A program made the translations under genes and the position numbers. The notes beneath the pieces were generated by a model. That model had not been told where the DNA came from. It searched no databases and worked only from the letters and a program-made list of their open reading frames with translations. Positions 1 through 64,000 of a DNA stretch of 64,000 nt are shown one piece after another; the first letter of the stretch is position 1, and each line of letters begins with the position of its first letter. Origin of the DNA: an uncultured Lentisphaeria bacterium. GTDB taxonomy: Bacteria; Verrucomicrobiota; Lentisphaeria; Victivallales; UBA1829. The DNA is taken from contig CASDPB010000131.1 of the NCBI GenBank assembly GCA_949282305.1, forward strand, positions 1 through 64,000, in the 5' to 3' direction.

Positions 1-500
1 ACGGTCTTTCCCCAGTGGTGACACTTCCAGCCGCCGTCCTCGAAGAGGTAGTAATAGTCCACGTCGAAATGCTTTTTGAGTTCGTCGAACTCCCGCGCGA
101 GAAACATGACCGGCTTCGGTTCCGCGATGCGGCAGTCCCGATGCACGTAGACGCATACCCCCGGCTCCGGCGACGCGAAAGAGTGATCCGGCGTCTTCGG
201 CGTGATCTCCTTTTCAATCTCGATGAGATCGCCTTCATTGAGCAGTTCCAGAACCCGCTTTTCATCCCGGTAATGCTGCTGCAGAATGCGTCCGCAGGTT
301 CGCGTCCATCCGAAACGGTGAACCTTGATTCCGAGGTAACTTCCGTTGTCCATCCGGAGGGCGATGCAACCGGCGTATTCGATGCCCGGTTCGCGGTCAT
401 ACTTTGTGTTCCGCGCCCGTCCGAATCTGGCGCCGCCCCGGTATCGGGGCATTTCGCCCGGGAAAAACGGACGGATTTTTCTTGACCTGTATGGTTTCAT
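1..500 (-). CDS. Phage-associated hypothetical protein (partial, runs off the left edge)
   Basis: An open frame of about 166 codons begins at the ATG at 500 and continues past the left edge, so the C-terminus is missing. Its residues about 45-95 have the pattern of a widespread phage protein family of unknown function. The pattern is a small strand carrying MDNGSYLGIKVHRFG, then a helix with YRDEKRVLELLNEGDLIEI. It is followed by an HRD motif and a C-terminal YYYLFEDGGWKCHHW segment, where family members have YLF-DG-W-C. The start overlaps the stop of the upstream gene as ATGA, which indicates translational coupling in a leftward phage operon. Function is unknown. Confidence 0.75.
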   Translation of the reverse strand, partial: MKPYRSRKIRPFFPGEMPRYRGGARFGRARNTKYDREPGIEYAGCIALRMDNGSYLGIKVHRFGWTRTCGRILQQHYRDEKRVLELLNEGDLIEIEKEITPKTPDHSFASPEPGVCVYVHRDCRIAEPKPVMFLAREFDELKKHFDVDYYYLFEDGGWKCHHWGKT

Positions 501-835
501 TTCTCTTTTCCTCCATCTTCAGTTTTCATCATGCGGTCAAACATCACCAGCGCGGCGCATTTTTCCATGACTTCGACATCTTCGGCAAGCAACTTTATCA
601 GCATCAATCTGCCGGAGCATCTTGCGCCCGGATAATTTCCAGTCATAACCGCCTGCTTGCCCCTTTTATCTCCGGAAAATTCCGTCGTGCAGAAAAACGG
701 AATACTCCTTTTTTGGCAAAGTTTTAAAACCTCCATCAAACGGGGCTCGATCTCCTTATGAAAAAACTCCGTTTCATCAAAAACCGGGTTCGTCACGGTT
801 CCTGATTCAATCACGATTTCCTGTTCCTTGTCCAT
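497..835 (-). CDS. Hypothetical phage-region protein
   Basis: A protein of 112 residues with no family I recognise. It is acidic at the N-terminus and mixed alpha/beta by appearance, with a central SIPFFCTTEFSGDKRG segment and a C-terminal helix that ends in charged residues. The ATG at 835 is preferred over the one at 841 because an AAGGA ribosome site lies seven bases before it but only one base before the other. It overlaps the upstream gene by about 30 bases and its stop overlaps the next start as ATGA, so it belongs to the same leftward unit. Confidence 0.55.
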   Translation of the reverse strand: MDKEQEIVIESGTVTNPVFDETEFFHKEIEPRLMEVLKLCQKRSIPFFCTTEFSGDKRGKQAVMTGNYPGARCSGRLMLIKLLAEDVEVMEKCAALVMFDRMMKTEDGGKEK

Positions 836-1205
836 TTGCATTTCCTTTTTGCTGATGTATTACGTTGTAGTTTGTGCACTTCCGCAGCGCCGTCACGAAT
901 TCCGGCGCATTGCATTGCCGGTGAAACTGTTCATAGCTCATTGCCGGCATGTCCGGCTTTTTCCTTATCCGGCTTTTGACCATCTGCGTGATTTCTCTGC
1001 TTCTGATGAGCCGCGGCAGGTCCAGGATTCTGGCACCGAGCCGCGAGTTGATCCGCCGCTGTGTGCCGTCCATTACCTGGTATAAAATTTTGATATTGAC
1101 GCCGCAGATCACGGACAGTGCCGTAATCGTGTATTCAGTCCGCGCTTCCCGGAGTGCATTTCGCATTTCCTGCGTAATCGGCACCGTTGTCGGAACGTAT
1201 GGCAT
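807..1205 (-). CDS. Small DNA-binding-like phage protein
   Basis: A basic protein of 132 residues. Residues about 10-75 look like a helix-turn-helix region: a helix with TQEMRNALREARTEY, then ITALSVICGVNIKILYQVM, then a basic stretch RRINSRLGARILDLPRLI. This suggests a phage transcription factor, but I cannot name the family. A GAAGG ribosome site sits eight bases before the ATG. The gene follows the octamer-repeat spacer and overlaps the next gene downstream. It could equally be a small structural protein; the DNA-binding call is inferred from helix spacing and charge only. Confidence 0.5.
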   Translation of the reverse strand: MPYVPTTVPITQEMRNALREARTEYTITALSVICGVNIKILYQVMDGTQRRINSRLGARILDLPRLIRSREITQMVKSRIRKKPDMPAMSYEQFHRQCNAPEFVTALRKCTNYNVIHQQKGNANGQGTGNRD

Positions 1206-1280
1206 TTTTTTTACCTTCAGTTAAGAGTTAAGAAAAAATTAGTAATTAGCAATGAGTAATGAGCAATGAGAATGCAGGTT

Positions 1281-1297
1281 AAAGGGCGCAGCCCTTT
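1281..1297. repeat. Small perfect hairpin (REP-like)
   Basis: AAAGGGC and GCCCTTT flank a three-base loop, with no T-run on either side. It lies in the spacer between two leftward phage genes and next to degenerate repeats of AGCAATGAG at about 1245-1270. It may be a repetitive extragenic element or an RNA-processing site; termination is not supported. Confidence 0.4.
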
Positions 1298-1304
1298 CCA
1301 TACC

Positions 1305-1412
1305 TCGCAATCTCGCTACTTCGCACTCTCGCTACTTCGCAATCTCGCAATCTTGCAATCTCGCAATCTGATTCAAGTCTCGCAATCTCGCAATCTTACT
1401 ATCTCGCAATCT
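1305..1412. repeat. Degenerate octamer tandem array, unit TCTCGCAA
   Basis: About twelve copies of an 8-base unit (TCTCGCAA with variants CTTCGCTA, TCTTGCAA and TCTTACTA) fill the spacer between two leftward phage genes, interrupted once by GATTCAAG. The same unit recurs at 1565-1601 and, within coding sequence, near 1963-1984. The spacer 1206-1427 contains no gene that I can support. Confidence 0.8.
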
Positions 1413-1427
1413 GAATTGTGTCTCCTT

Positions 1428-1547
1428 TCAAAATTTGTGTGATTTTTTGATTGCTTGAATATCGAACGCCCGTCCGACAAGCGCGACTGCCAAAATCGCC
1501 AGCGCCGGCGCAAGGAACGGCCAGCAAAGTTTCATAAATTCATTCAT
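1428..1547 (-). CDS. Tiny single-span membrane protein
   Basis: A protein of 39 residues: a short polar N-terminus (MNEFMKL), one hydrophobic segment from about residue 8 to 28 rich in Ala, Leu and Val, and a basic tail ending KKSHKF. The ATG at 1547 is chosen because a strong AAAGGAG site lies eight bases upstream. Longer in-frame starts would read through an octamer repeat array. In a phage context a holin or an accessory lysis protein is possible, but the sequence alone does not decide this. It sits between two octamer-repeat arrays. Confidence 0.5.
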   Translation of the reverse strand: MNEFMKLCWPFLAPALAILAVALVGRAFDIQAIKKSHKF

Positions 1548-1564
1548 GTTCGTTTCTCCTTTTA

Positions 1565-1601
1565 TCTCGCAATCTCGCAACTTCGCTATCTTGCTATCTT
1601 G
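1565..1601. repeat. Second octamer array (TCTCGCAA unit)
   Basis: Four to five copies of the same 8-base unit as the larger array lie immediately upstream of the ribosome site of the tiny membrane protein and downstream of the preceding gene's stop. The shared unit and position between genes argue for expansion of one repeat family inside the element. Confidence 0.7.
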
Positions 1602-1687
1602 TAAAGTCGGCATACTGACAGCGTTTGCGCCTCCGGGTATGCCAGCCGGAGGGGAGTTCCTATCCGGGAAGTCCGGACCCGACACTG

Positions 1688-1945
1688 TCACGCGGGCTGG
1701 TCTGGGCGTGTTTTGACGTTTTGCTTTCCAGACTTGAAATTATTGATGACGTTGTCGAGGTCCATTCTGTCCACTCCTTTTTCAACGCCGGGATAATCCC
1801 GGACCAGCGCCGCATATTCCGGCACCGCCATAAACTGCGCCGGCGTCAGCTTGACGTATGCAGATGCCAGCGAAATCGGAAGGATTCTTCCCCACTTCTC
1901 CCCGAGCAGACGTGCTACTGTTCTGTCTCCGAATCCGTTTTTCAT
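1688..1945 (-). CDS. Hypothetical phage-region protein
   Basis: A protein of 85 residues with no recognised domain. It starts MKNGFGDRTVARLLGEKWGRI, carries a PAQFMAVPEYAALVRDYPGVEKGVDRMD segment typical of a small helical protein, and ends in a polar tail. An AAGGA site precedes the ATG by about ten bases. The start overlaps the upstream stop as ATGA, suggesting translational coupling with the small membrane-protein frame before it. It belongs to the leftward phage unit. No function is proposed. Confidence 0.55.
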   Translation of the reverse strand: MKNGFGDRTVARLLGEKWGRILPISLASAYVKLTPAQFMAVPEYAALVRDYPGVEKGVDRMDLDNVINNFKSGKQNVKTRPDQPA

Positions 1946-2142
1946 ATCATCGATCCTTTCTCATTTTTCGCAATCTCACTATCTGTTTTCCGTTTTATGT
2001 TTTCCCGGTGAACCCAGTAAAGCTGCCTGTATTCGTAATTTGCGTTTTCCAGTCTTTTGTGGTATCTTAAATACTGGATCAGTTCTGACGTCCATAAACC
2101 AATCACAAATGCAAAGGTAAAAAGAAGAATGCAGGGAAAAAT
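1942..2142 (-). CDS. Possible small membrane protein with unclear start
   Basis: A frame ending at 1942 encodes one hydrophobic span (FPCILLFTFAFVIGLW) and then a basic, tyrosine-rich tail (YHKRLENANYEYRQLYWVHREN). Its stop overlaps the next start as ATGA, which favours a real gene. No ATG opens it before it runs antisense to the zinc-ribbon gene on the other strand. ATT at 2142, or GTG inside the span, are the only nearby candidates, so the 5' end given here is a guess. A frameshift at the start is also possible. Confidence 0.35.
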   Translation of the reverse strand: MFPCILLFTFAFVIGLWTSELIQYLRYHKRLENANYEYRQLYWVHRENIKRKTDSEIAKNEKGSMI

Positions 2143-2148
2143 GAGCTC

Positions 2149-2586
2149 ATGGATACGGTAAACTTTATTATCGCCGTTTGTTCTGTTTTCTTTTCCGGGC
2201 TGACTTCCGGCGTTGCCGTCGGCTTGTTCCTGTCGCCCAGCTACACCGCGTTCCGCCAGTGCAAGTTCACCGCCGGACGCGAAGACCGGCTGCGCAAGGA
2301 GCAGGAGCGCAAAGCCGAGGCTCAGCGCAGACTGGAGGCCTGCCGCCTTCGGAAAACGGAGAAACGCATTGCATACGGCATTTATTGGGACGGGGAGGGA
2401 ACCCCCTACTGTCCTGTCTGCAAAACAGCAATGCACCCTTTTTCCAAAGTTGACGGAACCAATAAATGGCATTCCGGATGTTATGCCTGCGAGGCGGCGA
2501 ACCCCGGAAGCGGACACCGATACTGTCATCTCCCGGATTCCCGCGATCTGATGACGGAAATCAAAAAACGTTTTGAAGAACATTGA
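2149..2586 (+). CDS. Membrane-anchored zinc-ribbon-like protein
   Basis: A protein of 145 residues. Residues 5-28 form one membrane span. Residues about 40-72 are a highly charged coiled-coil-like stretch (REDRLRKEQERKAEAQRRL). Residues about 85-125 contain CPVC, then a second Cys pair in SGCYACE, which fits a four-cysteine zinc site, followed by HRYCHLPD. The family is unknown to me. It reads against the surrounding leftward phage genes, so it may be a lysogenic-conversion or moron gene. A weak AGGGA site precedes the ATG by about a dozen bases. Confidence 0.55.
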   Translation: MDTVNFIIAVCSVFFSGLTSGVAVGLFLSPSYTAFRQCKFTAGREDRLRKEQERKAEAQRRLEACRLRKTEKRIAYGIYWDGEGTPYCPVCKTAMHPFSKVDGTNKWHSGCYACEAANPGSGHRYCHLPDSRDLMTEIKKRFEEH

Positions 2587-2857
2587 ATCTTCCCCTATCG
2601 TAAGTCCATACATAAGACTACCATTGCTGCTTCTTTTGGGCATAACAGTTTTAACAGGAGCAGTTGCTCTGCATGGCAGACTAAAATTCCTGCGGGATAC
2701 CAGGGACGCATTACGGAAGGAGTATCTGTACCAGATAAAAACCGAAGTAAGCGAACCCAGAAATGCTGTCGTTGCCCGGAAGATGCAGTATGTTTCCTTT
2801 CTTTTCTCCGTTGTCTTTCTGATTCTGGCGGCGCTGGAGGCCGCGGAAAAGTCTTGA
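2573..2857 (+). CDS. Possible two-span membrane protein (TTG start)
   Basis: A frame of 94 codons opening with TTG inside the end of the zinc-ribbon gene. It encodes two hydrophobic segments, one at residues about 15-35 (RLPLLLLLGITVLTGAVAL) and one at 70-88 (VSFLFSVVFLILAAL), separated by a basic linker. No ribosome site is visible, so expression would depend on coupling to the gene before it. It lies almost fully antisense to a leftward frame at 2595-3011. Probably only one of the two is a full-length gene. Confidence 0.35.
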   Translation: MKNIESSPIVSPYIRLPLLLLLGITVLTGAVALHGRLKFLRDTRDALRKEYLYQIKTEVSEPRNAVVARKMQYVSFLFSVVFLILAALEAAEKS

Positions 2858-3011
2858 ACAAGTCCACGATTTCAAAGATGTTCTTGTCCCGCAAATCCCA
2901 CCAGGGAACATCCATGGGAGGACTGTAATAACATCCCGAACGCGGAAACACATTCAATCCCTCCTGCATTCCGCGAATCATCGGTATTTTTCCCCGTTTC
3001 CGCTTTTTCAT
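2595..3011 (-). CDS. Hypothetical phage-region protein, 3' part uncertain
   Basis: A frame of 138 codons whose ATG overlaps the stop of the ribbon-helix-helix gene as ATGA, a strong sign that at least its start is used. The N-terminal 55 residues (basic start, then SGCYYSPPMDVPWWDLRDKN and a helix FEIVDLFKTF) look like a real protein. The rest is Arg/Ser-rich and antisense to a plausible membrane-protein frame, so the true gene may be shorter or carry a frameshift. No family is recognised. Confidence 0.4.
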   Translation of the reverse strand: MKKRKRGKIPMIRGMQEGLNVFPRSGCYYSPPMDVPWWDLRDKNIFEIVDLFKTFPRPPAPPESERQRRKERKHTASSGQRQHFWVRLLRFLSGTDTPSVMRPWYPAGILVCHAEQLLLLKLLCPKEAAMVVLCMDLR

Positions 3012-3184
3012 TTCACCGCCACTGTCTCATTATCGCTTTTCTGATATTTTTTATTGCAATAAGACATCTTCATGCGAATCAATGCGGCTACCGACATTCG
3101 CATATCTTTCGCCTCCCTGATGATATTGAGCTTAAATTGCGTATCTAATGGAACAATGATTGATGTGTCATACTGTTGATTCAT
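3008..3184 (-). CDS. Small ribbon-helix-helix-like DNA-binding protein
   Basis: A 58-residue protein. Residues 6-13 form a strand (DTSIIVPL), followed by a helix (DTQFKLNIIREAKDM) and a second helix beginning RMSVAALIRMKM, which is the layout of the Arc/CopG ribbon-helix-helix fold. It is the first gene of the leftward phage unit, driven by a near-perfect promoter that overlaps an inverted-repeat operator facing the repressor gene. That position is the one held by Cro or an early regulator in temperate phages. An AAAGGA site precedes the ATG. The Cro-like role is an inference. Confidence 0.6.
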   Translation of the reverse strand: MNQQYDTSIIVPLDTQFKLNIIREAKDMRMSVAALIRMKMSYCNKKYQKSDNETVAVK

Positions 3185-3212
3185 TGGTTATCCTTTCCTT
3201 TTGTTCTGTAAT

Positions 3213-3240
3213 ATTATAATCGCTTTTCTGATATTGTCAA
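3213..3240 (-). promoter_or_regulatory. Leftward sigma-70-type promoter
   Basis: On the minus strand, TTGACA (3235-3240) and TATAAT (3213-3218) are separated by 16 bases, a consensus match that reads toward the ribbon-helix-helix gene. Its -35 box and spacer overlap the inverted-repeat operator at 3224-3257. Confidence 0.8.
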
Positions 3241-3257
3241 GAGACAAAAATCAGAAA
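3224..3257. promoter_or_regulatory. Inverted-repeat operator between divergent phage promoters
   Basis: TTTTCTGAT and ATCAGAAAA form perfect 9-base half sites 16 bases apart. One arm with its flank (17 bases, ATCGCTTTTCTGATATT, 3219-3235) is repeated exactly inside the ribbon-helix-helix gene at 3032-3048. It is a likely binding site of the CI-like repressor, the small regulator, or both; the assignment is inferred from position. Confidence 0.65.
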
Positions 3258-3281
3258 AACTTTATTTTTTATAAAAAAACT

Positions 3282-3310
3282 ATTGACTTATTCAACAAGA
3301 AGATATATAA
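3282..3310 (+). promoter_or_regulatory. Rightward promoter of the repressor gene
   Basis: TTGACT (3282-3287) and TATAAT (3305-3310) with a 17-base spacer lie 28 bases before the repressor start. The operator lies about 25 bases upstream of the -35 box. Confidence 0.8.
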
Positions 3311-3337
3311 TAAATAAGAGAAAAAAGGAGTCAGATA

Positions 3338-4069
3338 ATGAGAACAATCGGTCAGAATATAAGACGGCTGCGGGAAGAAAACTCGTGGTCTCAAGCGTTT
3401 ATGGCGAAAAAGCTCAAGGTCAGTCAGTCATCATTTTCACAATGGGAAAATGACGAATATAAGCCAAAGTTTGAACAGCTGCGCAAACTCTCAAATGTAT
3501 TCAACGTAAGGATATCCGAGATTGATGAGTCCATAGCATTGAATGGAGATGCGGTTCTTGCTTCGGCAAATGACCTGCGCGCGGTTCCGCTGTTGACAAC
3601 AGCGCAGGCAAAAGAACTTGATGTATCCCGACCTTTCGGCGGAATTGAAATCGAAGATGGGGAAATGGTTTTTTTTGCAAGACCGAAAGAAGGAGATTTC
3701 GCGGTTACTGTAAACGGACATTCCATGGAACCATGGTATCCGGTAGGAACACGTGTTCTAGTCGGATTCAAAGAAATACCAAAACACGGAGACAGAGTTG
3801 TTGTGAATGTCCCATATCAAAAAGAACTTCTTTTTAAAGTCTACTTGGATTTTGGGGCAAAGTTTGCCTTGTTTTCCATCAATCAAAAAGACGGTATTGA
3901 GCCTGTCGTCATAGATAAGATGGACCGTGATGCCTATTATTGGGTTTATCCGATTAAGGAATCAATCAGGAATGAATCTGATGTGGATGCCGCGATGAAA
4001 AAACATCAAATCCGTCCTTGCTATGAAGACTGGGTCAGAGATTATAAAAGAGGTCTTAATGAAGCATAA
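3338..4069 (+). CDS. CI/LexA-like phage repressor (XRE helix-turn-helix plus S24 peptidase)
   Basis: A protein of 243 residues. Residues 4-62 are an XRE helix-turn-helix (IGQNIRRLREENSWSQAFMA, then VSQSSFSQWEN). Residues about 100-205 are an S24 LexA-type peptidase-like domain with the serine in GHSMEP (S129) and the partner lysine in LLFKVY (K167). It would bind the operator just upstream and hold the element dormant, with activation through RecA-stimulated self-cleavage. I do not see a clear Ala-Gly or Cys-Gly cleavage site in the linker, so induction could be weak or work differently. It has its own promoter and overlaps the next gene by 11 bases. Confidence 0.88.
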   Translation: MRTIGQNIRRLREENSWSQAFMAKKLKVSQSSFSQWENDEYKPKFEQLRKLSNVFNVRISEIDESIALNGDAVLASANDLRAVPLLTTAQAKELDVSRPFGGIEIEDGEMVFFARPKEGDFAVTVNGHSMEPWYPVGTRVLVGFKEIPKHGDRVVVNVPYQKELLFKVYLDFGAKFALFSINQKDGIEPVVIDKMDRDAYYWVYPIKESIRNESDVDAAMKKHQIRPCYEDWVRDYKRGLNEA

Positions 4070-4289
4070 AATCTTATGGCTTGTCATTCTGCTGGAAACG
4101 GCGGCACTGATTGCTGCCGGGATATTCATTTCCCGGCACATGGCGTGTTATCACGATCCTGGCAAACCCCGCGTCTATTATTACGGACCCCGCGGCGGCA
4201 AGTATTATATTGACGCCTCCGGACGGAAAAAATACGTGAAGCAAAAAAAAGCAGACAAGGCGGAAAACAAACTGGAAGAGCTTGACTGA
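4059..4289 (+). CDS. Small membrane protein with a GPRGG-type basic motif
   Basis: A protein of 76 residues when started at the ATG at 4059, which has an AGAGG site six bases upstream and overlaps the repressor's end. Residues 5-24 are one hydrophobic span. Residues about 33-62 contain YYYGPRGGKYYIDASGRKKYV, a pattern seen in small basic phage and viral adaptor-like proteins, followed by a charged tail. It is cotranscribed with the repressor and precedes the integrase, so it is probably expressed in the dormant state. Its role is unknown. Confidence 0.6.
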   Translation: MKHKILWLVILLETAALIAAGIFISRHMACYHDPGKPRVYYYGPRGGKYYIDASGRKKYVKQKKADKAENKLEELD

Positions 4290-4343
4290 CAATAACAAGT
4301 ATGAAATACTGTATACGTGAATTGAATTTAAAGGAGTGTTGCC

Positions 4344-5474
4344 ATGTTGAAGAAAAGCGGTAAAACCTGGTATGTCCGACTCCAGATGGACGGAAAGGAA
4401 CGCTGGATTTCCACACATCGGACGTCGGAACGGGAGGCACGGAAAGCCGCCGCCGTCATTCTGACTGCAGTCAAAAGGGAACGCGCGGAAAAGACCATCA
4501 CCTCCGCCCTGCTGGACGTCGTGAAGCAAATGGCGCGGCAGGAGCTTTCCGAAACGGAAACAAAAACACGTCTTGCCGACGTGGAGCGCCTTGCGCAGTT
4601 GGAGGCGCTTCAGATTGTCGATGCTCTTCTTCCGGCGCCGCCTTTGCTTGCCTCTGACCTCTGGGACAAATATATGTCCGCCGGGCCGAAGCTGAAAGCG
4701 TCTACCCTGAAAACGAAACGTCAGCGTTTCCATGTTTTTGCGAAATGGGCGGGGGATTCCGATATGAAAAACCTGAAAGAAACGGATTGCCGGAAATTCC
4801 TTGAGTCACTCAATACAGAAAAAAGCCAGACGGTCAACAATTACATCTCCGAGCTGTCCAGCGTATGGAAACAGTCGCCGCAGTTGAACAACCCCTGGGG
4901 CGAACACCTCCGGCGGAAATCGAACGTCGTGCATAAACTGCCGCTTCTGCGTGATGAAATCCGGAAAATTCTTGATTACTGCACCGTCCGGGATCTTCAG
5001 TTCTGGCATTTTGCCGTGATTCTCGACTATTATACCGGCTTGCGGTTGAAAGACGTGGTCTATTTCTCAACGTTCAATATCAAGGACGGTTATATTTCGC
5101 TGGTTCCTCAAAAGACGGTTCGGACTGTCCGGAAAGTCTCAATCCCGGTTCCGGACGTTCTGCAGACCGAAATTGACAAAGTGAAACCTGCTGACGGAAG
5201 CCCGGTGTTTTTCCCTGACATGGTAAGGCGTTACGAAAAAGACCGCGCGCTTGTCTCCGGCGAATTCCAGGACATCCTGAAAAAGACCGGCGTTTACCGT
5301 CCGGGCATAGGCTTCCATTCCATCCGCCATACTTTTGTGACATTGGCAATGGACGCCGACATCGACATAAAAAACATCCAGGCGGCGGTCGGCCATACCA
5401 GCATAGCGCTGACGGAGGGCACATATTACCACGGTATCAGGAAAGCGGATTTAAGCGGCTATCCTGCGTTGTAA
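4344..5474 (+). CDS. int: Tyrosine recombinase, phage integrase type
   Basis: A protein of 376 residues. The N-terminal 60 residues are an arm-type DNA-binding region (KTWYVRLQMDGKERWIST). Residues about 100-190 form the core-binding SAM-like domain. The catalytic domain spans about 195-370, with Arg in TGLRLKD (R234), His and Arg in HSIRHT (H325, R328), His in VGHTS (H351) and the nucleophile in EGTYYHG (Y361 or Y362). An AAAGGAG site precedes the ATG. Its position at the edge of the element, next to the nikR junction, fits an integrase flanked by its attachment site. Confidence 0.95.
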   Translation: MLKKSGKTWYVRLQMDGKERWISTHRTSEREARKAAAVILTAVKRERAEKTITSALLDVVKQMARQELSETETKTRLADVERLAQLEALQIVDALLPAPPLLASDLWDKYMSAGPKLKASTLKTKRQRFHVFAKWAGDSDMKNLKETDCRKFLESLNTEKSQTVNNYISELSSVWKQSPQLNNPWGEHLRRKSNVVHKLPLLRDEIRKILDYCTVRDLQFWHFAVILDYYTGLRLKDVVYFSTFNIKDGYISLVPQKTVRTVRKVSIPVPDVLQTEIDKVKPADGSPVFFPDMVRRYEKDRALVSGEFQDILKKTGVYRPGIGFHSIRHTFVTLAMDADIDIKNIQAAVGHTSIALTEGTYYHGIRKADLSGYPAL

Positions 5475-5505
5475 AACAACCCCCTGTTTTACTCCTGTTT
5501 TTGTA

Positions 5506-5907
5506 ATGCACCGCTTGTGTAAGTTAAAATATTTGAGTTCAAATTATGATTTTACAACAATAAAAAACGGTTATGAAAACCGTTCGGAATATGTCCGTGA
5601 TCTGATCCGCGACCGGATTGCCCGCAGACAATGGAGTTCCGGCGGGGAAGTGATCGGCACACTGACGCTGATCTACAATCATCACCGGCGCGGCCTGACG
5701 GAGAAGCTGGTGGATCTGCAGCATCATTGCCATTGCCATGTCCTGGCTTCGACGCACGTTCACCTGAGCCATGAGCTCTGCGCGGAGATGATTATGATGA
5801 AGGGGCGCGGGAATGAGATTGAAGAGCTTGCCAATGCGATGAAGCGTCTGAAAGGAGTGCTCAAAGCCGAGCTTGCGGCGGGAGCTGCGGACGAATCCAT
5901 GTCCTGA
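5506..5907 (+). CDS. nikR: Nickel-responsive regulator NikR with an abnormal N-terminus
   Basis: From GYENRSEYVRDLIRDRI onward (residue 22) this is a clear NikR. The metal-binding set His73, His84, His86 and Cys92 lies in LQHHC and THVHLSHELC, matching E. coli His76, His87, His89 and Cys95. NikR is a nickel-sensing repressor or activator with a ribbon-helix-helix DNA-binding head. Here the first 21 residues (MHRLCKLKYLSSN...) do not resemble the strand and first helix, and no ribosome site precedes the ATG. The integrase gene ends 31 bases upstream. I infer that integration separated nikR from its native 5' end, so it is probably inactive while the element is present, although the length is close to normal. 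Confidence 0.8.
   Translation: MHRLCKLKYLSSNYDFTTIKNGYENRSEYVRDLIRDRIARRQWSSGGEVIGTLTLIYNHHRRGLTEKLVDLQHHCHCHVLASTHVHLSHELCAEMIMMKGRGNEIEELANAMKRLKGVLKAELAAGAADESMS
5567..5583. other. Candidate attachment-site core at nikR
   Basis: ACGGTT and AACCGT form a perfect 6-base inverted repeat around five bases, right at the codons where NikR homology begins (NGYENRS). Tyrosine recombinases usually cut between short inverted core arms, so this is a good candidate crossover site. The matching left junction is outside the window, so the call rests on position and symmetry. Confidence 0.45.
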
Positions 5908-5931
5908 ATTGTTTTTTTTTTGACTTTATAG

Positions 5932-5956
5932 TATTACGAAAATAAAAAACGTAATA
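5932..5956. promoter_or_regulatory. Probable NikR operator
   Basis: TATTACG-N11-CGTAATA is a perfect 7-base inverted repeat. It has the same half-site length and 11-base gap as the Helicobacter pylori NikR consensus (TATTATT-N11-AATAATA), with two changed positions per half. It lies 25 bases after the nikR stop and 85 bases before the next gene, which begins the HmuTUVS-like operon. Confidence 0.65.
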
Positions 5957-5973
5957 AATTTTCGGAAAGTGAT

Positions 5974-6001
5974 TTGACTTACAGTTGCTCTAAGGTATAT
6001 C
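5974..6001 (+). promoter_or_regulatory. Promoter of the nickel-box operon
   Basis: TTGACT (5974-5979) and TATATC (5996-6001) with a 16-base spacer lie downstream of the NikR box. A near-palindrome, CTAAG-N6-CTTAG, covers the -10 box (5990-6005). The box would be centred about 60 bases upstream of the start site, a place from which NikR could activate as well as repress. Confidence 0.5.
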
Positions 6002-6040
6002 TTAGGGGGCGGAAATACAAGTGGAAGGAGTGAAAAACGA

Positions 6041-6889
6041 ATGAATACAGGAAAGGCGACGGAAAGATTCACCGTTTCGCATGAGCCGGAAAGACGGGGA
6101 TTCACCCTGGTGGAGCTCCTTGTTGTGATTGCGGTCATTGCGATTCTTGCAGGGATGCTTCTGCCGGCACTCGGCGCGGCGCGGGAAAAGGCAAGGAGCA
6201 TTCTCTGTCTGAACAATCTGAAGCAGATCGGAGTTGCCAACAACATGTATGCCGACGATAACGGCGACCGCAGCGTCCCCTATACGACGGTTCCCGGCAC
6301 CGGGCGGCAGAAACTCGGCGACTACTGGTGCGGAGTGCTGACCTCCGACGGATATGACCTGACCGACAGTCCGCTGCTGGGGACTTACTATGGAAATACG
6401 ACCGGAGTGATGGTCTGCCCGTCCTCCTATGAGACGATCACCGACATTACAAAGGCGGAAAACGGGGGCGGATACGGCTACAATGCCAAATGGTTCGGCG
6501 GATATGACTGGTACCGCGGCGAGGACATTCCCTACTACAAACGTTCTTCCATGCGGAACCTCGGCAATACCATTGTGTTCGGCGACTGCGCAAGTTCCGG
6601 GAAATCCAGTTCCGCCTACGATACCGCCCGGTATACGGCATACATGTACGGCAAGGTCATGCCGGACGGCGTTACGCAATGGTCGAATAAAACCAGTGGA
6701 ACGGCGCATTTCCGCCATGCCAGACGCAGCAATGTCATCTGGGGGGACGGACATGCCAGCAGCGAGCCGATCGGAACTCTGAATATGAGCCATCCCTGCG
6801 CCATTGCCGCCAAAGTCGGTTTTGTCGGTTCCGCGACGACGGATCTGTACAATCCGATGCGCACCGACGATGAATGCGCCGATATGTAA
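6041..6889 (+). CDS. Pseudopilin (prepilin-type signal, H-x9-DG type) leading the nickel-box operon
   Basis: A protein of 282 residues. After a 19-residue polar leader comes [25 protein letters not shown], the class III signal with Gly-Phe cleavage site and Glu5, followed by an amphipathic helix ([18 protein letters not shown]). The C-terminal [16 protein letters not shown] is the motif of the large pseudopilin family of Planctomycetes and Lentisphaerae. It would be processed by a prepilin peptidase and built into a type II secretion-like pseudopilus or held in the inner membrane. An AAGGAG site precedes the ATG by ten bases. It is the first gene after the NikR box and lies 20 bases before the transporter gene, so it is probably nickel-regulated too. 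Confidence 0.85.
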
Positions 6890-6909
6890 TCTGCGGAGAA
6901 TTTGTCTTC

Positions 6910-7689
6910 ATGCCTGAACTGAAACCTGAAATCATCGGTCTGCTGATCGGATTGAGTTTTTCCATTGCGGTGTTTGCATTCAAAACTGCGGTCGGGGAGT
7001 TTTATTTCCTGACCGGGGATTTCCGGCGGAAGGAAAAATATCTTTTTCTTGCCGTGTCCACGATCGTTTACGGAATTCTTTTCGCCGCGGCATTTGCGGT
7101 CAATTCCCTGCTGCGGGAAAAATCGCTGTTTCTGATTCAGGACGGCGGTTTCTTTCAGGCGGGTGTTGTGCTTCATCTGATTGTCGCCGCGGGGTTCTTC
7201 CTGTGGGGAGTGCTTCTTCTGACGGCGGAAAAAGAGCATCACAGGACGCGCTGCTGGTGGCTTCTGGTGATTCCGTGTCCGGTCTGCGCTTCTGCGATTT
7301 TTCTTGCATCGGCATTTGCGGAGCTGCTTCTGCCGGAGTCCGGATGGCTGGTCCGCCTGTTTGTCCCCGGCGTGTTTTTTCTGGTCGATTTCTCCGTTCT
7401 CGGGATTCTTTCCGCCGCGGTTCACAAGGGCGGTCTTGAGGCGCGCGGTCTGACGGGAAGGCTGATGCTGTTTGTCGGGCTTTACTTTGCAGGGCTTCTC
7501 CTGCTGGTTCCGAATTTCGACCGCGTGGAACAGATGTATCGCGTTGTGTCTGGAAACGAGAGCGGACGCACTGCGGATTTCCGTCTTCTTGTTTTTCTTG
7601 GAGGGTTCCTGATTGCCGGCTGGCTGTTTCAGGTTTATGGGAATGCAAAACAACAGAGATGCGGCTCAGGTCGCGGAGGAGTGGAATAA
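6910..7689 (+). CDS. DUF2162/HmuT-like polytopic membrane protein
   Basis: A protein of 259 residues with about seven hydrophobic segments. The ATG at 6910 begins MPELKPEIIGLLIG. Its most telling feature is IPCPVCASAI near residue 120, a Cys-Pro-x-Cys inside a membrane segment that is characteristic of DUF2162 putative transporters. Members sit beside MotA/ExbB, DUF2149 and CobN genes in methanogens, and the equivalent gene is hmuT in Bacteroidetes haem operons. It is likely the inner-membrane translocation component for a metal or metallo-tetrapyrrole, with the cysteines as a relay. Its stop overlaps the next start as TAATG. Confidence 0.75.
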   Translation: MPELKPEIIGLLIGLSFSIAVFAFKTAVGEFYFLTGDFRRKEKYLFLAVSTIVYGILFAAAFAVNSLLREKSLFLIQDGGFFQAGVVLHLIVAAGFFLWGVLLLTAEKEHHRTRCWWLLVIPCPVCASAIFLASAFAELLLPESGWLVRLFVPGVFFLVDFSVLGILSAAVHKGGLEARGLTGRLMLFVGLYFAGLLLLVPNFDRVEQMYRVVSGNESGRTADFRLLVFLGGFLIAGWLFQVYGNAKQQRCGSGRGGVE

Positions 7690-8252
7690 TGGTGTTTTTC
7701 GATCTGCTGAAAACGTTTATTTTTCTGGTGTCAAGCGTATTGCTTTACCCTGTGCTGATTCTGCTGAGCGCTTCGGCGGTCTATATCATCTGGACTGCCG
7801 GACGTTTTCTCGGGGAGTGGATGGAACGTGCGCGGTGCGGCAGTTTTGATCCGGTGAAGGATTCTCCGCGCGGATTCCGCTTCCCGCTTCCGGTCTGCCG
7901 CTACCGGGATGCGCTGGTGCGGCTGGATGTGCATGACGAGGCGGCGGTTGCGTATCTGATGCGGCAGGCCATTGCCGAGCGGCAGGGGTCTCTGGAGAAA
8001 TACAGGATGCTGATCCGCCTGGACCCGGCGCTCGGGCTTCTGGGAACCCTGATACCCATGGGAACGGCGCTGGCAAGCGTCGGAAAAGGGGAGATCAATC
8101 TGGTCAGCGCGGAGCTTGTCGTGGCTTTCACCACAACGGTGGTCGGGCTGGCTGTCGGGAGCATCGCCTTTCTGATTTACTCCGTGAAACGCCGCTGGGT
8201 GGCTTCGGACATCCGGCAGATTGAGTATATTACGGAGGTTATGACGCGATGA
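7689..8252 (+). CDS. MotA/TolQ/ExbB proton-channel family protein (HmuU-like)
   Basis: A protein of 187 residues with an N-terminal membrane segment (residues 8-32) and a C-terminal pair within LDPALGLLGTLIPMGTAL and VVAFTTTVVGLAVGSIAFLIYSV. These are the signature of the MotA/TolQ/ExbB family. It would form the proton-driven stator with the DUF2149 protein encoded next. A GGAGGAG site precedes the ATG at 7689, which overlaps the upstream stop. The next gene overlaps by four bases (ATGA). No TonB or outer-membrane receptor gene is in the window, so the energised partner is probably elsewhere. Confidence 0.85.
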   Translation: MVFFDLLKTFIFLVSSVLLYPVLILLSASAVYIIWTAGRFLGEWMERARCGSFDPVKDSPRGFRFPLPVCRYRDALVRLDVHDEAAVAYLMRQAIAERQGSLEKYRMLIRLDPALGLLGTLIPMGTALASVGKGEINLVSAELVVAFTTTVVGLAVGSIAFLIYSVKRRWVASDIRQIEYITEVMTR

Positions 8253-8572
8253 GATTCATGCGGAATGCGGAACATGGGGAGGAGGGATTCGATGACGACC
8301 CGATGTCTTCGGTCGGGAATCTCTTCGATATTGCCCTGGTGTTTATCGTTGCCCTGCTGTTTGCGCTGATGGCGACGTTCGGCAAAGAGTTTTTTGAAGG
8401 AAAGACTGCGGCAAAGGTGGATTCCTCCGGAAAAATCGAGATCATCACGCGGCAGGGCAGGGAGGTGAAGTCCCTGAAACAGTCGGATGAAAAAGCCGAA
8501 GGCAGAGGCGTGCGTCTTGGAACGGCATACCGTCTGGAGGACGGCACCACGATTTATGTTCCGGAGGAGTGA
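8249..8572 (+). CDS. DUF2149 ExbD-like protein (HmuV-like)
   Basis: A protein of 107 residues. An acidic start is followed by DDPMSSVGNLFDIALVFIVALLFALM, a single span with an aspartate in the position used by ExbD and MotB to carry protons. A small periplasmic domain follows. This is the DUF2149 pattern, which travels with MotA/ExbB, DUF2162 and CobN-like genes. It overlaps both neighbours (ATGA at its start, TGATG at its end), so the four proteins are probably made in fixed proportion. The role as stator partner is inferred from family and context. Confidence 0.8.
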   Translation: MRFMRNAEHGEEGFDDDPMSSVGNLFDIALVFIVALLFALMATFGKEFFEGKTAAKVDSSGKIEIITRQGREVKSLKQSDEKAEGRGVRLGTAYRLEDGTTIYVPEE

Positions 8573-11500
8573 TGAAAAATCTGCTGTTTCTGCTGGCCGT
8601 TTCCTGTTTTTCGCTTTTCGCCGCGGAGAAGCGTGTTCTTTATCTGCCGGGGGAATCGAATGCCGCGGCCGCGGTGCGTGCGTTCCGCGACATGAAACTG
8701 CCGGAGACGATCCGTTTTCTCATGATTCCGGATGCTTCGGACCGCCGGCGCCTTGAAGCGGAAATCGCCGCTGCCGATCTGATCGTTGCAAACGGGCTTG
8801 TCGTCGAATTCCGCGATGCCATCGCCGCCTCGGCGCGTCTTGGAAAGACGAAAATCTATCTGCTGGGAACGGAGCATCTCCTGCCGAGGATTCCGCAGAA
8901 ACTGTTGGGGCACATCAACTTTCCGATGGAGAAAACCGTGGCGGAATACCGTAATAATCTTTCTCCGCGGAATATGCGGAACCTGATTCTTTATCTGATT
9001 CACAAGGAGCTTGATCCCTCTGTGACTTTCGAGCCGCCGCAGGTCAGGGCGAAAGCGGGGCTGATCGACCCGTTTACGGGAAAATCCTATGACTCTTACC
9101 GCGCCTACCGGAAAGAGCGTCCCGAAACGGGCGGAACGGGGCGTGCGGTCGTGATGATTTATTCCGCCTCGAATACACGCGGAGAGACAGAGCTTCTGCG
9201 CCCGCTGGCGGAAGCGCTGGAAAAGCGCGGCATCGAGACGACTTATGCGTTCGGCGATGAAGTGACGCTGATCCGTAATTTTCTGCTGGACGGGAATGGC
9301 AGGTCCCGTTTCGATATTGCAATTGCATTTTCCTTCAAGTTCAAAGCCGGACTTGGCGAGGCGCTGAGGAAGGCGCTTGCCGATCTGGATATTCCCGTCA
9401 TCAATGCGCTGAAACTCTATCGGCAGACCTCGGGCGAATGGGAGAAGTCCGTGCAGGGAATGAACAATTTTTCCGTGGCTTTCGCCATGATGGCGCCGGA
9501 GGTGTCGGGACTCATTGAGCCTACGCTTCTTACCGGGCGGAGAATGGAAAACGGAGTGGTGAAGGAATTTCCGATGTCCGGCAACATGGAGCGTCTGGCG
9601 GACCGCGCGGCGAAATGGGTTTCCCTGCGGAAGAAGGCGAACCGGGAAAAGCGTGTGGCGCTGTTTTTCTATCATCCCGAGGGGGGTAGACAGTCGATCG
9701 GGGCAAGTTACCTGAATGTTCCGCGCTCCATCGTCAATATTGTCCGCGCGCTTCACCGGAACGGCTATCATTCGGGCGGACTCGAAACATTGGATGAAAA
9801 AGCGTTGACGGAACGTCTGATTGCCGGTGTGCGCAATGTCGGAAGCTGGGCGCCGGGAGAGCTGGACGAACTGCTGAAGGCGGGAGAGTATGCGGAAGTC
9901 CCGTTTGAGCAGTATCGGCGCTGGTTTTCGGAACTTCCGCAGGCGTTTCAGGATTCCGTGGTTCAGGAGTGGGGGAAGCCGGAAGATTCAACGATCATGA
10001 CGAAGAACGGCGGATTCATAATTCCTGTCCTTCTCCGCGGAAATCTGGCTGTCCTGCCGGAGCCGATGCGCGGATACCTGGGCGACGTCAACAAGCTCTA
10101 TCATTCCAGAACACTTGCCCCGCCTCATCAGTATGTGGCGGTTTACCTCTACCTGCGGCATGTGTTCCGCGCCGACGCCGTGATCCATCTCGGACGGCAT
10201 GGTTCGCAGGAATGGCTTCCCGGAAAACAGCTCGGGCTTTCCGACGCCTGCGCTCCGGCGGTTCTCGGCGGCGACATGGTAAGTCTTTATCCCTATATTT
10301 CCGACGGCATAGGGGAGGGCATTCAGGTGAAACGGCGCGGGGCGGGAGTGATTCTTTCCCATTTGACGCCTGTGCTCGGCAGTCCCGGAAAACAGTCCGG
10401 GCAACGGAAACTTGCCGCTCTGATTCAGGATTATCAGAGTGCTGATCCCGGCAGGAAAGAGGCAATTTTCGCGGAATTGAAGGAAGCCGCGGAATCCGGC
10501 GGATTTCTCCGTGATGCGGGAATTGCGGAGCTGAACACGGAAAATCTTCACCGGCTGCAGCATTATCTGGAAGACCTGCTTCAGTCCGCGCTTCCGTTCG
10601 GGCTGCACAGCTACGGCGCTTCCCCGGGCGGGAAAGAGCTGGAACGTATGCTGGAGCTTTCCGGAAAGAAGGGAAAAGAGCGGGAGCGTCTGCGCTCTCT
10701 GCTGCTGCGTTCCGGTTCCGATGAACTGGATGCCCTGCTTGCCGGTCTCGCGGGGCGCTTCATTCCGCCGGGACTTTCCGGCGATCCTGTCCGTTCCCCT
10801 GAATCCCTGCCGGTCGGGCGCAACTTCTATGGATTTGACCCAGATAAATTTCCGACGCGCTCCGCTTTTGAAAAGGCTGGGAAAGCGGCGGAAAAACTGA
10901 TTGCGGATTACCGTGCGGCGCATGACGGGGCTTATCCCGAAAATACGGCGATTGTGCTGTGGGCAGGGGAGAGCGTGCGGACAGGCGGGCTCAACGAGAG
11001 CATTCTTCTGCATCTGATCGGCATGGAACCGGAGTGGGATGAAAACGGCAGAATCCGCGGTTTCCGCCCGGTTCCCGCCGCGCGATTGAACCGTCCGCGC
11101 CTGGATGTGACCGTGACGACGTCGGGAGCTTACCGGGATCAGTTTGCCGGACTGCTGGCGAAACTGGATGCGGCGCAGAGAGCGGCCGCGAAGCTGACGG
11201 ATGTGGAGAACTTTCTTGCCGCTCATACCCGGGATTCCGTCAGGGAGCTGATGCGCCGGGGCATGAGCGAAGCGGAGGCGGTCCGGCAGGCTTCGCGCCG
11301 TATTTATTCTCCTGCGCCGGGAACCTACGGCGCGGGCGTCAGCCGGCTGGCGGGAGCTTCCGGCGTGTGGGAATCGAACACGGAAATTGCGCAGGTCTAT
11401 CTGAACCGGATGAGCCACGGCGTCGATGCCGACGGGACATTCGGGGAAGGCGGAGCCGGATTGAGAGAGCAGCTGAAAACCGCCTCGATTGTTCTGCATT

Positions 11501-12396
11501 CCCGCAGTTCCACGCTTTACGGCGTGACGGATATTGACGACATGTTCCAGTATCTCGGCGGCCTTTCCCTTGCCGTCCGCACGCAGAGCGGCAAGACGCC
11601 GGAACAGCTGATCCTCGACAACCGGAATGCGTCGTCCGTGCGTCTGACTTCGCTGAAGCGCTTTATCGCGGCGGAACTCCGGACACGCTCCCTGAATCCC
11701 GAATGGATTGCCGCCCAGCAGAATGAGAACTATGCGGGGGCGCGGATGATTGCACGGACGATTGACAACCTCTGGGGCTGGCAGTCGGTGACGCCGGAGA
11801 ATATTGACCCGTCTCAATGGAATGAGCTGTATGAAGTTTATCTGAAGGACCGTTACCGGCTGGGGCTCCGCAAGTTTTTTCAGCGGGAGAACGCCTGGGC
11901 GGAACAGTCGGTTTCCGCACGGATGCTGGAAGCGGTCCGGAAGGAGTTCTGGGATGCTCCGCGGCAGATCAGGACGGAACTGGCGCGGAACTATGCGCAG
12001 AGCGTGATCGACAACGGAGTCGCCTGCTGCGACCACACCTGCAACAATCCGCTTCTGCATCAGATGGTAGTCAACCTGATCTCCGTTCCCGGAGTGATGA
12101 CGCCGGAGAGCGTCGCGAAATTCCAGGTCGCAGTGGAACGGGCGGCGGCGCGGACGCTTTCGGAACAGATACGGGAGCGCCGCAGTCAGCAGGCGGGCTT
12201 GAAACAGTCTGCGCCGCAGCAGGAGAGCGCACCCCGGCGGAGTCCGGAACTGCATCCGGTCAGGGGGTATAAAATGAAACAGGCGCACGACGAAACAACG
12301 CGGATGAGTTCTTCGGGTATCCGCTGGGCATCCATTCTGGCATTGCTGGGGTTGATTGCGGTGTTTCTTGCCGGGACGCGACAGGAAAAACAATAG
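8572..12396 (+). CDS. Exported, membrane-anchored CobN/Mg-chelatase-like protein (HmuS-like)
   Basis: A protein of 1274 residues. A signal peptide (KNLLFLLAVSCFSLFAAE) opens it, and a C-terminal span (WASILALLGLIAVFLAG) closes it, so the chelatase body should face the periplasm. The CobN core is clear in HLGRHGSQEWLPGKQLGLSD, GEGIQVKRRGAGVILSHLTP and the late GTYGAGVSRLAG block. A cysteine motif, CCDHTCNN, lies near residue 1150. CobN normally inserts cobalt into a corrinoid in the cytoplasm; exported relatives (HmuS) act on haem in uptake operons. Here the NikR box suggests a nickel or cobalt substrate. It overlaps the DUF2149 gene as TGATG. Confidence 0.85.
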   Translation: MKNLLFLLAVSCFSLFAAEKRVLYLPGESNAAAAVRAFRDMKLPETIRFLMIPDASDRRRLEAEIAAADLIVANGLVVEFRDAIAASARLGKTKIYLLGTEHLLPRIPQKLLGHINFPMEKTVAEYRNNLSPRNMRNLILYLIHKELDPSVTFEPPQVRAKAGLIDPFTGKSYDSYRAYRKERPETGGTGRAVVMIYSASNTRGETELLRPLAEALEKRGIETTYAFGDEVTLIRNFLLDGNGRSRFDIAIAFSFKFKAGLGEALRKALADLDIPVINALKLYRQTSGEWEKSVQGMNNFSVAFAMMAPEVSGLIEPTLLTGRRMENGVVKEFPMSGNMERLADRAAKWVSLRKKANREKRVALFFYHPEGGRQSIGASYLNVPRSIVNIVRALHRNGYHSGGLETLDEKALTERLIAGVRNVGSWAPGELDELLKAGEYAEVPFEQYRRWFSELPQAFQDSVVQEWGKPEDSTIMTKNGGFIIPVLLRGNLAVLPEPMRGYLGDVNKLYHSRTLAPPHQYVAVYLYLRHVFRADAVIHLGRHGSQEWLPGKQLGLSDACAPAVLGGDMVSLYPYISDGIGEGIQVKRRGAGVILSHLTPVLGSPGKQSGQRKLAALIQDYQSADPGRKEAIFAELKEAAESGGFLRDAGIAELNTENLHRLQHYLEDLLQSALPFGLHSYGASPGGKELERMLELSGKKGKERERLRSLLLRSGSDELDALLAGLAGRFIPPGLSGDPVRSPESLPVGRNFYGFDPDKFPTRSAFEKAGKAAEKLIADYRAAHDGAYPENTAIVLWAGESVRTGGLNESILLHLIGMEPEWDENGRIRGFRPVPAARLNRPRLDVTVTTSGAYRDQFAGLLAKLDAAQRAAAKLTDVENFLAAHTRDSVRELMRRGMSEAEAVRQASRRIYSPAPGTYGAGVSRLAGASGVWESNTEIAQVYLNRMSHGVDADGTFGEGGAGLREQLKTASIVLHSRSSTLYGVTDIDDMFQYLGGLSLAVRTQSGKTPEQLILDNRNASSVRLTSLKRFIAAELRTRSLNPEWIAAQQNENYAGARMIARTIDNLWGWQSVTPENIDPSQWNELYEVYLKDRYRLGLRKFFQRENAWAEQSVSARMLEAVRKEFWDAPRQIRTELARNYAQSVIDNGVACCDHTCNNPLLHQMVVNLISVPGVMTPESVAKFQVAVERAAARTLSEQIRERRSQQAGLKQSAPQQESAPRRSPELHPVRGYKMKQAHDETTRMSSSGIRWASILALLGLIAVFLAGTRQEKQ

Positions 12397-12414
12397 CGGC
12401 TGTTTTTCTACATT

Positions 12415-13320
12415 TTACTTGACGGCAAGCATCCGTTCAATCGGCAGGACGGCGCGCTGCATCAGTTCCGGCTGCAGTTCGATCACATTGCGCATTTCCG
12501 CAAGGGCGTCGGCGACCTCCTGAAGCGTGATTTTCTTCATGTTCGGGCAGAGCATCTCCGGTTTCAGCGGGAAAAATTCCTTTTCCGGATTTTCCTTCGT
12601 CAGCCGGTGCAGGATGCCGTTTTCCGTGCCGATGATGAACTGCCTGTCCGCCGATTCGCGCACAAAACGGAGGATTCCTCCGGTGCTGAGCGCTTCATCC
12701 GCCTCCGCCACAATTTCAGGACGGCATTCCGGATGAACCAGGACTTTTGCCTCCGGGTGTTCCGCGCGCGCCTCGCGGATCATTTCCACGGTCACTTTAT
12801 TGTGCGTCGGGCAGAATCCCGGCCATAGTTCCATGGGACGGTTCAGCTTGTTCATCATGTTTGCGCCGAGATTGCGGTCCGGCAGGAACATGATCTTTTT
12901 GTCTGCGGGAATGGAGCGGATGATCTTTTCGGCATTGCCGGAGGTGCAGCAGATGTCGACCTGCGCCTTGACTTCGGCGGTGCTGTTCACATACGCCACG
13001 AGAACCGTGTCCGGATTTGCCTTTTTGTATGCGGCGACTTCCGACGGGTCCGCCATGTCCGCCATCGGACACCCGGAATAAAGATTGGGCAGGAGAACCG
13101 TGGAATGCGGCGAGAGCAGTTTTGCCGTTTCCGCCATGAAACGGACTCCGCAGAACACGATGACGCCCGCCTTGAGTTCTTTTGCCTTGATGCTCAGTTC
13201 AAGAGAATCGCCCGTGAAATCGGCAATATCCTGAATATCGCTGGTGACATAATTGTGGGCGAGTATGACGGCATTGCGCTCCCTGCGCAGTGTTGCAATT
13301 TCTTCTGCAAGTGTCAACAT
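12415..13320 (-). CDS. nadA: Quinolinate synthase
   Basis: NadA condenses iminoaspartate with dihydroxyacetone phosphate to quinolinate, the first committed product of de novo NAD synthesis, in the cytoplasm. The sequence shows AHNYVTSDIQDIADFTGDSL near the start and the three conserved cysteines that bind the 4Fe-4S cluster (in YSGCPMAD, HPECRPEI and MLCPNMKK). Length, about 301 residues, is usual for the compact type. An AGGGGA site lies eight bases before the ATG at 13320. A start at 13338 is in frame but has no ribosome site. It is convergent with the chelatase gene and divergent from hydE; nadB and nadC are not nearby. Confidence 0.95.
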   Translation of the reverse strand: MLTLAEEIATLRRERNAVILAHNYVTSDIQDIADFTGDSLELSIKAKELKAGVIVFCGVRFMAETAKLLSPHSTVLLPNLYSGCPMADMADPSEVAAYKKANPDTVLVAYVNSTAEVKAQVDICCTSGNAEKIIRSIPADKKIMFLPDRNLGANMMNKLNRPMELWPGFCPTHNKVTVEMIREARAEHPEAKVLVHPECRPEIVAEADEALSTGGILRFVRESADRQFIIGTENGILHRLTKENPEKEFFPLKPEMLCPNMKKITLQEVADALAEMRNVIELQPELMQRAVLPIERMLAVK

Positions 13321-13438
13321 TGGTTCATTCCCCTGCATTGTTTACGGTTTTCCGGTAATATACTCCTTGAAAAGAAAATTGAAAGCTGTATTTTATATTT
13401 CGCAACTGTTTCAGCAAGATATTGGAAAGAAGGATTCC

Positions 13439-14488
13439 ATGACCGATCATGAACTCGAACAACTGCTCAGCCTGTCTGAGCCCGATGAGCTCCGCCGTCT
13501 TTACGGCGACGCCTATCGGATGAAACTGAAATATATCGGGAAAAACGTCAGCATCCGCGCCCTGATTGAGATCAGCAATATCTGCCGGAAGAACTGCTAC
13601 TACTGCGGCATCCGCGGAGGGAACGGGAACGTGAGGCGCTTCAGGATTTCAAGAGAGGAGATCATTGATACCGCATTGTGGGCGTATCGTCACCGGTTTG
13701 CGTCTCTTGTCCTGCAGTCCGGCGAGGTCATATCCGAAGAATTTACGGAGTTCATCGAGGGAATTGTAAGGGAAATCTGCGCGAAAACGGATCATCAGGT
13801 CGGAATTACGCTCTCTCTCGGAGAACAGGCGCCCGATGTCTACCGGCGCTGGCGGGAGGCGGGGGCGACACGTTATCTGCTCCGCATTGAAGCGTCCGAC
13901 CCGGAGCTTTATGCGCAGCTGCATCCCGCGGATCACAGTTATGAGGCGCGCGTTGCATGTCTGCGTTCTCTGCGCGAACTGGATTATCAGGTCGGAACGG
14001 GTGTCATGATCGGTCTGCCGGGGCAGACTGTGAAGCATCTGGTGAAGGATTTGCGTTTCTTTCAGGAGCATGACATTGATATGATCGGCATGGGACCGTA
14101 CATTCCGCATGAAGATACCCCGCTCGGCGCCGGAATGGTTCTGACGGAGGAATACCGGAAGCGTCAGCTGGAACTCGGTCTGAAGATGATCGCCTGTGCG
14201 AGACTGCTGCTGGAGGATGTGAACATCGCTTCGACGACCGCGCTTCAGGCGCTGGACCCGAAAGGGAGGGAGCTTGGACTTCTCGCCGGGGGAAACGTCA
14301 TCATGCCGAATGTCACGGACACTTCCTACCGGAAAGGGTATCAGCTTTATGCCGACAAACCCGGCGTCAACGAGAGTTCGGATCAGAGCATTGCCGCGCT
14401 GACCCGGAGCATTCATGCCGTGGGAGAAACGATTCTGTGGGATGCCCGGGGGGATTCAAAGCACTATTTCCGCAGACACGGAAAGTGA
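13439..14488 (+). CDS. hydE: HydE-type radical SAM protein
   Basis: A protein of 349 residues. CRKNCYYCG near residue 50 is the CxxxCxxC radical-SAM cluster motif. The barrel continues through LVLQSGE, LSLGEQ, YLLRIEASDPELY, GTGVMIGLPGQT and MGPYIPHEDTPLG, the pattern of the [FeFe]-hydrogenase maturase HydE. HydE helps to build the 2Fe subcluster of the H-cluster together with HydF and HydG, neither of which is in this window. An AAGGA site precedes the ATG at 13439. HydE-related PylB is less likely because of the TGLPGQT/MGPYIPH pattern and length, but cannot be fully excluded. Confidence 0.85.
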   Translation: MTDHELEQLLSLSEPDELRRLYGDAYRMKLKYIGKNVSIRALIEISNICRKNCYYCGIRGGNGNVRRFRISREEIIDTALWAYRHRFASLVLQSGEVISEEFTEFIEGIVREICAKTDHQVGITLSLGEQAPDVYRRWREAGATRYLLRIEASDPELYAQLHPADHSYEARVACLRSLRELDYQVGTGVMIGLPGQTVKHLVKDLRFFQEHDIDMIGMGPYIPHEDTPLGAGMVLTEEYRKRQLELGLKMIACARLLLEDVNIASTTALQALDPKGRELGLLAGGNVIMPNVTDTSYRKGYQLYADKPGVNESSDQSIAALTRSIHAVGETILWDARGDSKHYFRRHGK

Positions 14489-14495
14489 ACGGGAT

Positions 14496-14942
14496 TCAGA
14501 TGCAGTAGTCAAAATGGTCGGTTTCTCCATGTTTTGCCCTGTATTTTTCGACAATTTCCCGGAGTGTGACTTTTGCCATGCTGCTGCGGATTTCCTCATT
14601 CAGGGTGCACCAGATTTCCCGTGCCGCGCACTCTTCTGTGACTTTGCATGAACCGGGATGGCGGACGCAGCCGACAATGGAGACCGGACCCTCCATGGCT
14701 TCCAGGATTTCAAGAAGAGTAAGGGTTTCCGGTGTCTGCGCGATCCGGTATCCCCCTTTGGCGCCCCGGATGGAGCTGACCATTCCCGCTTTGCGCAGTT
14801 TGATGATGAGACGGCTGATGTATTTTTCGGATATTTGCTGAGACTTCGCGATCTGATGGATCATGCGCGGTTTTGTCCCGTCATTCAAGGCGAGATCCAG
14901 CATGATGCGCAACCCGTATCTTCCTTTTGTGGAAATCTTCAT
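14496..14942 (-). CDS. Rrf2/IscR-family regulator
   Basis: A protein of 148 residues. Residues 1-60 are the winged helix of the Rrf2 family (MKISTKGRYGLRIMLDLA, then QQISEKYISRLIIKLRKAGMVSSIRGAKGGY). Cys92, Cys99 and Cys105 in GCVRHPGSCKVTEEC are spaced like the IscR iron-sulfur ligands, so it probably senses cluster status, nitric oxide or redox state. It is convergent with hydE, which encodes an Fe-S enzyme, with seven bases between stops. No isc or suf genes are adjacent, so its targets cannot be read from context. Confidence 0.9.
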   Translation of the reverse strand: MKISTKGRYGLRIMLDLALNDGTKPRMIHQIAKSQQISEKYISRLIIKLRKAGMVSSIRGAKGGYRIAQTPETLTLLEILEAMEGPVSIVGCVRHPGSCKVTEECAAREIWCTLNEEIRSSMAKVTLREIVEKYRAKHGETDHFDYCI

Positions 14943-15033
14943 GAAAACACTCCATTGTAAATCATACTTCCCCGGTCGTCAATATGTCAGGAATCCATGA
15001 CCACGCAACCGGAATGAGGCAGAAAAACGGGGA

Positions 15034-15070
15034 TAAAAAAAACTCCATGCCGGGAAAGGGCATGGAGCTG
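15034..15070 (-). terminator. Intrinsic terminator of the FKBP gene
   Basis: On the minus strand CTCCATGCC pairs with GGCATGGAG around a six-base loop and is followed directly by eight T residues. It lies just downstream of the FKBP stop. Confidence 0.85.
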
Positions 15071-15086
15071 TCCGCCGGAACTGCAA

Positions 15087-15710
15087 TCAGAGGATTTTGA
15101 TCAGTTCAACGTCAAAAATGAGAGCGGCGCATGGCGGAATGACATTGCCTGCACCGCGTTCGCCATAGGCAAGACTTGCCGGAATGAACAGGCGGTATCT
15201 GGAACCTTCACGCATAAGCTGAAGTGCCTCCGTCCAGCCGGGAATCACCTGCGTCAGCATAAATTCAGCCGGCTGTCCGCGTTCGACGGAACTGTCGAAT
15301 ACTGTGCCGTCGAGGAGTTTTCCCGTGTAATGCACACGCACCTTCTGGTCCTTTGCCGGTCTGGCGCCCGTGCCTTCGGTGATGACCTGATACTGAAGAC
15401 CGCTCGCCGTAACCTTGACGCCGTCCTTTTTTGCATTGGCTTCCAGAAATTCCTTCTCCGCCTTGGAGTTGCCCTCCGCCATCTTCTTCATCTGGTTCTG
15501 ACCCGCCTGCTGCATCTGCGCCTGCAGTTCATGCATGGCTTTCGCATATTCTTCGGGAGGGAGCCCGGGAGTTCCCGCAAGGCAGTCCCGGAGTCCTTCG
15601 AGCACGAGCTCAGGCTTGACCGGGAGCGGAGATTTGAGCACATATTCTCCGACATTGATTCCCATCGCATAGCTCATTTTTTCCATGTCGGTTGCAAATG
15701 TTCTTGCCAT
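15087..15710 (-). CDS. FKBP-type peptidyl-prolyl isomerase (Mip/FklB-like)
   Basis: A protein of 207 residues with an N-terminal FKBP_N dimerisation region (residues 1-100, ending in a long Gln/Lys-rich helix) and a C-terminal FKBP domain. The latter has SGLQYQVITEGTGARP, VRVHYTGKLLDGTVFDSS, VIPGWTEALQLM and IPASLAYGERGAGNVIPP, the usual active-site set. It speeds cis-trans proline isomerisation and may act as a chaperone. There is no signal peptide, so unlike many Mip proteins it should be cytoplasmic. It appears monocistronic, with its own terminator. Confidence 0.93.
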   Translation of the reverse strand: MARTFATDMEKMSYAMGINVGEYVLKSPLPVKPELVLEGLRDCLAGTPGLPPEEYAKAMHELQAQMQQAGQNQMKKMAEGNSKAEKEFLEANAKKDGVKVTASGLQYQVITEGTGARPAKDQKVRVHYTGKLLDGTVFDSSVERGQPAEFMLTQVIPGWTEALQLMREGSRYRLFIPASLAYGERGAGNVIPPCAALIFDVELIKIL

Positions 15711-15921
15711 AGTAAAATACCGTTTCCGTTTGTGTCCGGCGTGTCCGTCTGCCCCGGATGGACATCCGGAACCGCCGGTTTTATCCGGATAGTATATCCT
15801 TGTTTCCCGGGATAATCAAGGGGCGTTCGGGATTCTTTCCTGAAAAAGTCCCTGAACTTCGGTTCCCGCGGACTTTCAGTCCGTTCTGCCTATTGCCGAT
15901 GACGGCCGCCGTGAGAAAAAT

Positions 15922-16320
15922 TCATTTCTCGAAGAAGAAACCGGTAATCTGGAGCTTGGCGACCAGTTTGTTTTCTTCATTCCGGATTTCGACATCCACC
16001 ACGCAGGAACGTCTGCCCTTGCTGACTTCACGCGCTGTGGCGCGCAGAGTGTTTCCCGTTCCCGGACGGATGAACGAGACCGCCGCGCTCATGGCGATGC
16101 ACTTGTCCCCGTAGGAGTTGGCGGCTCCCGCGAAAGCCATGTCCGCGAGGGTGAACAACGCTCCGCCCTGAACCGTGCGGACTGCGTTGTAGGAGTGTTC
16201 CGTCACCTTCATGACTGCTTCCGCATAGCCGAGCTTCACGACTTCCAGAGTCATATTGTTCGCTTTGCAGAAGGTATCGTTTTCATTGACATATTGTCTT
16301 ACCTGTTCAAAAAAATCCAT
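15922..16320 (-). CDS. PaaI-type hotdog thioesterase
   Basis: A protein of 132 residues with the PaaI hotdog pattern. A long N-terminal region leads to HSYNAVRTVQGGALFTLADMAFAGAAN, with the catalytic acid in LAD and the long hotdog helix. Strands AMSAAVSFIRPG, LRATAREVSKGRRSCVVDVEI and KLVAKLQITGFF complete the fold. It should hydrolyse acyl- or aryl-CoA thioesters. One oddity is that the usual HGG motif reads QGG, which may alter activity. A terminator-like hairpin of purM lies upstream, so it probably has its own promoter. Confidence 0.9.
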   Translation of the reverse strand: MDFFEQVRQYVNENDTFCKANNMTLEVVKLGYAEAVMKVTEHSYNAVRTVQGGALFTLADMAFAGAANSYGDKCIAMSAAVSFIRPGTGNTLRATAREVSKGRRSCVVDVEIRNEENKLVAKLQITGFFFEK

Positions 16321-16504
16321 AAGCTGCCTCCTTTTGTCTTCAATGGTTCATTTTCAGGTAACATAACAGAGAAAATGCAAAAAACAATCCCCGGACTGTT
16401 TCGGCGCGGACATATCTTTTTCTGTTCCGCTTCCTGCGTTTTTTCATTCAGACAGACCGGATTCGATCGCTCGCCGCCCTGCATCGGGGATGTTCATCTT
16501 CTGA

Positions 16505-16539
16505 TAAAAAATGCAGATGCTCCGGAGAACATCTGCATG
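16505..16539 (-). terminator. Probable terminator of purM
   Basis: On the minus strand ATGCAGATG pairs with CATCTGCAT across a short loop and is followed by TTTTTT. A second hairpin (TTCCTG/CAGGAA, 16562-16585) lies between it and the purM stop without a T-run. Confidence 0.7.
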
Positions 16540-16593
16540 AAATGAACTTTGTGAAAACGCCGTTCCTGTGCCGCGGCAGGAACAGGTTTCGCC

Positions 16594-17649
16594 TTATTTT
16601 ACATGGGATTTGCCGCTTCCGGCAACGACTTCTCCGCAGACGAATGCGTCGAATCCGGCTTCCCGGCAGAGCCTGAGTGCCTCCGCCTGATCCGCTTCCG
16701 GGACGAAGAACACCATGCCGACGCCCATATTGAAGACGCGGAACGCTTCGGAGTCTTCGATGTTGCCCTCTTCGACGATCAGTTTGAAAATCGGAGGCGG
16801 ATTCTTGATGGTATCCTTATGGAAGACCGCATCCACATCTTTCGGCAGGATGCGGGGAACGTTGTCATAAAGCCCGCCGCCCGTGATGTGCGCGACGCCG
16901 TCAAGGGAGACGTCGGAATCCATGAGGCTCCTGACTGCTTTCCAGTAGCAGGTGTGCGGCTTGAGAAGCGCTTCGCCGATGGTTTCGCCGTTCAGTTCCC
17001 GGAGCCGTGAGGAGACCTCATAGCGGCGCATGGTGAAGAGAACACGTCTTGCAAGGCTGAAACCGTTGGTGTGAAGACCGTTGGAGGGCAGGGCGATTGC
17101 GACGTGTCCCGGACGGATCTTCTCCCCCGTGATGATGCGGTCTTTTTCAACCATGCCCGTGATGACTCCGACCAGATCGAAATCCTCGCCGTACATGCCG
17201 GGCATTTCCGCGGTTTCACCGCCGAGAATCGCGCAGCCGACCTCTTTGCAGGCGTCCGCAATTCCCCCGACCACTTCCTCGTAAAGCGGGCTCCGGAGCT
17301 TTCCGATGCCGATATAGTCAAGGAAATAAACGGGTTCCGCACCCTGCACGGAGATGTCGTTGACGCAGTGATTGACAATATCGTGTCCGACGGTATTGTA
17401 TTTGTGCATCATGGCGGCGACCATCAGTTTGGTTCCGACACCATCGATGCTGGCGACCATGACCGGATTTTTCCATTTTGCGAGATCAATCTGGAAGAGT
17501 CCGCCGAATCCTCCGATGGGAGCGAGCATTTCCGGGCGCTTTGCAGCGGCGAATTTCGGTTTAAGGCGCTTCAGAAGATCTGTTGCCAAATCGATATCTA
17601 CTCCGGCGCTCTTATAGGTTGAGTGCCCGTTTCCGCTGCTGTGTGTCAT
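16594..17649 (-). CDS. purM: Phosphoribosylformylglycinamidine cyclo-ligase
   Basis: PurM closes the imidazole ring of AIR from FGAM with ATP, the fifth step of purine synthesis, in the cytoplasm. The 351-residue protein has the diagnostic YKSAGVDIDLATDLL start, GGFGGLFQ, SIDGVGTKLMVA, HCVNDISVQGAEPVYFLDY, GGETAEMPGMY and the ITGGGLYDNVPRI block. Length is normal. No other pur gene is adjacent. The upstream region to 17825 is about 175 bases, with a divergent hydrolase gene. Confidence 0.97.
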   Translation of the reverse strand: MTHSSGNGHSTYKSAGVDIDLATDLLKRLKPKFAAAKRPEMLAPIGGFGGLFQIDLAKWKNPVMVASIDGVGTKLMVAAMMHKYNTVGHDIVNHCVNDISVQGAEPVYFLDYIGIGKLRSPLYEEVVGGIADACKEVGCAILGGETAEMPGMYGEDFDLVGVITGMVEKDRIITGEKIRPGHVAIALPSNGLHTNGFSLARRVLFTMRRYEVSSRLRELNGETIGEALLKPHTCYWKAVRSLMDSDVSLDGVAHITGGGLYDNVPRILPKDVDAVFHKDTIKNPPPIFKLIVEEGNIEDSEAFRVFNMGVGMVFFVPEADQAEALRLCREAGFDAFVCGEVVAGSGKSHVK

Positions 17650-17824
17650 ACTTTACTCCATATATAATTGATCTTTTGTTTCGACTCGTCCCATAATATA
17701 ACATAAGAATCTGAAAGTTCAGCCCCGCGGAGAAGTTTTTTTGCAAATAATCTGCTGTTTCCGGGGTTGCGGGGAGAGATTTTGCCGTTTATATTATGCG
17801 GAGAAATATTTTCGGGGAGACGCC

Positions 17825-18529
17825 ATGCCTTCTGCAGCAGGAGAAATCAAACGCTTTGCACCGCCGTCGGGGCATCATGCCGCCGCCGGACATGTGATTC
17901 TCGTGCACGGACTTCTGATGTCCGGGCATATCATGCGCCCGATTGCAAAATTCCTTGCGAAGCAGGGGTTTACTTCGATTCTTTACGACTATCCCACGCG
18001 GCGGGCGACGGTTGACGAGCATGGGGCACGGTTTGCCGCATTCATCGAAACGGAGATTTCACGTCTGCCCCGCTCCTCCGGAAAACTTCATTTCGTGACG
18101 CACAGCATGGGCGGGCTTCTGCTCCGTTCGGCACTTTCCAGGCTTTCCCCCGCGGCATGTGCGGACATCGGCAGGATCGTGATGATCGCACCGCCGAACA
18201 AAGGTTCCGATGTGGCGGAATATGTTCTGAGAAATCTTTCCTTTGCCGGAAGAATCGTGAAATGTCTGCCGGATCTCTCTTCCGTTCCGCATTCCTTTGC
18301 AAACGTTTTTCCCGAGCCGGACCGCCGGTTCGAGATCGGCATCATCGGCGGGAAATACGATCTGGACGTCAGGGAGTCCAGCACTCATCTGACGCATGAA
18401 CGGGATCACCTGATGCTGCCTCACGCTCATACGACGCTGCTGTTTTCACGGCGGACGGCGGAACAGACGCGGCATTTCATTGTTTATGGCGAATTTGAAC
18501 ATGTCGAAACGCAAAAAGGAGAAAAGTGA
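17825..18529 (+). CDS. Alpha/beta-hydrolase, lipase or PGAP1-like
   Basis: A protein of 234 residues with the alpha/beta-hydrolase core: HVILVHGLLMSG holding the oxyanion site, then LHFVTHSMGGLLLRSAL with the nucleophilic serine in the GxSxG-like HSMGG, and a late His in LMLPHAHT. It resembles short lipase or esterase proteins that act on acylglycerols or lipid anchors; the substrate is not known. No signal peptide is seen. The ATG at 17825 has a GGGGAG site. It overlaps the GNAT gene by four bases, so the two form an operon. Confidence 0.85.
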   Translation: MPSAAGEIKRFAPPSGHHAAAGHVILVHGLLMSGHIMRPIAKFLAKQGFTSILYDYPTRRATVDEHGARFAAFIETEISRLPRSSGKLHFVTHSMGGLLLRSALSRLSPAACADIGRIVMIAPPNKGSDVAEYVLRNLSFAGRIVKCLPDLSSVPHSFANVFPEPDRRFEIGIIGGKYDLDVRESSTHLTHERDHLMLPHAHTTLLFSRRTAEQTRHFIVYGEFEHVETQKGEK

Positions 18530-19380
18530 GGATGTCCGAGATTGCAGTTGTTCGTGCCGCCGACCCGGAGGCGCTGTTTGAACTTGCCGGTACGGTCGGC
18601 TGGAATCAGACGCTCAGGGACTGCCGGGAGATGCTTCTTGCGCCCGCTGCCACGGGGGTGTTTGCCGTGCATGAGGGACGTGTGATCGGTTCTGCCGCGG
18701 CAATGGTCTATGAAGGCGATCAGGTGGGATACATCAATATGGTGATTGTCCGGGAGGCCTACCGCCGGCGGGGAATCGCCACGATGATGCTGAGAAGACT
18801 CATGGAGATTCTGAAGAACTGTCATACGCTCCGTCTCTACGCGACAAAAACCGGAAGCTATGTCTATGAAAGACTTGGCTTCAAGACATACGCGACGCTC
18901 CACAAATTCGGCGCGGATGACTATCGCTGTCCGCCGGTATGTGACAGCCGGGTGGCTCCGCTGCTGCGGGAAGACCTTGCGGAGGCTGTCGCGCTGGACA
19001 AGCGGAGCTTCGGACTGGAACGCGGCGCGATGCTGTCCTATTTTTACGAACGTCATCCGGAGCTCTCCTTCAAGATCATGGACGGAAAGAAGATGACGGG
19101 ATTCACAATCGGGCGGATCGGGCCTGTGTCGCGTCAGGCGGGCGCCGTCACGGCGGCGAACGAGGAGGACGCACTGCTGCTGTTTGACGCTGTGGCGCGC
19201 TGCGGTGAACCTTCCCCGCGTGTTCTTCTGGTTGCGTTTGACAGTCAGACACGCCTGATTGAGCTGATGGCGGAGAAAGGCATTTCCCCTGCGACGGAAC
19301 TTGTCGCGATGGATTACGGTGAACCCGGTCCTCTCCCCGCCGGCAACTACTATGGCGTCCTCGGCGGCGATTTCGGATGA
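18526..19380 (+). CDS. GNAT-family N-acetyltransferase
   Basis: A protein of 284 residues. The N-terminal half (residues 1-135) is a standard GNAT fold with YINMVIVREAYRRRGIATMMLRRLM, where RRRGIA is the acetyl-CoA pyrophosphate loop, then LYATKTGSYVYERLGF. The C-terminal half (about 140-284) resembles the second half of two-domain GNAT proteins and contains GFTIGRIGPVSRQAGAV, another acetyl-CoA-type region. The substrate is unknown. It begins with GTG overlapping the hydrolase stop (GTGA); an in-frame ATG lies two codons later and an AAGGAGA site serves both. Confidence 0.88.
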   Translation: MRMSEIAVVRAADPEALFELAGTVGWNQTLRDCREMLLAPAATGVFAVHEGRVIGSAAAMVYEGDQVGYINMVIVREAYRRRGIATMMLRRLMEILKNCHTLRLYATKTGSYVYERLGFKTYATLHKFGADDYRCPPVCDSRVAPLLREDLAEAVALDKRSFGLERGAMLSYFYERHPELSFKIMDGKKMTGFTIGRIGPVSRQAGAVTAANEEDALLLFDAVARCGEPSPRVLLVAFDSQTRLIELMAEKGISPATELVAMDYGEPGPLPAGNYYGVLGGDFG

Positions 19381-19470
19381 GTCCTTATTCTTCGTGAAGA
19401 AACTCTGTTTCACGCATGGAAGCGTTCCGGATTTTCCGCATTCCATAAACCTTCTCGGCATGAGAGGGAT

Positions 19471-20538
19471 TCATGAAGGATGCGGGCATTCTCTGTCTGC
19501 GCTTCTCAGCTTTTCTGCGGTTTCGCGGATCAGCTGTTCCGTTTCCTCCCAGCCGATGCACGGATCGGTAATGGACAGCTCCGGGGAGGGCGTGACGCCC
19601 GCCTGAAGTTTCTGGCAGCCTTCCCGGAACCAGCTTTCCATCATGACGCCGGCAATCGCCTTTTCTCCGTCGCGGCATTGCCGGATCACGTCCCGGAGCA
19701 CAATATGCTGCTTTCGCGGATCTTTGCCTGAATTCGCATGACTGCAATCGATCACGATGCGTTCCGGCAGATTTGCTTTCCTCAGGCGCTCTTTCAGGTC
19801 GGAAACACGGACTGCGTCATAGTTCGGACCGCTGTTTCCTCCTCGCAGGACAACGTGGCAGTAAGGATTTCCCTTTGTGCGGAAAATGCCCGTGTGCCCG
19901 TTTTCCATAGTGCCGATGAAGCTGTGCGGGGAACGTGCCGTTGCGACCGCGTCGATCGCCGTCTGGAAATCGCCGTCCGTCGAGTTCTTGAACCCGACCG
20001 CCATCGGCAGGCCGCTGGCAAGCTGACGGTGTGTCGGCGCCTCGGTTGTACGTGCGCCGATTGCCGCCCAGGTGATCGTGTCCTCCAGATACGCCGAAAT
20101 GACCGGGTCAAGCATTTCCGTTGCGGCGGGCAGTCCCAGTTCTGCGATTTTCAGCAAAAGACGGCGTGCCATGACAATGCCTTTTTCGATATTGTATTCG
20201 CCGTTTAGATCGGGATCGTAGATGAGCCCTTTCCAGCCCAGCGTCGTGCGCGGTTTTTCAAAGTAGACGCGCATGATGACCATGAAACGGTCCCTGACTT
20301 CATCGCCAAGCGCTTTGAGCCGTCCGGCATAGCGCAGAGCCGCATCGGGGTCATGGATCGAACACGGCCCCGCGATCATCAGCAGACGGTCTGATCGCCC
20401 GCGGAGGATGTCGAACACGGAACGCCGCGCCGCGTCGATCATCTTTGCAGACTCCGGCGGAAGGGGCAGTTCCGTGAAGACTGTTCCCGGCGACGTCAGC
20501 ATGGCGCGCTCCGCGATATTGGCATTGTCATTCAACAT
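19471..20538 (-). CDS. aroF: 3-deoxy-7-phosphoheptulonate synthase (class I)
   Basis: This enzyme condenses PEP and erythrose 4-phosphate into DAHP, the entry step of aromatic amino acid synthesis. The 355-residue protein has LLMIAGPCSIHDPD, MRVYFEKPRTTLGWKGLIYDP, GARTTEAPTHRQLASGLPMAVGFKN and VIDCSHANSGKDPRKQ, all typical of the AroFGH type. It is the last gene of the trp operon and overlaps trpA by 11 bases. Having DAHP synthase under the same leader as trp suggests that this isozyme supplies chorismate when tryptophan is scarce. The isozyme letter is by analogy only. Confidence 0.95.
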   Translation of the reverse strand: MLNDNANIAERAMLTSPGTVFTELPLPPESAKMIDAARRSVFDILRGRSDRLLMIAGPCSIHDPDAALRYAGRLKALGDEVRDRFMVIMRVYFEKPRTTLGWKGLIYDPDLNGEYNIEKGIVMARRLLLKIAELGLPAATEMLDPVISAYLEDTITWAAIGARTTEAPTHRQLASGLPMAVGFKNSTDGDFQTAIDAVATARSPHSFIGTMENGHTGIFRTKGNPYCHVVLRGGNSGPNYDAVRVSDLKERLRKANLPERIVIDCSHANSGKDPRKQHIVLRDVIRQCRDGEKAIAGVMMESWFREGCQKLQAGVTPSPELSITDPCIGWEETEQLIRETAEKLRSADRECPHPS

Positions 20539-21334
20539 CGGAAACGCTGTGTGCCAGGGTGGTTACAAGAGTGGCGACTTTTTCCATACGTTCGGGGACT
20601 GTTTCTTCTCCGAACATCGGATGAATCGCCGCGGAGCCGACCACCACGCCGTCGGCATGTTCTGCCGCCGCGCGTGCCGCCTCCTCCGTCGAGATGCCGA
20701 AACCGGCGACGACGGGTACGGGAGAAAGCGAACGGAGCTCTGCCAGGCGTTCCGCAAGCTCCGGAGGAAGTTTCGAGCGTTCGCCGGTTACGCCGCGCAC
20801 CATGACATAGTAGACGAACCCTGTTGCGTCGCGCATGATTGTTTCAGCGCGGGCAAGCCCGGTTGTCGGAGAGACCAGCGGAATCAGATGCAGATGGTGT
20901 TTCGCGCAGAGCGGCTTGAGCTCCGCACTTTCCTCGCAAGGCACGTCGACTGCCAGAATGCCGTCCACGCCGATCTGTTCCAGCTTCGCCGTGAGCGCCT
21001 CCAGTCCGTAGTTCATCATGACGTTGAAGTAGCTGAACAGGATCAGTCCGGTGTCGGGGTATTTTGCGCGGATGCGCTGTGCCATTGCGAGGATTTTTTT
21101 CAGCGTGATGCCGTTTTTCAAGGCAATCTGCGACGCTTTCTGGATCATGACGCCGTCCGCAATCGGATCGGAAAACGGCACACCGAGTTCGATGATGTCG
21201 GCGCCCGCCTCGATGCTTTTCCCGATCAGTTCCTCGCTGTTTTTTTCATCGGGGAAACCGCAGCTGTTGAAAATGATCAGCGCCTTGCGTTTTTCATCCC
21301 TGCATTTTCTGAATATTTTCTGAATCCTGTCCAT
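20528..21334 (-). CDS. trpA: Tryptophan synthase alpha subunit
   Basis: TrpA cleaves indole-3-glycerol phosphate to indole, passed through a tunnel to TrpB. The 268-residue protein starts at MDRIQKIFRKC (21334), as usual for the family; longer starts read through trpB. Motifs are ELGVPFSDPIADG with the catalytic acid pair region, GILAVDVPCEES, LVSPTT, GFVYYVMVRGVTG and VVAGFGIST. One base separates it from trpB and it overlaps aroF, so the unit is tightly coupled. Confidence 0.97.
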   Translation of the reverse strand: MDRIQKIFRKCRDEKRKALIIFNSCGFPDEKNSEELIGKSIEAGADIIELGVPFSDPIADGVMIQKASQIALKNGITLKKILAMAQRIRAKYPDTGLILFSYFNVMMNYGLEALTAKLEQIGVDGILAVDVPCEESAELKPLCAKHHLHLIPLVSPTTGLARAETIMRDATGFVYYVMVRGVTGERSKLPPELAERLAELRSLSPVPVVAGFGISTEEAARAAAEHADGVVVGSAAIHPMFGEETVPERMEKVATLVTTLAHSVSDVE

Positions 21335-21335
21335 G

Positions 21336-22520
21336 TTATCTGCCTTTCCCGTTGAGCTGTTTGTATTGTCTGACGCTGTCCATGTCCTTGTCGCCGCGTC
21401 CGGAGATGTTGATGATGATGACATCGTCCTTTGTATAGTTCCTTGCATTTTTGATGCCCTGTGCCACGGCGTGCGAAGATTCCAGAGCGGGAATGATCCC
21501 CTCAAGACGTGAAAGAGTGTCGAAGGCGTCAATCGCCTCGTCGTCGTTGATCGCGACATACTGCGCCCGCCCGTTGTCCGCCATGAAACTGTGTTCCGGT
21601 CCTACGCCGGGATAGTCGAGTCCCGCGGAAACGGAATGTGTTTCGAGGACCTGCCCGTCTTCATCCTGGAGCAGATAGGTTTTGCATCCGTGAAGGACGC
21701 CGAGGCGTCCGCCGCAGATGCTTGCCGCGTGTTTTCCGGTTTCGATCCCGCATCCTCCGGCTTCGACTCCGGTCAGCTTTACTGTCGGGTCCTCAATGAA
21801 TCCGGCGAAAATTCCCATGGCGTTGCTGCCGCCGCCGACACAGGCGATAACCTCATTCGGGAGCTTTCCGGTTTTTTCAAGGCATTGTTTGCGCGCCTCT
21901 TTTCCGATCACGGCCTGGAAGTCGCGGACAATTGCCGGATACGGATGCGGTCCTGCGACCGTGCCGATGATATAGAACGTGTCGTCGCATCGCGCAGTCC
22001 ATTCCCGGATCGCTTCATTCATGGCGTCCTTGAGCGTGGCGGAGCCGTCCGTGATTGACCGCACTTTTGCACCGAGCACTTCCATGCGTTCGACATTCGC
22101 CGCCTGCCGTTTCACGTCAAGTGCGCCCATGAAGACTTCGCATTCAAGCCCGAACAGCGCCGCGACTGTCGCGGTCGCCACGCCGTGCATCCCCGCTCCG
22201 GTTTCCGCGATGACGCGCTTTTTGCCCATGCGCCGCGCGAGCAGCGCCTGTCCGATGGTATTGTTGACCTTGTGCGCTCCGGTATGGTTCAGATCCTCGC
22301 GCTTGAGATAGATTCGCGCCCCGCCGCAGAACTCCGTAAGACGTTTTGCAAAATAAAGCGGAGATTCGCGTCCGACGTAATCCTCCAGCAGTTCCTTGAG
22401 TTCCGCCTGAAATGCGGGATCGTGTTTCGCCTTTTCGTATTCCCGTTCCAGCTGATGCAGAGTTTCCATCAGGGTCTCCGATACATACTGTCCGCCGTAA
22501 ATGCCGTAATGGCTGTTCAT
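21336..22520 (-). CDS. trpB: Tryptophan synthase beta subunit
   Basis: TrpB joins indole and serine with pyridoxal phosphate. The 394-residue protein shows [16 protein letters not shown] with the PLP lysine, the [25 protein letters not shown] block, and the phosphate-binding [10 protein letters not shown]. These are TrpB1-type features, consistent with a TrpA partner encoded next. The gene overlaps trpF by four bases (ATGA). Nothing unusual is seen in length or motifs. Confidence 0.98.
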
Positions 22521-23128
22521 AGTGTCGCTCCTTTCATATTTTTAAACAACTGTATTATTTTTTCCTTTGACTTGATTCCGGCGCTTTCCTCGACGCCGCT
22601 TGCGAGGTCGAGCCCCGCGGGATTCACTTTCCGGAGAGCTTCCGCCGCGTTTCCGGGAGAAATTCCCCCTGCCAGCATGACCTGTTTCCGCCCTGCCAGT
22701 TCCGCCGCCAGCTCCCAGGAACTGAGCACGCCGGAACCGCCCGCCTCGGCATCCGCAACGATCCGTTCCGCAGGATAGGATACATAGAAATCCACATCCG
22801 CATGGCTTTTCAGATGCGCGGCTTTCCATACAGTGAGCCCGCGCAGACTTCGCGCGAACTCCGCACTCTCTCCTCCGTGGAGCTGGACGACATCCAAGCC
22901 GCCCGTTTTCACCGTTGAAAAGATGAATTCCTTTGCAGCATTCACAAACACGCCGACCTTTTTTACGCGCTTCGGCAGATCCCGTGTCAAAACCGCAAGC
23001 TGTTCCGGCGTAACATGGCGCGGAGAAAAGTCCGCAAGGACGAATCCCACGTAATCCGCTCCCGCCTCCACTGCCGTTTCGACGTCTTCACGCCGTGTGA
23101 GTCCGCATATCTTGACTTCGTATTTCAT
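22517..23128 (-). CDS. trpF: Phosphoribosylanthranilate isomerase
   Basis: TrpF carries out the Amadori rearrangement of phosphoribosylanthranilate to CdRP. The 203-residue barrel has the catalytic cysteine in [17 protein letters not shown], the catalytic aspartate region near SSWELAAEL, and phosphate-binding [15 protein letters not shown]. It is separate from trpC rather than fused as in enteric bacteria. It overlaps trpC and trpB by four bases on each side. Confidence 0.97.
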
Positions 23129-23907
23129 CCGATCAGCTCCCGGAGTTTTTCGCCCGGATGTTCCGCGCGCATCAAGGTCTCGCCGATCAGGAATCCGGCT
23201 GCGCCGACACTTTGAAGGCGTGCAATGTCCTCATGGGAACGGATGGCGCTTTCCGCAATCGGAAAGCGATCACGCGGGATCATTTGGATTAATTGATACG
23301 TTCGTTCCAGATCCGTTTCAAACGTGCGCAGATCGCGCGCATTGATTCCGATGAGGGGAATTTCCGGGCAATCCAGAAGAATTTCCAGTTCCGCTTCCGT
23401 GTGTGCCTCGCCCAGCACCGCCATGCCGAGCCCGGACGCAATCTCTACAAATTCCCGAATCTCCTCTTTCTTCAGCATGGCGGCAATCAGAAGAACCGCA
23501 TCGGCGCCGTTCGCGCGCGCTTCGTAAATCTGGTAGGCATCAAAGATGAAATCTTTGCGCAGAACCGGAATCGAAACCGCCGCGCTGACTTCACGCAGAT
23601 AATCCAGGCTGCCGAGAAAATAGTTGCGCTCCGTCAATACGGAAAACGCGGCGGCTCCGGCGTTTTCAAGCTCGTGCGCAAGTTCCATATAGCGGAAGTC
23701 CCCGCGGATCACTCCCTTTGACGGCGAGGCTTTTTTCAGTTCCGTGATGACATTGGTCCTGCTTCTGTCTTGAAACGCCTGTACAAAATTTTTCGGAGCC
23801 CGGGCATTTTCCGCGCGATTTTTCATCTCCGGGAGCGGGATATTCCGCTTTGCCGCCTCCAGAGCCGGTTTCATGTCCGCCGTGATCTGTTCCAGAATCC
23901 TACTCAT
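23125..23907 (-). CDS. trpC: Indole-3-glycerol phosphate synthase
   Basis: TrpC decarboxylates and closes CdRP to indole-3-glycerol phosphate. The 260-residue protein has the lysine and glutamate motifs ITELKKASPSKGVI and FSVLTERNYFLGS, then PVLRKDFIFDAYQIYEARANGADAVLLI, LIGINARDLRTFETD and PIAESAIRSHEDI, all standard. It overlaps trpD by eight bases and trpF by four. Confidence 0.98.
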   Translation of the reverse strand: MSRILEQITADMKPALEAAKRNIPLPEMKNRAENARAPKNFVQAFQDRSRTNVITELKKASPSKGVIRGDFRYMELAHELENAGAAAFSVLTERNYFLGSLDYLREVSAAVSIPVLRKDFIFDAYQIYEARANGADAVLLIAAMLKKEEIREFVEIASGLGMAVLGEAHTEAELEILLDCPEIPLIGINARDLRTFETDLERTYQLIQMIPRDRFPIAESAIRSHEDIARLQSVGAAGFLIGETLMRAEHPGEKLRELIG

Positions 23908-24916
23908 CGCGGCTCTCCCGGATCAGAATGTTGAGCTTTTCAAACGCTCTGCCGCTGTCTATGGATTCTTCCGCCAGCTTCATGCCTTCCTGAAGCGTGG
24001 CGGCTTTTCCGCCGACATAGATTGTGGCGCCTGCGTTCAGAAGGACTGCCGCGCGCGGTGCGCCGTGATCTCTGCCGGTCAGAATGTCCAGCAGGATTTT
24101 TGCGTTGCGTTTCGCATCGCCTCCGGCAATTTCCGAACGGTCGAAGGTATTGCCGAGAAGCATCTCCGGATAGAGTTCGTAACTGGTGATCGCACCGTTC
24201 CTGAGTTCGGAAACGCGGGTCGGTTCGCAGCAGCTTATCTCGTCAAGACCGTCATGCCCATGCACGACCATGGCATGTTTCGCCCCGAGTTCCCTGAGTG
24301 TTCCCGCGAACAGTTCGGTCAGCTTTGCATCGTAGACTCCAAGCACAATGGACTGTGCTCCCGCCGGATTGCAGAGCGGTCCGAGCATGTTGAAGATCGT
24401 GCGTATTTTGAGTTCCCGCCGGAGAACTCCGACGGAACCGAGAACCGGGTGCATCTTCTGGGCGAACAGAAAGCCGATCCCGTGATTCTGAATGCAGTTT
24501 TCCATGACGGCGGGTTCGACGTTGAGGTTGAATCCGAGTTCCGCAAGCACATCCGCCGCGCCGCATTTGCCGGAGACCGCGCGGTTGCCGTGTTTTGCAA
24601 TCGGGACACCTGCGCCAGCGGCGACCATTGCCGAAGTCGTGGAGATGTTGAAGGAGATTCCGCCGTCGCCGCCCGTTCCGACCACGTCGACCACGTCCGT
24701 GCCGCCGCAGTCGATGAATGCCGCGTGACGGCGGAGCATCCGCGCGCCGCCCGTCAGCTCGGAAAGGCTTTCCCCTTTCATGCGCAGAGCCGCCAGCAGT
24801 GCGCCGGACTGAGCGCAGGAAACATTGTCCCCGGCGATCAGCCCGAGCGCTTTTTCCATTTGACCGCTTGTGAGGTCATGCCCCGCAAGCACTTTGTTCA
24901 GATAGGGAGTCAGCAT
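23900..24916 (-). CDS. trpD: Anthranilate phosphoribosyltransferase
   Basis: TrpD transfers phosphoribose from PRPP to anthranilate. The 338-residue protein shows the PRPP loop VVGTGGDGGISFNISTTSA, IAKHGNRAVSGKCGAADVL and HPVLGSVGVLRRELKIRTIFNMLGPLCNP. It is a stand-alone TrpD, not fused to TrpG. Three bases separate it from trpG and it overlaps trpC, so it is inside the same transcript. Confidence 0.98.
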   Translation of the reverse strand: MLTPYLNKVLAGHDLTSGQMEKALGLIAGDNVSCAQSGALLAALRMKGESLSELTGGARMLRRHAAFIDCGGTDVVDVVGTGGDGGISFNISTTSAMVAAGAGVPIAKHGNRAVSGKCGAADVLAELGFNLNVEPAVMENCIQNHGIGFLFAQKMHPVLGSVGVLRRELKIRTIFNMLGPLCNPAGAQSIVLGVYDAKLTELFAGTLRELGAKHAMVVHGHDGLDEISCCEPTRVSELRNGAITSYELYPEMLLGNTFDRSEIAGGDAKRNAKILLDILTGRDHGAPRAAVLLNAGATIYVGGKAATLQEGMKLAEESIDSGRAFEKLNILIRESRDE

Positions 24917-24919
24917 GGC

Positions 24920-25510
24920 TCAGGTTCCTTTTCTCCGGTGTTCTTCCACTTCTTTCAGAAAGTTCGCGAGCTGGCGTTTTCCGGTTGCCGTCATGATGGA
25001 TTCAGGGTGATACTGGATTCCTTCGATCAGGAGTTCGCGGTGGCGCACTCCCATGATCTCTCCGTCGTCCGCGCGGGCGGTGATGACGAGTTCCTTCGGA
25101 AGTGTTTGCTCCCGCAGGGCGAGCGAATGGTAGCGCACCGCCTTGAAAGGCCCCTTGAGACCAGCGAAAAGCCCTTTGCCGTCGTGCGTGATCTCGGAAA
25201 TTTTGCCGTGCATGATGCTTGCGGCGCTTACGACCTCCGCGCCGAAGGACTGTCCGATCGCCTGATGTCCGAGGCAGACGCCGAGCAGGGGAATCCGGTC
25301 GCGGACCGCCTTGATGAGCTGCGGCATCACGCCCGCGTTTTCCGGTCTGCCGGGACCCGGCGAGAGAAGAATCGCATCGGGATTCATTGCGATTGCCTCG
25401 TCCACCGTGATTTCCCGGTTGCGGCGCACTTCGACCCGGGCGTTCAGTGTGTATAACAGATGTACGAGATTGTAAGTAAACGAATCGTAGTTGTCAAGAA
25501 CGAGTATCAT
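24920..25510 (-). CDS. trpG: Anthranilate synthase glutamine amidotransferase subunit
   Basis: TrpG releases ammonia from glutamine for TrpE. The 196-residue protein begins MILVLDNYDSFTYNLVHLL and carries LLSPGPGRPENAG, the nucleophile in GVCLGHQAIGQSFGA (Cys79) and the His-Glu pair in YHPESIMT. Its nearest relatives may also serve PabB in folate synthesis (dual TrpG/PabA), which cannot be judged here. It lies nine bases after trpE. Confidence 0.97.
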   Translation of the reverse strand: MILVLDNYDSFTYNLVHLLYTLNARVEVRRNREITVDEAIAMNPDAILLSPGPGRPENAGVMPQLIKAVRDRIPLLGVCLGHQAIGQSFGAEVVSAASIMHGKISEITHDGKGLFAGLKGPFKAVRYHSLALREQTLPKELVITARADDGEIMGVRHRELLIEGIQYHPESIMTATGKRQLANFLKEVEEHRRKGT

Positions 25511-25519
25511 GATTTCACC

Positions 25520-27004
25520 TCAGCCGATTTCCAGGTTGTCTGCCGCGAGACGCACTGCTTTGAAAAGTGCACCCGCCTTGTTGAGAGTCTCTTCGTATTC
25601 CTTTTCGGGAACGGAGTCGAAGACGATTCCGGCGCCCGCCTGAATGAACAGTTTTCCGTCGCGGATTTCCAGTGTGCGGATCGTGATCGCCAGATCAAGA
25701 TTGCCCGTATAGCTGAAGTATCCGACCGCGCCGCCGTATACGCCCCGGGGTTCCGGTTCGAGTTCGTTGATCAGCTCCATTGCGCGGATTTTCGGTGCGC
25801 CGGAAAGGGTGCCCGCCGGGAATACGGTGCGGACCAGATCGAATGCGTCGCATTGGTCGGAAAGCATCGCATCGACGTCGCTGACGATGTGCATGACGTG
25901 GGAATAACGCTCAACCGTCATGAATGCCTTGACCTGGACACTGCCCGGCGCGGCGGTGCGTCCGAGGTCGTTCCGTCCGAGATCGACCAGCATCAGATGT
26001 TCGGCTTTCTCCTTTTCGTCGCTGAGCAGTTCATCCGCAAGCGCCATGTCTTCCGCCGGGTTTTTGCCGCGTTTCCGGGTGCCCGCAATCGGGCGCAGAG
26101 AGGAACGCCCGTTTTCCAGTTTGACCATCGTTTCCGGCGAGGAACCCACGAGAGTCAGCTTGTCCGTCTTCAGGAAAAACGTGTAGGGCGAGGGGTTGAT
26201 GAGCCGCAGCGCGCGGTAAAGCTGCAGTGCGGAAGAACATGCCGGCGCGGAGAACTTCTGCGAAAGAACGATCTGGATGGCTTCTCCGTCATGAATGTAT
26301 TTCTGCGCCTTTTCGACCATTGCGCAGTATTCCTCGCGGCTCATATTGCCTTTCAGACGCGGCATGACGGACGGTTTTTCCGGTTCTTTCGGGAGAACCG
26401 CCGGTTTGCGGAGCTTTGCGGCAAGGGCGTCGATCCGTGCGACGGCATCGTCATACGCCTTGCGCGGGGTGTCGAACTGTTCCGGGCGGGCGCAGACAAT
26501 GAACTTGATCGTGTGGCGGACATTGTCGAATACGATCATTTCATCCGTCACCAGAAATACGGAGGATGGGGTGTCAAGCGGCTTTTTCGGCGGCGGCAGC
26601 TCTTCAAATTCGTTGACGGTCTCATAGCCGATGTAACCGATCGCGCCGCCGAACAGCGGGGGAAGTCCGGGAATGATGACAGGCTTGATGCTTCCGATGA
26701 TTGAACGGAGCGCCGAGAACGGGCTTTTTTCGAACGGGAGTTCCCGCTTCACGCCCTTTTCCATGTAAAAGGGGCGTCCGTTTTCCACGGAGAACACGCC
26801 ATGCGGATTGACTCCGATGAAGGAGTAACGCCCGAAACGTTCGCTTCCCTCGACGCTTTCCAGCAGAAAGACTTCCTGATCGTCCGCGAATCGGCTCAGC
26901 ACCGAAACGGGTGTTTCGAGATCGGCAAGCTGTTCCGCGCATACGGGAATCAGATTGCCTTCACGGCAGAGTTTTTCAAAACTCCTGAAATCCGGTTTCA
27001 ACAT
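25520..27004 (-). CDS. trpE: Anthranilate synthase component I
   Basis: TrpE makes anthranilate from chorismate with ammonia from TrpG. The 494-residue protein has the feedback site element FLLESVEG in the N-terminal domain, where tryptophan usually binds at the LLES serine, and the chorismate-binding core in LVDLGRNDLGR and FPAGTLSGAPKIRAMELI, then RGVYGGAVGYFSY. Length is normal. An AGGAG site precedes the ATG. It is the first enzyme gene after the leader peptide and the two terminators. Confidence 0.98.
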   Translation of the reverse strand: MLKPDFRSFEKLCREGNLIPVCAEQLADLETPVSVLSRFADDQEVFLLESVEGSERFGRYSFIGVNPHGVFSVENGRPFYMEKGVKRELPFEKSPFSALRSIIGSIKPVIIPGLPPLFGGAIGYIGYETVNEFEELPPPKKPLDTPSSVFLVTDEMIVFDNVRHTIKFIVCARPEQFDTPRKAYDDAVARIDALAAKLRKPAVLPKEPEKPSVMPRLKGNMSREEYCAMVEKAQKYIHDGEAIQIVLSQKFSAPACSSALQLYRALRLINPSPYTFFLKTDKLTLVGSSPETMVKLENGRSSLRPIAGTRKRGKNPAEDMALADELLSDEKEKAEHLMLVDLGRNDLGRTAAPGSVQVKAFMTVERYSHVMHIVSDVDAMLSDQCDAFDLVRTVFPAGTLSGAPKIRAMELINELEPEPRGVYGGAVGYFSYTGNLDLAITIRTLEIRDGKLFIQAGAGIVFDSVPEKEYEETLNKAGALFKAVRLAADNLEIG

Positions 27005-27044
27005 TATTCTTCTCCTGATATATCTTAATCTTCAAATTGAGCAA

Positions 27045-27089
27045 TAAAAAAAGCCGCATCTCCTGGGTTTTTACTCCCGGGGATGCGGC
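27045..27089 (-). terminator. Second terminator of the trp leader
   Basis: On the minus strand GCCGCATC pairs with GATGCGGC, extended by inner CCCGGG and CCCAGG pairing, followed by seven T residues. It lies between the attenuator hairpin and trpE, so transcripts must pass two stops in series. Confidence 0.8.
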
Positions 27090-27105
27090 CCGTATTTCGG
27101 AAAAC

Positions 27106-27142
27106 AAAAAAGGCGGATTCAACTTTTTCAGTTCAACCCGCC
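27106..27142 (-). terminator. Attenuator hairpin of the trp operon
   Basis: On the minus strand GGCGGGTTGAACT pairs with AGTTGAATCCGCC (one internal mismatch region) around a short A-rich loop and ends in six T residues. Its left arm (GGCGGGTT) can instead pair with AACCGCC at 27180-27186, directly after the leader stop codon, giving the antiterminator. That same segment can pair with GGCGGT inside the Trp codons, giving the protector hairpin. Confidence 0.85.
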
Positions 27143-27185
27143 GAAATCAACACAGTAAAAAAAAACACGCAACAGCCCCGGCGGT

Positions 27186-27239
27186 TTACCACCGCCACTG
27201 CCATCGATTTGAAATGTAAATGTAAGTCTGTGTTTTCAT
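27186..27239 (-). CDS. trpL: trp leader peptide, 17 residues
   Basis: The peptide MKTQTYIYISNRWQWRW has three Trp codons in its last five positions and stops where the RNA's second pairing segment begins. In the usual mechanism a ribosome that stalls on these codons when charged tRNA-Trp is scarce frees segment 2 to pair with segment 3, so the attenuator cannot form. The gene lies 10-30 bases after the promoter, on the same strand as trpE. The ribosome site is weak (GAGGATAAT lies partly at the -10 box), so the transcript start and translation signal deserve checking. Confidence 0.85.
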   Translation of the reverse strand: MKTQTYIYISNRWQWRW

Positions 27240-27248
27240 AATGAGGAT

Positions 27249-27277
27249 AATATACTATGAAGGAATCTTCCTTTCAA
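27249..27277 (-). promoter_or_regulatory. trp operon promoter with an inverted repeat in the spacer
   Basis: On the minus strand TTGAAA (27272-27277) and TATATT (27249-27254) have a 17-base spacer. Inside the spacer AAGGAA and TTCCTT form an inverted repeat two bases apart (27260-27273), a possible repressor site. No TrpR gene is seen in the window. Confidence 0.7.
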
Positions 27278-27357
27278 GGGACTTTTTCAAAAAAAACAGG
27301 AAAATCAGGTCTCCTGCAAAACAGCATACGTTTTCCGGGGGCTCCTGCGGAGCTGGA

Positions 27358-27410
27358 GCAGGGGGACTGAGACTGAACTGAAATCAGCCTGTTTTTTGCA
27401 GTCCCCCTGC
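27358..27410. repeat. 12-base perfect inverted repeat
   Basis: GCAGGGGGACTG (27358-27369) and CAGTCCCCCTGC (27399-27410) are perfect complements separated by 29 bases. They lie between the glycosidase remnant and the trp promoter and may mark the end of a mobile or rearranged segment, or fold as an RNA hairpin. Confidence 0.5.
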
Positions 27411-27450
27411 CGCCACTCTTCCTTTCTCATGGCGGACAAAGCGGCTTCTT

Positions 27451-27789
27451 TTATGGAAGTTCCACTGCAAGCTCCCCGTCGCCGACGATATAGATGATTC
27501 CGTCGGAGAGTGAGAAGGTGTCGCCGTTTCTTGTTACCGGTTCGCCGAGGTGATTCCAAATCTCTTTCACTGTTCCCTTCACATTCAGCCGAAGATCCTT
27601 CTGTCCGTGCACCAGCCAGAGTGCGCAGACTCTGTTGCCGTCCGGCGTATTCCAGGATGCGCGGTAAACAGGATTTTTTTCGGTCAGGGCGATGGGAGAC
27701 GAACCTTCCGGACGCAGTCTGGTCAGGGTGCGGTATGCCTGAGCACCCGGCTGTAAGTGAAAGCGAGGGGGTCCACCGTCGAAGCGAAA
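27451..27789 (-). pseudogene. C-terminal remnant of a glycoside-hydrolase-like protein
   Basis: A frame of 112 codons without any start encodes a plausible enzyme C-terminus: FDGGPPRFHLQPGAQAYRTL, then NPVYRASWNTPDGNRVCALWLV, KGTVKEIWNHLGEPV and a final strand pair ending VELP. This resembles the last beta-sandwich domain of large glycosidases. An in-frame stop at 27790-27792 cuts it off from any upstream part. Its first 67 bases overlap the 3' end of the small membrane-protein gene in another frame. I read it as a remnant left by a deletion or rearrangement. Confidence 0.55.
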
Positions 27790-28250
27790 TCAAGGAGCGC
27801 TCCCTGCGCTGTCCTGTAAATGGACTTTGCATCCGCCTCGGAATCCTTGTTCGACAGCAGTTTCTTATAGACATTGAAGAACCGGTATTTCAGAAGCTGG
27901 ATTTCGGGAGCGACTTTTTCCGGTGACTCCTGAACGATATATTCGGTCAACTGTTCAAAATTCCCCGTATTCCGGATCGCGGTTTCCATGGAAAAAAGTG
28001 CCATGACGGTAGTGTCGGGATCATAACTGCCCGAGGCATGTTCCAGTATCTTTTTCTCAACATTGCTGATCTGCTGTTCGATTCTGGGTTCTGCGGATTT
28101 GATGTATTCGGGCTTTTTTCCCGGCGATCCCGTTCGGTTCAGAAGCAGTGCCGCAATGATTGCAAGCACCAGAAATCCAGCGGACGGAATCAGGCATCCG
28201 AAGACAACCGGATGGAATTTATTCTTTTTCTGAGCATTTTCTTCCGACAT
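27723..28250 (-). CDS. Small single-span membrane protein, C-terminus possibly altered
   Basis: A protein of 175 residues: a polar basic N-terminus, one membrane span at about 13-37 (FHPVVFGCLIPSAGFLVLAIIAALLL), then a helical soluble domain (IEQQISNVEKKILEHASG ... LLKYRFFNVYKKLLSNKDSEADAK). I do not recognise the family. The last 20 codons share DNA with the glycosidase remnant in another frame, so the present C-terminus probably comes from a fusion junction near 27780. It is monocistronic as far as visible. Confidence 0.55.
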   Translation of the reverse strand: MSEENAQKKNKFHPVVFGCLIPSAGFLVLAIIAALLLNRTGSPGKKPEYIKSAEPRIEQQISNVEKKILEHASGSYDPDTTVMALFSMETAIRNTGNFEQLTEYIVQESPEKVAPEIQLLKYRFFNVYKKLLSNKDSEADAKSIYRTAQGALLDFASTVDPLAFTYSRVLRHTAP

Positions 28251-28364
28251 GAACCAGCCTCCACAAGCTTCTTTTGAGTGGAATATACATGCGGGAAATG
28301 ATCAACGATCTTTGCGGGAGAAAAAATGATTTTTCATCTTCTCCCGTAAAAACTTGCGGCAGAT

Positions 28365-28688
28365 TCAATAGACTGCCCCGCCGCAAGTAGGGGTGTATCG
28401 GAAAAACGAATCAATAATGATATCATTCTGCCGGCGGTTTCCCGCTGGACCGCGACAAGGACAAAGTCCTTGACTCAAGAAGAATGCTTGCGTATTTTTC
28501 CATCTTAAGCTGACCCATGGGCCGAGGTATGGAATTAAGGAGAATAAAAATGCGTTTGCCTGTGCTATTGCAGAAAATAGCACAGGGAAGATCAAGCCTG
28601 AACTGAGATTTTTCTGTTTTTCTGCAAGGTCCCTTGCCTTGTCAGGTTTTTTTATAATAGCGTAAAAAGTGATTTTTTCATGATTCAA
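28365..28688. other. Intergenic region rich in inverted repeats
   Basis: This 0.5-kb gap (28251-28755) holds no gene I can support. It contains several perfect inverted repeats: CTGTGCTATT/AATAGCACAG (28560-28585), CAAGGAC-AAA-GTCCTTG (about 28457-28473) and a CAAGG/CCTTG hairpin near 28623-28640. A minus-strand frame of 107 codons crosses it but has a mixed, unprotein-like composition. The arrangement suggests a dispersed repeat element or a structured RNA. Confidence 0.45.
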
Positions 28689-28755
28689 GAAATCACAAAA
28701 CGGTTTTTGTACTGTAAAGAGATGGAGATGTTATTCCCGATAAAGGACACCGCAT

Positions 28756-31116
28756 TCATAGTTCCGGGTGCAATTCCAGAATCTTTTCACGACGGTTCAG
28801 CGCTTCCCAATCGTCCCGCTGCCAGACTTTTACATAGTCCACGAGAAAGTCGTAGGGGAGTTTACCGTGTTCCACCAGATAACCCCCCCAGCCGCCGATT
28901 TGTACACAGAGCTTCAGATAGACAGGCACACTTGGAACTGAAGGGCTATCCCAAATTGCAACGGGTTCCCCATTTAAGTACCAAGTCAGTTTCCCCGGTT
29001 CCCAAAGGATTCCGCAGGTAATGAAACCGTTTTTGTCGCGTGCCGCATAAAGGCGGTTGAAGCCCATCATTTTGTGTTCCTTCATTGCAGAGGTGGCCCA
29101 CCAGTGACAGGCGATATTGTTTCGATGCGGTCCGAATCGTCCGGGTTGTTCAAAAATGTCAATTTCCGTACCTCCGAGAATCGTGCGGCGGCGGTTTGCA
29201 CTGCCGCGCCCATGGTCAGGCATTGCCCAGAATGCCGGCCACAATCCGTGCAGGGTTACCGGTCGCAGTCGTGCTTCAAAGTAGCCGTAACGTTGAGAGA
29301 ATTTATCAAAACTGGTCATGCTGCCGGACGTATATTCCCGGAAATAGCGTTCATCCGGGATATTGTCATCAAAATAACTGATTTTTTTTTCTGCGCGAAT
29401 ATGGAGCATGCCGTCTTTTACGAGTAAGTTACGGGGACTGTAGTTGCAGAGCAGTTTCGGATTGGTGACTGTCCAGCTCCAGCCGGATGTCCACAATTCC
29501 GGATTGATCCGGTTTTCGTGGAATTCCTCATTCAAAGTCTGTTTCCAATTTCCGGGTACCGGCGGTCTCTTGCCGCTCCATTCCGGCATAGTGACAATGC
29601 CGGAAACAGCTTGTGCCTTTTCCAACACCAGCGGTTTGTCTGCTGCGATTGCCAGCGTAAGGACATCCTCATTCCAAAGAGGTGAGCCGCCAAAGGATTC
29701 TGCCACCTTGGCACGTTCATTTTCCGCATCGCTTCCTTTGGCGCGGGTGTCAGTACTGGCAAGGCGGCAGATCCAGGGAGACCGTCCTCTGAAATTTACC
29801 TCAACCGTTGCCCTGGAATATGGGGGAACTACAATCTCCTCATACACGCTGTTTTGTTTTGTACATGTTTGCGCACCCGATACAAAACAAGTGACATTGA
29901 CTGGGTTTACTCCGGGGTTATGGAGCAGGAAGTGGACGCGGTCATAGGCAGAAAGATCCCAGCGACAGCCTTTCGGTTTCAACAGAAACAGCCCGCTGTC
30001 TTTATGAAAATCCAGTTCAAGTGCGCCGTTTCGTGTTGCCGACTTTACCTTTCCCGGAAAATCCAGTGGTCTTCTGGAGGGATAAAGCATGCCGTCTTCT
30101 GGTACAATATTGAAGCGGACGCCCGGCGGTAGATCACCTGAGTTGCCTCCAAGTTTTGCATAGGTTAACTCTAAATGCCGGAATTGTTCCGGGGTATCGG
30201 TTTCAATCAGGATGCGGGCAATTCTGGACGGATTGATAACATAGCCGAAATCGGCATTTCCTGCGAAGTGAATACGAAATGGAATGGGCGAACCGCCTTG
30301 CGGATTCAGTATTTTCTTGACGCAAATTTCCGGTTCATTGATGCGGCGGGTATTATCACGGACTGTGATTCGGACCGGTATTGCATTTGCGGATTTTACC
30401 TGAAAGCCGAGCTCCAGATAGCCGTATCGGGAAAAATCGCATTCTCCGTGCTGTGGGTGAAGCACCAGCCGCCGGTCCATAGGCGTTTTATGAAAGAGAA
30501 AAGGCAGCGAGTCGCCTTTGATAGACAGCATAGTTGCAGTGTAATCACTGCCAGCATTGCGAAAATGATATTTCTCATAGTTTTGGAGAACTGCTACATT
30601 GATCCTGGAAAAATAGACGCATCCCGCCGCTTCCTGCAATCCTACGCAGATTTCAACCTTTTGCGCATTGTCTGGAATCATTGCCCGGATTTTGCATTTC
30701 CGCCAATCATAACTGCCGTATTTGTCCTTTTCCATATCGTTGTAACGAACTGTTCCGTCATTATCTTTGATAACCAGCATTAATTTGATTCCTTTATATG
30801 GTTTATCTGGTCGTTGAACTTTTTCCGCTTTGATTTCCGCGGCCAACTCAATGGTGCGCCCACGTACCTGTTCGATTGCCAATGGAAACCATAGCTGGCG
30901 ACTTTTGGAAGCCTCGGGATTGACAACCCTGATAACATTTTGTCCATTGCCTCTGGCGTCCGGCAGAAATTCCGCATTCTGAGCGCAACTCCATTTCGAC
31001 AATTTTTCCGATGTTCCCGCTAAATCCTTTTCAAGCGTGGAGAATTCCGGTTCCGCACTTCCCGGCATCGGTAAGAGAGCAAGAGCTGCCAGAAGCTTGA
31101 GAATCATTTTTTTCAT
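28756..31116 (-). CDS. Secreted GH16-family glycoside hydrolase
   Basis: A protein of 786 residues with a signal peptide (MKKMILKLLAALALLPMPGSAE). Residues about 25-520 contain beta-rich regions that resemble carbohydrate-binding or galactose-binding-like domains. From residue 524 comes a GH16 fold with the catalytic EIDIFE (Glu651 nucleophile, Glu656 acid/base), LWPAFWAMP and a late GGWGGYL. GH16 enzymes cut beta-1,3/1,4-glucans or galactans such as laminarin, agar or carrageenan; the substrate cannot be fixed here. A GGGAGG site precedes the ATG. The pseudopilin gene ends 96 bases upstream on the same strand. Confidence 0.9.
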   Translation of the reverse strand: MKKMILKLLAALALLPMPGSAEPEFSTLEKDLAGTSEKLSKWSCAQNAEFLPDARGNGQNVIRVVNPEASKSRQLWFPLAIEQVRGRTIELAAEIKAEKVQRPDKPYKGIKLMLVIKDNDGTVRYNDMEKDKYGSYDWRKCKIRAMIPDNAQKVEICVGLQEAAGCVYFSRINVAVLQNYEKYHFRNAGSDYTATMLSIKGDSLPFLFHKTPMDRRLVLHPQHGECDFSRYGYLELGFQVKSANAIPVRITVRDNTRRINEPEICVKKILNPQGGSPIPFRIHFAGNADFGYVINPSRIARILIETDTPEQFRHLELTYAKLGGNSGDLPPGVRFNIVPEDGMLYPSRRPLDFPGKVKSATRNGALELDFHKDSGLFLLKPKGCRWDLSAYDRVHFLLHNPGVNPVNVTCFVSGAQTCTKQNSVYEEIVVPPYSRATVEVNFRGRSPWICRLASTDTRAKGSDAENERAKVAESFGGSPLWNEDVLTLAIAADKPLVLEKAQAVSGIVTMPEWSGKRPPVPGNWKQTLNEEFHENRINPELWTSGWSWTVTNPKLLCNYSPRNLLVKDGMLHIRAEKKISYFDDNIPDERYFREYTSGSMTSFDKFSQRYGYFEARLRPVTLHGLWPAFWAMPDHGRGSANRRRTILGGTEIDIFEQPGRFGPHRNNIACHWWATSAMKEHKMMGFNRLYAARDKNGFITCGILWEPGKLTWYLNGEPVAIWDSPSVPSVPVYLKLCVQIGGWGGYLVEHGKLPYDFLVDYVKVWQRDDWEALNRREKILELHPEL

Positions 31117-31212
31117 GTTTTCCTCCCATGTTGAATTTAAAGCTTTTTATTTGTGAAGTCGTTCTTTTTCCAGCGAATATGCTTTTGTTCTGAGGTCTGT
31201 TCCGCTGACGGT

Positions 31213-32265
31213 TTACAGATCGCCCCATTCCCCGCTGTACCAGAAAGTAGCGCCTTCCTGACTGCACCAGTAATTTTCCGGTATTTGGAGTGCGGATAAT
31301 GCTTTCACATGACCATCCACAAAGGTATAATTGCCACCGGAACGGTTGAGATGCCGCCAACGCGGGATCGACGCATTAGCGTTGATGTCAAGCTTTCTGC
31401 CGCAGTCCGGTCCCCACCACTGAATGATTTCTCCGTCTTTGATCCCGCGGTCACAGTCACCGAAGAACATGCGTTGCGATGGATGTCTGACCCGATCAAG
31501 TGCAGCCTTGAATTGTTTCGGTTTGGTAACGCCCCAGGAGTCTGTGTAATTGTTGATTCCGTAATGCGACGCATAGGCGGAATACCGGGCTCCGCGCGGC
31601 TGTTGGGCAGGACAGCGGGTGATACCGATACAGTCCCAGTTGCTTTTTCCGACCTGTTGGACATAGATGGTTTCGATTGTTGGCCAGGTATGGTTCCCCG
31701 GTTTCAGCATGAAATAAATAACGTCAAGCCATGTTGTATGCAAGTCATTCCTTAAGTTGAAGTCAGCTGCTGGTATGATACCGTTGTTACTGTCAATGTA
31801 CTGCGTCATTCCGCTGAAAAGTTGTTTCTGGTTGTTCATGCAGCCTATGTCTTTTGCCTTGTCCCGTGCCTTGGACAGTGCGGGCAGGAGTATTGCCGCT
31901 AAAATCGCGATGATTGCAATCACGACGAGGAGCTCTATTATAGTGAAAATTTTTATTTTTTCTTTGCAAGGTAAAAATATCGAACAGGGGACTCTGAAGG
32001 ACGAAGTAGAAAAACATTTGAACAATGGAACATTTGAATGAAGAAAGAAGATACGAGGCAACTCCGGGATTGTCGACTGTGTCCTCTTTGGGAGATTGTT
32101 CCGTGTCGCGCAGTATGATTGAGACTCGCATTGCGGTGATACCATCCCCTCTCTTCGGCAGAATGGGAACATTATATTACCTCTGCCATGCTTTCTGCTT
32201 TTTCCTTCCGGTTCCGTCAAGACAGGAAATTCACGGTTGTCAGCCGACTTTTTCACTCTTTTCAT
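31213..32265 (-). CDS. Pseudopilin with an unusually long N-terminal leader
   Basis: A protein of 350 residues. Residues about 107-130 hold [24 protein letters not shown], the prepilin-type segment with Glu5. The C-terminus carries [18 protein letters not shown], the H-x9-DG-like motif of this family. The ATG at 32265 has an ideal GGGAGG site five bases upstream, which forces a leader of roughly 105 residues instead of the usual 5-20. The residue before Phe is Ile, not Gly, so cleavage by prepilin peptidase may be affected. It lies between an enzyme-like gene (49 bases upstream) and the GH16 gene. Confidence 0.75.
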
Positions 32266-32314
32266 CAAAACCTCCCATTGAGAACTGAAAATATTGTTTG
32301 CCGAGCTCGTCCGT

Positions 32315-33604
32315 TTATACGCTCATGGCTTCTGCCGTTTCCTCTTCCGGTGCCGCGGGTTCCGCCGTTTGCAGCCTGCCGCGTGCCGCAAGCGCGCTGC
32401 ACCCGTAGACCAGCGGGACGGTTCCGACTCCTGCGACCCGCATGAAGTCAATTTTCCGCAGAATCCGTTCGATCCTGCCGAGGAGCTTTTCCTGAATCGG
32501 GATCTCTTCGCAATGAGCGATGACGGCAAGATAATTTCCGATCCCCCGCAGAGTTCTATTGGGGTGGGCATATTCCTGCCGGTACACCGGATTCAGATAA
32601 CTTTTCCCGCCGAAAAGACCGGAACGTCCGTCGCTGGAAAGCGTTTCGCTCCGCATGCGCATCGGGAGTGTCCGCCAGTTGTCATAAAGCGCTCCCCAGT
32701 CGCCGTTGAATGTTTCGGCTTCATGAAGCAGGAGCGCCAGATGACGCAGGGCGATGAGCGCCGCGGTGTGCATTGCGCTGCGGATTCCTTCTGTCAATGC
32801 CGGGAAAACGCCGCTTTCGCGGAAGAAATTCAGCGAAACCTGCATCTGGAGCAGGGGCATGTCCCACCAGGAATCCGCCTCGGGATCCAGTGTCAGAGTA
32901 TGCCGCAGTCCGGCTTCGGCATAACGGTTCATGAGTTCGAGATAGTGCGGTTCGCCGGTGAGATCCCATGCGATTCCGTAGATCATCGGCAGACGCATTG
33001 CCTCGTGCGGGTCGCAGTCCCAGAGCGTGGAAACGACAGCCTGCCGTCCGTCCAGCCGCAGCAGATTGTAATGATTTTCCCGTGTCATGGTCTGTTCGCA
33101 GTAATCTGCGGCGGAACGGAGGAATCCGCTTCCGTTTTCGAGCAGAGTGCCGGAAATGCCGCGTCCTTTCAGAAAGCGCCACATTCCATAGGTTGCCAGG
33201 GTGAATTGATCCCGCGAAGAGTTGCTGTAACAACTTCTGCCGTCGTAAGGGGAGATGCCTCTTGCGATAAAGCCATACTTCCCGTGAACTGTTCCGCAGC
33301 GGATCACTCCTTTCGCGATTTCCGCGGCGAAAACGGAATCCTCCCATCCGCGGAACCGCATCAGGTCAAGCAGGATTCCGCCGTTCAGGGCGCAGTCCTC
33401 CATGCCGGTGCCCCAGCCGCACGGATTCGGAAAACCTGCGGCAATTTCTTCGGGAGACGGAAGATAATCGAAACGATGTTCCGGATCGCGGCTCGTCACA
33501 TAGTCGTAAACCATTCCCGTTCCGGGGTGGAACAGAATATCGCGAATCTGTTTCCAAGCGCATTCCAGGCTTTCCCGAGCGAAAGATTTTCCGTTTTCCA
33601 TCAT
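32315..33604 (-). CDS. Unknown enzyme-like protein of the GH16 locus
   Basis: A protein of 429 residues, rich in aromatic and acidic residues and without a signal peptide. It has repeated helical stretches ([76 protein letters not shown]), which suggests an alpha/alpha barrel of the kind found in glycosidases and epimerases. I do not recognise the family. The ATG at 33604 is followed at once by a second ATG; an AGAGG site serves both. It is divergent from an AraC regulator and first in a unit with the pseudopilin and GH16 genes. Confidence 0.65.
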
Positions 33605-33679
33605 CTGCCTCTTGTTTTTATCATAAGGAATATTATAGTAAAAAACATGGAAAAAACAACCATGAAAACAGAGAATTAT

Positions 33680-33710
33680 ATTTGAAATAAAGGCAAAAAC
33701 ATTTGAAATA
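33680..33710. promoter_or_regulatory. Direct repeat, probable AraC-family operator
   Basis: ATTTGAAATA occurs at 33680-33689 and again at 33701-33710, a 21-base period that places both on the same helix face. The pair lies in the 114-base gap between the divergent AraC-type gene and the enzyme-like gene, where AraC proteins usually bind. Confidence 0.55.
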
Positions 33711-33718
33711 GGAACATT

Positions 33719-34627
33719 ATGAAAATACTCCGCGATTCCGCCGTATTCCGCTGGGAGACTCTGCCGCCGCCGTCCTGCTGGGAGGGGATGGAGTTTTATC
33801 ATTGTCCTTCCCGCCGTTCCTACCGGATGCGCCAGCCGTTGTCGTATCCCGCGGATGATTTGCTCCGGATAGAGTGCATCTGCGAAGTCGATTTGCTGAA
33901 AAAAGCCCGTTATCTGAGGCGGAATGCCCCCTTTCTTTCCATCGAATACGTGCAGCGGGGAACGCTTCTCGTGCGTCAGCGTGGGAACATGTTTGAACTG
34001 GAAGAAGGGGAACTTTTTCTGATGCAGCCGGTGCTTGAAAATGAATTTCTGTCGGGGGAATCCGGATGCCGGAAAATATCGGTCATGATCAGGGGAAAGC
34101 TGCTTTCCGCTCTGCTGGAGGAAAGCGGTCTGGGAAACACGGATGTGCTTATCTGCCCGGAACGCAGCCGTCTGGAGCGCCTGTTCCGTGAGATCGGCGA
34201 GCTGGCGGAGGAACCGTCCGTCGGGGAGCCGGGGCGCAACAGCTGCCTGGCTTTTGAATTGCTTCAGGCGCTCCGGGTTCCGCCGGATATTCCGGAAATG
34301 CCACCGGCGCTTGCGGCTCTGCGCGAAGCGTTGGAACTGCATCCGGAACATGACTGGAAACAGTCGGAAATGGCACAGCGGTGCGGCTGTTCTCCAACAC
34401 ATCTGGTCCGTCTGTTTCACCGTCATCTGCACACGACTCCCCGGCAGTATCTTCTAGATGTGCGGATGCGCCATGCACGGCGTCTGCTGGCGGATGAGAA
34501 ACGTTCCGTCAAGGAGATCGCGGCGGAAACCGGTTACGGCAACGCGCTGAATTTTTCCACGTGTTTCCGCAACCGGTTCGGGGTTTCCCCGCGCGATTAC
34601 CGGAAGCAGCTCTCTTTTCTGTCATGA
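33719..34627 (+). CDS. AraC-family transcriptional regulator
   Basis: A protein of 302 residues. Residues 1-170 form a cupin-like sensory region (PFLSIEYVQRGTLLVRQRGNMFELEEGELFLM). Residues about 200-300 contain the double helix-turn-helix of AraC proteins, with SEMAQRCGCSPTHLVRLFHRHLHTTPRQYLLDVRMRHARRLL and SVKEIAAETGYGNALNFSTCFRNRFGVSPRDYRK. It is divergent from the enzyme-pseudopilin-GH16 unit and is probably its activator in response to a released sugar. The ligand is unknown. Confidence 0.92.
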   Translation: MKILRDSAVFRWETLPPPSCWEGMEFYHCPSRRSYRMRQPLSYPADDLLRIECICEVDLLKKARYLRRNAPFLSIEYVQRGTLLVRQRGNMFELEEGELFLMQPVLENEFLSGESGCRKISVMIRGKLLSALLEESGLGNTDVLICPERSRLERLFREIGELAEEPSVGEPGRNSCLAFELLQALRVPPDIPEMPPALAALREALELHPEHDWKQSEMAQRCGCSPTHLVRLFHRHLHTTPRQYLLDVRMRHARRLLADEKRSVKEIAAETGYGNALNFSTCFRNRFGVSPRDYRKQLSFLS

Positions 34628-34687
34628 CTTGTGGGGCTTTTGTTCTTTCCCTGATGTCGGACGGGGGACGGTGATGCGCCCTGTTTT

Positions 34688-35380
34688 TCACTGCATTTTC
34701 CGGGGGGATTGTTTTCCTTGCGCGGGAATCAGAATTACACGGACCGGAATCTCCTCATATCCTTCCAGAGGCGATTCCCTGTTTTTCAATCTGGCTTCCG
34801 GCATCTTCTCTTTCCGCACAATGTATTCATGCAATGCTGATTTTGAGCTCAGAGCGGCATTCAGAATGGTGTTTCTGTCCAGACTGTTGATATTGATCAG
34901 ATTTCCTTCCAGAGAAGCGAGGCACTGTTTGTCCCTGAAGCTGGAACCGACGAAAACATAAGTCCCTTTTTCCTTTGGTTTTCCCGCGGTGTTGTCGTAG
35001 AGCCACTCATCGACGTTGATTCGCCTGGATTTTCCGTAAATGATCTCAATATGAAAAGGAGCGCCCCGCTTTATGTCGCCGTTGTCGTAGCCGGCAAGAA
35101 TCAGAGCCATCTGGAGCTGGAACGGATCGAGCTCCGTCACGATCAGGCTTTCGTGCATTCTTCCGCGCTGCGTTGAGACCAGCACTTCGATCACGCCTTC
35201 CCGGATGTTGATCCTGCCGGGGAAGGAGATGGAACGGTCGCTTTTTCTGATGAATGCCTTTCCCAGCAGAATATTGCCGTCTTTGTCTTTCCGTGCGCCG
35301 ATTTTTTTCAGGAGTTCCGCATCCTGGGCACAGAAGGAAATGGAAAACAGAAGGGAGAGCAGAATGGAGAATATTTTCAT
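34688..35380 (-). CDS. Exported YdjY-domain protein
   Basis: A protein of 230 residues with a signal peptide (MKIFSILLSLLFSISFCAQ). The body has the YdjY-domain pattern: ISFPGRINIREGVIEVLVSTQRGRMHESLIVTELDPFQLQMALILAGYD, with a conserved GR-HES stretch. The domain is found in secreted proteins of Planctomycetes and Lentisphaerae and has no proven function. A basic C-terminal tail (QGKQSPRKMQ) is unremarkable. It is convergent with the AraC gene and stands alone. Confidence 0.75.
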   Translation of the reverse strand: MKIFSILLSLLFSISFCAQDAELLKKIGARKDKDGNILLGKAFIRKSDRSISFPGRINIREGVIEVLVSTQRGRMHESLIVTELDPFQLQMALILAGYDNGDIKRGAPFHIEIIYGKSRRINVDEWLYDNTAGKPKEKGTYVFVGSSFRDKQCLASLEGNLININSLDRNTILNAALSSKSALHEYIVRKEKMPEARLKNRESPLEGYEEIPVRVILIPAQGKQSPRKMQ

Positions 35381-35417
35381 GAGAGTCCTTTCCGGTTGAA
35401 GATTTTATAAAGAATGA

Positions 35418-35609
35418 TCAGACGCCGTGCTGTTCCGCTGCGCCGGAAGAGAACCGCGCGGGACTTCCGGTCCTGCTTCGTTCCAGCTGCAAAAACCGGT
35501 CGTCGCAGACGAAATCCCGGATAACCCGCATGTTCGCATTGCGGCAGTTCATCCGGAAACGGTTCGGAACCGCCGGGTTCCGTCCGGAAATCTTCATTTC
35601 TGTTATCAT
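35418..35609 (-). CDS. Possible small protein
   Basis: A frame of 63 codons opening at an ATG with a GGGAA stretch upstream. It is basic and contains NRFRMNCRNANMRVIRDFVCDDRFLQL. No family is recognised and codon use is not decisive. It sits in the 388-base gap between the YdjY gene and the GntR-type regulator. The rest of that gap holds an inverted repeat and the regulator's promoter. Confidence 0.25.
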   Translation of the reverse strand: MITEMKISGRNPAVPNRFRMNCRNANMRVIRDFVCDDRFLQLERSRTGSPARFSSGAAEQHGV

Positions 35610-35649
35610 ATCATTTCCCGTGCAAATGTCAACCGGAAAGCATTGCATT

Positions 35650-35677
35650 TTTTTGGCTGATGAACACCAGCCAAAAA
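35650..35677. promoter_or_regulatory. 10-base inverted repeat upstream of the GntR-type gene
   Basis: TTTTTGGCTG and CAGCCAAAAA are perfect complements around eight bases, followed on the plus strand by TTTTAT. It could be a weak terminator of leftover transcription or an operator for the regulator 90 bases downstream. Confidence 0.4.
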
Positions 35678-35711
35678 TTTTATGATTTTCCCGTTTTTTG
35701 TTTTTGGTGTC

Positions 35712-35739
35712 TTGTCAAACAGAAAATTGTGCTTATAAT
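35712..35739 (+). promoter_or_regulatory. Promoter of the GntR-pseudopilin-DUF4091 unit
   Basis: TTGTCA (35712-35717) and TATAAT (35734-35739) with a 16-base spacer lie 30 bases before the regulator start. An AAAGGAG ribosome site follows. Confidence 0.7.
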
Positions 35740-35768
35740 TAAAAAAGTAAAGGAGCTGTGGAATTCCG

Positions 35769-36956
35769 ATGAGACAACAATTGAAATATACGGAAATCAG
35801 TTTGGACAAGGAGAATTCCGAACCGCTTTATCTGCAGCTGGCAGGGGCGCTCCGCCGGCAGATCGGAATGACCTGTCTGAACAGCAATGAGCGCATGATT
35901 TCCGAGCGGAAACTTTCGGAGCAGCTCGGCGTGGACCGTACCACGGTGAACAAGGCTTACGCCGAACTTCTGAAGGAGGGGCTGCTTGCCCGGCATACTC
36001 CGAAGACACTCCGCATTTCCCCGGAGTGCCGCAGAAAACTGGTGGCTCCGTTCCCGAATATCGGCATTATCATACCGCAGCAGTTTTCCAGCCTGATTGA
36101 GACGAACAGCCTGTCTCTGCATTACATCAAGGGCATCATTGACAGCGCTGCGGCAAGGCACATCTCCACGATCATGATTCAGCTTCCTGATTTCAATGCC
36201 TCCTATGCGGAGATCGACCGTTTCATAGAGGAACTTGCCAAGCGGCTGATCGGAGTGATCCATATCGGCGGACGAAGCGTTTATCCGGATCGCCCGCTGG
36301 AGCGCCTGATGAAGTTTGAAAAACTCCCGCAGGTCATGATTTCCGCTTATCCGCATTTTCCGAATGTGGGTACTGTGACCGCTGATCCGTCTTCCGGCGG
36401 TTACGCCCTGGCGGAACAGATTCAGTCGCTCGGGCATAAAAAGGTCGGCATCATCCATTATATGTCGTCCATTGACGCGGAAGGCAGTGACAGTTATTTT
36501 GTTTACGAGGTGTATTCCCGCCCCGGGAAACTGCTTCAGATTTTTGAGAAGTATGGACTGGATTGCGAGGATCGGTTTCACTGTTTCGGGTGCAGGAACT
36601 TTTCCTCTATTCTGAAGACACTGAAGAGAAAGATGAAAGAAGGAAATCTTCCAACAGTGTACTGGTGCGTCAACGACGAAACTGCACACTGGACCATCGA
36701 CGCCCTGACGGAACTCGGGTTGAAAGTTCCCGGGGATATCTCCGTCATCGGTTACGACGGCGTTTCCATTACTTCGGAAGAAAATTTGACGACGATCAGC
36801 CTTCCATTTTACGGCATCGGGTGCAAGGCGCTGAATCTGCTTCTGGATTATTATGAGAATGGGAAAACGGAGCGGAACAGTCATGTGGAAATAGCCACAT
36901 CGCTTGTGGTGAAGAAGACATTGTCACGTGTAAAGCATAAATTATGGAAAGGGTGA
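35769..36956 (+). CDS. GntR-type regulator with LacI-like sensor domain
   Basis: A protein of 395 residues. Residues about 12-80 are a GntR winged helix (PLYLQLAGALRRQIG ... ISERKLSEQLGVDRTTVNKAYAELLKEGLLA). The remainder is a periplasmic-binding-protein-like sensor of the LacI/GalR kind (NIGIIIPQQFSSLIETNS, GVIHIGGRSV, LGHKKVGIIHY, VPGDISVIGYDGVSITSEENLTTI). This AraR-like architecture usually senses a sugar. It is followed after three bases by a pseudopilin and then a DUF4091 enzyme, so it probably regulates its own unit. Confidence 0.92.
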   Translation: MRQQLKYTEISLDKENSEPLYLQLAGALRRQIGMTCLNSNERMISERKLSEQLGVDRTTVNKAYAELLKEGLLARHTPKTLRISPECRRKLVAPFPNIGIIIPQQFSSLIETNSLSLHYIKGIIDSAAARHISTIMIQLPDFNASYAEIDRFIEELAKRLIGVIHIGGRSVYPDRPLERLMKFEKLPQVMISAYPHFPNVGTVTADPSSGGYALAEQIQSLGHKKVGIIHYMSSIDAEGSDSYFVYEVYSRPGKLLQIFEKYGLDCEDRFHCFGCRNFSSILKTLKRKMKEGNLPTVYWCVNDETAHWTIDALTELGLKVPGDISVIGYDGVSITSEENLTTISLPFYGIGCKALNLLLDYYENGKTERNSHVEIATSLVVKKTLSRVKHKLWKG

Positions 36957-36959
36957 AGA

Positions 36960-37718
36960 ATGAAAAGTAAGAAAGGCGGAAGAATGTATTTCACATTGGT
37001 AGAACTCCTGGTCGTGATTGCGATCATCGCGATTCTCGCGGCGATGCTTCTTCCTGCATTGAATGTGGCAAGAGAGAAGGCGCGGACGATTGCCTGCGCC
37101 TCCAATCAGAAACAATGTTCCATGGAGCTGATGCAGTATGCGGACGACAACAAGGGGGCTCTGCCGCCCTGGTATTACAACGGGACAGCAAAATGGGGTA
37201 AAACTGATCAAAGCGAATGTTCCTGGTTTCATATTCTTGTCGATGCGCCATGGTGGTCTGAAAAGATAAAAAAGAAATGGCCGTATTTCCATTGTCCCTC
37301 CCTGCCGTTTAATCCTGCCTACGACAGCTTCATGCGTTCCTACGACAGTCAGATTTTCGGGTTGATCACCGCATGTGCCGGAGATCAGTTCAATATACAT
37401 AACAAAAAAGTGGCTGCTGGTGCATCCTCTGCCTATCGTTATTCCGACAATGACCTGAAACGCCCCATGTCGGAGTTGCCGATGCTTGCGGATTCCACCC
37501 GCAGAAGCAGCAATGTCGGTCTGAAAATTCAAGTGGCTACGATTCATTACCGTTACAAATATGAGAATTCTTCCTCCCTCCATCTGCGGCATCCGGGCGA
37601 CAGTGCGAACATTGCCTTTCTGGACGGGCATGTGGAGAGCCAGAACAAAGGAACAGTGATGTCCCGGAATGTTTTTCAGCATTGGGTGCTGAAAAACAAT
37701 CTCTGGCAAAGCAAATGA
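36960..37718 (+). CDS. Pseudopilin of the GntR/DUF4091 unit
   Basis: A protein of 252 residues. A ten-residue basic leader ([10 protein letters not shown]) precedes [24 protein letters not shown] with Glu5 and then [17 protein letters not shown]. The C-terminus has [19 protein letters not shown], the H-x9-DG type motif. The residue before Phe is Tyr rather than Gly. It starts three bases after the regulator's stop and ends 37 bases before the secreted enzyme gene, so it is cotranscribed with both. Function in this unit is unknown; substrate capture or secretion is a hypothesis. Confidence 0.85.
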
Positions 37719-37755
37719 TTCAGAAAAATCAATAACAATTCAGAAAGGATATTCC

Positions 37756-40700
37756 ATGAAATTAACTTGCGGAATAGGGATCTTCGCTCTCTGTTTTACT
37801 ATGTTTGCCGCGGAGCATGTCAAGGTATCGCCGGAAGAGGTGTTGTTTCTTGCGCACTTCAATGCAAAAACAGGGTTTGAGAGGGGAAATGAAGGGGAGC
37901 TGATCAACAATGCGGAGATCACTTCCGGCAGCGGCGGTTTTCCGTTCAAAGACAGTTCTCCGGCAAATGAAGCACTGAACATTGTCGGCAAAGGAAGATA
38001 TTTTTCCATCGGCGCCGATGGAAACTTCAATCCGGCACGGGGGACTCTGCAGTTCATGGTCAAGCCGCAGTGGGGGACAAAAGGGTATAATCACTGTGTC
38101 ATCTTCCATCTGGTTTTTGACAAGGAGAAGCGCGGCAGCTATGCGTGGAATGGAGTGAATTCATTCTATATCCAGAAACCGCCTCAGCAGGAACATCTTG
38201 GCTTTACCCAGGACGGCAATCATGCCGCAAATGTGATAAAAAAACAGATCCCGCACAGCCTTGACAGGTGGTATCAGCTGACTGTCACATGGGATGCCGC
38301 GGCAGGGCAGCGCTCTTTTTATATCGACGGGGTGCTGATCGGGACAAAGAAATTTCGTCCGTTCAGCGCACAACCGGTGGAACTCTGCTTCGGCGGACTT
38401 AAAACATGGAACGGTCAGTCTTTGATCGATGAAGTCAGGATTCTGGACCGGGTTCTTACACCGGAGGAGGTCAGGCAGGATTATGACGCATTGAGGGAAG
38501 GCAGAGAGTTTCCCGCTCCGCCGAAACCGGGAACCGAAGATGTTTCCTTTTTTCCGGTAAAGCCGGAACAACAGCCGGAAAACGCAAATTTTACTGGTGA
38601 GGTTTTTCAGTGTCCCTATCTTGATGCGGATGCGGCTCTGGACGGAACGCTGAGTTCTCCTGTCTGGAAACGAGCCTGTACCGTTGGAAATTTTCTTTTC
38701 GCCGACGGGAAGAAGCCGGAGGCAGAAACGGAAGTCAAAATATTTCACAATGCGGAGGCGCTGTATCTGGGCGCGGTCATGAAGGAACCGGCGATGCAGT
38801 ATCTGTCCGCCCGGTTTGATCAGAATGATTTGAACATCTGGAGCGACGACTGTTTTGAAATGGTTTTTGACATCGCAGGAAGGAGCGATACCTTTTACCA
38901 TTTCGTAATCAATGCTTTAGGCTCCTGTTATGATGCGCGTGACGGCAACAAGACGTGGAATGCAAAAGGGATGCGGATCAAGACGAGCCGTCGGAAAGAC
39001 TGCTGGATCGTGGAAATGAAGATTCCCTTTGCCGCATTCGGCGTGACGACGCCGCAGGTCGGCGAGTTCTGGGGAATCCGTTTCTGCCGGGAACGTTTTG
39101 CGTCAAAGACGGAATACACATCCAATCCTGTTGTAAAAAACGGACCGTTCAGCCAGAGAAACTATTTTGCGAAACTGCATTTTGCACCCGGCAGTTCGGA
39201 ATATGAACTTGCGCTCCAGCCTGAACAGCAGACATTTCAGATGGGGGTCAATCCTTTGAAGTTCCGCTTGGAGAATCCCAAAGGAATCAAAGGCAAAGTC
39301 CGTCTGAAAACGCTGTTGTACGACAAGAATGGGAAATGTTTGGCTGTGGAAGAGAATGAAACCGGAGTTGCAGATAAGATTTCTCTGGCGGTCAAAGTTG
39401 CGGATGACCGTGCCGAACGCATGGCGGTTACTGTCCTGATTGATGGAAAAACCGTTTGCGGAACCGTTCTTCGGCGCGGATTCGATTCCACTGGAAAAGG
39501 GCTTCAGGCTCTTGCTGCCGAATTGGACGATATGAATGCTTACCTCGGCGAGCTGGGAAAAATCCGGCATCCGGTGCATTGCGGAGTTGTGTCTTCCATC
39601 GAACGCATGAAAAATGCTCTGGCGGAATATCGGGAAAAACTGGATTCCGCGCTTGAATCCGGGACAACGGTTTCTGAGGCGGAGACAGCGGAAATCGCGG
39701 CGCTGGCAAACGGATTCCGCAGATTTCAGGACAAATACCGTTATCTTGCCTGGGAGACCTCTCCGTGGGAATTCGGCTCTCCGGAAGCTCTGCCGCCGGT
39801 GAATTATAAACACAACCTGAAACTGGATTACCGGGTGGCGGGAAATGAGCGTGAAGCCAAGGTTTTTATCCTTTCCGGGCTCCTGTGCGGAAAACGCCTT
39901 GATCTTCGGATTATGCCGCGTTCCTATGATACGAGTGGAAAGTTTATTTCAACGGATCAGTTTGAAGTGTATCAGGAGCCGTTTGTCAATCATAACGGCG
40001 ATCTTATTACTGCACCGCTGGTCCGGGCACCCGGAAATATCGTGACTCTGACTCCCGGCACCAATGTGCGCGTCTGGGTGATCTTCAATTCCCGCGGTGT
40101 GGCTCCCGGAAATTATGCGATGGAAATTGAAATCAAGCCGCAGTATGATTACAGCATTCCGAACAGAAGCATTCCCGTTGCATTGAAAGTTTGGAACTTC
40201 ACACTTCCCGAAACGCATGAATGGCCGATTGATATGTTTTTCTGGGGTCCTCAGTTGAGCGGTATTGATGAAACTGCCATGCTGCGCCTGATGCATAATT
40301 ACCACGTAAAGTGGACTATGACCGAATCCCACAGCTATCTGAATGGTTTTATCCGTGACCGCCGCTGGTTCGGAAGAGCGCCCGCGGGAAAGAAATACGA
40401 TGAGAATTTAGTGAAACATGCGAATCAGGAGTTTTTTGAAGAAGCGAAACGCCTGAAAATGAAGATTGTATTTGCCTGGGGAACAGGTCCCGATGCGAAC
40501 TGGCATAAACTCATGGCGGACCGTCTGCTGAAAATGGGTTTCACCTATCGGGATTTTATTTTCCACGGACTGCTGCGGGATGAATTTACCAGGAAAAATA
40601 TTCCAGCGGAGGAGGCTGCGCGCCGGGAGACGAAAAAAGTGCTGCCCGAGGCTCAATTCATGGCGACTTATCTATCTACTCCGCCTCCCAGCGGTGCGAC

Positions 40701-41262
40701 ACTGGAAGATATTGAACAGACCGGGCTTAGTGATTTCTTCAAAGTCTGGGCTGTGATCTCCGGCAGACTTGAGGGAAAGCAGGGACCGGAAACCAAAGAA
40801 TTTTTCCGGAGACGCGGAAATATCCTGTGGGCATACCGCTGCCAGACTCAAATGCAGCTTCAGTCTATCCTTTCCTATTACCGTTTCTTCCCGTGGACGG
40901 GATATCTGGAGGGACTTGACGGTGTTGCCTTCTGGTGCTCATACAGCGCGAAGGGCGATGACGGATTCGATCATCGCGACGGTTACGACGACGGCATCAC
41001 GTGGCGTGGAATTGACAAGAAGCCGGTTCCAACGAAACGGCTTGAAGCCGTAAGAGAAGGGCTGGAGGACGTCGCTTACATGCACATACTGAAAAAGAGG
41101 ATTGCTGCGGCAAAAAATAAGGGAATAGACTGTTCCGGATATGAAAAACTCCTGACGGTCATGCCGAAGGAAATCATGCGGGACGAGTCGCAGAAGAAAC
41201 TGGATCTCTGGCGTCTTGAGGTGGGGGAGGCGATCGACAAACTCTCCCGCCAGATGAAATAA
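37756..41262 (+). CDS. Secreted LamG-CBM9-DUF4091 glycan-active protein
   Basis: A protein of 1168 residues with a signal peptide (residues 1-19). Residues about 25-235 form a LamG/concanavalin-like domain (RWYQLTVTWDAAAGQRSFYIDGVLIG). Residues about 285-480 are CBM9-like (LDGTLSSPVWKRACTVGNFLF ... DDCFEMVFDIAGR). A linker with helical content follows, and residues about 830-1150 are DUF4091 (WPIDMFFWGPQLSG ... EAVREGLEDVAYMHILKK). DUF4091 proteins are linked to glycan degradation, with a catalytic domain that resembles a TIM-barrel glycosidase; the substrate is unknown. It is last in the GntR-pseudopilin unit. Confidence 0.88.
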   Translation: MKLTCGIGIFALCFTMFAAEHVKVSPEEVLFLAHFNAKTGFERGNEGELINNAEITSGSGGFPFKDSSPANEALNIVGKGRYFSIGADGNFNPARGTLQFMVKPQWGTKGYNHCVIFHLVFDKEKRGSYAWNGVNSFYIQKPPQQEHLGFTQDGNHAANVIKKQIPHSLDRWYQLTVTWDAAAGQRSFYIDGVLIGTKKFRPFSAQPVELCFGGLKTWNGQSLIDEVRILDRVLTPEEVRQDYDALREGREFPAPPKPGTEDVSFFPVKPEQQPENANFTGEVFQCPYLDADAALDGTLSSPVWKRACTVGNFLFADGKKPEAETEVKIFHNAEALYLGAVMKEPAMQYLSARFDQNDLNIWSDDCFEMVFDIAGRSDTFYHFVINALGSCYDARDGNKTWNAKGMRIKTSRRKDCWIVEMKIPFAAFGVTTPQVGEFWGIRFCRERFASKTEYTSNPVVKNGPFSQRNYFAKLHFAPGSSEYELALQPEQQTFQMGVNPLKFRLENPKGIKGKVRLKTLLYDKNGKCLAVEENETGVADKISLAVKVADDRAERMAVTVLIDGKTVCGTVLRRGFDSTGKGLQALAAELDDMNAYLGELGKIRHPVHCGVVSSIERMKNALAEYREKLDSALESGTTVSEAETAEIAALANGFRRFQDKYRYLAWETSPWEFGSPEALPPVNYKHNLKLDYRVAGNEREAKVFILSGLLCGKRLDLRIMPRSYDTSGKFISTDQFEVYQEPFVNHNGDLITAPLVRAPGNIVTLTPGTNVRVWVIFNSRGVAPGNYAMEIEIKPQYDYSIPNRSIPVALKVWNFTLPETHEWPIDMFFWGPQLSGIDETAMLRLMHNYHVKWTMTESHSYLNGFIRDRRWFGRAPAGKKYDENLVKHANQEFFEEAKRLKMKIVFAWGTGPDANWHKLMADRLLKMGFTYRDFIFHGLLRDEFTRKNIPAEEAARRETKKVLPEAQFMATYLSTPPPSGATLEDIEQTGLSDFFKVWAVISGRLEGKQGPETKEFFRRRGNILWAYRCQTQMQLQSILSYYRFFPWTGYLEGLDGVAFWCSYSAKGDDGFDHRDGYDDGITWRGIDKKPVPTKRLEAVREGLEDVAYMHILKKRIAAAKNKGIDCSGYEKLLTVMPKEIMRDESQKKLDLWRLEVGEAIDKLSRQMK

Positions 41263-41284
41263 GGAGTGCAGCTGCAAGCCGGAT

Positions 41285-42217
41285 TCATGAAACGTCCGGC
41301 TTATTCCGCTTCGGGAAAGAGGAGCAGGCAATGCCGGAAATGACCAGGACGGCGCCGGCGATTTCAAACAGTCCCAGGGATTCGCCGAGCAGTCCCCATG
41401 CCATAAGAATTGTCATGATCGGAGTCAGATACTGCATGATCGTAACGAGATTCAGGCTGATGCGTCCCATGGCGGCGTTCCATGCGTAAAAGCCGAGCGC
41501 CGTCGGGAAAACCGCAAGGTAGATCATCAGACTCCAGACCGCTCCCGATTGAGGCAGGGTGATTTCCCCGAGCCGAAAGCAGTTGATGACCAGAAGAGAG
41601 GCGGAGGCAAACAGCATCGACCAGGTCGTTACGGCAAGATCGTTGCCGGGAGTCACGACTTTTTTCGCGTAAACTGCCGCGATCGACCAGCTCAATGCCG
41701 AAACAAGCACCAGCAGATCCCCGCGGAAACTTGTCGGAGAATACGCGAAGCCGTGTTCCGTAATCACGCCGATCACCATCATGCAGCCGAGCGTTCCCAA
41801 CGCCATCCCGATTCCCTGCCGGAGCGAGATTTTTTCCCCGATGAACAGTCCCAGCAGAATCGTCAGCACCGGAGCGCTTGACATAATCATGGAGGAGTTG
41901 ATCGCCGTAGTGTAACGCTGTCCCCAGAACAGAAAAACGCTCATTCCCACGAAGGAGAACTGGCTCAGCAGCGCGACTTTCAGATAATCGCGTTTGGAAA
42001 GCGCAAACAATGATTTCGGGGTTGTCACCAGGCAGATGAGGAACAGCAGCAGTCCTCCGCCGCTGAACCGCAGCAGGGAGAGGGTCACGGGATCGACTTT
42101 CGCCTGTTCTCCGCGCATCAGCCAGCGGGTTGCAACGTAAACCGTCGCCCACAGAAACGCCGAAAGAAAAGACCAGAACACACCCCATCGCCGGGAGACG
42201 TTTTTTCCCTTGTTCAC
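41285..42217 (-). CDS. EamA-type drug/metabolite transporter
   Basis: A protein of 310 residues with ten predicted membrane spans in two EamA repeats: GVFWSFLSAFLWATVYVATRWLM near the start and LVLVSALSWSIAAVYAKKVV at the second. Such transporters export amino acids, their analogues or other metabolites. The gene follows an Lrp-type regulator with a four-base overlap, a common arrangement for amino-acid exporters, so export of an amino acid sensed by that regulator is likely but inferred. Confidence 0.9.
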   Translation of the reverse strand: MNKGKNVSRRWGVFWSFLSAFLWATVYVATRWLMRGEQAKVDPVTLSLLRFSGGGLLLFLICLVTTPKSLFALSKRDYLKVALLSQFSFVGMSVFLFWGQRYTTAINSSMIMSSAPVLTILLGLFIGEKISLRQGIGMALGTLGCMMVIGVITEHGFAYSPTSFRGDLLVLVSALSWSIAAVYAKKVVTPGNDLAVTTWSMLFASASLLVINCFRLGEITLPQSGAVWSLMIYLAVFPTALGFYAWNAAMGRISLNLVTIMQYLTPIMTILMAWGLLGESLGLFEIAGAVLVISGIACSSFPKRNKPDVS

Positions 42218-42678
42218 TTTTCCGCATCCTTCTCATAAACCGGGATCGCGGAGGTATCCTTGACCGTCTGGAGAATCAGGAGCGTCTGGCAGTCCCTGAC
42301 TCCGAGCCTGCCGAGCTTGCGCACCAGCGACACATGGGCTTCCGGATCTTTTTCCCGAACCTTGATCAGATAGTAGAAGTCTCCCGCCATGAAGTGCACC
42401 TCCTGGACTTCCGGCAGCGCCGCGATCTTCTTTCCGACAGTCACTTCTCCCAGTTTCTCGTCCGCATGGATTTTGATGAAGCTGCCCATTCCCAGCCCGA
42501 GCGCGCGGGGATCGATCTTCGCCTCATATCCGGTGATGATTTTTTCCTGTTCCATCCGCTGAATCCGTTTCAGGACGGCGGACGGTGCAAGTTTGATTTT
42601 TCTTGCAATTTCCGCATTGGGCATTCTGGCGTTCTGCTGGAGCAGACGCAGAATCGCCTTGTCTGTTTTATCGAGCAT
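42214..42678 (-). CDS. Lrp/AsnC-family regulator
   Basis: A protein of 154 residues. Residues 1-60 are the Lrp helix-turn-helix (LDKTDKAILRLLQQNARMPNAEIARKIKLAPSAVLKRIQRMEQEKIITGY). Residues about 65-145 are the ligand-binding RAM domain (VQEVHFMAGDFYYLIKVREKDPE). It overlaps the EamA transporter gene by four bases and probably controls it together with itself through the two upstream palindromes. The amino acid sensed is unknown. Confidence 0.93.
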   Translation of the reverse strand: MLDKTDKAILRLLQQNARMPNAEIARKIKLAPSAVLKRIQRMEQEKIITGYEAKIDPRALGLGMGSFIKIHADEKLGEVTVGKKIAALPEVQEVHFMAGDFYYLIKVREKDPEAHVSLVRKLGRLGVRDCQTLLILQTVKDTSAIPVYEKDAEK

Positions 42679-42704
42679 GATTCTTCTCTGAATTTGATTT
42701 GTTT

Positions 42705-42748
42705 TAGAATAATATTCTGTTTTTATTTCTTTTAAAAGAATATCATTC
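42705..42748. promoter_or_regulatory. Two Lrp-type palindromes upstream of the regulator
   Basis: TAGAATAATATTCTG (42705-42719) and AGAATATCATTCC (42737-42749) are AT-rich dyads with the same GAAT/ATTC arms, centred about 31 bases apart, near three helix turns. They lie just before the Lrp start and suit autoregulation. Confidence 0.55.
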
Positions 42749-42889
42749 CATAAAAATGCAAGCGATATTTTCAGGAAAATGGAGAAATCTGCAATCTTTT
42801 GTTCCGCGCAAAGGCATTCCGTGTCTGTCTGTTGACGTAAGACAGAACGCTTGACTTTTTCTTTTTACGGATTAAATTACGCCATTCCC

Positions 42890-42923
42890 GTTGTCAATCC
42901 TGATTATACGCAGGATTGACAAC
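42890..42923. promoter_or_regulatory. 13-base perfect inverted repeat before the FMN riboswitch
   Basis: GTTGTCAATCCTG and CAGGATTGACAAC are exact complements around eight bases (ATTATACG). There is no T-run on either side. It lies 30 bases upstream of the riboswitch promoter's -35 box, in an otherwise gene-free gap (42679-42992). An operator or a transcript-end hairpin are both possible. Confidence 0.6.
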
Positions 42924-42951
42924 GGGATTTCGGGATTCCGAAGAATGAAAT

Positions 42952-42979
42952 TTGCAATTTCGCCTTTTCCTGCTATATT
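42952..42979 (+). promoter_or_regulatory. Promoter of the ribBA leader
   Basis: TTGCAA (42952-42957) and TATATT (42974-42979) with a 16-base spacer sit just before the riboswitch. Confidence 0.6.
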
Positions 42980-42992
42980 ATATGCCGAAGTT

Positions 42993-43107
42993 TTCTTCAG
43001 GGCAAGGTGCGACTCCTTACCGGCGGTAAAGTCCGCGAGCGGGTTCGATGAACCGCAGACATGGTGCGATTCCATGACCGACAGTTAAAGTCTGGATGAG
43101 AGAAGAA
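42993..43107 (+). ncRNA. FMN riboswitch (RFN element)
   Basis: The conserved RFN blocks are all present in order: TTCTTCAGGGCAAGGTG, CCGGCGGTAAAGTCCGCGAGC, a variable arm, CCGACAGTTAAAGTCTGGATG and AGAGAAGAA closing the first stem. It binds FMN and reduces expression of ribBA when flavin is plentiful. No intrinsic terminator follows. Instead CCCCTCC at about 43160-43166 could pair with the GGAGG ribosome site at 43193-43197, so control at translation is more likely. Confidence 0.95.
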
Positions 43108-43205
43108 ACGGCGTTGACGGCATACATGACTTTCAAATGTCCCCGCCTCACTTGTTCTTCCCCTCCGCCCCTGCAAATATTAAATTCAGCAAGGAGGCTG
43201 AGAAA

Positions 43206-44426
43206 ATGAACTTTGAATTCGACAGTGTGGAATCCGTTCTGGAGGATGTCAGAAACGGCAGACTCATCATCGTCACTGATGATGAAAACCGGGAAAACGA
43301 AGGCGATCTGGTTTGCGCGACGGAAAAAGTGACTCCGGAAATCATCAACTTCATGGCAAAATACGCCCGCGGTCTGATCTGCGCTCCGATCACCGAGGAA
43401 CGTGCGAAAGAACTCGGCATCACGCGTCCGCCCTCCACGGATCATTATCATACGCCGTTTACCGAGAGCGTCGATGCCGCGGAGGGAATCACGACCGGTA
43501 TTTCCGCGTTCGACCGCGCTTATACGATCCGTCTTATGATGAACCCCGGAACCACGCGCAAGGATTTTGTGACTCCCGGGCATGTCTTCCCGCTGGCGGC
43601 GCGGCCCGGCGGGGTTCTCCAGAGAACCGGGCATACGGAAGCCTGCGTTGACCTTGCGCGCATGGCGGGGCTTTACCCTGCGGGAGCGATCTGCGAGATC
43701 ATGAAGGACAACGGCGAGATGGCGCGTCTGCCGGAACTGATGGAATTCAAAAAGAAGCACGGGCTCAAGATTCTTTCCATTGCGGACCTGATCGCCTACC
43801 GCCGCCGCACGGAACATCTGGTCGTGTGCGAGGAATCCGTCAAACTGCCTACAAAGTATGGTGATTTCCAGATGTATCTCTACCGTTCCAGGATCGACAA
43901 TTCGACGCATCTTGCCCTGGTCTGCGGGGACGTCAAGGGAAAAGAGTCGGTTCTTGTGCGGGTTCACAGCGAGTGTCTGACGGGAGATGTTTTCGGCTCC
44001 GCGCGCTGCGACTGCGGCGACCAGCTCCACACCGCCATGAAGATGATTGCGGAGGAAGGCTGCGGCGTATTGGTCTACATGCGTCAGGAAGGACGCGGCA
44101 TCGGGCTTGAGAACAAACTTCATGCCTACAAACTGCAGGAGCAGGGCTGCGACACGGTCGAGGCGAATGAACGTCTCGGTTTCCCCGCCGATCTGCGCGA
44201 ATACGGAGTCGGGGCGCAGATTTTGCTTGATCTCGGCATCAAGGGGGTGCGTCTGCTGACCAATAATCCGCAGAAGATCGTCGGCATCGACGGCTACGGC
44301 TTGAAAATCGTGGAGCGTGTCCCGATCATCATTCCGCCTCAGGAACACGACAGGTATTACCTTGAGACCAAGAAGATGAAAATGGGGCATCTGCTTGACG
44401 GCGCAGGACAGCCCGGATGCCCCTGA
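43206..44426 (+). CDS. ribBA: Bifunctional DHBP synthase / GTP cyclohydrolase II
   Basis: A protein of 406 residues. Residues 1-205 are RibB ([41 protein letters not shown]), which makes dihydroxybutanone phosphate from ribulose 5-phosphate. Residues about 207-405 are RibA, with the zinc cysteines in [19 protein letters not shown] and [17 protein letters not shown], which opens GTP. Both domains keep their key residues, so both riboflavin precursors should be made. The ATG at 43206 has an AAGGAGG site nine bases upstream. Confidence 0.97.
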
Positions 44427-44512
44427 GTGATGAAAAGCGCCGCAGACGCCGTTTTTTCTCCGGTGTTTTTCATCTTTTTCATTTTTCTTGTCCGCACTGT
44501 TTTCATTTTAAG

Positions 44513-44541
44513 TTGAAACACCCGGAAAAACAAAGTATATT
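44513..44541 (+). promoter_or_regulatory. Promoter before ribH
   Basis: TTGAAA (44513-44518) and TATATT (44536-44541) with a 17-base spacer lie about 100 bases before ribH. The ribH-to-pdxJ series could therefore be transcribed separately from the riboswitch-controlled ribBA. Confidence 0.65.
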
Positions 44542-44638
44542 ACACGGATTTAAAAAATATGGCGGAGTTAAGTTCAGTTTCATGATTTTTCTGCGATCTG
44601 GAACTTGAAACTCCAATTAACATGGGATGGATGTGAAA

Positions 44639-45112
44639 ATGGCAGTTTATGAAGGAATGTTGAAAGCCGAAGGGCTGAAATTCGCAATCGTGTGTTCACG
44701 GTTCAATGAGTTCTTTGTCAGCAAACTTCTCGGGGGTGCGCTGGACACAATTGTGCGTCATGGCGGCGACAGGGAGAATGTCGATGTCGTATGGGTTCCG
44801 GGGGCATTCGAGATCCCGTTCATGGTTTCCAAACTGATGGACGTCGGGAAATATGATGCGGTCATCAGTCTCGGCTGCGTGATTCAGGGGTCCACGGCAC
44901 ATGCGGACTACATCAACAGCCAGGTATCCAAGGCTCTCGGACAGCTGGCGATTGAAAAGGGCGTTCCGGCGATTTACGGCGTTGTCACCACCGAGAATAT
45001 CGAGCAGGCGATTGAGCGCAGCGGCACAAAGGCGGGGAACCGCGGTGCGGATGCGGCGCATACGGCGATTGAGATGGCGAATCTGGTAAAGACAATTCCT
45101 CAGAAAGTTTGA
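44639..45112 (+). CDS. ribH: 6,7-dimethyl-8-ribityllumazine synthase
   Basis: RibH joins the pyrimidinedione and dihydroxybutanone phosphate to lumazine. The 157-residue protein has FAIVCSRFNEF, the phosphate and substrate sites in VPGAFEIPFM and LGCVIQGSTAHADYI with the catalytic His, then GVVTTENIEQAIERSG. The ATG at 44639 gives the usual MAVYEGML start; an in-frame ATG four codons earlier (44627) has a poorer ribosome site. RibH often forms icosahedral cages. It is first in the ribH-nusB-ftsY series. Confidence 0.96.
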   Translation: MAVYEGMLKAEGLKFAIVCSRFNEFFVSKLLGGALDTIVRHGGDRENVDVVWVPGAFEIPFMVSKLMDVGKYDAVISLGCVIQGSTAHADYINSQVSKALGQLAIEKGVPAIYGVVTTENIEQAIERSGTKAGNRGADAAHTAIEMANLVKTIPQKV

Positions 45113-45122
45113 GACTGCCATC

Positions 45123-45671
45123 ATGAATGAGTCAGAAAACAATCCGGCGGAAAGAAGCCAGAGAAAAAATGAGCATATTGCGCCGATGCTCCATTTCAAG
45201 CGGATGGGGCGCGAGCTTGCGATGCAGTATCTTTTTCAGTGCGATCTTGCCGGAAACGACAATTTTTCCGAATCACTTGAGAACTTCTGGACTCAGGCGG
45301 AGGAGTCCGGCGAGTTTCCGTCGAACCGTATCTTCCGCAAAGCCCGCAACTATGCGGAGAAAATCATTGCCGGGGTTTATGAACACGAACAGGAAATAGA
45401 CAGGACCATTGAGTCTTTCTCGAAGAAGTGGGACATTGACCGGATGCCCGTCGTGGACCGCAATATCATGCGCGTCGCAATTTTCGAGTTGGAATTCTGC
45501 CCGGATATTCCGGCTCTGGTCAGCATTGACGAGGCGATTGAGATTTCAAAGGACTTCAGTTCCGAGAAATCCGGCGTTTTCATCAACGGGATCCTGAACG
45601 GCGTGAAAGATTCGCTCCCCGCCGGAGCGAAAAATCCTCCCGGACAGAAAACCAACGGAGAAAATGACTGA
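45123..45671 (+). CDS. nusB: Transcription antitermination factor NusB
   Basis: NusB joins NusE on boxA RNA and supports rRNA transcription. The 182-residue protein has a polar N-terminal extension of about 25 residues, then GRELAMQYLFQCDL, IDRTIESFSKKWDIDRMPVVDRNIMRVAIFEL and ALVSIDEAIEISKDFSSEKSGVFINGILNGV, which are standard. Position beside ribH is common in bacteria. Its stop overlaps the ftsY start as TGATG, so the two are translationally coupled. Confidence 0.96.
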   Translation: MNESENNPAERSQRKNEHIAPMLHFKRMGRELAMQYLFQCDLAGNDNFSESLENFWTQAEESGEFPSNRIFRKARNYAEKIIAGVYEHEQEIDRTIESFSKKWDIDRMPVVDRNIMRVAIFELEFCPDIPALVSIDEAIEISKDFSSEKSGVFINGILNGVKDSLPAGAKNPPGQKTNGEND

Positions 45672-46600
45672 TGTCGATATTCGATACATTTAAGCGGGGA
45701 CTTCAAAAGACGGCAACGGCTCTTTCCCGTTCCGTCGGCGGTATTTTCACCAAAGTTGAAAAATGGGATGACGAGACTTTCAAAAAACTTGAAAATGAAC
45801 TCATCTCCGCAGACTTCGGCGTCGCTGCGACAAAAAAGATCATGGCGGACATCAGGGACCGCTATCAACGCGGGATTCTGAACGGTTCCGACGACATTCT
45901 GAATGTCGCAAAGGAAGATATGATTGCAATGCTGAAACCGGGCACACGCAGGCTCCGGACGGCTCCGGACGGTTCCTTGACGGTGATCCTGATGGTCGGC
46001 GTGAACGGCAGCGGCAAGACCACCACCGCCGGAAAACTCGCTTATCTGTTGACGAATCAGGGCAGAAAAGTGACACTCGCCGCCTGTGACACGTTCCGTG
46101 CGGCGGCGGTCGAGCAGCTCAAACTCTGGGGGGAACGCACCAATTCGCAGGTTGTGGCTTCCAGGCAGGGGGCAGACGCCGCGGCGGTTGCCTATGACGC
46201 TGTTTCCTCGGCGATTGCGCGCGGATCGGACTATCTGATTATTGATACCGCGGGGCGTCAGCACAATCAGAAGGCGCTCATGGAGGAACTGGCGAAAATG
46301 CTGCGGATCATCAAAAAGCTGAAACCGGACGCCCCGCATGAGACTTTGTTGACCATTGATTCCAGTATCGGAACCAATGCGATTGCACAGGCACGTGAGT
46401 TTGCCGCCCTTTCCGGCGCAAGCGCACTGGTTCTGACCAAACTGGACGGCACCGGAAAAGGCGGCGCCGCGGCGGCGATTCAGGATGAATTCAAACTGCC
46501 GATTCTGTTCGTCGGGCTGGGTGAAGCTCCGGACGATCTTCAGGAATTTTCGCCCGAACATTATGCGGAGGCGATTTTTCTCGGGGACAAAAAGGATTGA
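45671..46600 (+). CDS. ftsY: Signal recognition particle receptor FtsY
   Basis: FtsY docks the SRP-ribosome complex at the membrane by GTP-dependent pairing with Ffh. The 309-residue protein has the N domain, the P-loop VGVNGSGKTTTAGKLAYLL, DTFRAAAVEQLKLWG, IIDTAGRQHNQ and LTKLDGTGKGGAA. It is a short form that lacks the acidic A domain seen in E. coli and starts with an amphipathic SIFDTFKRGLQKTATALSR helix that probably contacts lipid. Confidence 0.97.
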   Translation: MSIFDTFKRGLQKTATALSRSVGGIFTKVEKWDDETFKKLENELISADFGVAATKKIMADIRDRYQRGILNGSDDILNVAKEDMIAMLKPGTRRLRTAPDGSLTVILMVGVNGSGKTTTAGKLAYLLTNQGRKVTLAACDTFRAAAVEQLKLWGERTNSQVVASRQGADAAAVAYDAVSSAIARGSDYLIIDTAGRQHNQKALMEELAKMLRIIKKLKPDAPHETLLTIDSSIGTNAIAQAREFAALSGASALVLTKLDGTGKGGAAAAIQDEFKLPILFVGLGEAPDDLQEFSPEHYAEAIFLGDKKD

Positions 46601-46673
46601 CGGTTGTTTCCGATTTGTTTCAAAAAATGAAATGCAGGCGGGCGGCGGCTCCTCTGCGGGAATAGGAGGCAGG

Positions 46674-47951
46674 ATGAAAGTGCGAATCTTACTGACGGCC
46701 ATGTTCTTTTCGGCGACGGTCATACTTCAGGCAGCGCAATTTGAATTGGCGGACAGTTTTGACAAGCAGGGAACGCTTTTTGACAAGCTGACTCCTGCCA
46801 ACCTGCAGAACAACTCCGTGCTGAAAGCCGGTTCCAATTTCAAATGGCTGTCCTATAAACGCGACGCCGCGCGCTATCAGGCGCTCAGCCGCAGGAATAT
46901 CACTTTCCTTTCCGAAGTGGTGCCGGAGGCGATTGTCCGCTTTAAAGACGGCAGGCTCAGCCGTTTTTATATCGCCGTATACAACAAGGGCGATTCGGAG
47001 CCGATTACCGATGAAGAGGAGTTTGAACGGAAGGTTGAAGCGCTGACGGAAAAGCTGTCGGAGAAAACCGGAGTCCGCCCGCAGGAAAACCAGAGACGTC
47101 TCGGTTCCAAGGCAAAAGTGAAGATGCGTGTCTGGAATACGCCGGTTCTCAGTTATCAGCTGCGCTGGAGTTCGAGCGACAAAGACTTTTTCCTCGCCGA
47201 ATATATTCTCGTCACCATTGAACGGAATCAGGGGACGGAGGAAAACAGTACGGTGGTCGGCAAAGTGGAAAAAAGCGCCTCCCAGCTTTCCGCCAACGTC
47301 AGGAAGACGCCTGCGAACGATGTTTACATCGACGGCATTCCGATGGTGGACCAGGGCGCAAAGGGATATTGCGTTCCCGCAGTCGTGGAACGCATTATGA
47401 AATATTATGGTTCGGATGACGTCACGCAGCATACCATTGCGCAGATTGCCGGCACCGGAGTCACCGGCACCAATGCGGAAGAGATGTACAGTTCGCTGAA
47501 GCGCATCAGCAACCGCCTCGGATGCCGTCTGGAGTGCCATTATTCATTCATAGACGACATCCGGGATTTCCGGAGCTTCATAGACCGCTACAACGGTATT
47601 GCCAAAAGAAACAAGGCACCGCTTTTGAAGATTGTGACACGCGGCGATGTGATTTCCGTAAGCGCGACATTGAAGAATATCAGGCAGGACATTTTCGAGA
47701 AAGCCAGGCTGGACGACAAGAGGGAATTCAAAAAATTCAATAAGCGGATTCATGATTTCATTGATAAGGGGATTCCCGTCATCTGGTGCGTCCCCGGGCC
47801 CATGCGCATGATTATCGGCTATAACGACAGGGACTCCTCAATTGTGTTTTCCGATACGTGGGGAGCAAAATACGAGTTCCAGAAGATGAAAACGGACAAG
47901 GCATGGACCATGACGCAGGCCATGTATACGCTGGAGCCGAGAAAGAAGTAA
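46674..47951 (+). CDS. Exported C39-like peptidase-fold protein
   Basis: A protein of 425 residues with a signal peptide (MKVRILLTAMFFSATVILQA). The N-terminal 210 residues have no known domain. The C-terminal part is C39-like papain fold: VDQGAKGYCVPAVVERIMKYYG with the expected catalytic cysteine and MRMIIGYNDRDSSIVFSDTWG at the end. In active relatives a His precedes the MR-I-GYN strand; here the residue is Pro (CVPGPMRM). It may be inactive or use another His. A GGAGG site precedes the ATG. It lies between ftsY and ribD. Confidence 0.75.
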   Translation: MKVRILLTAMFFSATVILQAAQFELADSFDKQGTLFDKLTPANLQNNSVLKAGSNFKWLSYKRDAARYQALSRRNITFLSEVVPEAIVRFKDGRLSRFYIAVYNKGDSEPITDEEEFERKVEALTEKLSEKTGVRPQENQRRLGSKAKVKMRVWNTPVLSYQLRWSSSDKDFFLAEYILVTIERNQGTEENSTVVGKVEKSASQLSANVRKTPANDVYIDGIPMVDQGAKGYCVPAVVERIMKYYGSDDVTQHTIAQIAGTGVTGTNAEEMYSSLKRISNRLGCRLECHYSFIDDIRDFRSFIDRYNGIAKRNKAPLLKIVTRGDVISVSATLKNIRQDIFEKARLDDKREFKKFNKRIHDFIDKGIPVIWCVPGPMRMIIGYNDRDSSIVFSDTWGAKYEFQKMKTDKAWTMTQAMYTLEPRKK

Positions 47952-47959
47952 ATGCAGAA

Positions 47960-48973
47960 ATGAATGATGATGCCAAATGGATGAGAAAAGCGCTCCGGCT
48001 GGCGGAAAAGGGGCTCGGGACAACGAGTCCGAATCCCATGGTCGGCGCCGTCATCGTGAAAGACGGCAGGATTCTCGGACAGGGCTGGCATGAGCGCGCC
48101 GGGGAAGGTCATGCGGAAGTCAACGCGATCCGCAGTGCCGCGGGCGAAAACCTGAAAGGCGCAACGATCTATGTCACTCTGGAACCCTGTTCGTCCTGGG
48201 GACGTACGCCGCCGTGCACGGATGCAATCGTCAATGCGGGGCTCGGCAGAGTCGTGATCGGATGTCTTGATCCGAACCCGAAACATGCGGGACGCTGCAT
48301 CCCGATTCTCCGGCGGCACCATATTGAGGTCGCGGGTCCCGTCTGCGAGGAGCAGTGCAGGAAACTCAATGAAGCGTTTTTCCGGTGGATCACTGCAAAA
48401 AGACCGTTTGTCCTGCTGAAACTTGCGGAAACTCTGGACGGCAGGATTGCCACGGAAAACGGTTCTTCGCAGTGGATCACCGGAGAAGCCGCGCGGAGGC
48501 ATGTCCAGAAACTGCGCCGGTGGGCGGACGCCGTGATGGCAGGCGCGGAAACCTACCGGAAGGATGCGCCCCGCTTTACGGTGCGCGGCAGGGACGGCAA
48601 AGTGCTGAAGACGCCGCGCAGGATCATTGTGACGCATACTCCGGAAAAATTTCTGCCGTATCCGGACGGCTGGGAGTTCGTTTCTCTGGACACGCGGGAA
48701 AAGTGGGAGACGTTTCTGGCGAGGCTGGGGGCGGAAAACATCACATCGCTTCTGATCGAGGGCGGGGGAGAACTTGCCGCCTCGGCGCTTCGGGCGGGGA
48801 TTGTGGACAAGGTTGAGTTTCATATCGCGCCGAAAATTCTCGGTGGACGCGGAAGCCGTCCTTCCGTCGGCGGCGAAAATCCTGCTTCGGTTTCCGAGTC
48901 GCTGGAACTGGAACGGGTCGAAAGCCGAAGGCTCGGCGACGATTTCATCATCAGCGGCTATTTGAAGAAATGA
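47960..48973 (+). CDS. ribD: Riboflavin-specific deaminase/reductase
   Basis: RibD deaminates and then reduces the pyrimidine intermediate of riboflavin synthesis. The 337-residue protein has the deaminase zinc motifs HAEVNAI and PCSSWGRTPPC in residues 1-145, then the reductase domain (RPFVLLKLAETLDGRIAT, SQWITGEAARRHVQKLR, LLIEGGGELAASAL). Both domains look intact. The ATG at 47960 lacks a strong ribosome site, and the gene begins nine bases after the C39-like gene, so coupling is likely. Confidence 0.97.
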   Translation: MNDDAKWMRKALRLAEKGLGTTSPNPMVGAVIVKDGRILGQGWHERAGEGHAEVNAIRSAAGENLKGATIYVTLEPCSSWGRTPPCTDAIVNAGLGRVVIGCLDPNPKHAGRCIPILRRHHIEVAGPVCEEQCRKLNEAFFRWITAKRPFVLLKLAETLDGRIATENGSSQWITGEAARRHVQKLRRWADAVMAGAETYRKDAPRFTVRGRDGKVLKTPRRIIVTHTPEKFLPYPDGWEFVSLDTREKWETFLARLGAENITSLLIEGGGELAASALRAGIVDKVEFHIAPKILGGRGSRPSVGGENPASVSESLELERVESRRLGDDFIISGYLKK

Positions 48974-48986
48974 GGTAAATGAGTCA

Positions 48987-49640
48987 ATGTTTACGGGTTT
49001 GATACAATCGACGGGAGTGTTTCATTCCAGAAATCTTTCCGGCAGGGCGGGAAAACTCCGGGTCCGGACGGCGCATGCTTTCCCGGATCTTCAGATGGGG
49101 GAAAGCATTGCGGTCAACGGGGTCTGCCTGACTCTGGAAAAAGATCTCGGCGGCAATCTGCTGGAATTTCACGTCATGGAGGAGAGTTTCCGCCGGACGA
49201 ATCTGGGGAATCTGAATGCCGGAAATCTTGTGAATCTGGAACGTGCGCTGGCAGTCGGAGACCGCCTCGGGGGGCATATCGTGAGCGGTCATGTCGACGG
49301 AACGGGGACGGTTCTGTCCCTCGGCAGAAACGGCGATGACATGGAGCTGAAAGTCGCCATTTCCCCGGAGGTGCGCGAGCAGATGGTGCCGAAGGGCAGC
49401 ATTGCCATCGACGGTATTTCCCTGACGGTGGCGGCGCTCGGCGAAGACTGGTTTACAGTCTGCATTATCCCGACGACATGGCGTGAAACGAATCTTTCGC
49501 AATGCGGAAAAGGCGACATCCTGAATCTGGAAACCGATATGCTCGGCAAGTATGTCCTGAGCATGCTCCGGCGGATGAACGGGCGGCGGGAAAGCAATGT
49601 TTCCATGAACACACTTTACGAGGCCGGATTTCTGGAATGA
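48987..49640 (+). CDS. ribE: Riboflavin synthase alpha chain
   Basis: This enzyme dismutates two lumazines to riboflavin. The 217-residue protein consists of two lumazine-binding repeats, the first beginning MFTGLIQSTG and containing GESIAVNGVCLTL, the second with GHIVSGHVDGTGTVLS and GSIAIDGISLTV, then a C-terminal trimer helix. It completes the riboflavin set in this region (ribBA, H, D, E). Its stop overlaps the start of the next gene as ATGA. Confidence 0.97.
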   Translation: MFTGLIQSTGVFHSRNLSGRAGKLRVRTAHAFPDLQMGESIAVNGVCLTLEKDLGGNLLEFHVMEESFRRTNLGNLNAGNLVNLERALAVGDRLGGHIVSGHVDGTGTVLSLGRNGDDMELKVAISPEVREQMVPKGSIAIDGISLTVAALGEDWFTVCIIPTTWRETNLSQCGKGDILNLETDMLGKYVLSMLRRMNGRRESNVSMNTLYEAGFLE

Positions 49641-50467
49641 GCGAACTCAGGAACATCATTGACATGCGCAGATACTACGCGAAGGCGGTCTTCGGATTCG
49701 CCGCCGCGAAAACGAATTTGCCGGTGTCATGGCTTTCGGATGCGGCGGATTTCAGGAACTTTGATGCGCTTGAAATCCTGCACGAACAGCTTGACGCGAT
49801 GTCGGTGTTCCGGCGGGAGGCGCTTCTGGAGCGTTTCCCGGTGATTCACGGAGGAAATCTGACGGACAAGTCGCTTTCGCGCAACATCATATCCGCGCCG
49901 GTGAAAATTCAGGATGACTTCATCGCGGAGTCGGCGAGGGTTTTGAAAATGATTGCCGCGCAATACCGTCTGCGGACTGTCATTCTGGATCTGTCCGCCG
50001 GCAATGCGGCTGCCGATCCGGTGCAGAAGGAGGCGCTCCGGCGAATCCTGAGAAAACTTTACCCGTTTCTGCTGGAAAACGGACAGACTCTGCTTCTCCC
50101 GTTCCGGCTTCCTGTCCTGGGGGGATGTTCCGCGGAGGAGCTGGCGTCTTTTCTGCGAGAGACGATGATTCCGTCCGTCAAGGTGCGTCTGGACATCTAT
50201 CCGCATGAGCTGAAAAAGAATTTCGATCCGCGGGAGATTGCGGGGAATCTGCGTTTTGAAGCCCGTTCCGTGACTTTCTGCTATGATGCGGACAGCGGAA
50301 ACCGTCTGCTTCGCGCACACCTTGTCCCGTGGCTCAAATATTTTGCGTTGAATGCGTTTTACGGACCTTATTTCGTATGTCCGTTTTCACAGGAATACCG
50401 GCTCTCGCCGCTGGAAGCGGAATCCTATTCCAAACTGGTGGAAGAACTGAAACACAAACAGGAGTGA
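49637..50467 (+). CDS. Uncharacterised protein of the riboflavin/pdxJ unit
   Basis: A protein of 276 residues that overlaps ribE by four bases and ends six bases before pdxJ. The sequence alternates strands and helices as in a TIM barrel (YRLRTVILDLSAGNA, GQTLLLPFRLPVL, SVKVRLDIYPHELKKNFDP, FEARSVTFCYDADSGNRLL) and has the look of a sugar-isomerase-like barrel that lacks clear metal ligands. No family is recognised. Tight coupling on both sides suggests a role linked to vitamin B2 or B6 metabolism, but that is inference only. Confidence 0.7.
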   Translation: MSELRNIIDMRRYYAKAVFGFAAAKTNLPVSWLSDAADFRNFDALEILHEQLDAMSVFRREALLERFPVIHGGNLTDKSLSRNIISAPVKIQDDFIAESARVLKMIAAQYRLRTVILDLSAGNAAADPVQKEALRRILRKLYPFLLENGQTLLLPFRLPVLGGCSAEELASFLRETMIPSVKVRLDIYPHELKKNFDPREIAGNLRFEARSVTFCYDADSGNRLLRAHLVPWLKYFALNAFYGPYFVCPFSQEYRLSPLEAESYSKLVEELKHKQE

Positions 50468-50473
50468 CACATC

Positions 50474-51214
50474 ATGAAAAGAACACTGAAACTCGGGGTC
50501 AATATCGACCACGTTGCAACGTTGAGACAGGCGCGCCTGGGCAAATTTCCGAGTACTGAATACGCGGCAAAGGTATGCGAACAGGCGGGGGCGGACGGCA
50601 TCACCGCGCATCTCCGGGAGGACCGCCGTCACATACAGGATGCGGATATGGAGAGCCTGGTGCGCACAGTCAAACGCCTGAACATGGAGATGGCGGTTAC
50701 GGACGAGATGGTCGCGATTGCCTCAAGGCTCCGTCCCGCGAATTGCTGCCTTGTTCCCGAAAAGCGTCAGGAACTTACCACGGAAGGCGGACTCGACGCC
50801 GCGGGTTCCCTGCCGAAACTCACCGGTGCGGTCAAGACGTTGAAAGACGCGGGAATTACGGTCAGTATCTTCATTGATCCCGTCGAGGCGCAGATCGAAG
50901 CTGCGAAAGCATCCGGCGCGGACTGTATCGAACTGCACACCGGAGCCTTTGCCAATGCGGTCGGCGAAGCGCAGAAAAAGGAGCTGGATCGTCTGGTCAA
51001 AGGCGCGGAGTTCGCGCACAGCCTCGGCTTGACGGTCAACGCCGGACATGGCATCGATTATGAGAATATCCAGCTGATGCTGAACGTTCCGTATCTTCAT
51101 GAGCTGAATATCGGTTACAGCATCATCTGCCGTGCAGTCTTCACCGGACTCAAACATGCGGTTCAGGAGATGATTTCCAACCTGAACGCCTATGGCAAAA
51201 ACGGCGAGAATTAA
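50474..51214 (+). CDS. pdxJ: Pyridoxine 5'-phosphate synthase
   Basis: PdxJ closes the pyridoxine ring from 1-deoxyxylulose 5-phosphate and the PdxA product. The 246-residue barrel shows [59 protein letters not shown] and [11 protein letters not shown], all standard. It is the last gene of the series and is followed by a terminator. pdxA is not in the window. Confidence 0.97.
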
Positions 51215-51229
51215 GAGCCGGAAACGACA

Positions 51230-51257
51230 GCGGGGAACTTGTTCCGTTCCCCGCTTT
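51230..51257 (+). terminator. Terminator after pdxJ
   Basis: GCGGGGAAC pairs with GTTCCCCGC around seven bases and is followed by TTTT. It ends the ribH-to-pdxJ series and faces the convergent DUF4091 gene. Confidence 0.75.
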
Positions 51258-51276
51258 TCCGTGTCCGACGCGAGAA

Positions 51277-54200
51277 TCAGTCATTCAGCCGTTCCGCAAG
51301 TTTCAGCAGTTTTCTGCCGGCGGCGTCCATATTTCCCCCTGAACTGAATCCTTCCTGAATGATCTGCGAGAGTTCTTTTTCCACGGCGGAGACATCCTTG
51401 CCCGCCTTTTTCCGTTCTCCGATTTTTTTCCGGCAGAATTTTGCAAGTTTGAACTCGACAAGCCCCTGATACCATGCCTCCTGCCGACGGGACGGAGTCA
51501 GGAGGTTCAGCCGGCTGTTTTGATAGATTGTGCCGTAATCGGCAATGACCTTGCTTCCGGGGGCGGAGTCATAGGAATTGAATGCGTCTCCGCTCATGGC
51601 GAAGAGATCGTAAAAGGTCGCCGGTCCCTCGAATCCCGCGTCCAGATTTTCCCAGAACAGGTGACGGTAACGCTGAGCCTGGACACTTTTCTCGAAGATG
51701 GAATAGGTCCAGATTTCGCGTCCGCTGTTCCGGTATTCGTCGATGAGTTTCCGGTTCATCTGCGGATAGAAGGGTTCCAGAATCTCGAAGAGTTCAAAGT
51801 AGCGCTGCTGGCGCCCGTCGTCCAGTTTGTAGGGATTTGCGAACAGGCGGAAGTTCGGATCAATACTCTTGATGAACTTTCCTCCGGCGAAGGCGAAGTG
51901 AGCCTTGTCCTTGGGATTTTCCGGATCGCCGTGCGGCTCGTCGGTCGGATAGAACGCATATTGTTCATAACCGAATCCCTTTTCCTTGAGCCAGTCGCGC
52001 AGAAGGCGCAGACGCTTTGCCAGCTCCGCCTGCCATTTCGGCTGCATGAAATTGACCCATGTCCCGTCCTCCAGCTTTATCGGTGCCCAGAGGGCGAATT
52101 CCGGATAGAACTGAAGGAAGATTTCCTCCTGCGGCACTCCGTTGTCCTTCAATGCCTGAATCATTTCCTCAAGGCGCGGGAAGACCGCCTTGCCGTCTGC
52201 ATCATATTCGGGGTAATAATGATACGGCGTCGGAGTCACGCAGTTGAAACCGTATTCCTTCAATGCCCGTATGTGCCACGGGCGTTGAACCGCATAGGTC
52301 CAGCTGCGGACAAACACTTTCGAGACATCGACCGGGCTCACCCGCAGATTCAGCCTGATTTCCTTGGTCTCAAAACCGCTGAATGACGGATAGAGCCGGA
52401 CTGTCCCCGCATAGTTCCCCGGTTTCAGCGCGGAGGTGTCAATGTCCAGCCATACCATTCCGGTATTGCCGGGGGCGACGCGGAGCATACTGCCGAGCGG
52501 CAGCTCGAAAAGAGGATCGGGAATCATGGCTCCGCCGTGGAGCTCGATGAATGCCGTTTCGCGGAAACGCACCAGCGGTTCCAGATTTTTCGAGTTCTTG
52601 TCCGCGGTGAAGGACAGATTTGTCATGAGGGCGCGGGAGGAAAGGTTGGTGACGAGAAATGCCGTGATTGCGCGTGCGCCTTTGGCTGTTTCCAGATTCA
52701 GCGTATTCAGCTCCCTTGTGCCGAACGGAATCTTGCGGTCCGGACCGAAATTCGCCCAGATGTCATCCTGCCAGACAAAGTGTGTTTTCCCTTTGTTGAC
52801 CGCCTGGATCACCATGTTGGCGACCATTCCGAGCCGGTTGTGAAGCGCCGTCCAGTTTTTGAGCGATTCTCCTTTTTGCTGAACGTCCTGTTTGAATTTC
52901 GCAAGAGCGTTTTCCGCCGGACGGTTCGGTTTCGGAAGCGCTTTCAGCTCCGCTTCCAGAGGCTTTGCCAGGTTTGAGAAGTAGGCGCTTCTGCTTCCGA
53001 AGACGAATTTTCCGAAACGGTCCGGCGCGAGGAAACTGGTTCCGACCGGCGCCCAGCTGCTGAGCCCGCCGCAGGTCGCGCCTTCCCGTGCGAAGTTGCC
53101 GGTCCAGACGCTTCCCGGCACCGGAGCCGTTTTTCCGAAAACGGCAAGCGGAAGCGCCAGCTCAATGTCGAATGTATTGGCGGAGCGTGACGCCGCGATT
53201 TGCAATCCTGCCGGCGTCCAGGCTTCGCTTTTTCCGTTGGATGCGTGTTTCTTCCCCTGCCATGCACCGTTTGCGTTGACGAGAAGCTGGTAATAAGCAT
53301 CGCTGTCTGCCGGGCGCAGGAAGAATTCCACGCAGTCGTCCAGCCAGATGTCTTCTCCGGTTTTCTGCTTCGCGCGCGGTTCCGTTCCCGCCGGATACGG
53401 GGAGCGGATTGCGGCGTAAAGGGTGTCGTCGGAGTAGAGCATGGCACCGGTGGATGCGGTCTTCTGAAATTTGGAGTCGGCTGTCTCCCACTGTCCGTTG
53501 ATGCTCTGGCTCATGGCGCCGAGCACAAGGAACGGGGCGCTCCACTCCGCCGATTTCCAGCAGGAGTCGTCCAGGCTGCCGTCGATCTCAGGGGCTGCGT
53601 CTGTCTTTTTCAGCAGAAGATTGGCGTCTGCGCGTGATGCCGTGCCGTTCTCCTGCGTATTGTCTTCCTCCATCGGTGTTTCCGCCGGCAAGTCCATGAT
53701 CTTCAAGCCTGCGATGAGCCCATCGAACGGTTCTCCGATGTTGCAGCCCCAATAGGAATACCCGACTGTCGCAAACGGATGGTGGATGTCTACCGGAGGC
53801 TCTTTGAAATCGGAAAAGCTCATGGCGCCGTTGTCCTCTTTCAGCAGTTTGCCGTCCAGATAGATTCGCGCCATTCCGCCGGAACGCACCGTCACGCGCA
53901 GGGTATGGAAACTGCCGGGCTGAAGTGCCGCGGGTGCGGTTTCCAGGGAGAATTTTCTTTTTTCCTGTTTGTTGTCGATATTGAAGAGAATTCCGAAACG
54001 GGAACCGGGCATGAGATAGATTCCGAAGTAGGCGCGTCCCCATGTGCTTTCCTGATAAGAGAACAGCGTCATTTTCCGCGACGGCGGCGCATTCAGCTTG
54101 AATGTGATGTCGATCGCCGCAGAGGAGTTCGACAGCTTGCCGAAATAGGCGCGATGCCCCTTTCCCGGTCCGCAGACCAGGGCGCCGCCTCCGTTGACGC

Positions 54201-54381
54201 CGCCTTCGGGCAGATAATCATTGCAGGTGACGGTTCCTTTCCGCTTGGAATCCGTACTTTGAAAAGACCACGTTTTGCCCTTTTGCGTTCCGTTTCGGAA
54301 ATCCCATTGCAGTTCCGGCTGTGCTCCGGCTGTGATGAGAGTAAAGAGGAACAGGGCGGCGCAGGAAAGTGTTTTTCTCAT
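51277..54381 (-). CDS. Second secreted LamG-CBM9-DUF4091 glycan-active protein
   Basis: A protein of 1034 residues with a signal peptide (residues 1-20). Residues about 25-235 are LamG-like (GSFHTLRVTVRSGGMARIYLDGKLL). Residues about 255-470 are CBM9-like (APEIDGSLDDSCWKSAEWSAPF ... DIWLDDCVEFFLRP). A linker follows, and residues about 700-1020 are DUF4091 (FVRSWTYAVQRPWHIRALKEYGFN, YAFYPTDEPHGDPENPKDKA, then DLFAMSGDAFNSYDSAPGSK). TDEP is a plausible catalytic-acid segment. It has the same domain order as the protein at 37756-41262 but only distant sequence likeness. It is last in a LacI-pseudopilin-enzyme unit. Confidence 0.88.
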   Translation of the reverse strand: MRKTLSCAALFLFTLITAGAQPELQWDFRNGTQKGKTWSFQSTDSKRKGTVTCNDYLPEGGVNGGGALVCGPGKGHRAYFGKLSNSSAAIDITFKLNAPPSRKMTLFSYQESTWGRAYFGIYLMPGSRFGILFNIDNKQEKRKFSLETAPAALQPGSFHTLRVTVRSGGMARIYLDGKLLKEDNGAMSFSDFKEPPVDIHHPFATVGYSYWGCNIGEPFDGLIAGLKIMDLPAETPMEEDNTQENGTASRADANLLLKKTDAAPEIDGSLDDSCWKSAEWSAPFLVLGAMSQSINGQWETADSKFQKTASTGAMLYSDDTLYAAIRSPYPAGTEPRAKQKTGEDIWLDDCVEFFLRPADSDAYYQLLVNANGAWQGKKHASNGKSEAWTPAGLQIAASRSANTFDIELALPLAVFGKTAPVPGSVWTGNFAREGATCGGLSSWAPVGTSFLAPDRFGKFVFGSRSAYFSNLAKPLEAELKALPKPNRPAENALAKFKQDVQQKGESLKNWTALHNRLGMVANMVIQAVNKGKTHFVWQDDIWANFGPDRKIPFGTRELNTLNLETAKGARAITAFLVTNLSSRALMTNLSFTADKNSKNLEPLVRFRETAFIELHGGAMIPDPLFELPLGSMLRVAPGNTGMVWLDIDTSALKPGNYAGTVRLYPSFSGFETKEIRLNLRVSPVDVSKVFVRSWTYAVQRPWHIRALKEYGFNCVTPTPYHYYPEYDADGKAVFPRLEEMIQALKDNGVPQEEIFLQFYPEFALWAPIKLEDGTWVNFMQPKWQAELAKRLRLLRDWLKEKGFGYEQYAFYPTDEPHGDPENPKDKAHFAFAGGKFIKSIDPNFRLFANPYKLDDGRQQRYFELFEILEPFYPQMNRKLIDEYRNSGREIWTYSIFEKSVQAQRYRHLFWENLDAGFEGPATFYDLFAMSGDAFNSYDSAPGSKVIADYGTIYQNSRLNLLTPSRRQEAWYQGLVEFKLAKFCRKKIGERKKAGKDVSAVEKELSQIIQEGFSSGGNMDAAGRKLLKLAERLND

Positions 54382-54401
54382 AAGATTTTCTCTTTCAATG
54401 T

Positions 54402-55217
54402 TTACCGATCATAGCGGATATGTTCTGTCGTTGCAAGGTAATACAGTTTGTTCCCGTAAACATACTGTGCCCGGAAGGAGGAGACATTTCCGCCGATATG
54501 GAGCATGTTCACATTGCCCCGGTGCCAGTCGTGGGGAACGCTTGAACCGTCTCCGGGAGAATAGCCGTTCGGGATCATGAGCGTACCGGAATATATGTAT
54601 TTCGTTGTGCTTGCACCATCGCTGATATACCACTTTTTGCTGGCGGATTTGACGTCGGCAAAGCGGAACCAGTTCTTGTTGGATTCCGCCTCGCCGAAAT
54701 ACCAGGGATTCTTATGGAGCACAGCGCTGCTGACGCAGTAACTGTTTAATCCCCAATACATTCGGGAAAACATGTTTGATGTTCCGAGAGACATGGAAGG
54801 GCAGAAAAACGTTTTGGCTCCGTTCGTTACTGCATCCGGACCTCCGCGTTTGTAGAACTTCGTATATCCCAGGGCATTGAAAACCATGTAATAAGTATAT
54901 TTATTGTTTCCGTCCCCGAAAACATCGCTTGCCGGCGGCAGGGTGATTTTCTCCTTTGTTGATCTGAGGTTGTCCGGAACAATATAATCATAGTAGTCAT
55001 TGCCGTAAAACTGCGAAAAGGTCCCGATGGTTTTCAGATTGTTGATGCAGGTGACGGAATGCGCCTTGAGTTTTGCCTTGTTCAAAGCGGGCAGGAGCAT
55101 GGCGGCGAGAATGGCGATGATCGCTATAACGACCAGAAGTTCAATCAGTGTGAATAACCTGAAAACACGGGAGGAAGTTTCCTTTTCCCATGGCGTTGCG
55201 TTTTCCCGGTGCATCAT
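54402..55217 (-). CDS. Pseudopilin of the LacI/DUF4091 unit
   Basis: A protein of 271 residues. A leader of about 21 residues precedes [24 protein letters not shown] with Glu5 and [20 protein letters not shown]. The C-terminus contains [18 protein letters not shown], where the usual DGHV is changed to GGNV, so the family motif is degenerate. Cleavage would occur after Leu, not Gly. It begins 17 bases after the LacI gene stop and ends 20 bases before the enzyme gene. Two ATGs in a row open it, with AGGAAAGGA upstream. Confidence 0.82.
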
Positions 55218-55234
55218 TTTCTGTTCCTTTCCTG

Positions 55235-56233
55235 TTATATTTTTCTGATGATTGCTTTCGAGCAGACGATCCGTTCCAGATCGCCGGTCTTGTCCATTTC
55301 CCCGACAAGGGCTTCCGTTATCTCCTCGACCGCATGTTCCGCCGAGGAGATCGGGAGGTAATGAGTCCTGACCGCGTGGATGTTGTTGAAGCCGGCGACG
55401 AGGACGTCGGTTCCGACCCTGCGCCCGGTTTCCATCAGATACCGGACGCCGCCGACGGCAAAGTAATCGGAAAGATAGAAGAAACCGGAAATGGACGGAT
55501 CCTGTTCCAGCGCCTCCCGTGTCTTTTCATAGCCGATCTGCGCAAAGGTGTCGATGTCGTCATGCTCCTTGAGATCGCCGAGATTCACGTAATAACGCTC
55601 CAGGAGCTCCTGTTCCTGCGCTTCCGGGAAAATCCGCTTCAGCCCCTGGAGCCGTTCGCTGTTGGCGGGATGCCCCAGGAAAAAGCGGAAATTCGACCTG
55701 CCTTCGCGCAGGAAGAAACGGATGATCTCTTCACAGGAGTCGGAGAGATCCTGCACGATGTTCCGGTGGAAGGAGGTCACATAGCCGATGACGGTCTTTT
55801 TGTGTTTCAGGATTTCCTGCTCCACTTTCCTTCCGCCGACGGGATCGCCGATTGCGATGAAACAGTCCACACCCCGGTTGACCAGGTCCCGGACGGTTTG
55901 AAGATTTTTCTCCTCGCTGTCGCTGAGAGTTACCAGGTAGGCGCCGTATCCTTTCAGTTCCAGCTTGTCCAGCAGCCGGATAATCATCGCCTGAATGTGT
56001 TCCTCCAGCGTGATCCGGTGCATGCCGAGCAGGACGCCGACGGTCCGCGTTTTGTCACCGCGGAGGAGCTTGTGCCCGAAATTCTGCTTGTAGCCGAGTT
56101 CGGAGGCGAGGGCGAATACACGCCGGCGTGTCTCCTCGGAACTGAAATCGTTCGCCTTCCGGTTCAGTATCTGCGAAACCGTGGACTGCGAGAGTCCCGC
56201 CCGTTCCGCAATGATTTTCAACATGCCAGCCAT
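55235..56233 (-). CDS. LacI-family transcriptional regulator
   Basis: A protein of 332 residues. Residues 4-60 are a LacI helix-turn-helix and hinge ([44 protein letters not shown]). The rest is a sugar-binding-protein-like sensor ([53 protein letters not shown]). It opens the unit with a pseudopilin and a DUF4091 enzyme and probably represses it until a sugar is bound. A consensus promoter and an imperfect palindrome lie directly upstream, which points to autoregulation. Confidence 0.93.
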
Positions 56234-56274
56234 ATTTCCGCCCTGATGTTCTTCTTCTTCTTACAAATCTGTTG

Positions 56275-56300
56275 ACGAATTTTTCTTATGAAATTTTCGT
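56275..56300. promoter_or_regulatory. Candidate LacI-type operator
   Basis: ACGAATTTTT and AAATTTTCGT are imperfect inverted arms (8 of 10 matching) around six bases, just downstream of the -10 box of the lacI-type promoter. A protein bound here would block transcription of the unit. Confidence 0.5.
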
Positions 56301-56311
56301 ATCTGTTTTTA

Positions 56312-56340
56312 ATTATAAGCGAAAACCCCTGCTTTGTCAA
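56312..56340 (-). promoter_or_regulatory. Consensus promoter of the LacI-pseudopilin-DUF4091 unit
   Basis: On the minus strand TTGACA (56335-56340) and TATAAT (56312-56317) with a 17-base spacer are perfect sigma-70 consensus boxes. The expected start site falls at about 56305, next to the palindrome. Confidence 0.85.
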
Positions 56341-56573
56341 GGGGAGCTCCGAAGAAAATTGAAAAAATCTGTCCTCCGGCAATTGAAGAATCAGGACATG
56401 GTTCCCGGAACTGTTTTGCCGCAATTTATGCAGTCCGGCTTGAAAAATCCGCATACCGGGTGTCTATTAATGGCTCGCAAAATTTTCAGAAACGACCCGC
56501 CGCGAGTCTGGAGAAGAGTTCTTCCGCGGATTTCACGACGAGCTTGAATGCAAGATCAGGAGGTATCGTCATA

Positions 56574-57752
56574 ATGTATCCGCGCATTTATCTGGCCATT
56601 GACAACTGTTTCGCTTCAAAACGCTGGTCCGCGCCGGCGGATTGGATGAAAGTCATTTCCAACGCCGGCATTTATTATGTGGAAGCCAGTGCCGACAACG
56701 AGTGCGATCCGCTTTATTCGGGGGACGATTTTCTCAAGGACTGGTGCCGTGACGTCAAGGCGCATTCCGCAAAGACCGGCGTCAAGGTCATGAATCTCTA
56801 TTCCGGGCATGGAACCTACGCGACTCTCGGACTTGCCTGTTTCGATTCTCGTGTCCGGGACCGCATGCAGCATCAGTGGCTTGAAGCCATGATCCGGAGC
56901 GCGGCGGAGCTCAAGGCGGGGCTCGGCTTCTTCTGTCATGCGTTCGACCAGCGCACACTTCAGAATCCGGAACTTTACGAGGCGGCGATGAACGATTTGA
57001 GAAGACGTCTTGCCGAGCTTGCCGCATTTGCGAAAACGCATGGCGTTGATTCCGTCGGCGTGGAGCAGATGTATACGCCGCATCAGGTTCCGTGGACCAT
57101 TGAATCCGCGCGGGACATGCTTCGCCGGATTCATCAGTGCAACGGAAGCAATTTCTATCTGACCATTGACACCGGACATCAGTCCGGGCAGTATAAGTTC
57201 CGCCGTCCCACGCTGGAGACCGTCCGGAAAGCGGTGGAATCCATCCAGGCGGATGGCCGTATCGGGCATGTCTATCTGGGGTGCGACAAGGCGTATCAGA
57301 CGGCCCGTGAGATGGCGGAAAAGGGGGAAAGCGCGGAAAAAATTCTGGATGCCGTCACTGCGGCAAACGAAGCGTATCCCCATCTGTTTTCCACGGAGCG
57401 CGACAGCGACACTTACAGCTGGCTTTCCGAGCTCGGCTGTTTTTCCCCGATCGTGCATCTCCAGCAGACGGACGGCAAATCTTCGGCGCATCAGCCGTTC
57501 GATGCGAAATGCAATGCCGCCGGCATCATCAAAGGCGAAAAACTCCTTCCCGCAATCGCGGAAGCCTACCGGAAGGAGTTTGCCGACATGCCGGAGAAAT
57601 GCCCTGAAATCTGCCTGACTCTGGAAGTTTTTGCCGGAACTGCGGAATTGCCGGTCGATATTCTGAACAAAGTCAAAGATTCCGCCGCATACTGGCGCCA
57701 GTTCATCCCCGAGGACGGTATGCCTCTGGATGAATTGCTGAAACGCCTTTGA
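56574..57752 (+). CDS. Sugar phosphate isomerase/epimerase-like TIM-barrel protein
   Basis: A protein of 392 residues with the xylose-isomerase-like barrel pattern: IYLAIDNCFASKRW, YYVEASADNECDPLY, VKVMNLYSGHGTYATLG, VDSVGVEQMYTPHQVPWT with the first metal-type Glu, FYLTIDTGHQ with Asp and His, FSPIVHLQQTDG and a late Glu in EICLTLEVF. These residues suit a divalent-metal isomerase or epimerase acting on a sugar or sugar phosphate. No signal peptide. A CAGGAGG site precedes the ATG. It is divergent from the LacI unit and may process its products. Confidence 0.85.
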   Translation: MYPRIYLAIDNCFASKRWSAPADWMKVISNAGIYYVEASADNECDPLYSGDDFLKDWCRDVKAHSAKTGVKVMNLYSGHGTYATLGLACFDSRVRDRMQHQWLEAMIRSAAELKAGLGFFCHAFDQRTLQNPELYEAAMNDLRRRLAELAAFAKTHGVDSVGVEQMYTPHQVPWTIESARDMLRRIHQCNGSNFYLTIDTGHQSGQYKFRRPTLETVRKAVESIQADGRIGHVYLGCDKAYQTAREMAEKGESAEKILDAVTAANEAYPHLFSTERDSDTYSWLSELGCFSPIVHLQQTDGKSSAHQPFDAKCNAAGIIKGEKLLPAIAEAYRKEFADMPEKCPEICLTLEVFAGTAELPVDILNKVKDSAAYWRQFIPEDGMPLDELLKRL

Positions 57753-57764
57753 AGATTACGGTTT

Positions 57765-57794
57765 CCGGAGCCGGAGCTGAATTTCCGGCTCCGG
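57765..57794. terminator. Hairpin between convergent genes
   Basis: CCGGAGCCGG and CCGGCTCCGG form a perfect 10-base stem around ten bases. It sits in the 44-base gap between two convergent genes. T-runs are poor, so it may act as a two-way transcription barrier and not as a standard terminator. Confidence 0.5.
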
Positions 57795-57796
57795 CG

Positions 57797-58483
57797 TCAT
57801 GGCTGCTGTTTGATTTTGAAATCGTAAAAACGGTTCCTGCCTTCACAGCCGATGATTCCCGCATAATAGGAGTCGGGCAGATTGTTGTCCGCATAGCCGA
57901 ACGTTCTGCCGTCGCAGGTGACGGTCATGACTTTTCCGTGTTTCGTACAGGACAGCCTTACCTGAAGATTATAGCGCTTTCCCGGCAGGAATTCCGCTTC
58001 AAGAAATGCCGCTCTGCGCCAGGCGGGTCTGCCGTTCCTGTAGGTGTGATGCCAGATGTTGATTCCTTCGTTGAACAGCACGACTTCATAATGTTCGCGG
58101 TGTTCCGCTTCGCCTCTGGCATTCCTGCCGATTTCTCCGGCAATGACGATCAGCGGCGCCATGCGGTGATCGAAACTCATTGTGGAGGAGATCAGGCTGT
58201 CGCCCGTGAATTTTCTGTTGAGCATGATACAGGAATAAACTTCCGCCCCGTGCTTCCTGAGAAGGACGTCGTCGGGCAGGTCGGGCGTTTTGTTGGTGAT
58301 GTGATCGTCCATCTGGAGCATTTCGCCCATATAGTCGAAACGGGGACTTTTCACGGGAATCCACGCCCCCGTGTCCCACTTGCCCCGTTCAAATGTGGTG
58401 GAATACTCCTCCGCCTGAACCGCCCCTGTGCAGCAACACAGGGAAACGGCGAGGGCGCGGGACACGTTTCCGGCTCTGCCCAT
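57797..58483 (-). CDS. Exported protein with a concanavalin-like fold
   Basis: A protein of 228 residues when started at MGRAGNVSRALAVSLCCCTGAVQAEE, which is a signal peptide with a GAAAGAAAGA stretch upstream; a start at 58522 is also open. The mature part is beta-rich (YSTTFERGKWDTGAWIPV, SSTMSFDHRMAPLIVIAGE, HYEVVLFNEGINIWHH, YNLQVRLSCTKHGKVMTVTCDGRTFGY) and resembles the jelly-roll domains of DUF1080-type proteins that bind glycans. Function is unknown. It is the last gene after ydbH-ynbE-ydbL on the same strand. Confidence 0.65.
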   Translation of the reverse strand: MGRAGNVSRALAVSLCCCTGAVQAEEYSTTFERGKWDTGAWIPVKSPRFDYMGEMLQMDDHITNKTPDLPDDVLLRKHGAEVYSCIMLNRKFTGDSLISSTMSFDHRMAPLIVIAGEIGRNARGEAEHREHYEVVLFNEGINIWHHTYRNGRPAWRRAAFLEAEFLPGKRYNLQVRLSCTKHGKVMTVTCDGRTFGYADNNLPDSYYAGIIGCEGRNRFYDFKIKQQP

Positions 58484-58506
58484 TCTTTCTTTCTTGTATT
58501 TTCCGG

Positions 58507-58875
58507 TTATTTCTTTACCCACTTGCCATCTTTCTGGATGTATTCGCCGGGTCTGGCGATCTGTGCCAGCCTGGCGGCTCTCTGGGAGGCGACGACTTCG
58601 ACGGATACATTCTCCTTTTTTGCGATGTAGGCGTAGACGGTTTTCCTGTCTGCGTTTTCCGCTTTGACCACAGCGTCCGCCTGCGGGGTGCTCTTGCCGC
58701 CGACAAAGGCGAGATAGCCTTTGGAGTCTTCCCCGATTACGCCGGCCTTTTTAAGTTCGATGATCTGCGGGATGCGCTGCTTCATGCGTGTCCGGATGTC
58801 CTGCGCGTTTGCGGACGGGATCAGAAATGCGCCGGCCATGAGGGCCGCCGAGAGAAATACGAGCATTTTTTTCAT
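58507..58875 (-). CDS. ydbL: YdbL-family (DUF1318) periplasmic protein
   Basis: A protein of 122 residues with a signal peptide (MKKMLVFLSAALMAGAFLIPSANA) and the DUF1318 body: TRMKQRIPQIIELKKAGVIGEDSKGYLAF, then ENADRKTVYAYIAKKENVSVEVVASQRAARLAQIARPGEYIQ. In E. coli ydbH-ynbE-ydbL form an operon in which YdbH and YnbE build a bridge for lipid transport between the membranes and YdbL modulates it. The same gene order here supports the assignment. Confidence 0.9.
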   Translation of the reverse strand: MKKMLVFLSAALMAGAFLIPSANAQDIRTRMKQRIPQIIELKKAGVIGEDSKGYLAFVGGKSTPQADAVVKAENADRKTVYAYIAKKENVSVEVVASQRAARLAQIARPGEYIQKDGKWVKK

Positions 58876-58901
58876 GATGATGTTCCTTTCCTGAATTGAA
58901 A

Positions 58902-59102
58902 TTACTGTGCCGCTGCTTTATCGAGATCGCTGAAGTAGTCGTCAAGCGCCTTGTCCACTTTGACGTTGACGTCGATCGTGATGTGGACGGGTTTGATTTC
59001 GCTTTCCGTTTTGATCTCGTGATGTGTCCAGCAACCAGTGCAGAGCCCGGCGAGAACGATTGCCGCAAATGCGGTTACAGCATACATTTTCTTCATTTGC
59101 AA
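58902..59102 (-). CDS. ynbE: YnbE-like small lipoprotein
   Basis: A protein of 66 residues with a lipoprotein-type signal ending LAGLCTGC; the position three before the Cys is itself Cys, an unusual lipobox. The mature part has HHEIKTESEIKPVHITIDVNVKVDKALDDYFSDLD, which fits the YnbE strand that pairs with YdbH. It would be anchored in the outer membrane as the far end of a lipid bridge. It lies 12 bases after ydbH and 26 bases before ydbL. Confidence 0.85.
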   Translation of the reverse strand: MQMKKMYAVTAFAAIVLAGLCTGCWTHHEIKTESEIKPVHITIDVNVKVDKALDDYFSDLDKAAAQ

Positions 59103-59114
59103 ACCTCCTTGGTA

Positions 59115-61703
59115 TTACTTGTTTCCATTGATTAATTTATTGTAGATCTGGTAAAGTTCAAGCGATTTCGTCAGCGGGATCGTGACATTGACATCCAGCG
59201 GGATTCCCTGAAAACGGTTGGTGCCCTGCGTCCTGACGGGGCGTCCGGTGTCGGGATCCACGGAGAAGTGAAGCGGACCGGACGGTTTTCCATCCACCTG
59301 GAATTTGAGCTTGAGGTCGTCTTTTTCTGTGTTCATCGTGAGCTTGACCCACTGATACTGGAAGTCTTTCAGGGCGGAAAGCGCGAAGGACATTTCGACC
59401 GAGGACTGGCCCATGGCGTTGACCGTTGCATTCGGAACCAGCTTGAGGATTCCCGTTTCTCCCGGCGTGGAATACAGGAACCCGTTGCGGAAAATGATCC
59501 TGCCGTTGCGGATTGAGACCGGAACCGTGCCGTTCAGTTCGGCATTGTCTCCGGCATCCGCTCCGATGCCGAACTGCGCGAGAAGCTGTCCGAGGCGGAC
59601 TCTGTCGCAGTTCATGATCGTGCTGAAGCGTTCCGTTTCCGGGGCGATCTTGACGGAGCCGATGCGGATTTTCCCGTCGCACCAGTTGAACGTTGCGCCT
59701 TCAAGATACCAGACCTTCGGTGTTTCCATGCGGAAATTGACGCGCCCGGAGTCAAACTGCAGGGTGTCGAACTGAAACGCCTTGAAACGGAAAAGCTGTC
59801 CGGCGTCACTTTCAAGCTCCGGCAGATTCGGAAGCGAGAAACGGAGCGCCGCATCCGTGAGCTTGAGTTTCTTTTCCGCCGATTCCACGTTGATCTTTGA
59901 GAAGTTGACCGAGGCGCTGCCGCCGTGTCCGAGCGGCGTCCATTTGTAGGTGCAGTCCGCCTTGAGAGCAGCGGAGCTCAGCTGGAACGAATCCAGCGCC
60001 GGAAGATATTTTCCGAGCTCCAGCGGTTTTGCCAGGCCTTGTTCCGGGATGGAGAACCTGCCTTCAAGAAGCGTGCCTTCCTGCCGGAATGACACATCGA
60101 GGAGCGAACGCACTCCGAGGGTGTCAATGTCCGCGTGCAGTTTGTAATGTCCTTCTGCCGGGTTGGGATGAAGTTCCCCGGCGATATACCCGATTTCATG
60201 TTTGCCGCAGAGAATCCGCTCCACTGCAAAACGGCTTGCGCTTTTCCCGTCCAGATTCACCTGCGTGGAAATTCCGCGGAGAGCCGCCAGAACTGTATCG
60301 GCATTGGAGAACGCGAGTTCCGGCAGGTTCACGTCGACTCTGAGCTTCTCCGGAGTGCCTCCGAGATTCAGGCGGAATCCCTTTGCCGCAAGGGAAAACG
60401 CATCTTTGCTGATTTTCGCCTCCGGCACCCGGATTTGACCGGATACCCGGATGCTGTCCCCGAAGACGAGGCGGACATAGTTTTCTCTCCTGTCCAATGC
60501 AGGGAAAACAATTTTGACGCCGTTGAACAGGATTTCATGAGTCTTGACGGGGAGGGGATGGGGGTGCAGCGTGAATTCCGGAATGTCTTCCGGATTGCGC
60601 TTCAGTGAGAATGTCCCGGAGAGATCCCCTTCCTCCGTTCCGCCGATGTTGACGGTGCAGGTACCGTTGACGCCTTTGTCACGGTTCAGTTTGCTGCTTA
60701 CGGAGAATTGTTTCAGCGCATAAGTGATGCCGCCGATCGTCGTATGGAGTCCGCCGGTGTATTCGATGTCCGCGACGCCGTTCCGGTAGGAGACTCCGGT
60801 TTTTGCGGAACCTTCTATCCGGTATGTTCCGCAGGGGTAGCTGAGCGACTGAACATCCAGCGTGCCTTTCAGATTTTCCAGCGTCATTTTTCTGAGATCC
60901 AGCGAGAAACTCCCCGCCAATGCAATTTGACCGCCGAGCGCCGGAGACGATGAGATCATATTCCTCAGCATCTGCGGCAGAGTGCCCGGCTGCAGTTTTA
61001 TGTCGGCGGTTCCGAGGACGGTGCCTTTGTGCAGGTCGGCACTGCCGTTTAACCTGACCTGATTTCCGGCGGAAAGGAATATCTGCATGGAATAGGTTAC
61101 GTTCTCCCAGCCGGACTGATCCGACTGGGTTACGGCTGCCATGAAGGGAACCAGCTGAAAATCATTGTCGCTGAGAAGGACCAGATTGCCGTTGAAATTG
61201 ATTTCCCTGATTTTCAGCGGCAGAGTGAAGAACGGGGCGTCCGGCGGCTTTTCCGCTTTTTTTCCGGTCGCCTCCGCTGTCTTGAACAGGTGCAGCAGGG
61301 GACAATCCAGTTTGCCGTTTTTCAGGGACAAGGGCAGATTTACGTTGTAGAGGGTGACGGAGTCCAGGGTTCCGGAAAGAAGCCTGTGGGGGGCATAGGA
61401 CATGCCCAGGTTTCCAAGCAGCATCTGCCTTCCCGGAGTGAAGGAGCTGTCTTTGGGAAAGGAGGCATTGACTCCGACCATGCTGCGGCCGAGTCCCAGC
61501 TCGCGCAGTTCGACGTTCATTCCGCCTTTCTCAATGCAGCGTTTCAGTATCCGGTTGGAGACGCTTTCAAGAAATCTCGGCAGAAAAAGCAGAAACAGGG
61601 GGATGAGGAGAAGCAGAAACCGGCAGATTCTCCACAGTTTTTTCCAGCGGGAAGGGCGCAGTGTTTCTTCCGCGTTTTTTTGCTGTTCCGGCGCTTTGGT
61701 CAT
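59115..61703 (-). CDS. ydbH: YdbH-like AsmA-superfamily inter-membrane protein
   Basis: A protein of 862 residues. One membrane span near the N-terminus (residues about 27-46, ICRFLLLLIPLFLLFLPRFL) is followed by a long series of short beta-strands, as in the AsmA/YdbH/TamB family, where they form a hydrophobic groove. The last 150 residues (VPVSIRNGRIIFRNGFLYSTPGETGILKLVPN ... MSFALSALKDFQYQWVKLTMN) match the YdbH C-terminal region. It is followed by ynbE and ydbL in the order known from enteric bacteria. Its start overlaps the formyltransferase-like gene by four bases. Confidence 0.85.
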   Translation of the reverse strand: MTKAPEQQKNAEETLRPSRWKKLWRICRFLLLLIPLFLLFLPRFLESVSNRILKRCIEKGGMNVELRELGLGRSMVGVNASFPKDSSFTPGRQMLLGNLGMSYAPHRLLSGTLDSVTLYNVNLPLSLKNGKLDCPLLHLFKTAEATGKKAEKPPDAPFFTLPLKIREINFNGNLVLLSDNDFQLVPFMAAVTQSDQSGWENVTYSMQIFLSAGNQVRLNGSADLHKGTVLGTADIKLQPGTLPQMLRNMISSSPALGGQIALAGSFSLDLRKMTLENLKGTLDVQSLSYPCGTYRIEGSAKTGVSYRNGVADIEYTGGLHTTIGGITYALKQFSVSSKLNRDKGVNGTCTVNIGGTEEGDLSGTFSLKRNPEDIPEFTLHPHPLPVKTHEILFNGVKIVFPALDRRENYVRLVFGDSIRVSGQIRVPEAKISKDAFSLAAKGFRLNLGGTPEKLRVDVNLPELAFSNADTVLAALRGISTQVNLDGKSASRFAVERILCGKHEIGYIAGELHPNPAEGHYKLHADIDTLGVRSLLDVSFRQEGTLLEGRFSIPEQGLAKPLELGKYLPALDSFQLSSAALKADCTYKWTPLGHGGSASVNFSKINVESAEKKLKLTDAALRFSLPNLPELESDAGQLFRFKAFQFDTLQFDSGRVNFRMETPKVWYLEGATFNWCDGKIRIGSVKIAPETERFSTIMNCDRVRLGQLLAQFGIGADAGDNAELNGTVPVSIRNGRIIFRNGFLYSTPGETGILKLVPNATVNAMGQSSVEMSFALSALKDFQYQWVKLTMNTEKDDLKLKFQVDGKPSGPLHFSVDPDTGRPVRTQGTNRFQGIPLDVNVTIPLTKSLELYQIYNKLINGNK

Positions 61704-62590
61704 TCCACCAGCCTCCGTACCGTTCCGTATTCGATGGTCTTGACAACCTGAAATGCGTGAAGCTGATCTTCACGCCAGCAGAGCCGTCCGTATTCGTCGT
61801 GACCGAAACAGCCGCGCGCAAAGTCTTCGGCAGCCTGCGGATAGACAATCCAGTCTCCATATTCTTTCAGCCGTTCCTGATTTTCCGCGGCGATGATGGA
61901 AAGCAGGTCTTTGTTTGCGCCGTGGCGGTGCGCATTCCGGCGTGCAGCGAAAACCTCCCGGAGTTCTTCGAGCGAGTGTCCCATGAGATTTACCGGGCAT
62001 GGTTCCGAAATTCCGAGCAGGGGACCGGAATCCATCTCGGAGGCGCCGGGCGTGTAGGGCTGAACGAGAATGACGCTGCTGCGCAGAGAGGTCTTCCCGG
62101 AGAGTATGGCAAGTTCGATCGGAACGCTGTGGAGCCCGACCAGATAACGGCGTCCGTCTTTCATGACCGTGAGATCGCCGGGATGCACGTTCAGGCAGGG
62201 AAAGTCTCCGACGATATTGGTCAGAGGGACAAAACCGGCGAGAAGCCCGAAGTCAATTTTGTAAGGCGCGATCATGACGCGGAGCTGGTCTGTCCAGAGA
62301 TCACGGATATGCCGCGCTTCGGGGGTCGCCAGCGTGACTTTGTCCTGTCCGCGGGCGCGGTAGAATTCAAAGATGCTGTGTTCAAGGAGGGGAAGACCGT
62401 ATTTTTCCGCAATTTCGCGTGCTCTGCTGGTGCGCGGCCGGTCTGTCACAATCAGTGCCGGATGCCATGCGGCTCTGCTGCCGAGGCGTCTGTTATGTTC
62501 CAGAAGTTTTTCCGCATTTGTGCCGCTTCCGCTTAAAAAAATGGCCGCCGAGGGCTTTTTTGATGAATCTTTTAAAAAAACATTGACCAT
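61700..62590 (-). CDS. PurN-like formyltransferase-family protein
   Basis: A protein of 296 residues. The N-terminal 175 residues follow the glycinamide ribonucleotide formyltransferase fold: AAIFLSGSGTNAEKLL, ALIVTDRPRTSRAREIAEKYGLPL, DFGLLAGFVPL and LNVHPGDLT, where the active-site Asn-His pair is kept. The C-terminal 110 residues are extra and unfamiliar. True PurN ends near residue 210, so this could use formyl-tetrahydrofolate on another substrate. It is the first gene of a five-gene leftward unit with ydbH, ynbE and ydbL, which hints at an envelope role. Confidence 0.75.
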   Translation of the reverse strand: MVNVFLKDSSKKPSAAIFLSGSGTNAEKLLEHNRRLGSRAAWHPALIVTDRPRTSRAREIAEKYGLPLLEHSIFEFYRARGQDKVTLATPEARHIRDLWTDQLRVMIAPYKIDFGLLAGFVPLTNIVGDFPCLNVHPGDLTVMKDGRRYLVGLHSVPIELAILSGKTSLRSSVILVQPYTPGASEMDSGPLLGISEPCPVNLMGHSLEELREVFAARRNAHRHGANKDLLSIIAAENQERLKEYGDWIVYPQAAEDFARGCFGHDEYGRLCWREDQLHAFQVVKTIEYGTVRRLVE

Positions 62591-62647
62591 TAGAGATACT
62601 TTCGATTTGATTTTACACTAAACATGTCATAGAATATATGGTCAATG
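62581..62647. promoter_or_regulatory. Divergent start region with a 10-base inverted repeat and a promoter
   Basis: CATTGACCAT (62581-62590) and ATGGTCAATG (62638-62647) are perfect complements, so the leftward gene and a rightward frame both begin with ATGGTCAATG. Between them TTGATT and TAGAAT with a 17-base spacer read rightward (about 62605-62633). Confidence 0.4.
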
Positions 62648-62679
62648 AAAAAAATCAAATTTTAATTACAGGATATTTT

Positions 62680-63495
62680 ATGATGAAAGCAACTTTTTTT
62701 AGTCTGCTGACTGTATTTTTCGGACTTTCTGCTGTTTCCGCGGAAACGGCGGCGGTCAAAGCTGAAGAAAAATCCCCTGCAACGGTCAAGACGGAGGTCG
62801 CCTCTGAAGTCAAGGCGGCTCCCGCGCCTGGCGACGTGAAATCCCCGGAGACAGTCAAGGCTGAGAAAGAAGCACTTGCGGAAGAGAAGGAAAAAACGGC
62901 GCCTGAAGAGAAGACGGAAACAGCCGCAGGGACGTGCCGTGCTGAGGAGAAAGCACCGTCCGAGGCGGAACTTGCCGAAACTGTTACCGTGGAACGGGTT
63001 TCCACGCCTTCCGATGTGCGATATAAAAAGGGAAAGCGGATTCCGAATCTGATTCTGACTGCCAATTATCAAAGTCCGGTAGTTCTTGCCGAACTTGCGC
63101 GCAAGGACTCGGACGTGATGTATATTCTTCTTCCTACGGAGTGTTCCGTAGAGCAGAAAATCATGGTATATCCGCCGAACAAAGCGGATGCCTTCGAGGT
63201 CAAAGAGGAGATGCTTTCCAAGTTCATCTCGTTCGTGAATCCGAAACGGGTGATCTTTCTCGGCGGCGTGGAAGTGGTTCCCGCCAAGTACCGTCTTGCC
63301 GTTGAGCCCTCCTATGAGCATGTTGAAATTGAAGATCTGAACTGGAACATCAATGCGATCATTCTGGGCAATCTTCTGATGGATCGCGGGATGCAGAAGA
63401 AGTTCAAGGATTCTTCCAAGAACGATCCGGTGCCGGGAAAGTCGGAGTTTCAGGACAGGGCAGACGGCACAGTGACTGCGGAAGAGAAGAAGTAA
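62680..63495 (+). CDS. Exported Ala/Glu/Lys-rich protein of unknown function
   Basis: A protein of 271 residues. A signal peptide (MKATFFSLLTVFFGLSAVSA) is followed by a low-complexity Ala/Glu/Lys/Val/Pro linker (residues about 22-105). A compact domain (about 110-240) has NLILTANYQSPVVLAELARKDSDVMYILLPTE, then VNPKRVIFLGGVEVVPAKYR, which resembles cell-wall-binding-repeat folds that read VFIVGG. The linker could cross the cell wall or periplasm. A CAGGA site precedes ATGATG; the longer frame from 62638 is less likely. It lies 22 bases before an ABC permease gene. Confidence 0.65.
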   Translation: MMKATFFSLLTVFFGLSAVSAETAAVKAEEKSPATVKTEVASEVKAAPAPGDVKSPETVKAEKEALAEEKEKTAPEEKTETAAGTCRAEEKAPSEAELAETVTVERVSTPSDVRYKKGKRIPNLILTANYQSPVVLAELARKDSDVMYILLPTECSVEQKIMVYPPNKADAFEVKEEMLSKFISFVNPKRVIFLGGVEVVPAKYRLAVEPSYEHVEIEDLNWNINAIILGNLLMDRGMQKKFKDSSKNDPVPGKSEFQDRADGTVTAEEKK

Positions 63496-63517
63496 CGCCG
63501 GAAAGGGAGAACAAGAG

Positions 63518-64000
63518 ATGCTGATCATTTACAAACTGGCGAGAAACACCTTTATCGAGTGTATCCGTGAACCGATTTATTTTCTGATGCTTGCCTGCGC
63601 GATGGTCATGATCGGGTTGTTCCCGACTGCTGCGATGTTCGTTTTTCGCGAGCAGATCAAGCTGGTGGTGGACAGTTCGATGGCGACGACTCTTGTATTC
63701 AGTCTTGTGGTGGCGGTGGTCTGCGCCGCCCACACGATCAGCCGTGAGATGAAAAACGGAACGGTTCTCCTGCTGATGTCCAAGCCGGTGACGCGCGGTT
63801 CCTTTGTGCTGGGGAAAATCCTCGGCATCATGGCTGCGATTACGATTTTCGTGTTCCTCTGCAACGCCGCGTCCCTGATGTCCGTCCTGATCGCCAAGGA
63901 CCAGTTCCGCCTGGACTATACGGCGATGGGGCTCTATTATGCCGCGATTGCAATTTCCGCGCTCTACGGTGCGCTCCGCAACTTCTTCAATCAGAAATCC
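63518..64000 (+). CDS. ABC-2 type transporter permease (partial, runs off the right edge)
   Basis: The open frame starts at the ATG at 63518, with GGGAG upstream, and continues past the end for at least 161 residues. It begins MLIIYKLARNTFIECIREP, the usual cytoplasmic start of ABC-2 permeases. Membrane segments follow at about 19-40, 57-78, 99-120 and 138-155, with SREMKNGTVLLLMSKPVTRGSFVLGKILG between the second and third, a conserved ABC-2 loop. The substrate and ATPase partner are outside the window. Confidence 0.88.
   Translation, partial: MLIIYKLARNTFIECIREPIYFLMLACAMVMIGLFPTAAMFVFREQIKLVVDSSMATTLVFSLVVAVVCAAHTISREMKNGTVLLLMSKPVTRGSFVLGKILGIMAAITIFVFLCNAASLMSVLIAKDQFRLDYTAMGLYYAAIAISALYGALRNFFNQKS

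Follow-up and report, generated by a model that had tools for sequence, protein, structure and literature searches.

A tRNA-Ser-type tailed prophage integrated within nikR, probably as a secondary site, in an uncultured Lentisphaeria bacterium

The window, a 64,000-nucleotide stretch at the start of contig C131 in a 4.36-Mb, 132-contig genome of an uncultured Lentisphaeria bacterium, contains the right part of a prophage (prophage B) and, directly beyond it, the 3′ part of the nickel regulator gene nikR. Prophage B is very probably a tRNA-Ser-type tailed prophage that integrated into nikR as a secondary site, with the DNA binding of NikR most likely lost. It represents a clean natural example of a tRNA-targeting phage diverted into a host regulator while a related phage in the same genome occupies its primary site. 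All genes and prophage features given below by window coordinates lie on the forward strand.

Prophage B occupies positions 1 to 5566 of the window and has sequence in common with prophage A on contig C40. Since base 1 of the window is also the first base of C131, which starts inside the prophage, the left end of the element cannot be read here and lies instead on contig C78. The tyrosine integrase gene (4344 to 5474) terminates with a stop codon at 5472-5474, and the initial annotation correctly counted 31 bases from there to the next ATG at 5506, where the apparent nikR frame opens. The first 21 codons of this frame had been described as unlike NikR, and they are indeed a false N-terminus (5506 to 5567) made of prophage-end sequence that is also found beside the prophage A integrase in tRNA-Ser. 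NikR homology starts abruptly, from GYENRSEYVRD onward, with the nikR 3′ fragment (5568 to 5907), which comprises the second half of the ribbon-helix-helix (RHH) domain and a nickel-binding domain as intact as first described (NikR_C, PF08753, E 1.6e-25), the sole Pfam domain in the window frame. The boundary carries the previously noted 6-base inverted repeat (ACGGTT, 5567-5572; AACCGT, 5578-5583) within a 5-7-5 inverted repeat, ACGGT-TATGAAA-ACCGT (5567 to 5583). This is the attR core of the prophage B/nikR junction, common to attL (C78:18089-18106); the part common to both junctions is 5568-5584. The repeat is native nikR sequence and was not brought by the element. In relatives without the element, intact nikR runs through the insertion site, and the intact gene of the same-genus genome G016 (protein MTKLVRISLSLEESLLEQLASMQKKDGYENRSEYIRD, DNA ACGGTTATGAAAACCGTTCGGAATA) contains the repeat, which therefore belongs to nikR.

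Searching the genome that contains the window, by sequence pattern and with the N-terminal protein sequence, located the missing head of nikR. The nikR 5′ fragment with a shared core that had been predicted beyond the left edge is present at C78:18013-18108, where it reads MSKLVRLSLSLEDTLLDKLSALVRDGGYENR, followed by an immediate stop. It ends in the 17-bp core CGGTTATGAAAACCGTT, with which the 3′ fragment in the window also opens at 5568, and is directly followed by a tRNA-Ser 3′ half and then by left-arm sequence. Joined at the core, the head and the window fragment yield an intact, in-frame NikR of 138 residues with RHH_1 and NikR_C domains. Integration into nikR is thus as originally proposed, but the position at its extreme 5′ end is not: the cut falls after about codon 31, within the RHH domain (RHH_1, residues 6-45 of the joined protein). 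Genome-wide, NikR is represented by a single head and a single tail, and no other NikR was found in this genome. A search for ACGGTYWYRAAAACCGTT with at most 1 mismatch returned 4 matches in the genome, two at the nikR junctions and two at tRNA-Ser junctions; the reversed control had 0. A tRNA-Ser(TGA) called by ARAGORN at L032:2561-2652 (G000:C78:18060-18151) was rejected as a chimera of nikR coding sequence (5′ half) and the prophage-borne tRNA-Ser 3′ half; the call is an annotation trap that shows how well nikR imitates a tRNA arm.

The integrase of prophage B (Pfam PF00589, E 1.5e-14, phrog_1) has all of the TGLR, HxxR, GH and Y motifs, and the prophage also encodes a CI-like repressor (HTH_3 and Peptidase_S24, 3338 to 4069). 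A 36-bp direct repeat (5472 to 5507), a candidate arm-type integrase site, recurs without a difference at the left end (C78:18196-18231). Contig C95, which overlaps C77 and C78 (the left ends of prophages A and B, respectively) by exactly 141 identical bases each, carries genes for a GpA-type terminase, a lambda-type portal and a capsid protein belonging to the A or B copy, and these genes identify prophages A and B as tailed phages. No relatives of the integrase were found in IMG/VR or GTDB220 genome contigs, nor was there any match to the prophage arm repeat or the terminase in IMG/VR. The spaces between prophage genes contain many short, nearly identical repeats of the CAATCTCGCAATCTCGCTA type, in the window at 1243-1600, on C78 and C95, and on several contigs.

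Prophage A, which extends from C77 to C40, has an integrase 91% identical at the protein level to that of prophage B. On C77, a complete tRNA-Ser(CGA) runs into a left arm of the same kind as that of prophage B, and on C40 the right arm ends in a displaced tRNA-Ser 3′ half; the tRNA-Ser(CGA) primary site is occupied by prophage A in this genome. The C40 remnant was also considered as tRNA-Leu(CAA) and rejected, as the intact tRNA on C77 is tRNA-Ser(CGA) and the apparent CAA is a spacer variant, CTCAAAA. The attP of prophage B itself carries the 3′ half of tRNA-Ser(CGA) from the anticodon loop onward, and an integrase of 36% identity from another family of the order likewise has a tRNA-Ser 3′ half after it. 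These tRNA-Ser halves point to the tRNA-Ser anticodon arm as the usual and, judged from the sequences, most likely ancestral target of the integrase lineage. A 50%-identical integrase fragment adjoins the end of a different tRNA, so target choice varies within the wider family. Integration at the anticodon-arm sub-site of tRNA genes is known from class A of Islander (PMC4383910) and from mycobacteriophage sites (PMC10865867). As in those elements, the tyrosine integrase adjoins the att end, the crossover is centred on the anticodon loop, and the element's tRNA 3′ half restores the tRNA, exactly as prophage A does. Unlike them, prophage B has its similar attP in a protein-coding gene, so that nikR is broken and nothing is restored.

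The CI repressors of prophages A and B are only 28% identical, for which reason the two are probably heteroimmune and able to coexist. We infer that they compete for the tRNA site and that its occupancy caused the retargeting to nikR. In a relative, a contig starts exactly at the 3′ CCA end of tRNA-Ser(CGA) (G016:C18:1-90), as if an unassembled element were present there.

The diversion into nikR is attributable to the DNA of the conserved GYENR motif, which is shaped like a tRNA anticodon arm. The GYENR codons (GGT TAT GAA AAC CGT) together with the preceding GC form a 5-7-5 core, GCGGT-TATGAAA-ACCGT in the reconstructed gene, against GCGGT-CTCGAAA-ACCGT in the tRNA. Both 5-bp arms are identical, and 3 of the 17 bases differ, all within the first three bases of the 7-bp spacer. 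The pattern GCGGTNNNNAAAACCGT (GCGGT-N4-AAA-ACCGT), in which both arms and the AAA were picked after the sites were known, occurs at 3 places in the genome, namely tRNA-Ser(CGA), tRNA-Cys(GCA) and nikR, the sole protein-coding copy; the reversed control gave 0. A looser test that tolerated at most 3 mismatches with the tRNA site returned 13 places versus 3 in the control, so likeness alone would not single out nikR. Given that attP carries a tRNA-Ser half, and that the insertion is at an imperfect match away from the primary site, nikR is best read, on the sequence evidence, as a secondary site of a tRNA-Ser phage. In the proposed course of events, a temperate tailed phage whose integrase usually acts at the tRNA-Ser(CGA) anticodon arm would have entered nikR, where the GYENR codons happen to match the 5-7-5 core, while a related prophage with a different repressor held the primary site.

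A close parallel is ICEBs1 of Bacillus subtilis, which uses a 17-bp site in tRNA-Leu with 5-bp repeats and a 7-bp spacer, and which enters coding genes with 2-3 mismatches when the primary site is missing (PMC3715440). Prophage B resembles it in its 17-bp, 5-7-5 tRNA-derived site and in its coding-gene secondary site with 3 mismatches. The two differ in that the ICEBs1 primary site was deleted by experimenters, whereas here another prophage occupies it.

The donor and target spacers are legible at each of the four junctions, which provides a concrete test of attachment-site change and reversibility. Where attP and attB spacers differ and are left unrepaired, strand exchange produces unlike spacers at the two junctions (PMC3715440). 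The ends of prophage A (CTCGAAA on the left, CTCAAAA on the right) are unlike, as expected for an unrepaired mismatch. Prophage B instead carries the nikR spacer TATGAAA at both ends, whereas mismatched spacers leave the ends of ICEBs1 different. The unlike ends of a secondary insertion are therefore not seen in prophage B, and like ends are unexpected for a first-time secondary insertion without repair, which counts against the secondary-site reading. Repair of the mismatch toward nikR would account for this, as would an attP that already had the nikR spacer, acquired for instance when the phage had passed through nikR before. If the spacer had been captured by attP, nikR could now be a regular target of prophage B, with an attachment site in the course of changing. 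We consider this unlikely: TATGAAA at both B ends speaks for it, given that the prophage A ends differ, but mismatch repair gives the same outcome, the remainder of attP is still tRNA-Ser, and only one case is at hand.

Integration of prophage B at a secondary site leaves the question of reversibility, which the initial annotation had raised in proposing an excision-controlled switch. That the element splits nikR agrees with the proposal; the switching part of it gained no such backing. The Listeria comK prophage is an example of active lysogeny. The staphylococcal Sa3int phages in hlb likewise represent active lysogeny, or a phage regulatory switch (PMC6597384). As with hlb and comK, prophage B breaks a host gene that would be whole again after precise excision, since the joined flanks form an intact frame. 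It differs in interrupting a metal-responsive regulator, and it shows neither a sign of conditional excision in the assembly nor, in the genomes sampled, a second case at this site. Regulated excision that turns NikR on and off in this manner seems improbable, slightly more so than a change of regular target. The intact integrase motifs and CI repressor frame, the match between the two end spacers, expected to help excision, and the uneroded nickel domain are all consistent with it. Against these stand an assembly with no empty-site contig (joined nikR), no excisionase recognised among the proteins scanned, and an attP built for tRNA-Ser. The roughly 150 NikR matches in 138 of the 388 genomes sampled from the phylum (no genome being from the same species) likewise yielded no second integrase-split nikR. 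Excision from secondary sites is, moreover, commonly impaired, and that of ICEBs1 fell to 4-15% of normal or was undetectable (PMC3715440). Less probable again is a combination of the two readings, in which prophage B captured TATGAAA and integrates and excises at nikR with full spacer homology, which would make it both a site-moving phage and a reversible nickel switch. Precise excision would rebuild nikR exactly, and its regulation is a possibility only. Elsewhere in the phylum, NikR genes lacking the RHH head occur at G138:C29:33854-34201 (L122) and G197:C18:4513-4833 (L123), and G138 also has a full NikR; they were rejected as parallels, with neither an integrase nor a tRNA nearby. Among the matches listed for nikR and prophage in the literature, no paper mentions nikR.

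With prophage B integrated at its secondary site, one side carries the nikR start, as 31 codons and an immediate stop fused to the phage tRNA-Ser half, and the other carries the second RHH helix and the metal domain without a start of their own. Because the cut falls inside the RHH domain, neither piece should bind DNA, and the known fold of the NikR family makes it a strong inference that NikR no longer binds DNA in the lysogen. It is very unlikely that the 3′ fragment serves as a stand-alone nickel-binding protein or modulator from the phage-derived start at 5506. An open frame does continue from 5506 into the intact nickel domain, and a weak promoter-like match (9/12) lies at 5501-5530, but the second hexamer of this match ends past the ATG, a ribosome site is not apparent, and the genome has no full-length NikR on which a modulator could act.

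An assembly or binning artefact, in which repeated prophage sequence produced chimeric contigs, is the least probable explanation of the nikR junctions: both contigs end in repeated prophage sequence with 141-base overlaps, but the sole nikR is cut at an identical base pair in two independent junctions, whose nikR sides rejoin in frame. The junction in the window is also 5.5 kb away from the end of its contig and is reached through sequence specific to B, whose CI shares 28% identity with that of A. The assembly leaves C78 and C131 as separate contigs, with the prophage middle collapsed together with that of prophage A, and their physical pairing is for this reason deduced. Recombination between A and B could have rearranged the flanks. 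The nikR left flank on C78 gave no nucleotide match in G016 or G018, so synteny does not confirm the pairing.

The NikR target that the initial annotation placed next to nikR corresponds to a predicted NikR-box-like operator, GTATTAC-N13-GTAATAA (5931 to 5957), the sole one found in the genome. Its layout is that of the delta-proteobacterial NikR signal, GTGTTAC-N13/14-GTAACAC (PMC545781). The box is kept in all three genomes of the genus that have nikR and is absent from the one that lacks it, and the locus shows the usual association of a NikR regulon, a 27-28 bp operator beside nickel-related genes that co-occurs with nikR. The gene run behind the box (6041 to 12396) encodes, by Pfam, a prepilin-like DUF1559 protein, a DUF2162 protein, a MotA/ExbB-like protein, a DUF2149 protein and a CobN-like protein, predicted to act in metal uptake and plausibly an energised uptake set. 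Nickel control of this run has most likely been lost in the lysogen, where the genes beside nikR would escape regulation; if NikR represses them, they would be permanently on, and unregulated nickel uptake is predicted. The prepilin-like gene follows the NikR box in the window and in close relatives (L067, L068, L071). The uptake genes behind it vary: the window and L067 have the ExbB/DUF2149/CobN-like set, and L068 and L071 have, by eye, what looks like an ABC-type importer. Across these genomes the transporter seems to be swapped behind a NikR box that stays in place.
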